From Acidobacteriota bacterium (GTDB lineage Bacteria; Actinomycetota; Acidimicrobiia; Acidimicrobiales; Microtrichaceae): a stretch of DNA of 45,400 bases. The stretch spans positions 1 to 45,400 of the forward strand of contig QEUP01000026.1 of the NCBI GenBank assembly GCA_003577145.1, in the 5' to 3' direction. The notes under the pieces were generated by a model that saw only the letters and a program-made list of their open reading frames with translations, was not told the origin of the DNA and searched no databases. The position numbers and the translations under genes were made by a program. Shown piece after piece: positions 1-45,400 of this stretch (position 1 is its first letter; each line of letters opens with the position of its first letter).

Positions 1-1310
1 CGCCACCGCATCAGCCAGCGGGTACAGCACCAGTTGGCTCGTGCCTCCCACCGGGCAGAGCAGGGCCTGCCGTAGTTCGGGCGCCAACTCCAGGATGGAG
101 CGAACGAGCGGATTGTCGGGAGTGAGGTCGAGCGTGGAGAGCTGGTCGAGCAGCGCGCCGATGCCTTGCAGTTGCCAGCCGGCGGCCACTCCCCAGCCGT
201 CCTCGTCGCCGCCGGGGAAGTACACCCGGCCGGGCTGGACGATGGGGCTGGCCATGACCAGGTCATCGACGGGTGCGTCAATCCTGCTCATCAGGTAGAC
301 CTTGGCGATGAGGGTTCCCTCGCTTTCGGCGACTATCGCCACCCTCCGCCCCGTCGATCGGTGGACGTGCTCGACCTGTGACTCGAGAAGTCGTACGAGG
401 TCGGGCAGGGGCTGGTAGGTGTCGCGACCGTCGTATTGCATAGGCCGGCCGTGTTCGTCGAGACCGGCGTAAGAGAAGCGAAAGCCCATCTCGCCGTGGA
501 CCTGCGCGGCTCCCTCATCGGCCGGGTCGTATGCACTCCCGAACCCGCTGACGAGCAGCACCGGCGTCCGCTCAGAGGGCGCCCAGGGAACCGGCTCAGC
601 GGCACCCACAGATCTCTCGGTAACCGCGAAGCCGATTGATGCCCCGATGATGATCGTCGCGAGCAGCGAGACGATCCCCGCGGGCGCGACCGGCGCGAAA
701 CTGCGGGCCGGTCGCTGCGCGAGGTGAGCGGGTCGGGGCCAAGGGTCACGACGGTCCCAGTGCAGGTGAGCACGACGAAGCTGAGCGCCGCCCAGCCCAC
801 CGTCTTGATGGCAGGCGCGGTCCGCCACCACGGTCCCCGGATCGGTCCGTGGTGGACGAACAGAGCGATGATCATCACCGCCGGGACCGCCACGAAGAAG
901 GGCCACGAGACCGAAACCGCGGACATGCCGACAAGTAGTACGGCGAACGGCGAGAGCACGACCACACAGACCACGGTGAAGACCGCGGCGTAGCGGACCG
1001 TTCTCACCAGGGATGGTCGCTCGACTCCCTCGGGCAAGGCGAATCGCACGAGTCCCGTCGTGACCGCCGTGCGGAAAGCGACCAGCAATGCCAGCTCGAG
1101 TCCGAACGCCGGCCAGGACTGGTTGTAGACGAGCAGCCAGCGCAAGTCGTGGAAGGCGCCGAAGGGCGCGGCGGCGCTGACATGGGGCGCCAGCACCGCG
1201 CTGGAGGGCGGACCGACCAGCAACAGGATCGAGGCCTCGACCAGCGGCAGCCCGGCCGCGAGGAGCAGCAGACCCCGCCGATCCCTGAGCCTCGCGCCCT
1301 TTGCCGGCAC
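1..1310 (-). pseudogene. Frameshifted membrane protein with C-terminal alpha/beta-hydrolase-like domain (partial at left edge)
   Basis: Read from a GTG at 1310 (GAGGGGG lies 7 nt upstream), the first ~190 residues hold about five hydrophobic segments. After the GPDP stretch (about 740-729) the frame turns into an arginine/serine-rich shadow that stops at 333. A different frame becomes protein-like from about position 705 leftward: a further membrane segment (IVSLLATIIIGASIGFAV), then PVLLVSGFGSAYD and VAIVAESEGTLIAKVY. The latter resembles a nucleophile elbow, with A-E-S-E-G in place of GxSxG. That frame stays open to position 1, so the gene continues outside the window. The switch lies between about 700 and 740. 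I infer one gene (membrane anchor plus extracytoplasmic hydrolase-like domain) carrying an indel. It could be a real pseudogene, a sequencing error or, less likely, two overlapping genes. Function is unknown. It is last in a minus-strand run after the LLM and crotonase genes. Confidence 0.6.
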
Positions 1311-1379
1311 GCTGTGACCCCCTCGCGTGACCTCCTTCAGGCTACCCGCGAGCAGCCGACGGCCCGTGGTCGAGGGCCC

Positions 1380-2210
1380 TCAGCGCCCCTCGAACTCGGG
1401 TGGGCGCTTCTCGATGAAGGCCTGCGTGCCCTCCCGGGCGTCAGCGGTGTGAGCCGACATCGTCGCCGCCACCGCCTCGTAGTCGAGCATCTCGTCGAGC
1501 GTGGAGGTGAGCGACTTGTGGATGAACCGCCGGGCGAGGTCGACCGCCACGCTCGGCCCGGCCGCCAGCTCCTTGGCGTAATGCAGGGCAGCGCTCAAAG
1601 CCTCCCCCTCGTCGACCAACTCGTCCACCAGGCCCTCCCGCAAGCACTCGTCCGCCTCGAGGATCCGCCCGGTCTCGACCATCATCAGCGCCGTCGACAG
1701 GCTCGTGATCCGCGGCAGGAAGTAGGTGATCCCGCAGTCCGGAGCGAACCCCAGGCGCACCATGGCCGCACTCATCCGCGTCGTCTTGTCGGCGAAGCGC
1801 CGATCGCAGGCCAGCGCGAAGGACAGCCCGGCTCCCATCGCCGGCCCGGCGATGGCCGCGATGACGGGCTTGTCGACCTCGACGATCATGCGGGTGAGCT
1901 CGGCGATCGGACCCGCGGGCGTCTTGCGCTGGTACCGCGCCAAAGAGACCTCCGACAGCCCCGGGATACCCCTGTCGCCGGAGCCGCTGAGCCAGGTGGC
2001 ATCACCCCCGGAGCAAAAGCCCCTACCGGCGCCCGTCAAGACGATGACACGGACCTCGTCGCGGTGACGGAGATCCCGGAACAGCTCCACCAGGTCGTCT
2101 GCGAGCTCCCAGGTGATGGCGTTCAGGCGATCCGGGCGATTGAGCGTCACGACGCCCACGCCCGCATCGACATCGAACAGGTACTCCTTGTCCCGCTTCT
2201 CGGATTCCAC
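1380..2210 (-). CDS. Enoyl-CoA hydratase/isomerase family protein, PaaG-like
   Basis: A 276-aa crotonase-fold protein. The GTG at 2210 is chosen because GAGAGG precedes it by about 6 nt and crotonase similarity (DVDAGVGVVTLNRPDRLNA) begins soon after; the open frame further upstream looks non-coding. The oxyanion-hole segments are visible: GRGFCSGGD (residues 62-70) and AIAGPAMGAGLSFALACD (119-136). The first catalytic glutamate of classical hydratases is replaced by Ser130. Asp158 lies in the FAPDCG segment, as in PaaG-type isomerases (PDSGG). An isomerase or ring-epoxide/oxepin-type role is therefore likelier than simple hydration (inference). It ends with EKRPPEF, a common crotonase C-terminus. 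It lies 55 nt downstream of the LLM oxidoreductase and is probably co-transcribed with it. Confidence 0.9.
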   Translation of the reverse strand: MESEKRDKEYLFDVDAGVGVVTLNRPDRLNAITWELADDLVELFRDLRHRDEVRVIVLTGAGRGFCSGGDATWLSGSGDRGIPGLSEVSLARYQRKTPAGPIAELTRMIVEVDKPVIAAIAGPAMGAGLSFALACDRRFADKTTRMSAAMVRLGFAPDCGITYFLPRITSLSTALMMVETGRILEADECLREGLVDELVDEGEALSAALHYAKELAAGPSVAVDLARRFIHKSLTSTLDEMLDYEAVAATMSAHTADAREGTQAFIEKRPPEFEGR

Positions 2211-2265
2211 TTCGTGCCTCTCTTGTTGGTCGTCCCTGTTGTCGCGACTGACGACGCGCGCCCCG

Positions 2266-3333
2266 TCAATCAGCTTGCAGCGCCGCGACGGTCTCGGCCA
2301 CCCACGCCTCGTCGCGACGAAGCCGTGGGGGCAGATCGAGCAGGACCGTGTCGAACAGGCCACTGCACCGCTCGCGAACCCTCGACGCCAGCTCCTCACG
2401 AACTCCCACGATCGCCCAGGCGTCGAGCATCTCATCGCTGATGAGGCCGGGCATCTCCTTCCAGCGTCCCTCTCTGGACATCTCGTGGAGCTGCCTGGCG
2501 ACACCTGACCAGCCGTGGAACTCGAGCACCGAGTGATACGTCGGTGTCGAGGAGTAGAACGCGATGTGCTGGCGTAGTTGCTGCTTCGCCTCCTCCACCC
2601 CGTCGGCGTCCTCGGCGATGGCGAGGAACGGTGCGCCGATCACCTCCACGTCCTCCGGCGCGCGACCGCCGGCGTTCGCCCCTGCTTCGACTGCCGGCAG
2701 GACCACCTGACGGGCGAACTCGAAGGTGGCGATCGGGTGGAGGCGCAACCCGTCGCAGAGCTCCCCGGACAGCCGGGCCATGTAGGGGTTCACCGCCGCG
2801 AGGTGGATGGGCACGTGGGGCTGATCGATCGGGCCCGGGTTGAAGAACGGGTTCATCAGCGTGAAGCGGTAGTGCTCACCCTCGTACGACGGCCTCGTGC
2901 CTTCCTGGAACGCGTTGAACATCGCCCTGAGGCACAGCACGTACTCGCGCAGGCGCGGACCTGGTGGTCCCGTCCAGGTGGAGGCGTATCGCCGCTCGAC
3001 GTGGCTGCGCACCTGGGTGCCCAGTCCGAGCGCGAAGCGGCCAGCGGAGAGGTGCTGGAGATCCCATGCGAGCTGCGCGGTGACGAGCGGGCTCCGCGGG
3101 AAGGCGATAGCGACGTTGGTTGCCAGCTGGATGCGCCTCGTGTGCTCGGCCGCGAGCAGCAGCGGGAGGAACGGATCGTGGCCGGCCTCGGGCGCAGTGA
3201 CCCCGTCGAAGCCCAGCTCCTCGGCCTTGCGCGCCGCGGCGGCGATGCCTGCGATGTCGACTGTCGCCTGCCCGTCCCCGGCGTATTGGGCCGTGTCGGG
3301 CCCCAGCATCACTGTCTGGACACGAAAGGCCAT
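2266..3333 (-). CDS. LLM-class F420-dependent oxidoreductase
   Basis: A 355-aa luciferase-like (TIM-barrel) flavin/F420 oxidoreductase. ATG at 3333 is preceded by GAGG with a 5-nt spacer; longer upstream readings run through the regulatory region. Family signatures are GFDGVTAPEAGHDPFLPL (41-58), RIQLATNVAIAFPRSP (67-82) and HLSAGRFALGLGTQVRSHVE (94-113), typical of actinobacterial F420-dependent members. The substrate is not predictable; hydride transfer to or from an alcohol, aldehyde or enone is the usual chemistry of the family. It is the first gene of a minus-strand unit with the PaaG-like crotonase and is divergent from the SDR gene. The shared operator-like element at 3357-3372 sits 24 bp upstream of the start. 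Confidence 0.9.
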   Translation of the reverse strand: MAFRVQTVMLGPDTAQYAGDGQATVDIAGIAAAARKAEELGFDGVTAPEAGHDPFLPLLLAAEHTRRIQLATNVAIAFPRSPLVTAQLAWDLQHLSAGRFALGLGTQVRSHVERRYASTWTGPPGPRLREYVLCLRAMFNAFQEGTRPSYEGEHYRFTLMNPFFNPGPIDQPHVPIHLAAVNPYMARLSGELCDGLRLHPIATFEFARQVVLPAVEAGANAGGRAPEDVEVIGAPFLAIAEDADGVEEAKQQLRQHIAFYSSTPTYHSVLEFHGWSGVARQLHEMSREGRWKEMPGLISDEMLDAWAIVGVREELASRVRERCSGLFDTVLLDLPPRLRRDEAWVAETVAALQAD

Positions 3334-3356
3334 CCGATCCTCACCTCGACCGATGA

Positions 3357-3372
3357 CTAACCACTTGGTAGG
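3357..3372 (-). promoter_or_regulatory. Candidate TetR-type operator (copy 1), LLM/SDR divergent promoter
   Basis: On the minus strand this reads CCTACCAAGTGGTTAG. It has the imperfect palindrome ACCA-NN-TGGT and shares 13 of 16 bases, including all of CTACCA and TGGTTAG except no core change, with the copy at 23474-23489. On the minus strand a TAGGAT hexamer (3379-3374) lies immediately upstream, so the element would cover the start of the LLM transcript. The rest of the 188-bp divergent region to the SDR start contains TTGACT at 3384-3389, a possible -35 for the plus-strand gene, but no convincing matching -10. Confidence 0.55.
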
Positions 3373-3521
3373 AATCCTACTGCTTGACTGTAGTAACTTG
3401 CCATCCAAGTGTCTGATCATTACCGTGGTTCGTAGGTTCGCTGTACGCAGAGCCACCCGGACTGGAACACGTTTCAACAGCCCCCGCTTCTGGGGAGCGG
3501 AGAGAGACCGGGGAGATACAG

Positions 3522-4277
3522 GTGACTGACTCGTATCAGGGAAGTGCCGTGCTCGTGACCGGCGCGGCGTCCGGAATCGGGCGAGCGACAGCAAAGCGCT
3601 TCGCTGCCGGAGGGGCGCGGCTGTGCTGCTTCGACATCGACGAGGCAGGGGCCGAGACCACTGCTGCTGCCATAAGGGAGCAAGGTGGCGACGCCTTCAG
3701 CTGTTGCGGAGACGTCAGCTCCGAGGTCGACACCAAGGCCACGGTCAGCGCTGCCCTCGAACGGTTCGGCCAACTCGACGTGCTGGCCAACGTGGCCGGT
3801 ATCGGGCACTTCCGCCACACCGAGGAGGAATCCGCCGAGGAGTGGAACCGGATCCTCGGCGTCAACTTGACAGGCGCCTTCTTGATGGCCCGAGACGCCA
3901 TCCCCGCACTGCTCGACACCCGCGGTGTCATCGTCAACGTCGCCTCGGTGGCAGGCCTGAGCGCCCACCCCTACGCCGCGGCGTACGGTGCCTCCAAAGG
4001 CGGGGTTGTCCTGTTGACCAAGACGCTCGCCCTCGAATACGCCTCACGGGGCCTGCGGGTCAACGCGGTCTGCCCCAGCGGGGTCGTCACGCCGATCCTC
4101 GATCAGTTCACGCGGCCTGACGAGGCCGAGGAGTCGCTGTTCATGCGCATCGTGGCGCCGAACTGCAATCTCATCGAGCCCGAGGAGATCGCCTGTGCCA
4201 TCGAGTTCCTGGCGTCGCCGGAGATGCCCAACATGACCGGCGCCATCGTCGTGGTCGACGGCGGCGTCACTGTCTGA
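3522..4277 (+). CDS. Short-chain dehydrogenase/reductase (SDR), classical type
   Basis: A 251-aa classical SDR from a GTG at 3522 with GGGGAG about 6 nt upstream. It has the cofactor motif TGAASGIG (14-20 region), D38 at the end of beta2 (FDID, suggesting NAD+ preference), ANVAG (89-93) and N115. The catalytic set is Ser142, Tyr155 and Lys159 (YGASK), and it ends with the usual VVVDGG. It should interconvert a secondary alcohol and a ketone in the cytoplasm. It is divergent from the LLM oxidoreductase and followed at 46 bp by an acyl-CoA dehydrogenase remnant. The shared operator element lies 150 bp upstream, so co-regulation with the carboxylase genes near 41 kb is plausible. Confidence 0.93.
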   Translation: MTDSYQGSAVLVTGAASGIGRATAKRFAAGGARLCCFDIDEAGAETTAAAIREQGGDAFSCCGDVSSEVDTKATVSAALERFGQLDVLANVAGIGHFRHTEEESAEEWNRILGVNLTGAFLMARDAIPALLDTRGVIVNVASVAGLSAHPYAAAYGASKGGVVLLTKTLALEYASRGLRVNAVCPSGVVTPILDQFTRPDEAEESLFMRIVAPNCNLIEPEEIACAIEFLASPEMPNMTGAIVVVDGGVTV

Positions 4278-4323
4278 CCGCACCCACCAAAGCGCCGAGC
4301 CGTAACCGACGACCAGGGCCGGC

Positions 4324-4572
4324 ATGGATCCGAGCGACTCGGTTGAGGAAGCGGCCTTCGGCGAGGAGGCAACCGCCTTCCTGCAAGGGTACGCACCGCT
4401 CGTCTGCGACGAGGTCGGCCCTTCCGAGGACCGGGAACCGCTGCTCGAGGCCTTGCCCCGGTGGCAGCGAATCCTGCACGACCACGGGTGGGCAGCCATC
4501 ACCTGGCCGGCCGAGCACGGCGGCAGGGGCCTCGGCCGCCTGATGCCCTTCGACCAGGTCTACGGCTCGTGA
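4324..4572 (+). pseudogene. Acyl-CoA dehydrogenase N-terminal remnant
   Basis: An 82-residue frame whose second half matches the N-terminal alpha-helical domain of acyl-CoA dehydrogenases: RWQRILHDHGWAAITWPAEH followed by GGRG. A complete enzyme is about 380-400 aa, with FAD-binding middle and C-terminal domains. Here the reading frame stops after only 14 more residues (GLGRLMPFDQVYGS) and no later domain follows in any frame before the convergent flavoprotein gene. I read it as a deletion remnant of a gene once downstream of the SDR. The similarity is short but distinctive. Confidence 0.65.
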
Positions 4573-4574
4573 CC

Positions 4575-4599
4575 GACCGAGCCACCCACCCGCTCGGTC
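4575..4599. terminator. Hairpin between convergent genes
   Basis: Perfect 8-bp arms GACCGAGC and GCTCGGTC around a 9-nt loop, lying just after the acyl-CoA dehydrogenase remnant and 12 bp from the stop of the minus-strand flavoprotein. There is no T-tract, so a bidirectional intrinsic terminator is only a suggestion. Confidence 0.4.
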
Positions 4600-4610
4600 C
4601 ACCCACCCGC

Positions 4611-6278
4611 TCAGGCCGGTAAGCCCTCCGGGAAGTAGGTGTCGACGTAGCGCTGCATCGAGTTGGTGTAGCTGGCGGGGAAGGGCTGCTCGATGTCCTC
4701 GCACACGGCTCTGGCACCGATGTAGCCGGGGCCGCCGAGCACCATCCCACCCGGATAGGTGGAGGCCCCACAGACGTAGAGGCCTGCTATCGGGGTGCGC
4801 GTGGAGGAGCAGTCGGTGTTGGGTCGCATGTTGCCCATCTGCACCGGGTTGTAGTCGCCGTGCTTGATCGAGCCACGGACCATGCACGGGATGCGACGCT
4901 CGATGTCGCGAGGGTTCTCGACGGCCACGTCGATGACGCTTTCCCGGAACCCCTCGAACTGCGAGTCGAGCAGGCTTGTCACCTCCTCGATGACGTCGGC
5001 CTGGCGCCCGTCCCAGTCGAAGTCGTAGGGAGCAGGCATCTGGAAGAAGCAGGTGTGCTGTCCGTCCACCTGGCTCAACGCCGGGTCGAAGGCGGACTCA
5101 CAGGTGAAATGGCCGGCGAACTTGGGGATCTCGCCTCCTTCGATGGCGTCGAGGAACTGCACGACGTCGTCGAAGTCCTCGAAGCCGAGGACCGTCGAGA
5201 AGGCGTCGCCCGAGAGGTTCCCGTCGGCGTTGCGCAACTCGGGCTTGCCCCGCACCGCGAAGAACACGCTGAGCAGCGACCACTTGTCCCAGGTCCAGTG
5301 CTCGGCCTGGGTACGCAGCTCCTTGGGTGTCGCCTCCTCGGGGAGGAGGCGCAGGAAGGTGCTCTGGGGATCCAGGCTCGACAGCACGGCTTTGCGGGCA
5401 TGGATGCGCCTCCCGTCGGCAAGCCGGACACCGGCCGCCCGCGAGCCGTCCATCTCGATCGCCTCGACCTCGGCGCTGTCGAGGATCAGCCCGCCGTGCT
5501 CGAGGATCACGCGCGCGAACGAACTCGCCAGGCGATGTGATCCGCCGTAGCTGAAGGCCTTCTGCAGGCCTCGGTCCACCATAAGGGGGACCATGAAGCC
5601 CATCCCGCTCTCTTGCGGGGATATGCCCCACTGGCACGACGAGTAGAGGAGCGTCGCCAGAACGGAGTCGGGCAGCGGGTACTCCTGGAGGATCTCCGCG
5701 GCGCTCTGCTCGCTCATCTGGAGCATGTCCTGACCCACGGCGTCGCGGTCGAGGGCCTCCATGAGGTCGAGTGGTGCGCCAGGTGGGAGGTAGGTTGCCG
5801 GGCCGAGGACGCCGTCGACGACCTTGCGGAAGCGGGTGGCCATCGCGCCGAAGGTCTCGGCATCGCGCAGCGAGCTCCTGGCCATCGAATCCCTGGAGTC
5901 CTCGAGGGCGCGGCAGAGCAACACGTCGTCACCGTTGATGCGCCCCCGCAACTGGATGCTCGGCTTGTGGAAGCGCAGGCCCCGGCCACCCAGGTCGAAA
6001 TCCTGCAGCGCCGGCATGTAGTCGGTCATGAAGTGGTAGCTGGCGTGGGTGTTCACGTAATGGCCGGGGAAGAGGACCTCCTCGGTGGCCAGGCCTCCGC
6101 CGATCTCGTAGCGCCGCTCCAGCACGACGACGTCGAGGCCGGCTGCCGCGAGGTACATGGCGGCTATCAGGCCGTTCGGCCCGGCGCCTATGACCACCGC
6201 GTCCGTCTCGTGTTCGTGGGGGAACTCGATGCCCTCGAGGGGGTTCCCGCCGATCGTCGGGTTCACTGACTCGCTCAT
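4611..6278 (-). CDS. COG1233 FAD-dependent oxidoreductase, class A (A1)
   Basis: A 555-aa phytoene-desaturase/CrtI-like flavoprotein. ATG at 6278 overlaps the stop of the upstream flavoprotein (ATGA) and follows GGGAGG with a 6-nt spacer. The Rossmann motif GAGPNG is at residues 31-36, the ribose-binding Glu at 54 (VLERRYEIGGGLATEE), and the C-terminal FAD-contacting segment GLYVCGASTYPGG comes before GGPGY. Class A members in this window share RRYEIGGGLATEE, an LPP(G/V/M)APLDL-like stretch and (M)RRGSIKHGDYNP. The family oxidises C-C bonds to C=C, or isomerises them, using FAD. The substrate here is unknown. It is the second member of a B-A pair with the gene at 6275-8038, so a heteromeric enzyme is likely (inference). 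Confidence 0.92.
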   Translation of the reverse strand: MSESVNPTIGGNPLEGIEFPHEHETDAVVIGAGPNGLIAAMYLAAAGLDVVVLERRYEIGGGLATEEVLFPGHYVNTHASYHFMTDYMPALQDFDLGGRGLRFHKPSIQLRGRINGDDVLLCRALEDSRDSMARSSLRDAETFGAMATRFRKVVDGVLGPATYLPPGAPLDLMEALDRDAVGQDMLQMSEQSAAEILQEYPLPDSVLATLLYSSCQWGISPQESGMGFMVPLMVDRGLQKAFSYGGSHRLASSFARVILEHGGLILDSAEVEAIEMDGSRAAGVRLADGRRIHARKAVLSSLDPQSTFLRLLPEEATPKELRTQAEHWTWDKWSLLSVFFAVRGKPELRNADGNLSGDAFSTVLGFEDFDDVVQFLDAIEGGEIPKFAGHFTCESAFDPALSQVDGQHTCFFQMPAPYDFDWDGRQADVIEEVTSLLDSQFEGFRESVIDVAVENPRDIERRIPCMVRGSIKHGDYNPVQMGNMRPNTDCSSTRTPIAGLYVCGASTYPGGMVLGGPGYIGARAVCEDIEQPFPASYTNSMQRYVDTYFPEGLPA

Positions 6279-8038
6279 CGGGTACCTCCCTCGGCATCGC
6301 TGACGTGCCATTTGGACCGGTACCACCACTCCGGCGTCGTCGAGCCGATCTCGTCGTAGTCCTCTTCGAGGATGTGCATCAGGTTGTAGGGCACCGCCAG
6401 CAGGCAGAGGCCACCCGGATACGACGTCTGGTGGCAGAGGTAGAGGCCCTCGACCGGCGTCCGGTACCGGGCAAGCTCCGGCAGCGGCTTGCGCGAGAAC
6501 CACTCGTCCTCGGATACCCGCATGCCTTCCCAGTTGCCGCCGACGAAGGCCATGTTGCGGAACTCGGAGTCGCGCGGCGTGTTGACCCAGGTCTTGATGA
6601 ACTTGTCCCTGGTCATGTTGGGTGCGTACTGGTGGATCACGTCGTAGATGTTCTCGACGATCTCGTCTTTGGCGTTGTTGACCGCGTCGGGGCCGTCCTT
6701 GTGGTCCTCGGGAGCCGGGACCTGGAGGTTGATGTCGAGGACGCCGTAACCGGCCGGCGCCCGGGTCGGGTCGTGGGCGCTGTGGTTGATGACCCAGAGC
6801 TGGTAGTGATCGGGGTCGGTCGGGTGGGTCCTGAAGGAGTGCACGTCGCGCATGAGCTCGAGCATCTGATCGGTCGTCGAATGCAACAGCATGCCCACCG
6901 GGTACTCCGCACCGGCATATTCCTGATCCGCCGCGGCGTACTGGGGTAGCTCCGAGACCGCGAGGTTGGCGACGAAGAGGCTCCCGCCCTTGAGGCTGAG
7001 GTCCTCCACCCGCTGCACGAAGTCCTGGCTCAGGTGGTTGTGGGAGACGAGGCGGGGCAGTTGCTTGACGTGGGTGTTCAAGATGACGCCCATCCGCGCC
7101 CTGATCGTCTTCTCCTCGAGCGCGGTGGCGTCGTCGACGCGGACCCCTACCGCTTCACCATCCTCGACGAGGACCTCGGTCACAGGCGCGTTGACGAACA
7201 TGCGGACGCCGTGAGCCAGCCCGCAGCGGATGATGGAGTGGGCCAGCGCGTGCATGCCACCGACGGGTGTGCAGTTCGAGTAGAACATCAGCTGCTGCAC
7301 CGCGAAGCCGGGGATGGCCATGCCCTTGTGGAACGGGTGGGGCCCGTTGCCCCACGAGCCGACCAGCAGGCCCGCCTTGAACGGATCCGGCAGGCCCATG
7401 TTGTCCATCATCTCGCACAGCGACCACTCGAGCATCACGTCGTCGAAGAAGGGCAACGCCTCGCGCAACACGTTGGCCCAGGGGAGATCAGAAGGGCTGA
7501 ACCCCCATCGCTCGTCGTAGGGAGGCGTCCAGTAGATGCTGCGGAAGAAGTCGGTCATGCACGGTTCGAGAGCGCCCATGAACTCGAGGAAGATCTTGGC
7601 CACGTCGCGGGTGACGCCCAAGAGGTTGACGAGCGTCTCAGGGTCCCGGGCCCGCGCTTCGTGGAAGAAGTTGCCCGCACCGAAGAACCCCCGGCCGTCG
7701 GGCGAGACGCAGCCACCGAAGTTCGTCACCGGCGAGGCACGCAGTCCGAAGCGGCCCAACTCGAGTTGCTCGAGCGCGGGGGCGGCCGCACCGTAGAAGT
7801 ACGACGCGTGCGGGTCGACCGAGAAACCCGCCCACGGCTCGACGTTCTCGGCCCCGCCACCGAGCTCGGGTCTCGCCTCGAGCAGGCAGACCGAAAAGCC
7901 CCACTTGGCCAGGTATGCGGCTGCTGTCAGACCGTTGGGCCCGCCGCCGACGATCACGAAGTCGTATTCGCTTCGCTTGGCGAGGACCTCCCCGTCGACG
8001 GCAGAGCGGACTGCGACCGCACCAGCATCAGTGGTCAT
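6275..8038 (-). CDS. COG1233 FAD-dependent oxidoreductase, class B (B1)
   Basis: A 587-aa flavoprotein; ATG at 8038 follows AAGGGGG at a good distance. FAD motif GGGPNG is at 31-36 and Glu at 54 (LLEARPELGGGAENVEP). Class B hallmarks are present: FRSIYWTPP, EDLSLKGGSLFV, a late WVNTPRDSEFRN, RKPLPELARYRTP and LCHQTSYPGGLCLLAVPYNLMHIL. The last segment replaces the GxxxPGG/GGPGY ending of class A. It is 64 nt downstream of the tetR stop and overlaps the class A gene by 4 nt, giving the order tetR-B1-A1. It is probably controlled by that TetR from the divergent promoter at 8682-8873. It is related to B2 (8874) and B3 (33816), which are also paired with class A genes. Confidence 0.92.
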   Translation of the reverse strand: MTTDAGAVAVRSAVDGEVLAKRSEYDFVIVGGGPNGLTAAAYLAKWGFSVCLLEARPELGGGAENVEPWAGFSVDPHASYFYGAAAPALEQLELGRFGLRASPVTNFGGCVSPDGRGFFGAGNFFHEARARDPETLVNLLGVTRDVAKIFLEFMGALEPCMTDFFRSIYWTPPYDERWGFSPSDLPWANVLREALPFFDDVMLEWSLCEMMDNMGLPDPFKAGLLVGSWGNGPHPFHKGMAIPGFAVQQLMFYSNCTPVGGMHALAHSIIRCGLAHGVRMFVNAPVTEVLVEDGEAVGVRVDDATALEEKTIRARMGVILNTHVKQLPRLVSHNHLSQDFVQRVEDLSLKGGSLFVANLAVSELPQYAAADQEYAGAEYPVGMLLHSTTDQMLELMRDVHSFRTHPTDPDHYQLWVINHSAHDPTRAPAGYGVLDINLQVPAPEDHKDGPDAVNNAKDEIVENIYDVIHQYAPNMTRDKFIKTWVNTPRDSEFRNMAFVGGNWEGMRVSEDEWFSRKPLPELARYRTPVEGLYLCHQTSYPGGLCLLAVPYNLMHILEEDYDEIGSTTPEWWYRSKWHVSDAEGGTR

Positions 8039-8102
8039 GGCTACCCCCTTCTCGCGCGATCTCGCGCCGAGTAGTTGCGTATCGAGAACCTGGCCAACGG
8101 CA

Positions 8103-8681
8103 TCATGTGAGCCCTGGCAGTAGGAAGTCACCGAGGAACCTGCGCAGCTCGACAGGGTCGTCTCGGTCGAAGGTGACCGACGGCGTCGATATCAGCGACA
8201 GCGCCATGCGGACGATCCACTCCGCGGCCCGGGGCGGATCGACGTCGGCTCGGACCTCACCGGCTTCGATCGCCTCGTGCACCATCGGGATGATCGCCTC
8301 CACGGCGAGAGCCAACAGGTCCCGGCCGTTTGTGCTCAGCGTCGCGGCGAACGCTTCGGGATCGGTGGCAGCCATGGCGGCGTTGATGGGGTTGTCGTAG
8401 AGGAACTCCATCGCGGCCACCAGGACCCGCTCGATCTTCGTCTCGAGCGAACGGGCACGTGCGGTGCGCCTGGCGATGTCGTCGATGAAGTACTTCGTCT
8501 CACGCGCGCTGACCGCCCTGTACAGCGACTCCTTGTCGGGGAAGTAGCGGTACAGGCTGCCGCGTGAGAGGTCGGCTTCGCGGGCGATGTCCTCCATGAC
8601 CGTCTTGTGCAGGCCGAAGCGGGAGAAGCAGCTCCGGGCCGCATCGAGGATGCGCTCCTCTGTCGGGGCTGTCGTGCTCAT
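8103..8681 (-). CDS. TetR/AcrR family transcriptional regulator (local)
   Basis: A 192-aa repressor-type protein with N-terminal helix-turn-helix at about residues 27-47 (TVMEDIAREADLSRGSLYRY then FPDKESL), followed by an all-helical ligand-binding domain. ATG at 8681 (GGAG 5 nt upstream) gives the usual TetR N-terminus MSTTAPTEERILDAA. An ATG at 8705 with GGAGAAGG is an alternative that adds 8 residues. It heads a minus-strand unit with B1 and A1 and is divergent from the eight-gene plus-strand operon. The 13-bp inverted repeat at 8762-8807 is its probable operator, giving control of both operons and itself. The ligand is unknown, presumably a pathway substrate or its CoA ester. Confidence 0.92.
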   Translation of the reverse strand: MSTTAPTEERILDAARSCFSRFGLHKTVMEDIAREADLSRGSLYRYFPDKESLYRAVSARETKYFIDDIARRTARARSLETKIERVLVAAMEFLYDNPINAAMAATDPEAFAATLSTNGRDLLALAVEAIIPMVHEAIEAGEVRADVDPPRAAEWIVRMALSLISTPSVTFDRDDPVELRRFLGDFLLPGLT

Positions 8682-8761
8682 CTCGGCTCCGCTCCTGATC
8701 GACATCGACACCTTCTCCGCTATCCGTCCCCCGGGAACCTGGGCCTATCGCCGGCGGCCCA

Positions 8762-8807
8762 GACGTGACAATATGACAACTATCGCTGAATGTTATATTG
8801 TCACGTC
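8762..8807. promoter_or_regulatory. Long inverted repeat, probable TetR operator/divergent promoter
   Basis: Perfect 13-bp arms GACGTGACAATAT (8762-8774) and ATATTGTCACGTC (8795-8807), separated by 20 bp, within an otherwise G+C-rich divergent intergenic region (8682-8873). The right arm contains TATATT (8794-8799), a plausible -10 for the plus-strand operon starting at 8874. The left arm offers a similar AT-rich hexamer for the minus strand. Binding here would block both promoters. The spacing suggests two dimer contacts rather than one compact site. Confidence 0.7.
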
Positions 8808-8873
8808 GACGAACGCCAGCGTTGCCCGGCGGCAGCGAGCCGCTGTCGGCTCTCTCAGGAGGCAGGAGGCAGG

Positions 8874-10571
8874 ATGGACAGCCGGTACGACTTCGTGATC
8901 GTCGGCGGGGGCCACAACGGCATGACGCTCGCCGCATACCTCTCCAAGAGCGGATACAGCGTCTGCGTGCTGGAGTCACGACTCGAGATCGGCGGCGCCC
9001 AGGAGAACGCCGAACCGAGGCCCGGGTTCCGGATCGATCCCCACGCCTCGGTCCTCTACGGAGGTGCCGCACCCGGTTTCGAACAGCTCGAGCTCCACAA
9101 GTACGGGTTCCGCATGTCGTACTGGGGCCAGTACGGCTTGGCGGTGACCTCCGACAACCGGGCCTTCGTGGGCGGCAACCGCTGGACCTTCGCCGAAGCC
9201 GCCGAGACCCTGCGCCCGTTCTCGGAGAAAGACGCCGACTTGTGGGGCAGCATGATGGGCTTCATCTTCCCCCACCTCAAGGACATCCTGCGCTCGACGT
9301 TCTGGACACCGCCGTTCCCACCCGAGCTCGAGGTCGAACAGACCGACCTCCCCTGGGTCAAGACCTGGACGGAGGCTTCCGGCGGTGCGCTGCCGGGCAA
9401 CTTCTTCGACGCCTCCCTCGTCGATGTCTGCGACGAGCTCTTCGAGACCGGCGCGCTCAAGGCTGTGACCGGCCTCGGCGCCTGGTACTCGGGCGCGGCT
9501 CCGACATGGGACGGCATGGCCGCGCAGGCCTTCGGCTCGTTCCTGCTCGCCTCCTACGGATCTGGCGCCCCCAAGGGCGGCATGCACACCTATGCCCACG
9601 CGATCGCGCGTTGCGCCCTGGCGCACGGTGCCCGCGTGCTGGTCAACTGCCCCGTCGAGGAGATCATCGTCCGCGACGGCCGGGCCGCCGGGGTGATCCT
9701 CGCCGACGACGCTTCGGCAGCCGGCAAGACGATCTGGGCCGACAAGGCGGTGGTCTCGGCCGTCGACGTCCAGCAGACCTTCCAGCGCCTCGTCGGGCCC
9801 CGTCACGTCGACGCCTCGTTCCTCCAAAAGATCAAGGACATCAGCTTGAAGGGCGGCAGCCTCTATGTGCTCCATGTGGTGTGCAAGGAGTTGCCCCGCT
9901 ACGTGGGCCAGGCCCAAGAGCTCGTCGAGCAGGTCGGCTACCCGGGCTCGGTGCTGTACCCGTGTGACGACTGGGACAGCGTGGTCGCCCAGATGCGCGA
10001 TGCGTACTCCCGCAAGACCACACCGACCGGGCGCGCCTCCATGACCCTGCCGGTGCTGATGCCCACGACCTACGACCGGAGCCGGGCACCCGACGGCTAT
10101 CACGTCCTGTCACCGATATACATCGAGGTGCCGCCGCCCGAGTACCACGTGGGCGGTCCCGAGGCGGTCAACCGCCAGAAGGAGCAGATCACCGCCGAGA
10201 TGCTCGAGATGCTGCGGGCGCTGGCGCCGAACATGACCGACTCCAACATCGTCGACGTCTACGTGAACACGCCGCTGGACTCGGAGTTCCGCAACGCCGG
10301 TCTGGTCGGCGGCAACTGGTACGCCACCCGCCACTGCGAGGATCAGTGGTGGACACAGCGGCCGCTGCCCGAGCTGAGCCGTTACCGCACCCCCATCGAC
10401 AACCTCTACCTCTGCAACCAGACCTCCTTCCCCGGCGGTCTGTGCCTCATGGCGGTCCCGTACAACCTGATGCACATCCTCATCGATGACGGCCTGGTGG
10501 AGCCTGCGGACTGGTGGTACCCGTCGCCGTGGCACATAACCGACGCCGGCACCCGGATCGGAGCAAACTGA
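8874..10571 (+). CDS. COG1233 FAD-dependent oxidoreductase, class B (B2)
   Basis: A 565-aa flavoprotein; ATG at 8874 directly follows repeated GGAGGCAGGAGG. FAD motif GGGHNG is at 11-16 and VLESRLEIGGAQENAEP at 32-48. Class B markers include STFWTPPFP, IKDISLKGGSLYV, VNTPLDSEFRNAGLVGGNW, RPLPELSRYRTPI and NQTSFPGGLCLMAVPYNLMH. It is first in the long plus-strand operon and overlaps the class A gene by one base (TGATG), which implies translational coupling and near 1:1 synthesis. Family chemistry is FAD-dependent desaturation or isomerisation; the substrate is not known. Transcription should be controlled from the palindromic region at 8762-8807. Confidence 0.92.
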   Translation: MDSRYDFVIVGGGHNGMTLAAYLSKSGYSVCVLESRLEIGGAQENAEPRPGFRIDPHASVLYGGAAPGFEQLELHKYGFRMSYWGQYGLAVTSDNRAFVGGNRWTFAEAAETLRPFSEKDADLWGSMMGFIFPHLKDILRSTFWTPPFPPELEVEQTDLPWVKTWTEASGGALPGNFFDASLVDVCDELFETGALKAVTGLGAWYSGAAPTWDGMAAQAFGSFLLASYGSGAPKGGMHTYAHAIARCALAHGARVLVNCPVEEIIVRDGRAAGVILADDASAAGKTIWADKAVVSAVDVQQTFQRLVGPRHVDASFLQKIKDISLKGGSLYVLHVVCKELPRYVGQAQELVEQVGYPGSVLYPCDDWDSVVAQMRDAYSRKTTPTGRASMTLPVLMPTTYDRSRAPDGYHVLSPIYIEVPPPEYHVGGPEAVNRQKEQITAEMLEMLRALAPNMTDSNIVDVYVNTPLDSEFRNAGLVGGNWYATRHCEDQWWTQRPLPELSRYRTPIDNLYLCNQTSFPGGLCLMAVPYNLMHILIDDGLVEPADWWYPSPWHITDAGTRIGAN

Positions 10572-12235
10572 TGAGCAACCTCGACGAATACCGACCACCC
10601 GAGACATACATCACGGAATGGCCTGACAGCGCGACCTATGACGCCGCCATCATCGGTGCCGGCCCCAACGGCCTCATCACCGCGGCATACCTCGCACGAG
10701 CGGGGCTCAAGGTGTGCGTCCTCGAACGCCGCTACGAGATCGGTGGCGGGCTGGCGACCGAGGAGATCCTCTTCCCCGGCCACTACTCGAACCCCCACGC
10801 CATCTACCACATGATGGTCGACTACATGCCGCCGCTGAAGGACCTCGGTCTCGACAAGCACGGGCTGATGTTCATCCAGCCCAATGCGCAGACTGCCGGC
10901 GTCTTCTCCGACGGGACCTCGCTGCTGTTGTGCCGCATGCTCGAGGACACCAAGGACTCCATCGCCAAGTTCTCCGAGAAGGACTCCGCCACGTTCGGTC
11001 GCGTGATGCGAACGTGGCGACGAATCGTCGAGGAGCTCGTCGCCCCGGCCACCTACCTCCCACCGGTCGCCCCCATCGACCTCATCGAGGCCATGGAACG
11101 CACCGAGACCGGCCAGGCGCTCCTCGACGTGACCGAGCAGAGCCCGGTGGAGGTGATCACGGATCTCTTCGAGCACCCGAAGGTGCAGATGCTGCTGCTG
11201 TATGCGACCTGCATGTGGGGCCTCGACCCCGAAGAGACCGGGCTGGGCTTCATGATCCCGCTGCTCGTCGACCGCACGATGAACAAGGCCATGTGCTACG
11301 GAGGCTCGCACCGGCTCGCCGCGGCGCTTGCCCGCGAGGTGGTGCAGAACGGTGGATCCGTGCTCGACACAGCAGAGGTGACCAAGGTCCGCCTCGCTGA
11401 CGGCCACGTTGTCGGGATCGAGATGGAGGACGGCCGAACGATCGACGCCGGCGTCGTCTTGTCCAGCCTCGACCCCCACTCCACCTTCCTCGACCTCGTC
11501 GGCGAGGAGCATCTCGACACGAACCTGGCGCAGTCGGTCCGCAACTGGGAATGGGAGAAGTGGAGCTTTTGCACCACTCACGCCGTGCTCGGCTCGAAAC
11601 CGCACTACGCGGTCGACGACCCCTGGGTCGACGAGGCGTTCATGACCGTCGTCGGCTTCGACGACCCCGACTCGCTGCTCTCCTACTGGTCCGGCGTGCG
11701 TTCGGGTCACCTCGGCGACCGTGTCGGTGGCCACGCCACCTGTGAGACGCTCTATGACCCCACGCTCTCGAAGGTACCCGGACACGAGGTGGCCTTCTTG
11801 CAGATCCACGCCCCGTTCGACCTCGACGGAGGCGGCTGGGACGCCCGCAGCGCCGAGGTCGAGGGCCTGATCCTCGAACAGTGGAGGCGTGCCGTGCCCG
11901 ACCTCGACGTGGTGATGACCCACACCGAGACGCCTCTCGACATAGTCCGGCGGCTGCCCAACATGCGCCGGGGCTCGATCAAGCACGGGGACTACAACCC
12001 GCTGCAGATGGGGACCTTCCGCCCCAACGAAGAGTGCTCGTCGTCGCGGACGCCGATCGAGGGCCTCTACGTGTGCGGGGCATCCACCTACCCGGGCGGC
12101 CTCATCATCGGCGGTCCCGGCTACATCGCGGCCAACGCGGTTGCCGACGACATGGGCCTCGACAAGTGGTGGAGCACACCCGACTACATCGCCCGCTACC
12201 AGGCTGCCTACATGGAGGAGCCGGCCAGTGCGTAG
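10571..12235 (+). CDS. COG1233 FAD-dependent oxidoreductase, class A (A2)
   Basis: A 554-aa flavoprotein starting at ATG 10571, inside the TGA of B2. GAGPNG is at 29-34 and VLERRYEIGGGLATEE follows. VAPATYLPPVAPIDLIEAME, CMWGLDPEETGLGF, MRRGSIKHGDYNPLQMG and GLYVCGASTYPGG are shared almost word for word with A4 (35578) and more loosely with A1 (4611). A ~25-residue N-terminal extension (YRPPETYITEWPDSATYD) before the Rossmann strand is typical of class A here and could be a partner-docking segment (inference). It forms the B2-A2 pair. Confidence 0.92.
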   Translation: MSNLDEYRPPETYITEWPDSATYDAAIIGAGPNGLITAAYLARAGLKVCVLERRYEIGGGLATEEILFPGHYSNPHAIYHMMVDYMPPLKDLGLDKHGLMFIQPNAQTAGVFSDGTSLLLCRMLEDTKDSIAKFSEKDSATFGRVMRTWRRIVEELVAPATYLPPVAPIDLIEAMERTETGQALLDVTEQSPVEVITDLFEHPKVQMLLLYATCMWGLDPEETGLGFMIPLLVDRTMNKAMCYGGSHRLAAALAREVVQNGGSVLDTAEVTKVRLADGHVVGIEMEDGRTIDAGVVLSSLDPHSTFLDLVGEEHLDTNLAQSVRNWEWEKWSFCTTHAVLGSKPHYAVDDPWVDEAFMTVVGFDDPDSLLSYWSGVRSGHLGDRVGGHATCETLYDPTLSKVPGHEVAFLQIHAPFDLDGGGWDARSAEVEGLILEQWRRAVPDLDVVMTHTETPLDIVRRLPNMRRGSIKHGDYNPLQMGTFRPNEECSSSRTPIEGLYVCGASTYPGGLIIGGPGYIAANAVADDMGLDKWWSTPDYIARYQAAYMEEPASA

Positions 12236-12288
12236 GAGGTCTACATGAAACGTCCAGCAACGGTGAACGTGTGCGAAAGGAGACTGCC

Positions 12289-12885
12289 GTGAAGCTCAAG
12301 TCTCGGGGTCTGGGCCGCAAAGAGCTCGTCATGGACTTCCGCGAGTACACGGTCGCGCGTGACGGGAACGAGATCGTGATCACCGGCACCATCCGTGAGC
12401 CGGTCCATTGGGACTTCTCGATCAGGATGTGCGAGGACGATCTGGCCGGCGTGACCCGGGTGGCCCTGCAGCGGCCGACGCTCGGCCTGATCCTGCGTGC
12501 CATGTTCAAGCGCAACAAGGACGCCCACTGGAGCGTCGACCGCAAGGAGCACCTCGAGCAGGCCCGGGCTGCCCGCGAGGAACTGCTCGAGCGTGAGGCC
12601 GCCAAGGCCGGTGACGAGACCGCCAAACCACGGGGTCGGAGCAGCGCCAGCAACGGCTCGAGCAGCGACGACGCCGACTCCGGCGACGACGGCACCCCGG
12701 GCCTCTCCCGGCGCGAGCAGCGCAAGCAGCATCGTCTGGCGCGCCGCGAAGCCAAGGCGGCCTCGGCCGATCAGGACGAGGCGGCTGCAGCGGAGACCTC
12801 CGGCGCACACCGTCACGACGAGCCCGCCGGACCAACCGAAACCACCAGCGACGCCGACGTGGTCGACGCCGACTCCAACGCCTGA
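12289..12885 (+). CDS. Hypothetical protein with low-complexity charged tail
   Basis: A 198-aa protein not recognised as any named family. GTG at 12289 follows AAAGGAG by about 6 nt and gives a compact N-terminal part of about 75 residues (MDFREYTVARDGNEIVITGT, then IREPVHWDFSIRM) that looks folded and beta-rich. From about residue 80 it becomes helical and charged (RKEHLEQARAAREELLEREA), then disordered and rich in Ser/Asp/Glu/Ala, with a basic patch SRREQRKQHRLARREAK. No signal peptide or membrane segment is visible. It lies 53 nt after A2 and 47 nt before the class D flavoprotein, so it is part of the flavoprotein operon. A scaffold or electron-transfer accessory role would be speculation. 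Confidence 0.75.
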   Translation: MKLKSRGLGRKELVMDFREYTVARDGNEIVITGTIREPVHWDFSIRMCEDDLAGVTRVALQRPTLGLILRAMFKRNKDAHWSVDRKEHLEQARAAREELLEREAAKAGDETAKPRGRSSASNGSSSDDADSGDDGTPGLSRREQRKQHRLARREAKAASADQDEAAAAETSGAHRHDEPAGPTETTSDADVVDADSNA

Positions 12886-12932
12886 ATCCGAACCGCAAGC
12901 CAGCGCTCTGTGCAAGAGCCCAGGGAGGGAAC

Positions 12933-14411
12933 ATGACCGATCAGTACGACGTCATCGTGGTCGGAGCCGGTTACGGCGGTGTCACCGCCGCCGCCATGTG
13001 CGCCAAGGCCGCCAAGCGCGTCCTGCTAGTCGAGAAGGGCAATCAGGCCGGGGGCAAGGCCCAGACGATACGTCGCGGGGGCTACGCCTACGAGATGTGG
13101 CCGGTGCTGAGCCTTCCCGCAGCAGACTCGCGCTTCCACGAGCTCGTCGACGCCCTCGGGATCGCCGACGATGCCCCCCTCATCGTCCCCGAAGGGGATC
13201 GGGCGATCGAGCTGAAGTACCTCGGCGCCGACGGCGAGTGGCGCAGCTACATCGGGCCGTCGAAGCAGGCCGAGGACCCCTTGGCGCTCGATCGCCTCGA
13301 ATCCACCTTCGGCGTCGCTCCCGACGAGGTCGAGAAGATGGTCGCCATGGTCGGGCAGGTCTTCACGCTCTCCGAGGACGAGCTCGACAGCCTCGACGAC
13401 ACCGGCATGCTGGGGTGGATGCGCAGCTTCGGCGTGCCCGATCCGGTCATCGCCTACATGTCGGGCATGCTCAACCTGGTCTTCGTCGCCCCGGTGGACC
13501 GGATCCCGGTATCGGAGGGTGTGCGCACCCTGCGCCAGCTCTTCCTCGGCGGCGGTGGCCGCTACCACGCCGGTGGCTACGGGCGGGTGGCCGAGCTCGC
13601 CGCTGCCTACGTCGAGGAGCACGGCGGCCGGTTCCTCACCAAGACACGCGTCGAGCGCATCATCGTCGAAGGTGGCCGCGCCGTGGGCATCGCCACCGAA
13701 GCCGGCGAGTTCAGGGCGCCGATCGTCATCTCCAACGCCGGCATCCAACCCACCATCCTCAAGCTCGTCGGCGCCGAGCACGTCCCTTCGGACTACGCAC
13801 AGCGGGTCGAGGCGCTCGAGCCCGGGCTCGGCATGGTCGGCATCCGCTACTTCCTCGACTCCCGGGTGCTCGACACGGGAATGATCCTCGCCTTCTCGGA
13901 CCAGAGCTGGTGGGACACCGACCGCTACGAGGCGGCCCTGCGGGGTGAGTGGCCCGACGTGCCGCTGGTGTTCGCCGCGGTGACGACCGAGTACGACCCG
14001 TCGCTGGCACCCGAAGGGCATCAGATCGTCCTCGTGGGGCTGCTCGGTTCGCCCGACCCCAAGTCCGCTCTCAACGACGAGGCCATCGCCCGCGGCGAGA
14101 AGGCCATCGCCGAGATCTGGCCCGACATACCCGAACACCTCGTTAGGCGCGAGATCTACACCGCGGCGAGCGTGTCCAACCTGACCCGCGACTCCGTCGT
14201 CGCCGGTCAAGGCGGTGAGTGCATCGGGCTGAGCCAGGTGATCGGCCAGTGCGGGCGCTCCAAGCCTGATGCCCGCACTCCCCTACCCGGGTTGTTCCTG
14301 ACCGGCACCGATGCCGGCGGCTTCGGGTGCGGCACTCATCAGGCAGTCGAGTCGGGGCTAAATGTGGCCACGATGGTCTTGCAGGATCTGGAGGCCGAGG
14401 CTCTCGTCTAG
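12933..14411 (+). CDS. COG1233 FAD-dependent oxidoreductase, class D (unpaired)
   Basis: A 492-aa flavoprotein; ATG at 12933 follows GGGAGGGAAC. FAD motif GAGYGG is at 11-16 and LLVEKGNQAGGKAQTIRRGG at about 31-50, with the AGGKA loop of many CrtI-like enzymes. GGGGRYHAGGYGRVAELAAA and the C-terminal GLFLTGTDAGGFGCGTHQA complete the FAD fold. It is 60-90 residues shorter than the other paralogues and lacks both the class A (GSIKHGDYNP) and class B (SLKGGSLYV) signatures. It is the only singleton of its class in the window, within the same operon, 33 nt before the class C gene. It is probably a desaturase or dehydrogenase acting on the same or a following intermediate. Confidence 0.9.
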   Translation: MTDQYDVIVVGAGYGGVTAAAMCAKAAKRVLLVEKGNQAGGKAQTIRRGGYAYEMWPVLSLPAADSRFHELVDALGIADDAPLIVPEGDRAIELKYLGADGEWRSYIGPSKQAEDPLALDRLESTFGVAPDEVEKMVAMVGQVFTLSEDELDSLDDTGMLGWMRSFGVPDPVIAYMSGMLNLVFVAPVDRIPVSEGVRTLRQLFLGGGGRYHAGGYGRVAELAAAYVEEHGGRFLTKTRVERIIVEGGRAVGIATEAGEFRAPIVISNAGIQPTILKLVGAEHVPSDYAQRVEALEPGLGMVGIRYFLDSRVLDTGMILAFSDQSWWDTDRYEAALRGEWPDVPLVFAAVTTEYDPSLAPEGHQIVLVGLLGSPDPKSALNDEAIARGEKAIAEIWPDIPEHLVRREIYTAASVSNLTRDSVVAGQGGECIGLSQVIGQCGRSKPDARTPLPGLFLTGTDAGGFGCGTHQAVESGLNVATMVLQDLEAEALV

Positions 14412-14444
14412 CACGACGGGACAACCGGCTGGTTAGGAGCAGGA

Positions 14445-16196
14445 ATGAAGGACTACGACGTAATCGTCATCGGTGGCGGTATCAACGGCTTGACCGTGTC
14501 GGCGTACCTCGCCAAAGCGGGCCTGTCCGTGGGCGTGTTCGAAGCACGCGGCCAGTGCGGCGCGCATTGCGACACCATCGAGCTGGGCAGGCCGGGCTTC
14601 CTCCACAACATCCATGCGACGTGGTTGGCCACCGCCTACGCGCCGGCCATGGAAGAGCTGGACCTACCTGGCCTGGGCTTCGAGCTGCGCGGCACCGACA
14701 TCACCTACGCCAAGCCCTTCCTCGACGGCAAGAACCTGCTCCACGCCATGGATGTCTCGCTCACCGCCTCGAACTGGGCCCGCATCTCCGAACGGGATGC
14801 GTCGACCCAGTCGAAGGCACTCGAGTTCAACGCCTTGAACATGGAGGAGATGCTCGAGGTCAACCGCAGGTTCTGGTACGGCCCCCCGAGTGAAGACACC
14901 CTTGCCCGCATGTACCGGCTGCTCGACTCCTTCCTCGGGTACCAGGGCTACGACCTGACGGGGTCCGACCTGCTCAAGATGACCGGCTTCGAGGTCCTCG
15001 ACCTGCTCTTCGAGTCGGACGAGGTGAAGACGACCACCGCCTCGTGCGGCTGGATCGGCGGGCTGCCGCCCATCCACCGCCTCATCGGCGCGCTCGCCGC
15101 GGTGTTCATGGCTGGCATCGGCGGCCCCATGGGAGTCCACAACTCCCGGGGCGGGTCCCATGCGCTCACCCATGCGCTGGTCAAGGCGACGGCGCAGGCC
15201 GGCGGCGAGATCTGGACGACCTGTCCGGTGGAGAAGATCCTCGTCGAGAACGGCCGGGCGGTGGGCATCCGCCTGTCAGCCGACGCTTTGATGCCGGGCG
15301 AGGAGATAAGGGCGAAGACCATAGTGTCGAACATCTCCGCAGCACCGACCTTCCTCCATCTCCTCGACGAGGAGGTCGTCGGCCCCGAGATCACCAACCG
15401 CATCAAGAGCTTCCACTACGACGAGCAGGTGCTCTTCGGCGTCTACTACAGCCTCAAGGGCGACATCGAGTTCGCCTCCGCAGAGTGGGACCCGGGCATC
15501 CAGCGCTGCATGATGGGCTACCTGGGCGGCGAGACGATAGACGACATGCGCCGGCACAACATCAACCTCGTGTCCGGCGTCATCGACGACGACATCATGG
15601 GCAACTGGTTCGTGCCGACGCGGGCCGATCCGACCCAAGCACCCGAGGGATGCCACACCGCTTTCATCTGGGTCGACGTCCCACCCCACCCGCGCCGCTG
15701 GCAGGGCCAGACCATCAAGGGCGGTCTCGACGCCTGGCCCGATCTCGCCGGACCGCTTGCCGATGCGACCACGGATCGCATCGAGGAGTACGCGCCGGGC
15801 TTCAAGGACCTGATCCTCGAACGCTTCGTCATGACGCCCCTCGACCAGGTCCGCAACAACCCGTCGTCGGTGACGGGCAACATCATGGGCGGAAGCGTCA
15901 CCCCCGAGCAGTTCTACCTGAACCGGCCTGTCCCCGGCGTCATCACCAGCGGCGCCTCGCGTTCGTTCCTGCCGGGCCTGTACCTGTCCAACTCCATCCA
16001 CCCGATGGGTGCAACCTGGCTCGCGACGGGCTATCTGGCTGCTTGCGAGGTGGCCGAGGACACGGGCTGTCGCGATCAGGACTGGTGGACCGCCCGCCCA
16101 TGGGACTGGTTCGTCGAGCACATGTTCGACGTCCCGATGAACCTCGGTGTGAGCCCGAAGTGGCTCTCTGACGAGTCGAGCGGAGGAAGCAACTGA
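14445..16196 (+). CDS. COG1233 FAD-dependent oxidoreductase, class C (C1)
   Basis: A 583-aa flavoprotein; ATG at 14445 after TAGGAGCAGG. FAD motif GGGING is at 10-15. Class C is marked by FEARGQCGAHCDTIELG (32-48), where the usual Gly-rich loop is replaced by Cys38, His41 and Cys42. Other shared marks are SRGGSHALTHALVKA, VPTRADPTQAPEGCHTAF, SRSFLPGLYLSNSIHPMGAT and a terminal WWTARPWDWFVEHMFDVP. The close paralogue C2 is at 26897. It overlaps the downstream class A gene by one base (TGATG), forming a C-A pair analogous to the B-A pairs. The Cys/His residues near the FAD pyrophosphate could allow covalent flavin attachment or redox chemistry; this is inference only. Confidence 0.92.
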   Translation: MKDYDVIVIGGGINGLTVSAYLAKAGLSVGVFEARGQCGAHCDTIELGRPGFLHNIHATWLATAYAPAMEELDLPGLGFELRGTDITYAKPFLDGKNLLHAMDVSLTASNWARISERDASTQSKALEFNALNMEEMLEVNRRFWYGPPSEDTLARMYRLLDSFLGYQGYDLTGSDLLKMTGFEVLDLLFESDEVKTTTASCGWIGGLPPIHRLIGALAAVFMAGIGGPMGVHNSRGGSHALTHALVKATAQAGGEIWTTCPVEKILVENGRAVGIRLSADALMPGEEIRAKTIVSNISAAPTFLHLLDEEVVGPEITNRIKSFHYDEQVLFGVYYSLKGDIEFASAEWDPGIQRCMMGYLGGETIDDMRRHNINLVSGVIDDDIMGNWFVPTRADPTQAPEGCHTAFIWVDVPPHPRRWQGQTIKGGLDAWPDLAGPLADATTDRIEEYAPGFKDLILERFVMTPLDQVRNNPSSVTGNIMGGSVTPEQFYLNRPVPGVITSGASRSFLPGLYLSNSIHPMGATWLATGYLAACEVAEDTGCRDQDWWTARPWDWFVEHMFDVPMNLGVSPKWLSDESSGGSN

Positions 16197-17758
16197 TGAC
16201 TGCCACCGTCACCAAGACCGACACCTACGACACCATCGTCGTCGGTGGTGGGCCCAACGGGCTCATCTGCGCCGCCTATCTCGCCAAGGCCGGCGCCCGC
16301 GTGCTCCTCGTCGAGCGCCGTCACGAGACAGGCGGGGGGCTGAACACCGACGAGTACTACGGCTTCCGCCTCAACCTGCACGCCATCTACCACATGATGA
16401 GCGACGTGATGCCGGCCTATGGCGACCTGGCCCTGCCCGAGTTCGGTCTGCGCTACGTGTACCCGCACGTCGCTTGCGCGTTCCCGTTCGAGGACGGCAA
16501 GGCCCTTTGCTTCACCAAGGACCTCGACGAGACGGTCGCGTCGATCGCGACGATCAGCGACCACGACGCCGATTGCTTCAGGCGCATGTGGGGCGAGTTC
16601 CAGCCGATGCTGGACCAGTACATAATCCCGCTGACCTACCAGCTCCCCCTGCCCGTCGTGGACCAGGTCGTCGAGATCGGCCAGACCGAGATCGGCGAGC
16701 GGCTCAACGAGATCTCCGAGCTCAGTCCCGTCGAGGTCATCGACGAGTACGGCTTCACCGACCCCCGGGTGCGCATGGCGCTGCTCTCGTTCTCCGCCAT
16801 GTGGGGCTTCCACCTCGAGGACCCGCTGGGCTACCTGTATCCGGTCTATCTCTGTCGCATGATCGAGGCCGGCCTGGTCAAAGGCGGCTCACACCGGCTC
16901 TCCTCGGCCTTGTACCGGGTGCTCGTCAGCAACGGAGGCGAGGTTCTCGACGACTCGGAGGTCACGCGGATCCACCTCGACGGTGGCCGGGCGGTCGCAG
17001 TGGAGGTCGCCGACGGGCATCGCTTCGAGGCGAGCACGATCGCTTCGACCCTCAACCCCGAGCAGACCTTCCTCCAGCTGGTCGGCGCCGAGAACCTCTC
17101 CAACGATCTCCGCCACGCGGTCGAACCGTGGGAGTGGGAGGAGCGGACGCTGTTCGGCCTCCACCTGGGCATCGAGGGCGAGGTGACCAGCCGGCACCCC
17201 GAGCCGCGGGTGAACGAGGCGATGATCACCTTCCTCGGCCTCGAGACCGAGGACGACCTGCACGAGCACCTCGAACGCGTCGACGCCGGCACTGCCGGCG
17301 GCGACGAGTGGCTGCACCTCACCGTCCCCAGCCACCACGACCGCACGATGGCACCCGCCGGGCACGAACTGGTCCGGGCCGAGCAGGTCGTCCTCTACGA
17401 CGAGGGGTGGGACAGCGGCACACAGGCCTTCGGAGACCAGGCGCTCGAGCTCATACGACGCCATGTCGATCTCGGTCGGATCGTGCTGCGTCGCGAGTAC
17501 CCACCGACCCACATCGAGGCGAAGCTGCGCACGATGAAGCGGGGGTCCATCAAGCACGGCTCGTACACGAACCTCCAGATGGGCTTCAACCGGCCCAACG
17601 ACCTCTGCTCCCAGGTCGCCACTCCCATTCCCGGCTTGTTCACCTGCGGCGCGTCGAACTACGCCGGCGGCATGATCATCGGTGGCCCCGGCTATCTGGG
17701 CGCCAAGGTGGTCGGTGAATCGCTGGGTCTGGAGTTGCCCGGCGGGAGCGCCGAGTGA
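16196..17758 (+). CDS. COG1233 FAD-dependent oxidoreductase, class A (A3)
   Basis: A 520-aa flavoprotein whose ATG (16196) shares a base with the stop of C1. GGGPNG is at 17-22, then LLVERRHETGGGLNTDEYYG. The class A signature is present in drifted form: KRGSIKHGSYTNLQMGFNRP and GLFTCGASNYAGGMIIGGPG. It has a short N-terminal extension and is about 35 residues shorter than A1, A2 and A4, the most divergent class A copy. This is consistent with its partner being class C instead of class B, so partner class and A-subclass seem to have co-diverged (inference). Confidence 0.92.
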   Translation: MTATVTKTDTYDTIVVGGGPNGLICAAYLAKAGARVLLVERRHETGGGLNTDEYYGFRLNLHAIYHMMSDVMPAYGDLALPEFGLRYVYPHVACAFPFEDGKALCFTKDLDETVASIATISDHDADCFRRMWGEFQPMLDQYIIPLTYQLPLPVVDQVVEIGQTEIGERLNEISELSPVEVIDEYGFTDPRVRMALLSFSAMWGFHLEDPLGYLYPVYLCRMIEAGLVKGGSHRLSSALYRVLVSNGGEVLDDSEVTRIHLDGGRAVAVEVADGHRFEASTIASTLNPEQTFLQLVGAENLSNDLRHAVEPWEWEERTLFGLHLGIEGEVTSRHPEPRVNEAMITFLGLETEDDLHEHLERVDAGTAGGDEWLHLTVPSHHDRTMAPAGHELVRAEQVVLYDEGWDSGTQAFGDQALELIRRHVDLGRIVLRREYPPTHIEAKLRTMKRGSIKHGSYTNLQMGFNRPNDLCSQVATPIPGLFTCGASNYAGGMIIGGPGYLGAKVVGESLGLELPGGSAE

Positions 17759-18681
17759 TGGCGGGCGACCCGCTCATCTGGCTGGCCACATCCGAAGGGC
17801 TGGTGGTGGTCGATCTGGCGGGCGAGACCGTCGAGCAGCACTTCGAGGCCCGCCCGGTGACCTCGGTCGACGCCCGGGCCGGGACGACGGTGGCAGCCGT
17901 GGAGGGCGGCGGCGTACAACGCCGATCTCCCGGCGGCGACGCCTGGCAGTCCCTCGGCCTCGAGACGAGCCGGATCTGGGTTGTTGCTCTCGCCGCCGAC
18001 GGCACCGCCTACGCCGGTCTCGAACCAGCCGCCCTGTGGCGGCTCGGGAGCGGGCCGGCCGCCGAGATCGACTTGTCGAAGGTCCCGAACCACGACTTCT
18101 GGCACTCGCCGTGGGGTCCCGCCGACCTCAACAGCGTGGTGGTCGACGGGTCCCGGCTGGTCACAGGGATCGAGGTCGGAGGCGTGGCAGTGTCCACCGA
18201 TGGTGGGGACTCCTGGGACTCCCGCAACGAGGGGCTCTACGAGGACGTCCATCACGTCGTCACCGACGGCGAGCGCTTCTACGCCACGACCGGCATGGGC
18301 TTTCATCGCAGCATCGACGAGGGCTGCACCTGGGTCTGGGAGAACGACGGCGTCGACCGGGGCTACACGCAGGGCCTGGCGCTCTGCGGCGACCGCCTGG
18401 TGATGTCCTCGGCGTCCGGGCCGCCACCCCTGTGGGAGCCCGACGGTCCCGACGCCGCCATCTTCGTCGCTGACGCCGCCACCCGGCCGGCACGATGGGA
18501 GATCGCGTGCGAGGGCTTCGGCGGCAACATCGAGCGCCAGGCGCTACAGGCGTCGGGCGCCGTGGTGGTCGCCGGGACCACCGCCGGTGAGCTCATCGTC
18601 AGCACCGACGGGGCCGACAGCTTCACAGTGGTACGCGAGGGCCTGCCGCCCATAACGTCAGTGGCGCTGAGCCCTGCGTGA
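17758..18681 (+). CDS. Beta-propeller protein with Asp-box (BNR/HCF136-like) repeats
   Basis: A 307-aa protein starting at ATG 17758, one-base overlap with the A3 stop (GTG at 17755 is the only nearby alternative). Repeating beta-blade patterns are visible, with Asp-box-like motifs VSTDGGDSWDSRNEGL, RSIDEGCTWVWENDGV and VSTDGADSFTVVREGL, plus WLATSEGLVVVDLAG at the N-terminus. No signal peptide or transmembrane segment is evident, so it is probably cytoplasmic. BNR/HCF136-like propellers are often assembly or binding platforms rather than enzymes. In this operon it could be an assembly factor for the paired flavoproteins; that role is inferred only from strict gene coupling. Confidence 0.8.
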   Translation: MAGDPLIWLATSEGLVVVDLAGETVEQHFEARPVTSVDARAGTTVAAVEGGGVQRRSPGGDAWQSLGLETSRIWVVALAADGTAYAGLEPAALWRLGSGPAAEIDLSKVPNHDFWHSPWGPADLNSVVVDGSRLVTGIEVGGVAVSTDGGDSWDSRNEGLYEDVHHVVTDGERFYATTGMGFHRSIDEGCTWVWENDGVDRGYTQGLALCGDRLVMSSASGPPPLWEPDGPDAAIFVADAATRPARWEIACEGFGGNIERQALQASGAVVVAGTTAGELIVSTDGADSFTVVREGLPPITSVALSPA

Positions 18682-18730
18682 CCTCACGACGGGGCTCTGT
18701 CGAGTGCGCCGCTGACACGGGAGGCCGGTG

Positions 18731-19618
18731 ATGGTCTGGACCGACTGGGAACCAGTGGAGGGCGACGGTTTCGATTTCGCCGAGATCCGTTACGAGAAGC
18801 GGTTCCACACCGATCTCGGCGGCGGAGTCGCCCGGGTGACCATCGACAAGCCCGACGAGTACAACACGATGACGCTGTCCACCGTCGAGGAGATGTTCCG
18901 GGCCTTCTATGACGCCAACCACGACACCTCGCTGGGCGCGATCATCGTGGCGGGTGCCGGACGCAACTTCGGTGCCGGCGGCAACGTCGAGTGGGAGAAG
19001 TGGGGGTTGCGCGAGGCCTTCTACAACCGCTACCCGCACAACCGGCTGATCCGCATGTCACGCAAGCCCGTCATCGCCGCGGTGCAGGGCTACTGCCTGG
19101 GCGGCCACAACCACATGGCCTACTGCTGCGACTTCACCATCGCCGCAGATGACGCCAAGTTCGGCCAGGCAGGCCCCAAGGTGTCGAGCCCGGCTGACGG
19201 CTTCTTCGTCCCGTACCTCACCAAGGTGGTGGGGGCCAAGCGGGCCCGGGAGATGTGGATGCTGTGCCGCCGCTACACCGCCGCGCAGGCCCTGGAGATG
19301 GGCCTGGTGAACGCGGTCGTGCCGCTCGGCGAACTCGGAGCCGAGGTCGACCGCTGGTGCGAGGAACTGCTCGCGGTCAGCCCCGGCTGCCTGGAGATCC
19401 TCAAGGCGGCCTTCGACCAGGAGATGGACGGCTACACCGAGATGGGGGTCATCTCCAGCCAGTTCTACCCCGACTGGTTCGACATGCCCGAGGGCAAGGA
19501 GGGTGGTATCGCCTTCACCGAGAAGCGCCCGCCGAGGTTCTGGGCGCTGCGCGAACGCGAGCGCCAACTGCGCCAGGAGCTGATCGCCGAGCTCGGGGAA
19601 CCCACCGACGCCGGATAG
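18731..19618 (+). CDS. MenB/BadI-like crotonase (ring-cleaving or ring-forming acyl-CoA enzyme)
   Basis: A 295-aa crotonase closest in pattern to 1,4-dihydroxy-2-naphthoyl-CoA synthase (MenB) and 2-ketocyclohexanecarboxyl-CoA hydrolase (BadI): VARVTIDKPDEYN, AAVQGYCLGGHNHMAYCCDF, TIAADDAKFGQAGPKV, VVGAKRAREMWMLCRRYTAA and ALEMGLVNAVVPL. ATG at 18731 has GGAGG six bases upstream. Unusual points are that the first oxyanion motif (normally FCSGGD) reads NFGAGGNVE (79-87), and that the MenB/BadI acidic segment after GPKV reads SSPADGFF, with Asp157 shifted by one. No other menaquinone gene is nearby, so a BadI-like hydrolytic C-C cleavage of a cyclic 3-oxoacyl-CoA fits the context better than menaquinone synthesis (inference). 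It is the last gene of the operon. Confidence 0.88.
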   Translation: MVWTDWEPVEGDGFDFAEIRYEKRFHTDLGGGVARVTIDKPDEYNTMTLSTVEEMFRAFYDANHDTSLGAIIVAGAGRNFGAGGNVEWEKWGLREAFYNRYPHNRLIRMSRKPVIAAVQGYCLGGHNHMAYCCDFTIAADDAKFGQAGPKVSSPADGFFVPYLTKVVGAKRAREMWMLCRRYTAAQALEMGLVNAVVPLGELGAEVDRWCEELLAVSPGCLEILKAAFDQEMDGYTEMGVISSQFYPDWFDMPEGKEGGIAFTEKRPPRFWALRERERQLRQELIAELGEPTDAG

Positions 19619-19684
19619 CTCCCCCCCCACCGTTCCCCCCACCGTTCTTGGCAGCGTTTTCAGCGCATGGAGGGGGTAATGCTG
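19619..19684. other. Convergent intergenic spacer
   Basis: Sixty-six bases between the crotonase stop and the CoA-transferase stop. It starts with two tandem copies of a CCCCCCACCGTTC-like unit; I see no clear hairpin terminator. Confidence 0.5.
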
Positions 19685-20920
19685 TCAAGAAGCCGGGGGG
19701 TCGGGCGCGGGCGGGGCGACTGCGCCGGCGGCTCGGAGCCGGGCGATCTCGTGACCGGTGTAGCCCAGCTCGGCCAGTATCTCCTCGCTGTGCTCGCCCA
19801 GCAGCGGCGGGGCCCGCCGTACCGCTCCCGGCGTGTCGGCGAAATGGATCGGTACCCCGGTCACGCTGACCGACCCCAAGCGGTGGTGTGCGACATCGGT
19901 GATCATGCCGTTGTGGAGGATCTGGGGGTCGGCGGCGACCTCGCTGATCGAGTTGAGCGGGGCAACCAGCACATCTGCCGCCACCAGCCGCTCGATCAGC
20001 TCGTGTGAGTCGAAGGTCCTGCAGCGCTCCGCGATCTCCTCGTCCAGCTCGTCTTGGTTCTCGAGCCGTGCGTCGATCGTCGCGAAGCGAGCTTCGGCCA
20101 CCCATTCGGTGTCGAGGGCGTCACAGAGCTTCACGAAGAAGCGCTGGGAGGGACAGGTAATGACCACCTCCTTGCCGTCTTGGGTGGGGTAGATGCCAGA
20201 TGGCGCGAAGTAGAGGCTGCGGTTGCCCGTGCGCGGCGTCTCCTCGCCGGTCACCAGGTAGCTGCCGAGCCCGGCAGCCTGGGCGTGCACGAGCGCGTCG
20301 AGCAGGGAGATGTCCACCCGCTGGCCGCGCCCGGTCCGGTGGCGGTTGTCGAGGGCCGCCAGGGCGGCGGTGCTCACCAGCGCCGAGGTGAGCGCGTCGA
20401 CCAGCGGGACGGTGACCCGCACCGCGGGCCCGGCGGGCTCACCGTTGAGAGCCAGCAGCCCGGCGTAGCCCTGGATCAAGAAGTCGATCCCGGGACGGCC
20501 GGCGTAGGGCCCGTCAGCCCCGAAGGCGGTCACGCCTACCCAGATGATGTCGTGGCGATGCCGTCGCAGAGCCTGGTAGTCGAGCCCCAGGCGGGACAGC
20601 GCCGGCTCACGGACGTTGGTGATGAAGACGTCGCTGCCGGCGACGAGCCGGGCGAGAGGTTCTCGGGCGGCGGGTGATTCGAGGTCGAGCACCAAGCCCC
20701 GCTTGGAGCGGTTGAGGCTGAGGAACGCCGAGCGCTCCCCGCTCCTCGCGGGACCGAGATGGCGGCTGTCGTCGCCGACCGGGGACTCGAGCTTGATCAC
20801 ATCGGCGCCCAGGTCCCCGAGGAGGGTGGCGGCGTAGGGGCCCGCCATCATCGTCGAGGCGTCGATCACGCGCAGGCCGGCAAGAGGTCCCGTCGGCTCC
20901 TCGCCGCCGGTGTTGCTCAA
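19685..20920 (-). CDS. CaiB/BaiF class III CoA-transferase (single domain)
   Basis: A 411-aa family III CoA-transferase: GPLAGLRVIDASTMMAGPYA (11-30), LGADVIKLESPVGDD, LDLESPAAREPLARLVAGSD and NRHRTGRGQRVDISLLDAL. Asp175 in VPLVDALTSA matches the catalytic Asp that forms the acyl-anhydride intermediate in formyl-CoA transferase. The start is taken as TTG at 20920, overlapping the upstream stop as TTGA; no ATG/GTG start lies near the N-terminus. It should move CoA between carboxylic acids in the cytoplasm. It is co-transcribed after the two-domain CoA-transferase; both together with the gene at 24391 give five CoA-transferase domains in this region. Confidence 0.9.
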   Translation of the reverse strand: MSNTGGEEPTGPLAGLRVIDASTMMAGPYAATLLGDLGADVIKLESPVGDDSRHLGPARSGERSAFLSLNRSKRGLVLDLESPAAREPLARLVAGSDVFITNVREPALSRLGLDYQALRRHRHDIIWVGVTAFGADGPYAGRPGIDFLIQGYAGLLALNGEPAGPAVRVTVPLVDALTSALVSTAALAALDNRHRTGRGQRVDISLLDALVHAQAAGLGSYLVTGEETPRTGNRSLYFAPSGIYPTQDGKEVVITCPSQRFFVKLCDALDTEWVAEARFATIDARLENQDELDEEIAERCRTFDSHELIERLVAADVLVAPLNSISEVAADPQILHNGMITDVAHHRLGSVSVTGVPIHFADTPGAVRRAPPLLGEHSEEILAELGYTGHEIARLRAAGAVAPPAPDPPAS

Positions 20921-23439
20921 GGGATCGCACCCCGTGCCTTCAGGTCCCCGATCTCGTCCCAGGAGCAGCCCAGCGTCTCGAGGAGGACCATCTCGGTGTC
21001 CTGACCCAACTCGGGCCCGAGAGTCTCGACCCGACCGGGTGTACGGCTCAGCGTGAGAGGAATGCCGCGCAGCTCGACCTCCCGGTTCACCTCGTCGCAG
21101 TGGGCCTTGGCGAAGTAGCCGTTGGCCCATGCCTGCTCGTCGCCGGACACCTCCCGGAACGACTCGATCGGCGCGACCGCGATGCCGCTCGATCTCAAGG
21201 TGCTGGTCCACTCCCTTGCGTGGCGCGCAGCAAAGGCCTCGTCGAGCAAGTCGACGAGGCTCCCGTCCTGGTTGGCGCGCTGCTCGACGGTGGAGAAGCG
21301 CGGATCGGTCGCCAGATCGTCGCGACCCAGGACCCCGCACAGAAGCGACCAGTTCGCGTCGGTGTTCTCCAGGCAGAGGAACAGCCAGCTGTCCTTCGCC
21401 GGGTAGCGGTTCCACAGCGGGTTGCGCGCCCCGCGCCGCGGCCGCTGGTCGGTGTAGAAGTCGTTGCGGGTGGCCAGGTACGGCTGCAGGCTGGGGGCGG
21501 CGAGGAAGAGCTGCGCTCCGTAGAGGGAGGCATCGAGATACTGGCCACGGCCGGTCTTCTGCCGCTGGTGCAGCGCGATGGCGATGCCCAGTGCCGAAAG
21601 CAGGCCTCCGTAGGCGTCGCCGGCACCGAGGCCAAGGTAGACGGGGGGTTGGCCCGGTTCGCTCAGCCGGGTCATGATGCCGGTGAGCGCCTGGACGGTC
21701 ATGTCGAAGGCGGGCCGATCCGAGCCGCGGTGGCCGTAGCCGCTGTTGGTCGCGAAGATCAGGCGAGGGTTGATCGACGACAGGGTCTGGTAGTCCAGGC
21801 CGAGCTTGCGCAGCGCGGCCGTGCCGCCCTGGTTCCACAAGAACACGTCGGACTCCTCGACCAGGCGATACATGATCTGGCGGCCTGCATCGGTCTTGAG
21901 GTCGATGGCGATGCTCTTCTTGTTGCGGTTGACCACCAGGAAGTACTGGTTCCAGTCGGCGACGGGGACCGCGTTGATGCTGCGCACCCCCCGCGCCTGG
22001 TCGCCGGTCTCGGGCCGCTCGACGTGGATGACCTCGGCACCGAAGTCGGCTAGATGCTGGGCACAGACGGGACCCTGGAACCACACCGTGAGATCGAGGA
22101 CCCTGATCCCTTCGAGTGCCTTGGGGGCGCTACCGTCGGCGGTCGGTGATCCGGCGGCCACACCCGAGGCAGCCGGCGCGGCACTGAGCGGCGGGGGCGG
22201 CTCCGGCACTTCAGCTCGCCGCTCCCCCACCGTCGCCTCGGCGCGGAGGTCCTCGATCTCGCTGTAGGTGTAGCCGGCGATCTCCTGGAGGACCTCGGCG
22301 GTGTGCTGCCCGACGCAGGGCGCCAGGCGGTGGAGACGGGCGGGGCTGTCGCTGAGATGCAGCGGGAAGCCGAGGCTCTGGAAGCGTCCGTAGCTGGGGT
22401 GATCGAGGCCCAGGACGAAGTCGTTCAAGGCGGCCTGTTCGTCTTCGGCCGGGTAGTCGTACTTCTCCATCACATCGGCAGAGAGCTGCTTCTCGGCGAA
22501 GACCTCGCGCCAGTAGCTGCCCGGCCGGCGGGCGAAGATCTCGTCGAGGAGATGCATCATCTCGAGCCGGCTCTCCCCGCAACGCTTGTCGTGGGTGTCA
22601 AAGCGCGGGTCGTCACGATCGAGACCGACGGCCTCTGAGAAAGCCGGCCACCAGCGATCGCTGTCGGGCATGGTCAACGTGACCCAGCGGCCGTCAGCGG
22701 TCGGATAAGCGAGGCTGGCGCCGCTCATCGGGTTGCCCGCGTCGAGGCGTGAGACCGGCTCGGACAAGCGGTCGTCGCGCATGGCCAGGTAGGCGTCGAC
22801 GGTGAGGCTGGCGGCATAGAGGTTGCCGCCGAACAGCGAGGCGTCGACCACCTGTCCCTCGCCCGTGCGGTGACGGTGATGCAACGCCAACATGACGCCC
22901 AGTGCCAGGAACACCGCGGTGTACATCTGGCCCGACGCGGTGTAGACGGGGGGTTCGCCCGGCTCGGGAAGTGTCGGCATCACGCCGGTACGTGCGGCCG
23001 CGAGCTCGTCGAGGGCGGGCAGGTCCCGGTCGGGGCCGACGGGCCCGAACCCCGAGCCGCGCGCGTAGATCAGGTCGGCTTTGACGCGGGCGAGATCCTC
23101 GGGCTCGCACCCGCGCGCAGCGAGCAGCCCGAAGGGCAGATCGGTGATGAAGACGTCGCTGCCCGCCACCAGCCTGGCCATGACCGACCGCCCGGCCTCG
23201 GCGCCGAGATCGAGCCCCACACTGCGCTTGTTGCGCTGGATCAACTCGGCTTCGGCGTTGATCGGCGCGTGAGGGTGACAGCCGTCGCGGTCGGGATCAC
23301 GCGGCGGACGGGAGAGGTCCTCCACCCGGATCACCTCGGCGCCGAAGTCGCCCAGCAGGGCGGCGGCAAGGGCGGACCAGTACTCGCTGGTGCAATCGAG
23401 GACCACGATGTCTTCGAGGGCCCTGCTCATGACTCTCAC
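20917..23439 (-). CDS. Tandem two-domain class III CoA-transferase
   Basis: An 840-aa fusion of two CaiB/BaiF domains (about 1-400 and 440-840) joined by a Pro/Ala-rich linker (about 408-438). Each half begins with the family pattern (ALEDIVVLDCTSEYWSALAA; ALEGIRVLDLTVWFQGPVCA) and contains HR.(K/R)TG.GQ..DASL. In domain 2 the catalytic Asp is present (LGLGAGDAYGG, Asp608). In domain 1 the equivalent segment reads TASGQMYTAV, with Gln171 instead of Asp, so only the second half is expected to be catalytic. GTG at 23439 has GAGG at about 4 nt; ATG at 23430 is an alternative. It overlaps the next gene by four bases. The operator-like element at 23474-23489 lies just upstream. Confidence 0.9.
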   Translation of the reverse strand: MRVMSRALEDIVVLDCTSEYWSALAAALLGDFGAEVIRVEDLSRPPRDPDRDGCHPHAPINAEAELIQRNKRSVGLDLGAEAGRSVMARLVAGSDVFITDLPFGLLAARGCEPEDLARVKADLIYARGSGFGPVGPDRDLPALDELAAARTGVMPTLPEPGEPPVYTASGQMYTAVFLALGVMLALHHRHRTGEGQVVDASLFGGNLYAASLTVDAYLAMRDDRLSEPVSRLDAGNPMSGASLAYPTADGRWVTLTMPDSDRWWPAFSEAVGLDRDDPRFDTHDKRCGESRLEMMHLLDEIFARRPGSYWREVFAEKQLSADVMEKYDYPAEDEQAALNDFVLGLDHPSYGRFQSLGFPLHLSDSPARLHRLAPCVGQHTAEVLQEIAGYTYSEIEDLRAEATVGERRAEVPEPPPPLSAAPAASGVAAGSPTADGSAPKALEGIRVLDLTVWFQGPVCAQHLADFGAEVIHVERPETGDQARGVRSINAVPVADWNQYFLVVNRNKKSIAIDLKTDAGRQIMYRLVEESDVFLWNQGGTAALRKLGLDYQTLSSINPRLIFATNSGYGHRGSDRPAFDMTVQALTGIMTRLSEPGQPPVYLGLGAGDAYGGLLSALGIAIALHQRQKTGRGQYLDASLYGAQLFLAAPSLQPYLATRNDFYTDQRPRRGARNPLWNRYPAKDSWLFLCLENTDANWSLLCGVLGRDDLATDPRFSTVEQRANQDGSLVDLLDEAFAARHAREWTSTLRSSGIAVAPIESFREVSGDEQAWANGYFAKAHCDEVNREVELRGIPLTLSRTPGRVETLGPELGQDTEMVLLETLGCSWDEIGDLKARGAIP

Positions 23440-23473
23440 CCGACCTCGGTAGGCTCACCCTGCATCGGCTGAT

Positions 23474-23511
23474 GCTACCAGATGGTTAGGATTCACGGGA
23501 TCTGGTAGGAT
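23474..23511 (+). promoter_or_regulatory. Candidate TetR-type operator (copy 2) and -10 box, CoA-transferase/SnoaL divergent promoter
   Basis: The operator GCTACCAGATGGTTAG is at 23474-23489, with core ACCA-GA-TGGT. A TAGGAT hexamer at 23506-23511 is a -10 candidate for the plus-strand operon, placing the operator over its -35 region. On the minus strand TAGCAT (23477-23472) could be the -10 of the CoA-transferase gene, so one bound dimer would block both. The operator-to--10 offset is 32 bp, nearly the same as the 33 bp at the carboxylase promoter. Confidence 0.6.
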
Positions 23512-23539
23512 TTTTCGACCAATAGGGGGTCGAGGCGAG

Positions 23540-24010
23540 TTGTCGGACACGAGCGAAGAGAGAGACCGCACGCTCCTGCGGGAGCTGGCCGACAGGGAGG
23601 CCATCCGCGACCTGGCGAGCTCCTACGCCCACCACGTGTGGCGCAAGGACGTAAAGGCCGTGGTGGATCTCTTCGCCGATGACGGCGAGATGGACACCCT
23701 CACCCGCCCGCTCATACGCGGCCGACAGGAGCTGCTGGCGGCCTACGAGGAGATGCTCGGTGAGGACGAGTTCCAACCGTTCGTGCACAACCATGTGATC
23801 GATCTCGACGGGGACACCGCCGCGGGCACCTGCTACATCGATCTGCGCGCGGTCATCGACGGCCGGCGGATGATGGGCTGGGGTCATTACGACGACCGCT
23901 ACGTTCGCGTCGGTGGGCAGTGGAAGTTCGGGTACCGCAAGGTGAACATGTCCACGTTCGCGCCGATCGGCAGGCGGCCGGGTCACGACACGAGTCGCGA
24001 GGAGGGCTGA
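23540..24010 (+). CDS. SnoaL-like/NTF2-fold protein
   Basis: A 156-aa protein of the SnoaL-like alpha+beta barrel type: LADREAIRDLASSYAHHVWR (16-35), LFADDGEMDT, VHNHVIDLDGDTAAGTCYID, then GRRMMGWGHYDDRYVRVGGQ and WKFGYRKV. Such proteins are small isomerases, dehydratases or cyclases, or binding proteins, acting on cyclic ketones, steroids and polyketides. The start is TTG at 23540, preceded by GAGGCGAG; no ATG/GTG lies in the N-terminal part. It is first in the plus-strand operon that runs to the MarR gene. Asp/His residues typical of the pocket are present, but the reaction cannot be assigned. Confidence 0.85.
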   Translation: MSDTSEERDRTLLRELADREAIRDLASSYAHHVWRKDVKAVVDLFADDGEMDTLTRPLIRGRQELLAAYEEMLGEDEFQPFVHNHVIDLDGDTAAGTCYIDLRAVIDGRRMMGWGHYDDRYVRVGGQWKFGYRKVNMSTFAPIGRRPGHDTSREEG

Positions 24011-24015
24011 CAGGC

Positions 24016-24327
24016 ATGGCCGAGATCAAAGCCGGGACGAGGCTTCGCAGTGCTGTGTGCGAGACCGAGGTCATGGTGGTCTCCGCGCCCGAGGGCGCGG
24101 TGCAGATCACCTGCGGAGGCGCACCCATGATCGGAATGGACGACGAAGCGCCCCACGGCCTGACGCTGTCCTCTGACGCTGCCCGCGGCACGCTCCTGGG
24201 GAAGCGCTACGTCACCAACACCGGTGATCTCGAAGTCCTGTGCACCAAGCCAGGCGAAGGGTCCGTGGCGGCCGACGGCGAGATCCTCGAGGTGAAAGAG
24301 GCCAAGCCGCTCCCCTCCTCGGACTGA
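24016..24327 (+). CDS. Small three-cysteine conserved-type protein of unknown function
   Basis: A 103-aa protein, ATG at 24016 (GGAGGG about 9 nt upstream). It begins MAEIKAGTRLRSAVCETEVM and has three cysteines in short loop-like contexts: Cys15 (AVCETE), Cys33 (ITCGGAPM) and Cys76 (EVLCTKPGEG). It also has GTLLGKRYV in the middle and a LKEAKPLP-like end (VKEAKPLPSSD). The Cys and Gly/Pro pattern suggests a compact fold, possibly metal- or thiol-binding. I believe I have seen similar small proteins next to acyl-CoA genes in actinobacteria but cannot name the family. Its place between a SnoaL-like protein and a CoA-transferase suggests a pathway accessory role. Confidence 0.75.
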   Translation: MAEIKAGTRLRSAVCETEVMVVSAPEGAVQITCGGAPMIGMDDEAPHGLTLSSDAARGTLLGKRYVTNTGDLEVLCTKPGEGSVAADGEILEVKEAKPLPSSD

Positions 24328-24390
24328 CATGGCCCGCCTGGCGCCGAGCCGGCGCAGCCGGCATGCGGGCACCTCCGTGCTGGGGCGATA

Positions 24391-26877
24391 GTGCAGCCGA
24401 CCGGCACAGCCGAACCCACCGCGCCAGGCGCCCTCGAGGGGATCACCGTCATCGAGTTGGGCCAACTCGTCTCGGCCCCCTACTGCGCCAAGCTCTTCGC
24501 CGACTTCGGCGCGACGGTCGTCAAAGTCGAGCCACCGGGCGGCGACACCGCCCGGGACTGGGGCCCTTTCCCCGGTGACGTGGCCCACCCCGAGGCCAGC
24601 GGGCTGTTCCACTTCCTCAACACCGGCAAGCTCGGCGTGACCCTCGACGTCGACAGGCCCGAGGATCGCGAGCCTCTGCTGGAACTGCTGGCCGGCGCCG
24701 ACGTGTTGATCGAGAACAACGCGCCGCGGTTCATGCGCGAGCACCATCTGACATACGACGTCCTCCGCGCCGTCAACCCCCACCTGGTGATGATCTCAAT
24801 CACCCCGTTCGGCCAGACCGGTCCCTACCGCGACTGGAACGGCTGTGACCTCAACGCCTTCCACCTCTCCGGCGCCAGCCACCGCTACTGCGGACGCCCC
24901 GGCGAGGCGCCCCTCGAGCACGGGACCTTCTCGGCGGACTTCTACGGGGCGGTCACCGCGGCGGCGTGGGGCCTGGCCGCGGTGATGGGACGTGACCTGG
25001 TCGGCGGGGGCCAGCACCTCGACGTGTCCTGCGCCGAGGCCATCGCCGCGACCTTCGTCGGGGGCCAGAACATCGGCGGCTACGCCCAAGACGGGGTCTA
25101 CGACCGCCGCACCGGAGTGGGTATGGGGCTCTCTGCTCCCTGCGCCATCCTGCCGTGCGCCGATGGCTATGTGTGGGTCATGTGCCTGGAGACGGCACAG
25201 TGGCGGGGGCTGGTGAGGGCCATGGGCAGCCCTGACTGGGCGCAGCCCGAGATGTTCGACGAGCTGACCGTCCGCGGCGAGAACAAGGACCTCATCTACC
25301 CGCTGACCCGCGAGTGGACGATGCAGCACACCAAGGCCGAGATCATGGCGGCGTGCCAGGCGGAGGGTGCGCCGGTGACCGCGGTGTTCAGCGTCGAGGA
25401 GGCCTTCGAGCACCCGCACCTGCAAGAGCGCGGCTACATCGTGGACCTCGACCACGCCGAGCTCGGCCACTTCCGCACCCTGGGGGCGCCGTTCAGGCTT
25501 CCTGCCAGCCCCGGTGGACCGAGCTCTGCCGCCCCGCTGCTGGGAGAGCACAACGATCTCGTGCTCGGCGCAGGCCGCCGCGGCAACGACAGGGCGCACG
25601 CCAGCAGCGTCGGACAGCCTCGACAAGACCTCGCAGCCGACCCAGGGGCCTCCCGGTCGCGCCCGGGCCGCGCCCCGCTCGAAGGCGTGCGGGTCGCCAA
25701 CTTCGGCTGGGTCTGGGCCGGCCCGATGGTCGGCCAGACGCTGGCGTTCCTCGGCGCGGAGGTCTACAAGATCGAGTCGCGTGCCCGCATCGACATGGCC
25801 CGTACCATCCCGCCCTTCGCCGAGGGAGTGCGGGACCCCGAGCGCTGCTTGTCCCAGCACGCCTGCTGGGCCGGCAACGGCAGCGTGACGCTCAACCTCA
25901 AGACGACCGAAGGCATCGACCTCGCCCAGCGACTCATCTCGCGCTGTGACGTGGTGGTCGAGAACTTCGCACCAGGCGTCATGGACAAGCTCGGCCTCGG
26001 CTACCCGGAGTTGGCCGAGGTGAGGCCCGACCTGGTGATGTTCTCGATGCCCGCGGCGGGTCTCTACGGGCCACTGCGCGACCTGCGGACCTACGGGCTG
26101 AGCCTGGCGAGCCTCACCGGCCTCGACAGCTTGACCGGCTATGTCGACGGGCCGCCCATCGCCATGGAGAACGCCTTCTCCGACCCCTACAACGGCATCA
26201 TGGGGGCCTTCGCCATCCTCGTGGCGCTGCACCACCGTGACCGCACCGGCCAGGGACAACACATCGACTGCTCCCAACAAGAGGCGGTGATGCAGCTCGT
26301 CGGCCCGGCGGTGATGGATTACGTGCTCAACGGCCGGGTCGCCGCTCCGGTGGGCAACCGCCATCCCCTGGCGATGGCCGCGCCCCACGGGGTGTTCCCG
26401 TGCCGCGGGGACGACCGCTGGATCGCCATCGCGGTGTTCAGCGAAGCAGAGTGGAAGGGCCTGCTCGCCGCCATGGACGAGCCCGCCTGGGCACGGACCG
26501 GTTTCGCCACCCAGCGGGACCGCCGGAGCAGGATCGAGGAGCTTCACGAGCGGATCGCGGCTTGGACAACCGGCTACGACGATCGCCGGCTCGCCCGGAC
26601 CCTCCAGGACCACGGCGTCGCCGCCACCCCCGTCTCGAGCGTGGCCGACCTGCTCGACGACCCCCACTACCGTGCCCGGGGCACCTTCGTCGAGGTGACC
26701 CATCCACTCGGGTTCACCGAGACGATCTACGGCAGCTACGTCAAAGCCAGCGGTTTCGACGCGGCGATCCGTCCCGGCCCGTTGCTGGGACAGGACAACG
26801 ACCACGTCTTCCTCGAGCTGCTCGGTCTGCCCGAGGATCACTACCGGCGCCTCGTCGAGGCTGAGGTGATCTACTGA
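24391..26877 (+). CDS. Tandem two-domain class III CoA-transferase (both domains with Asp)
   Basis: An 828-aa fusion of two CaiB/BaiF domains (about 14-400 and 428-828). GTG at 24391 follows GGGGCGATA. Domain 1 has ALEGITVIELGQLVSAPYCA, FGATVVKVEPPGGDTARDWG and GTFSADFYGAV with Asp183 at the catalytic position. Domain 2 has PLEGVRVANFGWVWAGPMVG, LGAEVYKIES and ENAFSDPYNGIMGAF, also with the Asp. Unlike the divergently encoded fusion at 20917-23439, both active sites look intact. The role is CoA transfer to a carboxylic acid intermediate or product. It sits between the three-Cys protein and C2 in the plus-strand operon, 64 nt after the former. Confidence 0.9.
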   Translation: MQPTGTAEPTAPGALEGITVIELGQLVSAPYCAKLFADFGATVVKVEPPGGDTARDWGPFPGDVAHPEASGLFHFLNTGKLGVTLDVDRPEDREPLLELLAGADVLIENNAPRFMREHHLTYDVLRAVNPHLVMISITPFGQTGPYRDWNGCDLNAFHLSGASHRYCGRPGEAPLEHGTFSADFYGAVTAAAWGLAAVMGRDLVGGGQHLDVSCAEAIAATFVGGQNIGGYAQDGVYDRRTGVGMGLSAPCAILPCADGYVWVMCLETAQWRGLVRAMGSPDWAQPEMFDELTVRGENKDLIYPLTREWTMQHTKAEIMAACQAEGAPVTAVFSVEEAFEHPHLQERGYIVDLDHAELGHFRTLGAPFRLPASPGGPSSAAPLLGEHNDLVLGAGRRGNDRAHASSVGQPRQDLAADPGASRSRPGRAPLEGVRVANFGWVWAGPMVGQTLAFLGAEVYKIESRARIDMARTIPPFAEGVRDPERCLSQHACWAGNGSVTLNLKTTEGIDLAQRLISRCDVVVENFAPGVMDKLGLGYPELAEVRPDLVMFSMPAAGLYGPLRDLRTYGLSLASLTGLDSLTGYVDGPPIAMENAFSDPYNGIMGAFAILVALHHRDRTGQGQHIDCSQQEAVMQLVGPAVMDYVLNGRVAAPVGNRHPLAMAAPHGVFPCRGDDRWIAIAVFSEAEWKGLLAAMDEPAWARTGFATQRDRRSRIEELHERIAAWTTGYDDRRLARTLQDHGVAATPVSSVADLLDDPHYRARGTFVEVTHPLGFTETIYGSYVKASGFDAAIRPGPLLGQDNDHVFLELLGLPEDHYRRLVEAEVIY

Positions 26878-26896
26878 TGGGAGCGGGAGCAAGCTG

Positions 26897-28630
26897 ATGC
26901 ACGATTACGACGCGGTCGTCGTCGGCGGCGGGATCAACGGCTTGACCGCCGCCGCCTACCTCGCCAAGGCCGGCCTCTCGGTGGGTGTGTTCGAGGCACG
27001 GGGCCAATGCGGCGCGCACTGCGACACGGTCGAGCTCGGCCTGCCCGGGTTCCTGCACAACACCCATGCCGTTTGGCTGGTACCCGCCATGAGCCCGGCG
27101 ATGACCGACCTCGACCTGCCGGGGTTCGGTCTCGATCTGCGAGGCACCGATGTGCTCTTCGCCAAGGCCTTCTCCAACGGCACCAACGTGTTGCAGGCAC
27201 TCGACCCCACGGTCACGACCGCCAGCCTCGCAGCGGTGTCCGGGCACGACGCAGCGGTCCAAGCCGACATCGCCGCCCACCTCGCCGAGGACGTGGACGA
27301 GACCCTGGAGCTGAGCCGCAGGCTCCTCTACGGCCCACCCACCGCCGCACTCCTCGATCGCCTCACCGCCTCCAACGACAGGTTGTTGAACCGCCTCGGC
27401 CTGCCCCTCACCGGGGACGACGTGCTGCGCATGACCGGCCTCGAGCTGCTGGAGATGCTGTTCGACTCCGAGGAGGTCCGCACCACACCGGCCGCCCTCG
27501 GCGAGTTCACCGGGCAGTGGCCCAGCAACCGCCGCCTGGGTGCCCTCTCCCTCAGCCTGGCGGGCCTGCAACCCATGGCGGTGCACACGGCCCGGGGCGG
27601 GTCGCACGCACTCACCCACGCCCTCGTGAAGTGCGTGGTCGCCAACGGCGGCGAGATCTGGGGGACCTGCCCGGTGGAGCGCATCATCGTCGAGGACGCA
27701 GCGGCCCGCGGGATCCGTCTCAGCGCCGACGCGGCGTTGCCCGACGAAGAGATCAGGGCGGCAACGGTGGTGTCGAACCTCAGCCTGGCGCCCACCTTCC
27801 TCCAGCTCCTCGGCGAGGAGGTGATCGGTACCGACATGGCCCGTCTGGTGAAGCGCTTCAGCTACGACGACCCGCAGCTTCTGGCGGTCATGTTCGCGCT
27901 CGCCGGTGACCCGCAGTTCGCCTCGGCGGCACACGACCCGGGCATCCAGCGTTCGTGGGTGGGCTACTTCGGAGGCGAGAGCCTCGCTGAGATGCGGCGC
28001 GCCTTCGCCGACCTGGGTGCCGGCATCATCCCCGACCAGCTCATGGGCGGTTGGTTCATCCCGACGAGGGCAGATCCCACCCAGGCGCCACCGGGGTGCC
28101 ACACTGCCTACGTATGGACGAGCGTGCCGCCCTGCCCTCGCCGGTGGCGAGCAGACAGCCTTGCCGGCTGGGAGGCCTGGCCCGAGCTGGCCGAGCCCCT
28201 GGGCGATGCGCTCACCGAGCGCTTCGAGCAGTATGCCCCGGGTTTCGGGGACCTGATCGTAGAACGACACGTCATGACCCCGCAGAACCAGGAGATGAAC
28301 AACCCCTCGGCGATCCGCGGGAACATGATCGGCGGCAGTGCCGTCCCCGAGCAGTACGCCGAGAACCGCCCGCTGCCCGGCATCGTCCGCCGCGGGGTGT
28401 CGCGCAGCTTCCTCCCCGGCCTGTACCTCTCCAACTCGATCCATCCCTACGGAGCCACCCACCTCGCTTGCGGCTACCTCGCGGCCAGCGAGATAGCCGA
28501 GGATCTCGGCTGCCGGGATGTCGAATGGTGGCGCGCCCGGCCCCTCGACTGGTTCCTCGAGAACATGTTCAGCGTGCCGTTCAACCTCGGCATCGAGCAG
28601 CCCCGGCAGAGCGAGCCGGCGCCCGCGTGA
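26897..28630 (+). CDS. COG1233 FAD-dependent oxidoreductase, class C (C2)
   Basis: A 577-aa flavoprotein; ATG at 26897 after GGGAGCGGGAGCAAGCTG. It is highly similar along its whole length to C1 (14445-16196): GGGINGLTAAAYLAKAGLSV, FEARGQCGAHCDTVELGLPG with Cys38/His41/Cys42, ARGGSHALTHALVKC, TRADPTQAPPGCHTAYVW, SRSFLPGLYLSNSIHPYGAT and the closing WWRARPLDWFLENMFSVPFN. Unlike C1 it has no class A gene behind it; a DUF1214 protein follows. It is 19 nt after the CoA-transferase fusion. It may work alone or borrow an A partner made elsewhere (inference). Confidence 0.92.
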   Translation: MHDYDAVVVGGGINGLTAAAYLAKAGLSVGVFEARGQCGAHCDTVELGLPGFLHNTHAVWLVPAMSPAMTDLDLPGFGLDLRGTDVLFAKAFSNGTNVLQALDPTVTTASLAAVSGHDAAVQADIAAHLAEDVDETLELSRRLLYGPPTAALLDRLTASNDRLLNRLGLPLTGDDVLRMTGLELLEMLFDSEEVRTTPAALGEFTGQWPSNRRLGALSLSLAGLQPMAVHTARGGSHALTHALVKCVVANGGEIWGTCPVERIIVEDAAARGIRLSADAALPDEEIRAATVVSNLSLAPTFLQLLGEEVIGTDMARLVKRFSYDDPQLLAVMFALAGDPQFASAAHDPGIQRSWVGYFGGESLAEMRRAFADLGAGIIPDQLMGGWFIPTRADPTQAPPGCHTAYVWTSVPPCPRRWRADSLAGWEAWPELAEPLGDALTERFEQYAPGFGDLIVERHVMTPQNQEMNNPSAIRGNMIGGSAVPEQYAENRPLPGIVRRGVSRSFLPGLYLSNSIHPYGATHLACGYLAASEIAEDLGCRDVEWWRARPLDWFLENMFSVPFNLGIEQPRQSEPAPA

Positions 28631-28715
28631 GAGCTCCCGCTCCGTTCCCGGGTGCTCGCCCCTTCGAGGGGCTGCCGCTACCGTCACCGCCTCGCCGTCC
28701 CCGGAGCCTGAGAGC

Positions 28716-29840
28716 ATGACCGGCCCGACACCTGAGGACTCCGACAGCGGTCTCGCCCGGGTCATGGATGGCCGCATCTGGGACGACTTCTGTGACGGAC
28801 TTCGAGCAGCGGGCTCGGCGGTGCTCGCCGGCCCGGTACCCGAGGACCCGCTGGACCGCGCCGAGGGGTGGCGTTACCTGACCCGCCTCTTGCGCGCCTC
28901 GCTCAACTTCTTCCTCGAGGTTCCCGACCCGGAGGCACCCGCTTTCACCCGCGCCGTCGACGAGACCATCAAGATGGGCATGGACAACCCCGACAACGTC
29001 TATCTGGCCGCCCCCGTCAAAGGGGACCTCACCTACCGCCTGACCGGCACCCGCGGCACCGTGCACTACCTGGGGTTCGGGTCCCAGGCCGGGGGCTACG
29101 CCAAGACCGGCTCGCTCGACACGACCGGCTACCTCGACGCGAGCGACCTCGTACTGGGCCCGGACGGGCGCTTCGAGATCATCGCCTCGACAGACAGGCC
29201 GCCCGGTGCGGACAACTGGCTGCCCATGTCGCCCGAGACCCGCATGATCCAGGTGCGCCAGACCCGCGTCGACCACGACGACGAGACACTCGCCCAGGTG
29301 AAGATCGAACGCATCGACGGGCCGGCGAACCCCCGGCCGGTGACGCCGGAGCGCATCGACAAGGCACTCGGCGAGGTCGCTGCTTTCGTTCAGCTCACCT
29401 CACAGATGTTCGCCGAGTGGACCGAGGACTTCCGCCAACACCCCAACACCCTCCCCCGCTTCGACCCCGACAAGGCCCTGGCGGCCGGTGGCGACCCGAA
29501 CATCGCCTACTACCACGGCTGGTTCGAGCTCGACGACGACGAGGCCCTCGTCATCGACCTCGACCCGCCGGCGTGCGACTACTGGAACGTCCAGCTCGCC
29601 AACTACTGGCTCGAGAGCCTCGACTACCGCTACCACCCGGTCCACCTCAACCAGGGCACCGCCGAATACCAGCCCGACGGGACGGTCCGCGTCGTGGTGG
29701 CGGGATCCGACCCCGGCGTACCGAACTGGCTCGACACCTGCGGGCACCGCCACGGCACGATGTGCGTGCGCTGGATCGGCGCGACCGAGCATCCCCAGCC
29801 TCGGACGAGTGTGGTGAAGCTCTCCGAGCTGCAGTCATGA
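28716..29840 (+). CDS. DUF1214 domain-containing protein
   Basis: A 374-aa protein; ATG at 28716 with GGAG about 9 nt upstream. The open frame extends further upstream but lacks protein character there. The C-terminal half carries the pattern of actinobacterial DUF1214 proteins: DYWNVQLANYWLESLDYRY, VHLNQGTAEYQPDGTVRVVV and AGSDPGVPNWLDTCGHRHG. The N-terminal part includes TYRLTGTRGTVHYLGFGSQA and EIIASTDRPPGADNWLPMSP. The biochemical function is not established; these genes are commonly next to lipid or steroid catabolism genes in mycobacteria. It overlaps the sulfotransferase gene by four bases (ATGA), so the two are tightly coupled. Confidence 0.85.
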   Translation: MTGPTPEDSDSGLARVMDGRIWDDFCDGLRAAGSAVLAGPVPEDPLDRAEGWRYLTRLLRASLNFFLEVPDPEAPAFTRAVDETIKMGMDNPDNVYLAAPVKGDLTYRLTGTRGTVHYLGFGSQAGGYAKTGSLDTTGYLDASDLVLGPDGRFEIIASTDRPPGADNWLPMSPETRMIQVRQTRVDHDDETLAQVKIERIDGPANPRPVTPERIDKALGEVAAFVQLTSQMFAEWTEDFRQHPNTLPRFDPDKALAAGGDPNIAYYHGWFELDDDEALVIDLDPPACDYWNVQLANYWLESLDYRYHPVHLNQGTAEYQPDGTVRVVVAGSDPGVPNWLDTCGHRHGTMCVRWIGATEHPQPRTSVVKLSELQS

Positions 29841-30979
29841 GCGAGGTCTCCTTCGACCTCGACCAACTCCTGCGAGAGGCCATAGAGGCCACCGGGTTGA
29901 GCGACTTCGGCTCGGACGACTTCAGCGAGGGGCTCCAGGTCCTGCTCGAGACCTACGATCACAACGGCTTCGACGAGGACGGCCGCCGGCACAGCCGCGG
30001 GCGGCTGCTTGGCCTGTTGCAGGAGCGGCTCCGGATCGAGCACGCCTGGAAGACCCATCCCGAGGTCCGCGAGGTGCAGATCGTCGCGCCGATGTATCTC
30101 ACCGGCCTTCCCCGCACCGGGACCTCCGCGCTGCTCAACCTGCTGGCGCAGGACCCGGCGATGCGCCCCTTGGAGCTGTGGGAGGCCATGAACCCCTCCC
30201 CCTTGCCTGGCAACCCTCCCAAGGCCGACGACCCCCGCTACCAGGTGATCAAGGAGTTCACGGACCGGATGTACGAGCAGAACCCCGGGTTCGAGGCCAT
30301 CCATCACACCGGCCCGGACACGCCCGAGGAGTGCATCCATCTGCTCAACCACACCTTCGCCGACGTGCAGTTCGGCATCGAGTGCCTGTTGGAGCCCTAC
30401 GGCTCCTGGTTCCAGGCCCAGGACCACCGAGCCAGCTACACCTACTACGCCGACATCCTGCGCCTGCTGCAATGGAGCCGCCCCGGCGAGAGGTTCCTCC
30501 TCAAGTCACCGGCGCATCTCTGGGCCCTCGACATCCTGGTCGAGATGTTTCCCGACTGCTCGATCGTCATCACCCATCGCGATCCCGTCGAGTGCGTGGC
30601 CTCCTATGCGAGCATGATGGAGGCCATGATGTCGGAGCGCCGATTCGACCGCCATGATCTCGGCCCTGCCGTCATGGAGTACCTCGCGCGCAAGACCGAG
30701 TACAGCCTGGCCTGCCGCGACTCGCTCGATCCCGCCCGGATCCTCGATGTCTACTACCGCGACGCAGTATCTGAGCCACTGGCGACAGTGGCACGGATCT
30801 ACGCCTACTTCGGTCTGCCGCTCGACGCCGATCTCGAACACACCTTCGCCGACCACTCCGGCTCCCATCGTCAGGGCGAGCACGGCACTCATGCCTATCG
30901 GCTGGAGGATTACGGACTCACCGAGGAGACGATCGGCGAACGCTTCCTCGCCTACACCGACCGGTTCCCTGGCCTGTGA
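29837..30979 (+). CDS. PAPS-dependent sulfotransferase family protein
   Basis: A 380-aa protein starting at ATG 29837 inside the DUF1214 stop. The PAPS 5-prime-phosphosulfate loop appears as TGLPRTGTSALLNLLAQDPA (89-108), and the 3-prime-phosphate segment as FPDCSIVITHRDPVECVASY. KSPAHLW, which lies before the latter, is typical of the same sulfotransferase group. It would move sulfate from PAPS to a hydroxyl of a lipid or small molecule, in the cytoplasm. Within this operon it may conjugate a cyclic alcohol substrate or activate it as a leaving group (inference). One base separates it from the MarR start. Confidence 0.88.
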   Translation: MSEVSFDLDQLLREAIEATGLSDFGSDDFSEGLQVLLETYDHNGFDEDGRRHSRGRLLGLLQERLRIEHAWKTHPEVREVQIVAPMYLTGLPRTGTSALLNLLAQDPAMRPLELWEAMNPSPLPGNPPKADDPRYQVIKEFTDRMYEQNPGFEAIHHTGPDTPEECIHLLNHTFADVQFGIECLLEPYGSWFQAQDHRASYTYYADILRLLQWSRPGERFLLKSPAHLWALDILVEMFPDCSIVITHRDPVECVASYASMMEAMMSERRFDRHDLGPAVMEYLARKTEYSLACRDSLDPARILDVYYRDAVSEPLATVARIYAYFGLPLDADLEHTFADHSGSHRQGEHGTHAYRLEDYGLTEETIGERFLAYTDRFPGL

Positions 30980-30980
30980 G

Positions 30981-31490
30981 ATGGATGAGACCCGCTGGAT
31001 CGACGACTTCGCCGGGGCGTGGGCCAGGGAGTACCCCGACTCGGCGGACACGTCCGGGCTGATCCTCATCACCTTGCTTGCCCGCCTCAGCATGCAGATC
31101 GATGGCTTCCAGGCGACGGTCCTACGCCCGTTCGACCTCAACCCGAGCGACTATGCGGTGCTGGCCGCGCTGCGCCGGGCCGGCGAGCCTTACGAACTGG
31201 CTCCCAACGAGCTGTACACCTCACTCGAGCGCTCCTCGGGGGGAATGACCAAGATGCTCAAGCGCCTCGAACAGCTCGGCCTGGTCGCCCGCGTCGCCGA
31301 CCCCGACGACCGGCGCAGCAAGCTGGTGCGCCTCACCGAGGAGGGCAAGGTGGTGGAGGAGCAGGCCTTCGAAGCATTTGTGGAGCACACCCACGCCCTG
31401 TTGCGCAACTCATCCCCCGCCGAGCTCGAGACGATCGACGAAGCGCTGCGCCGCCTCGTCGTCATCATCGAAGCCAACCTCGGCCGCTGA
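30981..31490 (+). CDS. MarR family transcriptional regulator
   Basis: A 169-aa winged-helix regulator: ALRRAGEPYELAPNELYTSL, then ERSSGGMTKMLKRLEQLGLV and the wing ARVADPDDRRSKLVRLTEEG. ATG at 30981 is one base past the sulfotransferase stop and lacks a strong ribosome site, so coupled translation is likely. As the last gene of the 23540-31490 operon it probably responds to a pathway intermediate and feeds back on this or the flavoprotein operons; its target site was not identified. The 95 bp that follow (31491-31585), up to the convergent VapC stop, show no clear terminator. Confidence 0.9.
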   Translation: MDETRWIDDFAGAWAREYPDSADTSGLILITLLARLSMQIDGFQATVLRPFDLNPSDYAVLAALRRAGEPYELAPNELYTSLERSSGGMTKMLKRLEQLGLVARVADPDDRRSKLVRLTEEGKVVEEQAFEAFVEHTHALLRNSSPAELETIDEALRRLVVIIEANLGR

Positions 31491-31585
31491 GCGGCGTAGG
31501 CATGTGCCGGCATCGTTTCGGTCTGCGTTGGAGGAAGCCCGAAATGACCGTAGCCCCACTCGGAACAGGCCGCGGGTAGCTCGGG

Positions 31586-31996
31586 TCAGGACGGGCCCAG
31601 CAGACGCGCATCGCAGCCGACGGCGTCATAGATCCTGAGCGCACGGTGATCCAATGTCACCAGCTCGACGTCGTGACTCGCCGCAGTCCGGCCTATGAGG
31701 GCGTCGTATACAGCACCCCCGGCAAGATCCAGACGGTCGAGGTCGAGGACGAAATCGCGCAGCTCCCCGGCTTCGAGCACCAGCGGCGCGGCGGTGAACC
31801 TCACGTCGAGAAACTCCCGCACGACCACCGATGGGGCGCGGTGGGGAGCCGGCAGCCTGGTGAGCACGCTGTAGGCCTCGAGCAAGGCGTGCCCGACTGC
31901 CGCCGGCGCTTCGTCGAGTACCTCGCGGGCTCGGGAATGGGATTCGTGCCAGCTGGCGAAGCCGGCCACCATCAGGCTCGAATCAACAGCCGTCAC
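31586..31996 (-). CDS. PIN-domain toxin, VapC-type
   Basis: A 136-aa PIN-domain ribonuclease. The acidic metal-binding set is visible: Asp5 (MTAVDSSL), Glu40 (ALLEAYSVLTRL), Asp98 (GGAVYDALIG) and Asp116 (LVTLDHRAL). It should cut RNA when free of antitoxin. ATG at 31996 overlaps the antitoxin stop by four bases (ATGA), the standard VapBC arrangement. It starts a 2-kb stretch of toxin-antitoxin and broken genes between the catabolic operons. Confidence 0.9.
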   Translation of the reverse strand: MTAVDSSLMVAGFASWHESHSRAREVLDEAPAAVGHALLEAYSVLTRLPAPHRAPSVVVREFLDVRFTAAPLVLEAGELRDFVLDLDRLDLAGGAVYDALIGRTAASHDVELVTLDHRALRIYDAVGCDARLLGPS

Positions 31997-32238
31997 CGGC
32001 GCACCTGCTCGAGGGTGGCGCGCACCTGCTCGACGCTCAACGGCGGCAGGGACTCACCGGGGACGGCGACGACCCCTCCTCCGCGCTTGTCGAGCCTCAT
32101 CTCGGTCGGCGGCACCTCGACTTCCAGGCGACCGTCGCGCACAACGACCTCCAACTCCCTACCGGCGTGCAGGTCGAGCTGATCGCGCAGCGGCTTCGGG
32201 ATCACGATACGGCCCGCACCGTCGATGGTAGTTCGCAT
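31993..32238 (-). CDS. AbrB/MazE-fold antitoxin, VapB-type
   Basis: An 81-aa protein with the swapped-hairpin AbrB DNA-binding pattern MRTTIDGAGRIVIPKPLRDQ and LHAGRELEVVVRDGRLEVEV, and a C-terminal toxin-binding tail. ATG at 32238 is only six bases after a TAGGAT -10 hexamer, so the transcript is probably leaderless. It should neutralise the PIN toxin and repress its own promoter. Confidence 0.9.
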   Translation of the reverse strand: MRTTIDGAGRIVIPKPLRDQLDLHAGRELEVVVRDGRLEVEVPPTEMRLDKRGGGVVAVPGESLPPLSVEQVRATLEQVRR

Positions 32239-32244
32239 GGGATC

Positions 32245-32277
32245 ATCCTACCAGTCGCTGTGGCATGATTCTGCCAC
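32245..32277 (-). promoter_or_regulatory. vapBC promoter with inverted repeat, leaderless start
   Basis: On the minus strand, TAGGAT (32250-32245) lies six bases from the antitoxin ATG. Upstream, GTGGCA (32260-32265) and TGCCAC (32272-32277) form an inverted repeat around six bases in the -35 area, a plausible autoregulation site. The remaining sequence to 32371 shows nothing else. Confidence 0.5.
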
Positions 32278-32371
32278 GGCACCTCGACCCTGGCTTGCCC
32301 GACACCCCCGCCATCTCATGACCCTCGAGGAACTCCTCGCCGCGCCGGCCCGAATCGGCACGGGGCGCGGA

Positions 32372-32640
32372 TCAGGCGCCGGGCGGGCCGGCGACGTGAA
32401 GCCCGCGGCGCTCCGCCGCTTGGCAGAGCGCACCGTCGGCGCTGGTCAACCCGCTGGCCTCGATCACAAGCGCGGCCGCCAGATGGATCGCATCGTAGGC
32501 CCGCAATGCCTCGGCTTTTGCGAGCTCCGCCGCCTCCGCGACCAAGTCATCGGTGATCCCGATGAAGGTGACCTCCTCGAGCAACTCGACAAGCTCGGCT
32601 TTGAGCTCCCGGAACCACCTCCGGTCGGGAAGCGTCCGTG
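32372..32640 (-). pseudogene. Truncated PIN-domain (VapC-like) remnant
   Basis: The last ~85 residues of a PIN toxin are readable: WFRELKAELVELLEEVTFIG, LVAEAAELAKAEALRAYDAI and HLAAALVIEASGLTSADGAL, with the two late Asp residues (RAYDAIH, TSADGAL). The N-terminal third, with the first Asp and Glu, is missing. The frame upstream to 32830 is open but Arg-rich and not PIN-like, and no antitoxin precedes it. It is a decayed toxin gene. Confidence 0.65.
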
Positions 32641-32760
32641 TTGGTAGGTCCGCCTGGTCATCGGCTTTCCGGAAATGGCTCAAATCGGAACGGCTTCCTG
32701 ACGGATATGGTCGTCGCGGTCCTTGAGCCCTCCGAAAACCGCCCGGCTCGAAGTTGACGA

Positions 32761-33685
32761 TCAACCGGTGAACCGCGGGGTGCCACTCACAGGTGTCGCG
32801 GCGGGCTGCTGGCCGGTCGTCGACGAGCACGAAGCGTCAGCGGTCAACACGACGTCGTTTCCGGTTCCCCCGCGGTAGCCCGAGCGCAACCAGATCGAAC
32901 CCGGAGCAGGCAAGCACCCTCGCTGATGTCAACCACCGCCGAGTCGGCATCGGTGTCGCGGATCTTGCCGCGGAACGTGCCGGCAATCGGGTTCGAACCC
33001 TGGTTGTCCACTATCACGAACTGTGTGCCCGACGGCGGAGAGAAGGTCAGCGAGATGAACAGCAGAGCACCGCTGACGTCGACGTCGCCACCGACGATGA
33101 CCTGGTCGTATTCCGAGCCGACGGTGACACCGGCCAACTCGGCGTTGAGTTGGCTACCAGCGCTCATGGAAAGGGCACCGTCAACCCGGAGGCGGCCAAC
33201 CACGCTCCCGCCCGAGAGGGTCCCACCCGTCGCCGTGACCTGTCCGACGGTCCCGTCACCGGCGAGGACTCCACCGCTCAAAGCGACGGGCGACTGACCC
33301 TGCACCCCCGCCACCGGAAGAACACCCCCGGTTACCGACGTCGGCCCCGAATAGGTGTTGTCAGCACCGAAGGTGACGAAGCTGCCGTTCACGACGATAG
33401 ACCCACCTCCCGTGATCGCGCCGTTGAAGTTGAGCGAGCCACTGCCGTCCATGGTCAACGTGGCCCCGCCGTTGACTCCGACGGTGCCATCAACCACCAG
33501 ATGGCTCCCGGTTGCGCCGTCGTCCAGCTCTGGCTGGCCGTCACGGTGGTTGGGATGCCATAGGTCGCGGCCAACCCGGTGGTACTCGAGAAGCCTGCGA
33601 CCAGACCACCGGTCATCGACGGCGACGAGCCGCTAGATGCTGTAGTCCTCGTCACTCCGAGCGACCTGTTGGCCAACGACACGCC
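32761..33685 (-). pseudogene. Broken autotransporter-type beta-strand repeat (PATR) protein
   Basis: Three frames must be joined. Frame 1 (about 33685-33524) gives GVSLANRSLGVTRTTASSGS to TTVTASQSW. Frame 2 (about 33520-32890) gives DDGATGSHLVVDGTVGVNGG, GADNTYSGPTSVTGGVL and YDQVIVGGDVDVSGALL. Frame 3 (about 32880-32761) gives SGYRGGTGNDVVLTA to a TGA at 32761-32763. NTYSGPTSV is the hallmark of the passenger-associated repeat and GGTGNDVVLT is its usual C-terminal end, so the order is right and two indels break it. No start or signal peptide is found, so the 5-prime part is also lost. It was once a secreted repeat-type beta-helix protein, unrelated to the surrounding catabolic genes. Confidence 0.7.
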
Positions 33686-33815
33686 CACGCGCCGAGCCCG
33701 GAGAGACCCAAGATGACTTGCCCGAAAGCTTTCCTGTGATGCTATGGTTGGCCGCACGGCGGACGTCCGGTGCGCCCGCCGCGTTGCGCCCAGCCGAGAG
33801 CGAAGGGGAGAGCCG

Positions 33816-35528
33816 GTGGCCACCGAGGAGACCTACGACGTCGTCATAATCGGGGCCGGTCACAACGGCACCACCACCGCGGCCTACCTGGCCAAGAGCG
33901 GCCTGAGCGTGTGCGTGCTCGAGGACCGGCCCGAGTGCGGCGGCGCCCAGGAGACCGTAGAGCCCATCGCCGGCGTGCGCATCCAGCCTCACGCCATCGC
34001 CAACTACGCAGGGTCGGCGCCGGGCTGGGAGCAGCTCGAGCTCTGGAAGTACGGCTTCCGCATGGACTGGGATCCCCGGGTCACCGTCGAGCTCGACACC
34101 GACCGCTACATATTCACCGGCGACGGGCTCTCCCAGGTCACCGAGGCCGACATGATGGGCTGGGCCAAGATCACCTGCATGCTCGCCGGCGAGGACGCCT
34201 TCCGCGACCTCATGAGGGCCACCTTCTGGTGCCCACCCCATCCCTACGGCACCGAGCTGAACGAGCACAACATCCCGTTCATGCAGGTCTACAAGGAGCG
34301 CCAGCCCGACGTGTGGACCCGCGAGCTGCTCGAGATGACCATGTTCGACCTGATGGACGAGTACCTCGACACCGAGCCCTTCAAGGTCACCCAGGCCTAC
34401 ATCGCCCTCAGCTCCGGGGCCCACGGCCACATGGAGGGAGTGGCGATCCCGGCGTTGTGCAGCTCGGCCACCGTCATGCCGCCGGCCATCGCCAAGCCGG
34501 TGGGGCCGAGGGGCAACATCCACGGCTACTACCACGCGCTGTTCCGCTGCGCGGTGGCCCACGGTGCAACCTTCCGCACCTGCTGCCCGGTCGAGGAGAT
34601 CATCATCAACCACGGCCGCGCCGCAGGTGTGCGCCTGCGCGACGACGCCACCTGGGCGGCCAAGAAGATCTGGGCCCGCAAGGCGGTGATCAGCGCGGCT
34701 CACATCAAGCCGACCTTCCTCGACCTGATCGGCCCCCGGCACCTCGACGCCGGGTTCATGCAGCGCATCAAGGACCTGAGCCTCAAGGGCGGCAGCCTGT
34801 ACATGAGCCACTACCTCACCCGCGAGGAGTTCCGCTACCGCCCCGAGTACCGCCTGCCGCCACCCAAAGACGCCTTCACCGGCGCCTTCTTCAACATGGG
34901 CTCGCGCGAGATCTACTTCAAGAACGTCGAGAACGTGCTCGGGCGGCAGGAGAACCTGACCATCTCGCCGAACGAGGCCATGTGGGGCATGGTCGCCAGC
35001 TCGCTGTACGACCCGACCAACCCGCAGTGCACCCGCCCCGACCGCGTCATCAACGGGCCCCTGTGGATGATGGTGCCGACGCCGCAGTACAACGTCGACG
35101 GCATGGACGCCATGGACAAGGAGAACGAGAAGAAGGTCTGGGACGAGTTCATGCGCCAGAGCCTCGGCTGCATCGTCGAGAACCTCGACGACGACAACCT
35201 CATCCGCATGTTCACCGACTCGCCCTACGAGCAGGAGATCCGCAACACCGGGATGCTGGGCGGGTCGTGGTACGGCATCCGTTGCGACCGCGACCAGTGG
35301 TGGAACGAACGGCCGCTACCCGAGCTGGCCCGTTACCGGGTGCCCGGCATCGACGGCCTCTACCTGGCCCACCAGTCAGCTGCCCACCCCGGCGGCCTGT
35401 GCCTCATGGCCGTGGGTTACAACCTCATGCACATCCTGATCGAGGACGAGGTCGCCGACCCCGGCGACTGGTGGTACGCCTCCCCCTGGTACATACCCGA
35501 GCAAGGCAAGCGACCCGCCAACGCCTGA
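33816..35528 (+). CDS. COG1233 FAD-dependent oxidoreductase, class B (B3)
   Basis: A 570-aa flavoprotein. GTG at 33816 has GGGGAG at a 5-nt spacer; the frame further upstream to 33744 overlaps the remnant repeat gene and looks non-coding. GAGHNG is at 13-18 and VLEDRPECGGAQETVEP follows. Class B features are present: RATFWCPPHP, IKDLSLKGGSLYMSHYL, RPLPELARYRVPG and HPGGLCLMAVGYNLMHILIE. It also has an insertion-rich region around LPPPKDAFTGAFFNMGSREI that is not in B1 or B2. It is paired with A4, 49 nt downstream, the only pair without overlap. Promoter elements in 33690-33815 are not clear. Confidence 0.92.
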   Translation: MATEETYDVVIIGAGHNGTTTAAYLAKSGLSVCVLEDRPECGGAQETVEPIAGVRIQPHAIANYAGSAPGWEQLELWKYGFRMDWDPRVTVELDTDRYIFTGDGLSQVTEADMMGWAKITCMLAGEDAFRDLMRATFWCPPHPYGTELNEHNIPFMQVYKERQPDVWTRELLEMTMFDLMDEYLDTEPFKVTQAYIALSSGAHGHMEGVAIPALCSSATVMPPAIAKPVGPRGNIHGYYHALFRCAVAHGATFRTCCPVEEIIINHGRAAGVRLRDDATWAAKKIWARKAVISAAHIKPTFLDLIGPRHLDAGFMQRIKDLSLKGGSLYMSHYLTREEFRYRPEYRLPPPKDAFTGAFFNMGSREIYFKNVENVLGRQENLTISPNEAMWGMVASSLYDPTNPQCTRPDRVINGPLWMMVPTPQYNVDGMDAMDKENEKKVWDEFMRQSLGCIVENLDDDNLIRMFTDSPYEQEIRNTGMLGGSWYGIRCDRDQWWNERPLPELARYRVPGIDGLYLAHQSAAHPGGLCLMAVGYNLMHILIEDEVADPGDWWYASPWYIPEQGKRPANA

Positions 35529-35577
35529 GCCGGCGTCACGCACACCCCCACGACGAGCAGACAAGGAGTTCAGGCAG

Positions 35578-37248
35578 ATGGTCAAGGAGCTGGTCGGACA
35601 ACCCCACCCCCAGAGCTTCTTCTCGGAGTTCCCGATCGAGAGCGAGTGGGACGTGGTGGTCATCGGCGCCGGGCCCAACGGCCTCATCACCGCCGCCTAC
35701 CTCGCCCGGGCGGGCCTCAAAGTGGCACTGGTCGAGCGCCGCTACGAGATCGGCGGGGGCCTGGCCACCGAGGAGGTCCTCTTCCCCGGCTACTACTCCA
35801 ACATCCACGCGCTCTACCACATGATGGTCGACTTCATGCCGGTGCTGGCCGACTTCGATCTCTCCAAGCACGGGCTGGTGTGGATCAAGCCCAACCTGCA
35901 GACGGCCATGACCTTCGCCGACGGCAGGTCCCTGCTACTCACCCGCATGCTCGAAGACACCGTGGACTCGATCCACAAGTTCTCCACCAACGACGCCAAG
36001 GCCTTCGGCGAGGTGATGCGCACCTGGCGCAAGGTCTCCCGTGAGATCGTTGCCCCCGCCACCTACCTGCCGCCGATGGCGCCGCTGGATCTGATCGAGG
36101 CGATGGAGCGCACCGAACTGGGCCGGGAGATGCTCGACCTGGGCGAGCGCAGCCCCCTCGACATCATCAGCGACACCTTCGAGGACGACCGCGTGCGGGC
36201 GCTGATGCTCTACGTGACCTGCATGTGGGGCCTGGACCCCCAGGAGACCGGTGTCGGGTTCTTCGTACCGCTGCTGCTCGACCGGGCCATGAACAAGTGC
36301 TACTGCCAGGGGGGCTCGCACAAGCTGGCCGCCTCGCTGGCACGCGAGGTGGTGCGCGCCGGGGGTGTGATCCTCGACGCCTCCCAGGTCGACAACATCA
36401 CCCTCCACGACGGTGCCGTAACCGGCGTGGAGTTGTGGGAGGGCCGCACGCTCAACAGCAAGGTGGTGGTCTCGAGCCTCGATCCACACTCGACCTTCCT
36501 CGACCTGGTCGGTGCCGAGAACCTGCCCGGCGACCTCAAAGACGAGGTGTCGCGCTGGGAATGGGACAAGTGGAGCTACGCCACCCTCCACGTTGCCTCC
36601 GAGGGGGCTCCCCACTACCGGGGCCGCGACCCCTGGGTCGACGAGTCGTTCATGAACATCATCGGCTTCGACAGCACCGAGCAGGTGCTGGCCCACTGGC
36701 AGGGCGTAACCTCGGGCCGGCTAGACACCGAGGTCTTCGGGGGCCACGCCACCTGCCAGACGATCTTCGACCCACACCTGAGCCGCCACCCCGGCCGGCA
36801 CGTCTCGCTCTTCCAGATCCACGCGCCCTTCGACATCGAAGGTGGCTGGGAACAACGTGGCCCCGGGCTCGAGGACGCCATGCTGGCAAGGTGGCAGCAG
36901 GCCGCACCCAACATGGCCGGTGACAACATCATCAGGACCGCCCTGGAGACACCCGAGGACATCGAGATCCGGTTGCCCAACATGCGGCGCGGCTCGATCA
37001 AGCACGGCGACTACAACCCCATCCAGCTCGGCTGCTTCCGCCCCAACCAGGACTGCTCCGGTTCGGCCACCCCGATCGACGGTCTGTACGTGAACGGGGC
37101 GTCGACCTACCCCGGCGGCCTGGTGATCGGCGGCCCGGGCTACCTGGCCGCCGGACGGGTGGCCGACGACATGGGCGTGGAGCGCTGGTGGAAGCCGACG
37201 CCGGCGATGGAGAAGTACGCCAAGACATACCTGGCCGAAGCGACCTGA
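35578..37248 (+). CDS. COG1233 FAD-dependent oxidoreductase, class A (A4)
   Basis: A 556-aa flavoprotein; ATG at 35578 with AAGGAG 9 nt upstream. GAGPNG is at 30-35, then LVERRYEIGGGLATEEVLFP. It is a very close relative of A2 (10571): VAPATYLPP, DLIEAMERTE, CMWGLDPQETGVGF, SSLDPHSTFLDLVG, MRRGSIKHGDYNPIQLG and NGASTYPGGLVIGGPGY. It has the class A N-terminal extension (about 25 residues before the Rossmann strand). It forms the B3-A4 pair and precedes the KstD-like gene by 112 bp. Confidence 0.92.
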   Translation: MVKELVGQPHPQSFFSEFPIESEWDVVVIGAGPNGLITAAYLARAGLKVALVERRYEIGGGLATEEVLFPGYYSNIHALYHMMVDFMPVLADFDLSKHGLVWIKPNLQTAMTFADGRSLLLTRMLEDTVDSIHKFSTNDAKAFGEVMRTWRKVSREIVAPATYLPPMAPLDLIEAMERTELGREMLDLGERSPLDIISDTFEDDRVRALMLYVTCMWGLDPQETGVGFFVPLLLDRAMNKCYCQGGSHKLAASLAREVVRAGGVILDASQVDNITLHDGAVTGVELWEGRTLNSKVVVSSLDPHSTFLDLVGAENLPGDLKDEVSRWEWDKWSYATLHVASEGAPHYRGRDPWVDESFMNIIGFDSTEQVLAHWQGVTSGRLDTEVFGGHATCQTIFDPHLSRHPGRHVSLFQIHAPFDIEGGWEQRGPGLEDAMLARWQQAAPNMAGDNIIRTALETPEDIEIRLPNMRRGSIKHGDYNPIQLGCFRPNQDCSGSATPIDGLYVNGASTYPGGLVIGGPGYLAAGRVADDMGVERWWKPTPAMEKYAKTYLAEAT

Positions 37249-37249
37249 C

Positions 37250-37291
37250 AGCTCCGGGCCGGCCCGGCGTCGAGGACCGGCCGGCTGAGCT
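37250..37291 (+). terminator. GC-rich imperfect hairpin after A4
   Basis: An imperfect stem pairs AGCTC...CGGGCCGG with CCGGCCGG...GAGCT, directly after the A4 stop and followed by TAGGGTTT. It could end or attenuate the B3-A4 transcript before the KstD-like gene. The T-tract is poor. Confidence 0.35.
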
Positions 37292-37360
37292 AGGGTTTCG
37301 CCGGTTCGCGCAAGGGCGCGGGCCCCTTCCCGACCGGTCACGGAACGACTGGAGTGAGCA

Positions 37361-39004
37361 ATGGCGGAAGACATCTTCGACTACAGCGCCGACGTACTCG
37401 TGGTCGGGACAGGTGCCGCGGGATTCTCGGCTGCCATCACCGCTGCGACCGAGGGTGCCTCGGTGATCATGTTCGAGCGCAACGACGGCATCGGCGGCAC
37501 CACCGGAGCATCCGGTGGCACCGCCTGGATCCCCAACAACGCCTCGCTGCGGGCACAAGGCGCCGAGGACCCCCGCGACGACGCTCTGCGCTACATGTGC
37601 CGCATGGCCTACCCGCAGTACTACTGCGCCGACCATCCAACCCTGGGGCTCCCGGAGCGGGCCTACGAGCTCATCGAGACCTTCTACGACAACGGCTACA
37701 AGGCCATCGACTACCTCCGCGAGGCGGGCGCGCTCGACCTCACCGCCGACCGGGTCGCGCCCGACCCCGACCGGCCGATCGTGCTCCCCTCGGGCAGCAT
37801 CGTGAAGTCCTTCCCCGACTACGGCGCCGCTCTCGCCGAGGAGAAGGTCGCCCACGGTCGTCACGTGAGCCCCACGCCCGGCACCGCCTCGATGATCGAA
37901 CAGCTCGCCGCCGGTGCCGAAAAGCACGGCATAGAGGTCCGCACCGAGCATCAGGCGGTTGCCTTGCTGCGCAACGAGGCGGGTGAGGTGGTAGGCCTGG
38001 AACTGCACAACCGCACCCTGACCCGGCTGGCGCATGCGCACAAGGCGGTGATCTTCGCTTCGGGTGGCTACGCCCACAACGCCGAGCTGGTCCGCAAGAA
38101 CCTCCCCGGCCGCGTGTTCGGATCGTGCTCCACGCTGGGTGCTCAAGGCGACTTCGTCCGCATCGGCATCGAGGCCGACGCGCAGTTCGCCAACATGCAC
38201 AACGCCTGGTGGAAGCAGGTGCCGGTGGAGGCCAGCCTCGACTCGCCTTCACCGCCGGGCATCTGGGTTCCCTGGGGCGACGCCATGATCCAGGTCAACA
38301 GGTACGGCCAGCGAGTCGTCAACGAGAAGCTGCCCTACCACGACCGGGGCCAGATCCACTCGGTCTACGACCCGTCCCGGCGCGAGTACCCCAACCTGGT
38401 CCTGTTCATGATCTACGACGACGCGGTGGCGAGCTCGGAGAGCATGGAGGGCATGCGCCGACCTGTGCCGATGCCCGACGACGACGCCGACTACGTGATC
38501 AGGGGCGACAACTGGCAGGACCTGGCCACCCGGATCGACGAGCACCTCGAGGCGCTCGGCGAGGTGGTGGGCGGGGTGCGCCTCGACGCCTCGTTCTCGG
38601 AGAACCTGGCGGCAACCATCGAGCGCTTCGACGGCTTCGCCGAGACCGGCAAGGACCTCGACTTCGGTCGGGGGGAGTCGGTCTTCGACCGCGCGTGGAA
38701 CGGTCCCAACCGCGCCGGCTCGCCCAATCCGACCATGGCTCCGTTCGCCACAGAGGGCCCCTACTACTGCATCATCGTGGGTGCGGCCACCCTCGACACC
38801 AACGGCGGGCCGGTGATCAACAGCCGCGCCCAGGTGCTCGGCACCGACGGCGAGCCCATACCCGGCCTCTACGGCGCGGGCAACTGCATTGCCTCCCCTG
38901 CGGGCAACGGCTACTGGGGCCCGGGCGCCACCATCGGCCTGGCCCTCACCTACGGCCACCTGGCCGGTCGCTCAGCGGTGGCGGAGCCCGCCAAGACCAT
39001 CTGA
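37361..39004 (+). CDS. KstD/fumarate-reductase-like FAD-dependent dehydrogenase
   Basis: A 547-aa flavoprotein of the 3-ketosteroid delta1-dehydrogenase/fumarate reductase group, distinct from the COG1233 paralogues. ATG at 37361 has GGAGTGAGCA before it. GTGAAG is at 16-21, Glu39 follows, and GIGGTTGASGGTAWIPNN (43-60) is the group signature. The C-terminal GNGYWGPGATIGLALTYG corresponds to the KstD segment that normally reads YPGPG; the catalytic-type Tyr is kept, with Trp in place of the following Pro. This suggests trans-dehydrogenation or reduction of a cyclic enone other than a standard 3-ketosteroid (inference). It is downstream of the B3-A4 pair and may share its transcript. Confidence 0.88.
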   Translation: MAEDIFDYSADVLVVGTGAAGFSAAITAATEGASVIMFERNDGIGGTTGASGGTAWIPNNASLRAQGAEDPRDDALRYMCRMAYPQYYCADHPTLGLPERAYELIETFYDNGYKAIDYLREAGALDLTADRVAPDPDRPIVLPSGSIVKSFPDYGAALAEEKVAHGRHVSPTPGTASMIEQLAAGAEKHGIEVRTEHQAVALLRNEAGEVVGLELHNRTLTRLAHAHKAVIFASGGYAHNAELVRKNLPGRVFGSCSTLGAQGDFVRIGIEADAQFANMHNAWWKQVPVEASLDSPSPPGIWVPWGDAMIQVNRYGQRVVNEKLPYHDRGQIHSVYDPSRREYPNLVLFMIYDDAVASSESMEGMRRPVPMPDDDADYVIRGDNWQDLATRIDEHLEALGEVVGGVRLDASFSENLAATIERFDGFAETGKDLDFGRGESVFDRAWNGPNRAGSPNPTMAPFATEGPYYCIIVGAATLDTNGGPVINSRAQVLGTDGEPIPGLYGAGNCIASPAGNGYWGPGATIGLALTYGHLAGRSAVAEPAKTI

Positions 39005-39032
39005 CCGGCGACCAGCCCGACCGCCGCTGGGG

Positions 39033-39063
39033 CTACGGGCGTAGCGGTCTGCTACGCTCGTAG
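39033..39063 (+). promoter_or_regulatory. Twin palindromes and -10 of the Phd/PIN module, leaderless start
   Basis: Two 12-bp palindromes, CTACG-GG-CGTAG (39033-39044) and CTACG-CT-CGTAG (39052-39063), are 19 bp apart, about two helical turns. TACGCT (39053-39058) is a -10 candidate six bases before the antitoxin ATG at 39065, so the mRNA would be leaderless and the second palindrome would cover the -10. This is a typical cooperative autorepression layout for Phd-type antitoxins. Confidence 0.7.
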
Positions 39064-39064
39064 C

Positions 39065-39319
39065 ATGACTGAGGTGGCCTCCCGGGAACTGCGCAACCGT
39101 TCACGGGCCCTCCTGGACCGGGTCGAAGGTGGGGAGACGGTGACCATCACCGTCGACGGTCGCCCGGTGGCCCGGCTTGAGCCCGTCGGCCGGCGGCCCC
39201 GCTGGGTCTCGCGAGAGGAGTTCGTCCGCGAGATCCTGGCCCATCAAGCCGATCCCGGCCTCGCCGGTGACCTCGCTGCGCTCAGCGACGAGACGACCGA
39301 CGACCTCCCCCTCGAATGA
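39065..39319 (+). CDS. Phd/YefM-family antitoxin
   Basis: An 84-aa antitoxin: MTEVASRELRNRSRALLDRV (DNA-binding Phd N-terminus) and GETVTITVDGRPVARLEPVG. The C-terminal tail DLAALSDETTDDLPLE is the toxin-binding region. It is expected to bind the twin palindromes just upstream and the PIN toxin encoded downstream. The last 63 bases lie in the first copy of a 68-bp tandem duplication, which has separated its stop from the toxin start. Confidence 0.9.
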   Translation: MTEVASRELRNRSRALLDRVEGGETVTITVDGRPVARLEPVGRRPRWVSREEFVREILAHQADPGLAGDLAALSDETTDDLPLE

Positions 39320-39402
39320 CACAGGGCCTCGCCGGTGACCTCGCTGCGCTCAGCGACGAGACGACCGACGACCTCCCCCTCGAATGACACAGGGCCTCGC
39401 CG
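39257..39402 (+). repeat. 68-bp tandem duplication across the antitoxin/toxin junction
   Basis: Two exact copies, 39257-39324 and 39325-39392, plus the first 10 bases of a third (39393-39402). The unit contains the end of the antitoxin gene, its stop, the overlapping toxin ATG and four more bases past CAC. The identity between copies is complete as written, so the event is recent or an assembly artefact. Confidence 0.95.
39316..39387 (+). CDS. 23-codon hybrid mini-ORF bridging antitoxin and toxin
   Basis: Created by the duplication: it starts at the first copy of the toxin ATG (39316, overlapping the antitoxin stop as ATGA), reads MTQGLA, then passes into the antitoxin tail frame (GDLAALSDETTDDLPLE) and stops at 39385-39387, overlapping the real toxin ATG at 39384. 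Translation could therefore still pass from antitoxin to toxin by two stop/start couplings. The peptide carries the toxin-binding tail of the antitoxin. Whether it is made or matters is untested. Confidence 0.4.
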   Translation: MTQGLAGDLAALSDETTDDLPLE

Positions 39403-39770
39403 ACACTTCGCTGTTCATCGCACGAGAGACCGGGCGAACGATCGATTTCGCCGCCGTCCCCGACGAGCTCGCCGTGTCGGTGATCACCATCGGTGAGCTC
39501 AGAGCCGGGGTACTCGTGGCGTCCGATACCGAAGCCCGGTCTAGGCGTTTGGCGACGCTCACCCACGCGCTCACCATGGACCCGGTTCCCGTCGATGGCC
39601 ATGTCGCCGCATCGTGGGCCGTGCTGCGCGTTCTGCTGCGTGACCGCGGCCAACGCCTACCGGTGAACGACTCCTGGATCGCGGCAACCGCCATGGCGCT
39701 CGAGGTACCCGTGGTGACCCAGGACGACGACTATCCCGAGCTACCCGGCCTCGACATCATCCGCGTGTGA
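39384..39770 (+). CDS. PIN-domain toxin, VapC-type
   Basis: A 128-aa PIN-domain RNase with Asp7 (GLADTSLFI), Glu38 (VITIGELRAG), Asp96 (LPVNDSWIA) and Asp114/115 (VVTQDDDY), a complete acidic set. ATG at 39384 is in the second copy of the tandem repeat. It is the partner of the Phd-like antitoxin at 39065, now 64 bp away instead of overlapping. Confidence 0.92.
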   Translation: MTQGLADTSLFIARETGRTIDFAAVPDELAVSVITIGELRAGVLVASDTEARSRRLATLTHALTMDPVPVDGHVAASWAVLRVLLRDRGQRLPVNDSWIAATAMALEVPVVTQDDDYPELPGLDIIRV

Positions 39771-39774
39771 AAGT

Positions 39775-39794
39775 CGCGGGGCGCATCCCCCGCG
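39775..39794 (+). terminator. Hairpin after the PIN toxin
   Basis: Arms CGCGGGG (39775-39781) and CCCCGCG (39788-39794) with a 6-nt loop, five bases after the toxin stop; no T-tract. The rest of the 197-bp convergent spacer to 39967 holds a weaker inverted repeat (CCAGGCG at 39900, CGCCTGG at 39932) and no gene I can support. Confidence 0.4.
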
Positions 39795-39967
39795 GCGGCA
39801 CAGGACAGGACGGCTCCATGCGGGTGGCCGTCACCCATCCGGAACGATCCGCGGAGCGCCACATAGCCCAGCTCCCCCGGTGAGCGATCCACACACCTAC
39901 CAGGCGCCCGAACACCGCGTTTGGTCTCTCCCGCCTGGGACAATGGGCCGCGGGGCCCTGCGCCGGC

Positions 39968-40666
39968 TCAGTGAGCCCGTGCCGCCTTCTTGGGCTTGGC
40001 CGCACGGGTCGTGCGTTGCTCGGTCGCCACCTTGCCGTCGCCGGATTCGACCTGATGTGGGCGCTGCTGTGACAGGATCTGGTCCACCAGGTAGTTGCGG
40101 CGGGCGATCAACGCATCGACGCTGTAGGGGTCGCGGTCCATGATCCGCTCCAGCAGCGGCCCGTGGCAGAAGTACGACATGACCTGCACGTGCAGATCGT
40201 GCAGGAAGAACGCCGGATCGATCGGGGCCATCCGGCCGCTCTCCTGGGCTTCCCGCAGGCGGAGCTTTGCCGGCTCGTACACCGGGCCGATGAAGCGATC
40301 GAGGTAGGCGTCGGCGTACTCGCCGCCCTCGAGCAACTCGCGGATGACCAGACGAGGAACCGCCGGGTTGGCTCGCAGGTAGCCGTGGATCTGATCGAGG
40401 TGCCAGGCGAGGCGTTCGTGATTGAACTCGCCTGACAAGAAGTCGTACATCATGTCGGCCACCGGTCCGACCGCCCGTTCCAGGACCGCCTCGTGCAGCT
40501 CCTCTTTGGTGTTGAACTGGTAGAGAACGGTGGTCTTGTGCACGCCGGCCGAGTCGGCTATGTCCTGCACCGCGACGCCGCCGTAGCCGCGCCGCGCGAA
40601 GAGGTCAGCGGCCGCGTCGAGGACCGCTTCCCGCCCGCTCTGTCCGGCTTGTTTCGGTTTGCTCAC
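39968..40666 (-). CDS. TetR/AcrR family regulator (proposed global regulator of the cluster)
   Basis: A 232-aa regulator with helix-turn-helix at about 32-52 (VAVQDIADSAGVHKTTVLYQ, then FNTKEEL), a helical effector domain, and an unusual Lys/Arg/Ala-rich tail (ending AAKPKKAARAH) of about 25 residues. GTG at 40666 follows GGAGGCGTCGAC. It is divergent from the acetone-carboxylase-like operon. Three copies of the 16-bp element CTACCANNTGGTTAG-like lie between them, two directly in its own promoter area, which implies autoregulation. The same element upstream of the LLM/SDR and CoA-transferase/SnoaL genes makes this the best candidate for their regulator (inference). The effector is probably a ketone or acyl-CoA. 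Confidence 0.9.
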   Translation of the reverse strand: MSKPKQAGQSGREAVLDAAADLFARRGYGGVAVQDIADSAGVHKTTVLYQFNTKEELHEAVLERAVGPVADMMYDFLSGEFNHERLAWHLDQIHGYLRANPAVPRLVIRELLEGGEYADAYLDRFIGPVYEPAKLRLREAQESGRMAPIDPAFFLHDLHVQVMSYFCHGPLLERIMDRDPYSVDALIARRNYLVDQILSQQRPHQVESGDGKVATEQRTTRAAKPKKAARAH

Positions 40667-40698
40667 GTCGACGCCTCCACCACGAGCATACCAATCTT

Positions 40699-40734
40699 AC
40701 TACCGCATGGTTGGATTTTTGACCACTTGATAGC
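40699..40734. promoter_or_regulatory. Two candidate operators (copies 3 and 4) in front of tetR
   Basis: Copy 3, plus strand 40699-40714, reads ACTACCGCATGGTTGG. Copy 4, minus strand 40734-40719, reads GCTATCAAGTGGTCAA. Their starts are 20 bp apart, in opposite orientation. Copy 4 also shares its flank TGATGCTA with copy 2 at 23474. A minus-strand TAAGAT (40699-40694) is a possible -10 for the regulator gene. Confidence 0.55.
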
Positions 40735-40813
40735 ATCAGTTCTCGGATGGACGAGCCCGCCGGGCGCGGCTTTGCGGTCCGTGGTCACGCTGTCTGCCAG
40801 GTGGTTGTACTTT

Positions 40814-40852
40814 GCTACTAGGTGGTCAGACAATCCCAAGGACTGGTAGGAT
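40814..40852 (+). promoter_or_regulatory. Candidate operator (copy 5) and -10 of the carboxylase operon
   Basis: Operator GCTACTAGGTGGTCAG is at 40814-40829 and TAGGAT -10 at 40847-40852, inside the shared string CTGGTAGGATT also found at 23503 onward. The operator covers the -35 region. A leader of about 80 bases runs to the ATG at 40942, with GGAAAGGGAGAAAC as ribosome site. Confidence 0.6.
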
Positions 40853-40941
40853 TCCTGCCCGGGGCGTAGACGGCTTCCACGTGACCCGATCTCAGCAAGG
40901 GCCTCGACTCTGCCAGGATCTTCGGAAAGGGAGAAACGGCT

Positions 40942-43089
40942 ATGGATCGTTACTTCGTGGCGTGCGACGCAGGCGGGACCATGACCGACGTCATCGTCGT
41001 CGACGAAAAGGGTCGCAGCGTCATCGGCAAGGCTCCCACGTCGCCGGCGAACGAGAGCATCGGCTACATGGAGTCCCTCGACGAGGCGCTCGAGTACATG
41101 GGCATCGATCCCCGAGAGAACGGCAAGAGCTTCGGCAACAAGATCGAGACCGCCATCTACACCGGGACGTCGATGCTCAACACGGTCATCAACATGTCCG
41201 GGCTGAAGACCGGCCTGCTCGTCACGCGGGGCTTCGAGGACATCATCGCCCAGGGCCGGGGCTCGCAGACCTTCATCGGTGCGCAGTGGACCGAGATCAC
41301 CCACATGCAGTACCGCAAGCACCGCATCCCGCTCGTTCCCCGCGCCCTGGCGCGGGGCGTGACCGAGCGCATCGACATGTTCGGGACGCCGGTCATCCCC
41401 ATCTACGAGCACGAGGTGGAGCAGGGCGTGCGCGAACTGCTGGCCGACGAGGAGTGCGAGGCGCTCGCCATCGTCTTCCTTCACTCGTTCGTCAACCCCC
41501 AGCACGAGGAGCGGGCCGCCACCATCGCCCGGCGGGTCATGGGCGAGCTGGACCGCGAGGTGCCCCTGGAGCTGTCCAGCCAGGTCGCCCCCACCGCCCG
41601 CGAGGTCTCCCGCGCCAACGCCACGGTCATCCAGGCCTACGCCTCCAGCAAGTCACGCGAGCAGCTCTTCGGCATCGAAGACCGCCTCTCGGACATCGGC
41701 TACCCCCACAGCCTCAAGACCGTCCTGGGCTACGGCGGGGTCACCAACATCCGCTACCCGCGGCTGTTCGAGACCGCCATGTCCGGCCCGGTCGGCGGGC
41801 TGATGGGGGCAAAGTACCTGTCCAGCGTGATCGGTGAGGACAACATCGTGTGCTCCGACGTGGGCGGGACCTCCTTCGACGCCGGCGCCATCACCGCAGG
41901 TGTCCTGCCCATCGACCGCGAGCCCGGCTTCCAGGACATGTACGTCAACGTGCCCATGCTCGGCATCACGTCGATAGGCGCAGGTACCGGCACCTACATC
42001 AGGCTCGACCCCCAGACCAAGCGCATCAAGCTGGGCCCCGACTCTGCGGGCGGCACACCGGGACCGACCTTCATGGAGGCGGGCAACACCACTCCCACCA
42101 TCAACGACGCCAACCTGTTGCTGGGCATCTTGAACGAGCACAACTACCTGGGCGGCAAGGTCAAGGTCAACAAGGACGTCTCCTACGAGCTGTTCAAGGA
42201 GAAGATCGCCGACCCGCTCGACCTCGACGTCTACCAGGCGGCCGAGACCTGTCTCGAGCTGCTGAACGTGATGATGCGCGAACACCTCGTGCGCAGCCTG
42301 ATGGTCGGCCACGACCTGCGCGACTACGTGCTGCTGGGCTACGGCGGTGCCGGGCCGCTGCACCTGTTGGGCTACGCCGGCGACTATCCCTGGAAGTCCA
42401 TCATCACCGTGCCCCACGCCGGAGCCTTCTCGGCCTGGGGCGGTGCCTGCATGGACTACTCCTACCGGCGCCACAAGAGCGTGCAGACGATGGTCACTCC
42501 CGACCTCGACGAAGCCATGCGGGTCGCCTACCTACAACCGCTCAACATGGCCTGGCAGGCGCTCGAGGACGAACTGCTCATCGAGCTCAAAGACGAGGGG
42601 TTCACCCCCGACCAGATCTCGACGACCCGTGTCGTATACATGAAGTACCTGGGCCAACTCGACGACATCGAGGTCGTCTCCCCCGTCGACAGCATCGACA
42701 ACCCCGCGGACGCCAAGGCGCTGATCAAGGCATTCGAGGATCAGTACACCAAGATGTTCACCCTGGTCGCCAAGCCCGAGCTCGGCTCCTACCAGGTCAC
42801 CGAGGTCTGCGTGATAGCCAAGGTCGATACAGTGAAGCCCAAGTTGCGCAAGCGCGAGCTCGGCAAGAAGAAGCCCTCCAAGGACGCCTCCAAGGGCACC
42901 CGCCCGGTCTTCCAGCGGGGCAAGTGGAGCGACGCCGACATCTGGAGGATGGAGGACCTCAAGCCCGGCAACGAGATCGACGGCTTGGCCGTAATCGAGG
43001 CATCCAACACCACCCTGTTCGTGCCTCCCGAGTGGCACGTGCGCATCGACGAGTACGACATCTACTGGCTCGAGAGGAAGGACGACTGA
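40942..43089 (+). CDS. Acetone carboxylase-like beta subunit (hydantoinase/oxoprolinase A family)
   Basis: A 715-aa protein, the length of acetone carboxylase beta (about 717). ATG at 40942 follows AAAGGGAGAAACGGCT. The ATP-binding motif of the HyuA family is DAGGTMTDVIVVD (9-21), with a second phosphate-binding segment CSDVGGTSFDAGAITAG; RGFEDIIAQGRG and GPVGGLMGAKYL are also typical. The subunit would use ATP to phosphorylate bicarbonate and/or the enolised ketone. Together with the alpha and gamma genes directly downstream it forms an alpha2beta2gamma2-type carboxylase that turns a ketone into a 3-oxo acid. The ketone may be acetone, a larger methyl ketone or an aryl ketone; sequence by eye does not decide. 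Confidence 0.9.
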   Translation: MDRYFVACDAGGTMTDVIVVDEKGRSVIGKAPTSPANESIGYMESLDEALEYMGIDPRENGKSFGNKIETAIYTGTSMLNTVINMSGLKTGLLVTRGFEDIIAQGRGSQTFIGAQWTEITHMQYRKHRIPLVPRALARGVTERIDMFGTPVIPIYEHEVEQGVRELLADEECEALAIVFLHSFVNPQHEERAATIARRVMGELDREVPLELSSQVAPTAREVSRANATVIQAYASSKSREQLFGIEDRLSDIGYPHSLKTVLGYGGVTNIRYPRLFETAMSGPVGGLMGAKYLSSVIGEDNIVCSDVGGTSFDAGAITAGVLPIDREPGFQDMYVNVPMLGITSIGAGTGTYIRLDPQTKRIKLGPDSAGGTPGPTFMEAGNTTPTINDANLLLGILNEHNYLGGKVKVNKDVSYELFKEKIADPLDLDVYQAAETCLELLNVMMREHLVRSLMVGHDLRDYVLLGYGGAGPLHLLGYAGDYPWKSIITVPHAGAFSAWGGACMDYSYRRHKSVQTMVTPDLDEAMRVAYLQPLNMAWQALEDELLIELKDEGFTPDQISTTRVVYMKYLGQLDDIEVVSPVDSIDNPADAKALIKAFEDQYTKMFTLVAKPELGSYQVTEVCVIAKVDTVKPKLRKRELGKKKPSKDASKGTRPVFQRGKWSDADIWRMEDLKPGNEIDGLAVIEASNTTLFVPPEWHVRIDEYDIYWLERKDD

Positions 43090-45278
43090 TGCACGAGCTC
43101 TCCCTCCGTGAACAACTCCGCGCCAACGAAGAGGCATTCGCCTACACCGGCCACCTCTTCGGGCTGGACACCCTGGCCCGCAAGGAGAAGGACCCGGGCA
43201 CCTACGAAGCCGTCTGGCACATCTTGTCGAACCTGTGCAACCTCGCCTGGGAGGTCGGCTGCAAGGTGTCTTCTTCGCCCATCGCGGTCGAAGGTGGCGA
43301 TGCCCTGTGGGCCCTGCATCTGCCCACCGGTGAGGCCATCTGCGTCTCGCGGGGCATCACCGCCCACCCCGGCCTGCTCGCCTCGATGATCCGCAACTTC
43401 ATCGAGCTCGGCTACGAGGAGTACCCCGGCTTCCACCAAGGCGACATCTTCGAGAACAACGACCCCCACTACGGCGGCATCCACTCGCCTGACTTCGACA
43501 TGGCCATGCCGCTGTTCTACGACGGCAAGCTCGTGGCCTGGGCCAGTTGCGTGAGCCATGTGAGCGACTGCGGCTCGGTGACACCCGGTTCGGTGGGCTT
43601 CTTGAACCCCGACTGCTTCTCCGACGGGCTCTGCATCTCGATGGAGAAGGTCGGCGAGAACGACCAGTTCTACCCCTGGTACGAGAAGCGCATCCGCTCG
43701 CGCACCCGCACGCCCGACTTCGTGATGGGCGATGCCCGCGGTCGCCTGGCCGGCTGCGTCACCCTGCGCGAGCGGCTCAACGACGTCATCGACAAGTACG
43801 GGCTCGACTTCTTCTTGGACGCCACCAAGGAGTACGTCGAGGACAGCCGGCGCTACGCGGTCGGTCGCGTGAGGACCCAGACCGTGCCCGGCCGGATCCG
43901 CAAGTCGCAGTTCAAGGACCTGGCCATGAAGGGCAAGAACGTGATCCTGGGCAAACAGGACATCGACTGCCTCTTCAACCTCCCCATGGAGGTGGAGGTC
44001 GGCGCCGACGGCAACTTGAACTTCTCGCTGCGCGGGGCCAGCGGCACTGTCCCCTTCGGCGAGAACATCAGCCCCACCGCTTTGAAGTCGGGCCTGTTGA
44101 ACGGCTACTCGCACATCATCGGCTTCGACATGTTCAACTCCGGGCCGGCAGCGGCCTGGGAGGTGGAGACCCCACCCAGCGGGTCCTGGGCCAACCCCTT
44201 CGAGACCCCCGAAGGGTTCTCGTCCTCCTCGGGAGTGGCCTGGGCCCCCGCGGTGATGTGGATGAGCAACCTCTACGAGGTCTTCGGCCGGCTCTTCCAG
44301 ATGCGGGGCTTCGTCGAGGAGATGGCCGCCGGCGCGGCTACGACCATGACCGCCGAGTTCGCCGGCATAACCCAGCTCGGCTACTACCTCGCCGGACTCA
44401 CCCTCGAACAGGCCAGCAACGGCTCCCCGGCGAGGGGCTTCACCGACGGTGAGAACAGCGCCTGGTGCATCTACACCCCCAACGCCGACTTCGGCAACGC
44501 CGAGGTGACCGAGCTGTACTACCCCATCCTCTACCTCGGCCGGAACATCGAGCCGGACTCGGGTGGCTACGGGCGCTTCCGGGGCGGCCTGGGCCACACC
44601 GCGGTGTGGATGGTCTACGGCACCCCCGGCCTCGACTACCAGTGCGGCTGTGCCGGCATGCGGGCCAAGATCGTCGCCAACCACGGGATGTACGGCGCCT
44701 ACCCGACCTGGCCCGACGCGCCCAGCTACGCCCACGGCACCAACGTCAAAGAGCTCATCGAGGAGCGCAAGCCGCTGGTGCACGAGCGGGGCCCCGCCGA
44801 GAACCCCACCATCGAGACGGCGATCACCGCCGGCGACCTGCAGAGCCAACCGGTGGCACCTTTCCTCACCCACGAACCGCTGCAGAACTACGACATCATC
44901 ATCCACCCCATCTCGGGCGCGCAGGCCATGGGTGACCCGCTCGAACGAGACGCCTCCGCGGTCGAAGACGACCTCAACAAGGGCTGGACCAGCGAGCGCG
45001 TAGCTGAGGAGATCCACGGCGTGAGGTTCAGCCACAGCGGCCTCTACAGCATCGATCACCAGGCGACACAACGGCGGCGGGCCGAGATCCGTGAGGAGCG
45101 CAAGCGCCGGGCGGTGCCCTTCAAGGAGTGGTGGACCGAGGAGCGCCGCAAGGTGGAGGCCAGACAGGACATGAACCCCGCCGTCCTGGCCATGTGGCGC
45201 TCGTCGATGGAGCTCTCCCCCGGCTACGGAGAGGAGATCCGCAAGTTCTGGGACCTCCCCGCCGACTTCGAGTTCTGA
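43089..45278 (+). CDS. Acetone carboxylase-like alpha subunit (hydantoinase/oxoprolinase B family)
   Basis: A 729-aa protein whose ATG (43089) shares its first base with the beta stop (TGATG). HyuB-type features are DIFENNDPHYGGIHSPDFDM (119-138) and VSHVSDCGS (155-163); Asp125, His127, His132 and His157 are candidate metal ligands, as this subunit holds Mn in characterised acetone carboxylase. SGGYGRFRGGLGHTAVW and GCAGMRAKIVANHGMYGAYP also fit. It is somewhat shorter than Xanthobacter-type alpha (about 776). It is expected to carry the carboxylation site. Fifteen bases separate it from the gamma gene. Confidence 0.9.
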   Translation: MHELSLREQLRANEEAFAYTGHLFGLDTLARKEKDPGTYEAVWHILSNLCNLAWEVGCKVSSSPIAVEGGDALWALHLPTGEAICVSRGITAHPGLLASMIRNFIELGYEEYPGFHQGDIFENNDPHYGGIHSPDFDMAMPLFYDGKLVAWASCVSHVSDCGSVTPGSVGFLNPDCFSDGLCISMEKVGENDQFYPWYEKRIRSRTRTPDFVMGDARGRLAGCVTLRERLNDVIDKYGLDFFLDATKEYVEDSRRYAVGRVRTQTVPGRIRKSQFKDLAMKGKNVILGKQDIDCLFNLPMEVEVGADGNLNFSLRGASGTVPFGENISPTALKSGLLNGYSHIIGFDMFNSGPAAAWEVETPPSGSWANPFETPEGFSSSSGVAWAPAVMWMSNLYEVFGRLFQMRGFVEEMAAGAATTMTAEFAGITQLGYYLAGLTLEQASNGSPARGFTDGENSAWCIYTPNADFGNAEVTELYYPILYLGRNIEPDSGGYGRFRGGLGHTAVWMVYGTPGLDYQCGCAGMRAKIVANHGMYGAYPTWPDAPSYAHGTNVKELIEERKPLVHERGPAENPTIETAITAGDLQSQPVAPFLTHEPLQNYDIIIHPISGAQAMGDPLERDASAVEDDLNKGWTSERVAEEIHGVRFSHSGLYSIDHQATQRRRAEIREERKRRAVPFKEWWTEERRKVEARQDMNPAVLAMWRSSMELSPGYGEEIRKFWDLPADFEF

Positions 45279-45292
45279 TCCAGGAGGCCGCA

Positions 45293-45400
45293 GTGGCGAC
45301 GTTCGAGAAGGCAGACGTCGAGAAGCTGATGGACGGGGTGCTGCCCTGGCCGGCGGTGCAGGACATCATGAAGAGCCCCAAGGACCCGGATCGCTTCGAC
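45293..45400 (+). CDS. Acetone carboxylase-like gamma subunit (partial, right edge)
   Basis: The first 36 codons only. GTG at 45293 follows AGGAGG with a 5-nt spacer. EKADVEKLMDGVLPWPAVQD followed by IMKSPKDPDRFD matches the N-terminus of acetone carboxylase gamma subunits (small zinc-binding-type subunit of about 165 aa). Its presence supports an acetone-carboxylase-type complex instead of a two-subunit hydantoinase or oxoprolinase. Confidence 0.8.
   Translation, partial: MATFEKADVEKLMDGVLPWPAVQDIMKSPKDPDRFD

Follow-up and report, generated by a model that had tools for sequence, protein, structure and literature searches.

The window analysed here, a single stretch of 45,400 nucleotides from the draft genome of an actinobacterium, carries a two-gene toxin-antitoxin (TA) module whose junction is present twice in tandem (Table 1). 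The upstream gene encodes an antitoxin with an N-terminal Phd/YefM domain, which scored 33.6 bits against TIGR01552 (cut-off 20.8) and 29.1 bits against PF02604, slightly below the 29.8 cut-off of that family. The PIN-domain toxin scored 42.3 bits against PF01850 (cut-off 23.6) and retains D7, E38 and D96, which we take to be the catalytic acidic residues of the PIN fold and which were invariant in all six aligned toxins. The closest PDB chains were 3dbo_A for the antitoxin (4.7e-23) and 3dbo_B for the toxin (1.2e-32). PDB 3DBO is VapBC5 of M. tuberculosis (PMC10526153), so the nearest solved relatives of both proteins belong to a pair that likewise consists of a Phd-type antitoxin and a PIN toxin. 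The accessible text of PMC10526153 mentions no duplicated seam for VapBC5. Judged by sequence, the module is a type II TA system, VapBC with a Phd-type antitoxin, and a relative of VapBC-5; toxicity and neutralisation of the RNase are predicted.

Two head-to-tail copies of a 68-bp unit (100% identity) span the toxin-antitoxin junction, in agreement with the exact duplication described in the first-pass annotation of this DNA. A third copy, cut short after its first 10 bp, brings the whole array to 146 bp. Given a perfect 68-bp tandem copy, chance can be ruled out as its source. Tandem Repeats Finder returned seven rows for the 45.4-kb window, of which the 68-bp array was the sole one with a period above 21 bp. 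The two seam ATGs (39316 and 39384) share an identical context of 59 bases upstream and 19 bases from the A onwards. Between the two genes lies a 23-codon relay ORF, which starts in a 4-nt overlap with the antitoxin stop (ATGA, 39316-39319) and stops in a 4-nt overlap with the toxin start (ATGA, 39384-39387), just as had been claimed for it.

Table 1. Features of the duplicated toxin-antitoxin junction and of the relay found at a homologous locus (L046).
Feature	Position	Strand	Basis or content
Putative operator/promoter	39041..39064	+	Sequence, spacing, relatives; operator role presumed
Phd/YefM-type antitoxin (VapB-like), 84 aa	39065..39319	+	TIGR01552, PF02604, 3dbo_A
68-bp unit, copy 1	39257..39324	+	Antitoxin tail, ATGA seam and first 9 nt of the toxin-start frame; ATGACACAG
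Relay mini-ORF, 23 codons	39316..39387	+	MTQ followed by antitoxin residues 65-84; product MTQGLAGDLAALSDETTDDLPLE
68-bp unit, copy 2	39325..39392	+	Identical to copy 1
PIN-domain toxin (VapC-like), 128 aa	39384..39770	+	PF01850, 3dbo_B
10-bp direct repeat, third occurrence	39393..39402	+	GGCCTCGCCG, also found at the head of both units (39257, 39325); candidate slippage substrate
Relay mini-ORF of L046, 5 codons	L046:2482-2505		VNPLS; SKSP01000173.1, Ilumatobacteraceae MAG CSSed162cmA_524

Homologous junctions were collected from 61 near genomes (the window's own included), from the best 80 of 233 loci of named records, from draws of 397 order, 395 class and 396 phylum genomes (at most 30 loci each) and from 40 stretches. 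The resulting 218 loci included 215 with a toxin hit, of which 171 were distinct once 44 identical ones had been dropped. Leaving out 12 without a Phd ORF gave 159 distinct junctions, window included, with a Phd-like antitoxin ORF just upstream. Earlier sets held 89 distinct junctions and then 145 (155 distinct toxin loci less 10 without a Phd ORF), and the conservation and promoter counts reported below rest on the set of 145, not 159.

Toxin starts were counted as in-frame ATG, GTG or TTG codons rather than as mapped starts. On this count, an in-frame toxin start overlapped the antitoxin gene directly in 153 of the 159 junctions, at -4 in 134 of them and at a longer overlap in 19. In four junctions 0 to 9 nt separate the two genes and there is no relay; the remaining two, the window and L046, have a relay at the seam. 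All 158 junctions other than the window have an in-frame toxin start at or before +12. Because so many homologous junctions show the -4 overlap, it is very probable that the two genes ancestrally overlapped at an NTGA, which bears out the proposal that antitoxin and toxin originally met in an ATGA. The lack of differences between the copies and the absence of the array from the relatives examined indicate that the duplication is probably recent, although its age is a bound and not a date; no genome of the same genus was among the 61 nearest genomes (own included).

The second relay is of a different make. The L046 seam reads GTGA-ACCCCCTCTC-GTGA and is built on a 14-bp unit whose copies match at 12 of 14 positions (counted by eye). 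With just 10 nt between its antitoxin stop and its toxin start, direct coupling may be enough at this seam and the relay is perhaps unneeded. No tandem copies were detected at relatives' seams in the set of 89 junctions, with thresholds that also miss the short core of L046. At another junction, L051, approximately 28 extra nt are present at the seam and the first toxin start is an in-frame ATG at +9, a different form of seam change.

The boundaries of the array point to how it was formed. The unit opens with a 10-bp sequence that is repeated directly after copy 2, so that a one-unit state would hold a 10-bp direct repeat encoding GLA once in the antitoxin tail and once in the toxin head. This is also the longest repeat that tail and head share, and not one of the 44,401 other 68-mers in the window is flanked by homology of at least 10 bp. 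In the mechanism that we propose, the GLA-encoding repeat would have let the intervening 68 bp be copied by replication slippage or short-homology duplication. The bounding repeat fits such an event, whereas a contig or scaffold join would not predict it.

The same repeat bears on whether the array could be an assembly or library artefact, the true genome having one unit or more than two. Common short-read k-mer sizes are close to 78 bp, which is the length of the exact repeat here, and the genome is a draft in 68 contigs, so the copy number could be wrong, perhaps higher; chimeric reads may also form at the 10-bp repeat. By our reasoning, however, a single-unit genome would offer an assembler a repeat of 10 bp, too short for a loop in the assembly graph. 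The joining of contig ends would not by itself yield the flanking homology, and the window contains no ambiguous bases. We consider an artefact very unlikely.

In 365 kb of the genome (the window and 20 stretches), six other exact tandem duplications with periods of 20 to 500 were found. Their periods (21, 21, 84, 24, 39 and 30) are all multiples of 3, whereas 68 is not. A family-wide slippage hot spot was considered but not supported: the longest repeats shared by tail and head averaged 6.6 nt in 89 relatives, compared with 6.1 nt for a codon-shuffled head and 6.3 nt for other toxin stretches, and repeats of at least 10 bp occurred in one of the 89 (L061) compared with 2 of 356 control stretches. 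In 54 of the 89 (a count without a phase control) the longest such repeat kept its codon phase between tail and head, and a shorter repeat at spacing 68 was present in at least four. The mean 12-nt match at spacing 68 was 4.81 over 75 relatives, against an overall mean of 3.47; the top value (5.41) fell at spacing 32, not 68. In L061, a 12-bp direct repeat, GGTCTCGCCGAT, spans the seam at spacing 65 and in the same codon phase, which suggests a relative poised for a similar duplication. An RNA structural switch at the seam was dropped as a candidate since folding was no more stable than that of shuffles (z 0.10), and a DNA fold of a single unit together with the 10-bp repeat was likewise no more stable (z 0.51). 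Mobile copies were sought in a plasmid collection ('distant' setting) and in viral contigs, the latter with a degenerate seam pattern, and neither search gave a match; in the window's own genome there was one match.

The reading frame of the relay follows from a simple rule. For a unit of length n duplicated across an NTGA seam, the first start is in frame with the stop of the second copy exactly when n = 2 mod 3, and the relay so formed follows the antitoxin tail in that tail's native frame, which must be open. An open relay thus follows from the length class alone, and one length in three yields a relay without selection. The frame match noted earlier (68 = 3 x 22 + 2) is correct, but it needs no special explanation, as any 2 mod 3 unit suffices. 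At this locus both GLA motifs lie in the frame of their own gene, which forces n to 2 mod 3. The L046 unit belongs to the same length class. A 2 mod 3 duplication over an NTGA seam therefore creates an open relay ORF at no cost and is a route for mini-ORF birth inside operons, and the occurrence of a second, shorter relay in the same TA family hints at recurrence.

Start signals were surveyed in the window and its relatives. Upstream of the antitoxin are an inverted repeat, GTAGC/GCTAC (39041-39055), and an extended -10 element, TGC-TACGCT (39050-39058), whose last T lies 6 nt before the antitoxin ATG. Among the 145 junctions, 11 antitoxin starts were not placed; TANNNT was found 6 or 7 nt before 114 of the remaining 134 (own included), compared with 2 of 667 control windows. 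This is the geometry expected of leaderless mRNA, and the antitoxin mRNA is probably leaderless. In M. tuberculosis, 37 TA pairs have a primary start site, and 32 of these were reported to be leaderless (accessible text of PMC3898074). In 25 upstream stretches inspected (the window and homologous loci), a GTAGC/GCTAC-like inverted repeat often overlies TANNNT. The homologous Phd-PIN operons are predicted to be leaderless and self-repressed.

Shine-Dalgarno (SD)-like motifs were found before 2 of the 134 placed antitoxin starts and before 5 of the 145 starts at the seam. In the window, an SD-preceded ATG was present within the first 25 codons of 14 of 55 ORFs of at least 250 aa, compared with 0 of 55 for the internal control; these ORFs were taken from six frames and are partly spurious, and the motif sets differed slightly between the window test and the family survey (145 or 134 junctions). 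Within 45 nt upstream of the seam ATGs, that of the mini-ORF and that of the toxin, neither TANNNT nor an SD-like motif was found, and an internal promoter for the toxin was rejected on this ground. With no SD-like motif and a leaderless-looking antitoxin mRNA, the toxin probably depends on coupling to upstream translation.

How far such coupling can reach has been measured in E. coli and an archaeon, groups other than that of the host. According to the accessible text of PMC10666635, a stop-to-start gap of approximately 20 nt almost abolished reinitiation in six native gene pairs, a gap of 38 nt lowered it by 80 to 90% in two E. coli pairs and eliminated it in another, and shifts of 2 to 14 nt already lowered it in some pairs; the final 15 nt of the upstream gene were enough for reinitiation. 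The same text cites synthetic systems that reinitiate over 73 nt or more, and if that holds here the relay would matter less. The accessible text of PMC3968373 is silent on coupling. Going by the native pairs, a bare +64-nt gap would leave the toxin nearly uncoupled, and the relay instead restores two 4-nt overlaps. The relatives and the published distance data thus lend support to the earlier suggestion that coupling is kept in two steps.

In the ancestral state, a single termination-reinitiation step across ATGA would have led from antitoxin to toxin, on an mRNA that was probably leaderless and with a Shine-Dalgarno site before neither gene. Since the duplicated unit carries its own stop and start and has a length of 2 mod 3, the toxin ORF is untouched and its displaced start (+64 nt) would be bridged by the relay ORF, which has the same ATGA on either side. 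The duplication would have been tolerated because the unit brings this stop and start with it. As two reinitiations are now needed, toxin made per antitoxin is expected to drop by about one further reinitiation factor, and the relay peptide would most likely be a by-product. Building on the sequence, the layout in relatives and the absence of SD-like motifs, all of which were observed directly, we infer a recent duplication by slippage (or short homology) in a leaderless operon, which was tolerated, is served by two-step coupling and probably has lowered toxin output. We favour this explanation, in which a recent accident would have only modestly changed toxin dosage, with reasonable, though not high, confidence.

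Two other readings differ from it mainly in the effect on the cell. The relay could be so inefficient that the toxin is in effect off and the module is heading for loss. Two reinitiation steps, neither with an SD-like motif, are compatible with such attenuation, as is the sensitivity of some pairs to the small shifts cited above. Nevertheless, the toxin reading frame is intact, acidic residues included, as is the promoter-like element, and both seams are the common 4-nt overlap in identical context, which makes this outcome improbable. Alternatively, a duplication of the same origin could be neutral and transient, its relay automatic, its effect on the cell not noticeable and the array destined to be lost by slippage. 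The length class alone, one third of lengths, opens a relay; exact copies mean that there has been no time for visible selection; and 157 of the 158 other junctions have no relay, while that of L046 is different and shorter. Some change in toxin dosage is, however, expected from an extra reinitiation step, and addiction modules are sensitive to dosage. Neutrality is therefore a possibility that we take seriously but doubt.

The relay peptide spans the last predicted antitoxin helix and the acidic tail only. In the antitoxin model, this helix covers residues 64-75 and is followed by a loose tail, with pLDDT of 54 to 64 (low confidence) from residue 61 on; the predicted helix 50-60 is missing from the peptide. 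Conservation among 144 other antitoxins was 90% for L66, 85% for L70, 85% for L73, 78% for T78, 87% for D79 and 74% for D80 (141 of the 144 have a residue at the last two positions). The conserved A62 (90%) and D63 (97%) are missing from the peptide. VapB antitoxins bind VapC through their C-terminal region, and VapB5 is described in a review as two loop-joined helices engaging VapC5 (accessible text of PMC10526153). Lacking helix 50-60, the relay peptide would hold about half of the likely toxin-binding part. It may act as a toxin inhibitor or as a competitor of the antitoxin, or it may simply be degraded.

The first-pass annotation suggested a free toxin-binding peptide that changes the toxin:antitoxin ratio, a proposal not supported here. 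In such a model the 23-aa relay product would bind the toxin and alter the balance in trans, whether by serving as a mini-antidote or by competing with the antitoxin and displacing it. The presence of the conserved tail and the VapC-binding role of that region in VapB would be in keeping with it. It is hard to reconcile with the missing helix and the missing A62-D63, in a part of the model that is of low confidence, and the L046 relay, with five residues too short to bind much, has the same layout nonetheless. The minigene of axe-txe was also without effect in trans (accessible text of PMC8708949). We give a trans-acting peptide very little credence.

This axe-txe minigene is the closest precedent for the relay, as both are mini-ORFs that lie shortly upstream of the toxin start within a type II TA operon; its authors (Kedzierska and Potrykus 2021, PMC8708949) present it as the first case of this type of regulation in TA modules. 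By the accessible text, it modulates toxin translation in cis, a role that here is predicted only. It has two codons, is preceded by Shine-Dalgarno sites and lies in the txe transcript leader, and derivatives with a mini-ORF of 15 or 16 codons that stopped 5 nt short of the toxin start or shared 1 nt with it were also active. The relay described here has no SD-like motif (45 nt), and it is new with respect to axe-txe in its length of 23 codons, in its origin by tandem duplication and in its 4-nt overlaps with both neighbours. A further counterpart is L046, which shares the TA family, the relay layout and the 2 mod 3 unit and is shorter in unit (14 bp) and relay (5 codons). Termination-reinitiation at 4-nt overlaps such as ATGA seams is known from other gene pairs (PMC6728339, PMC10666635); here such seams occur at both ends of the relay, and two serial steps via a 72-nt ORF are not among the designs in the accessible texts of those papers. 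Among the literature matches listed (titles and abstract openings), no duplicated TA seam giving rise to a relay ORF was mentioned.

A natural two-step termination-reinitiation arrangement with an identical start context at each step would allow the toxin loss caused by each reinitiation to be measured cleanly. The seam might even act as a frame-safe rheostat, in which every 68-bp unit serves as a full relay cistron carrying a stop and a start, gain or loss of units by slippage spares both genes and each unit multiplies toxin translation by the reinitiation factor; we see only a slim chance of this. If true, changes in copy number would set heritable, reversible steps in toxin dosage, that is, phase variation via translational coupling rather than via frame or promoter spacing.

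Repeats of other kinds were seen elsewhere. The first 361 bp of contig C2 of the same genome (L139:1-361) hold a dense repeat array with periods of 84 and 98-99 bp, located at the contig end, which is perhaps part of a gene for a repetitive protein. In the window, four stretches that are 72-80% alike link positions 8886-12173 with 33834-37192 at a near-constant distance of approximately 25 kb, and these are likely a pair of paralogous gene blocks.
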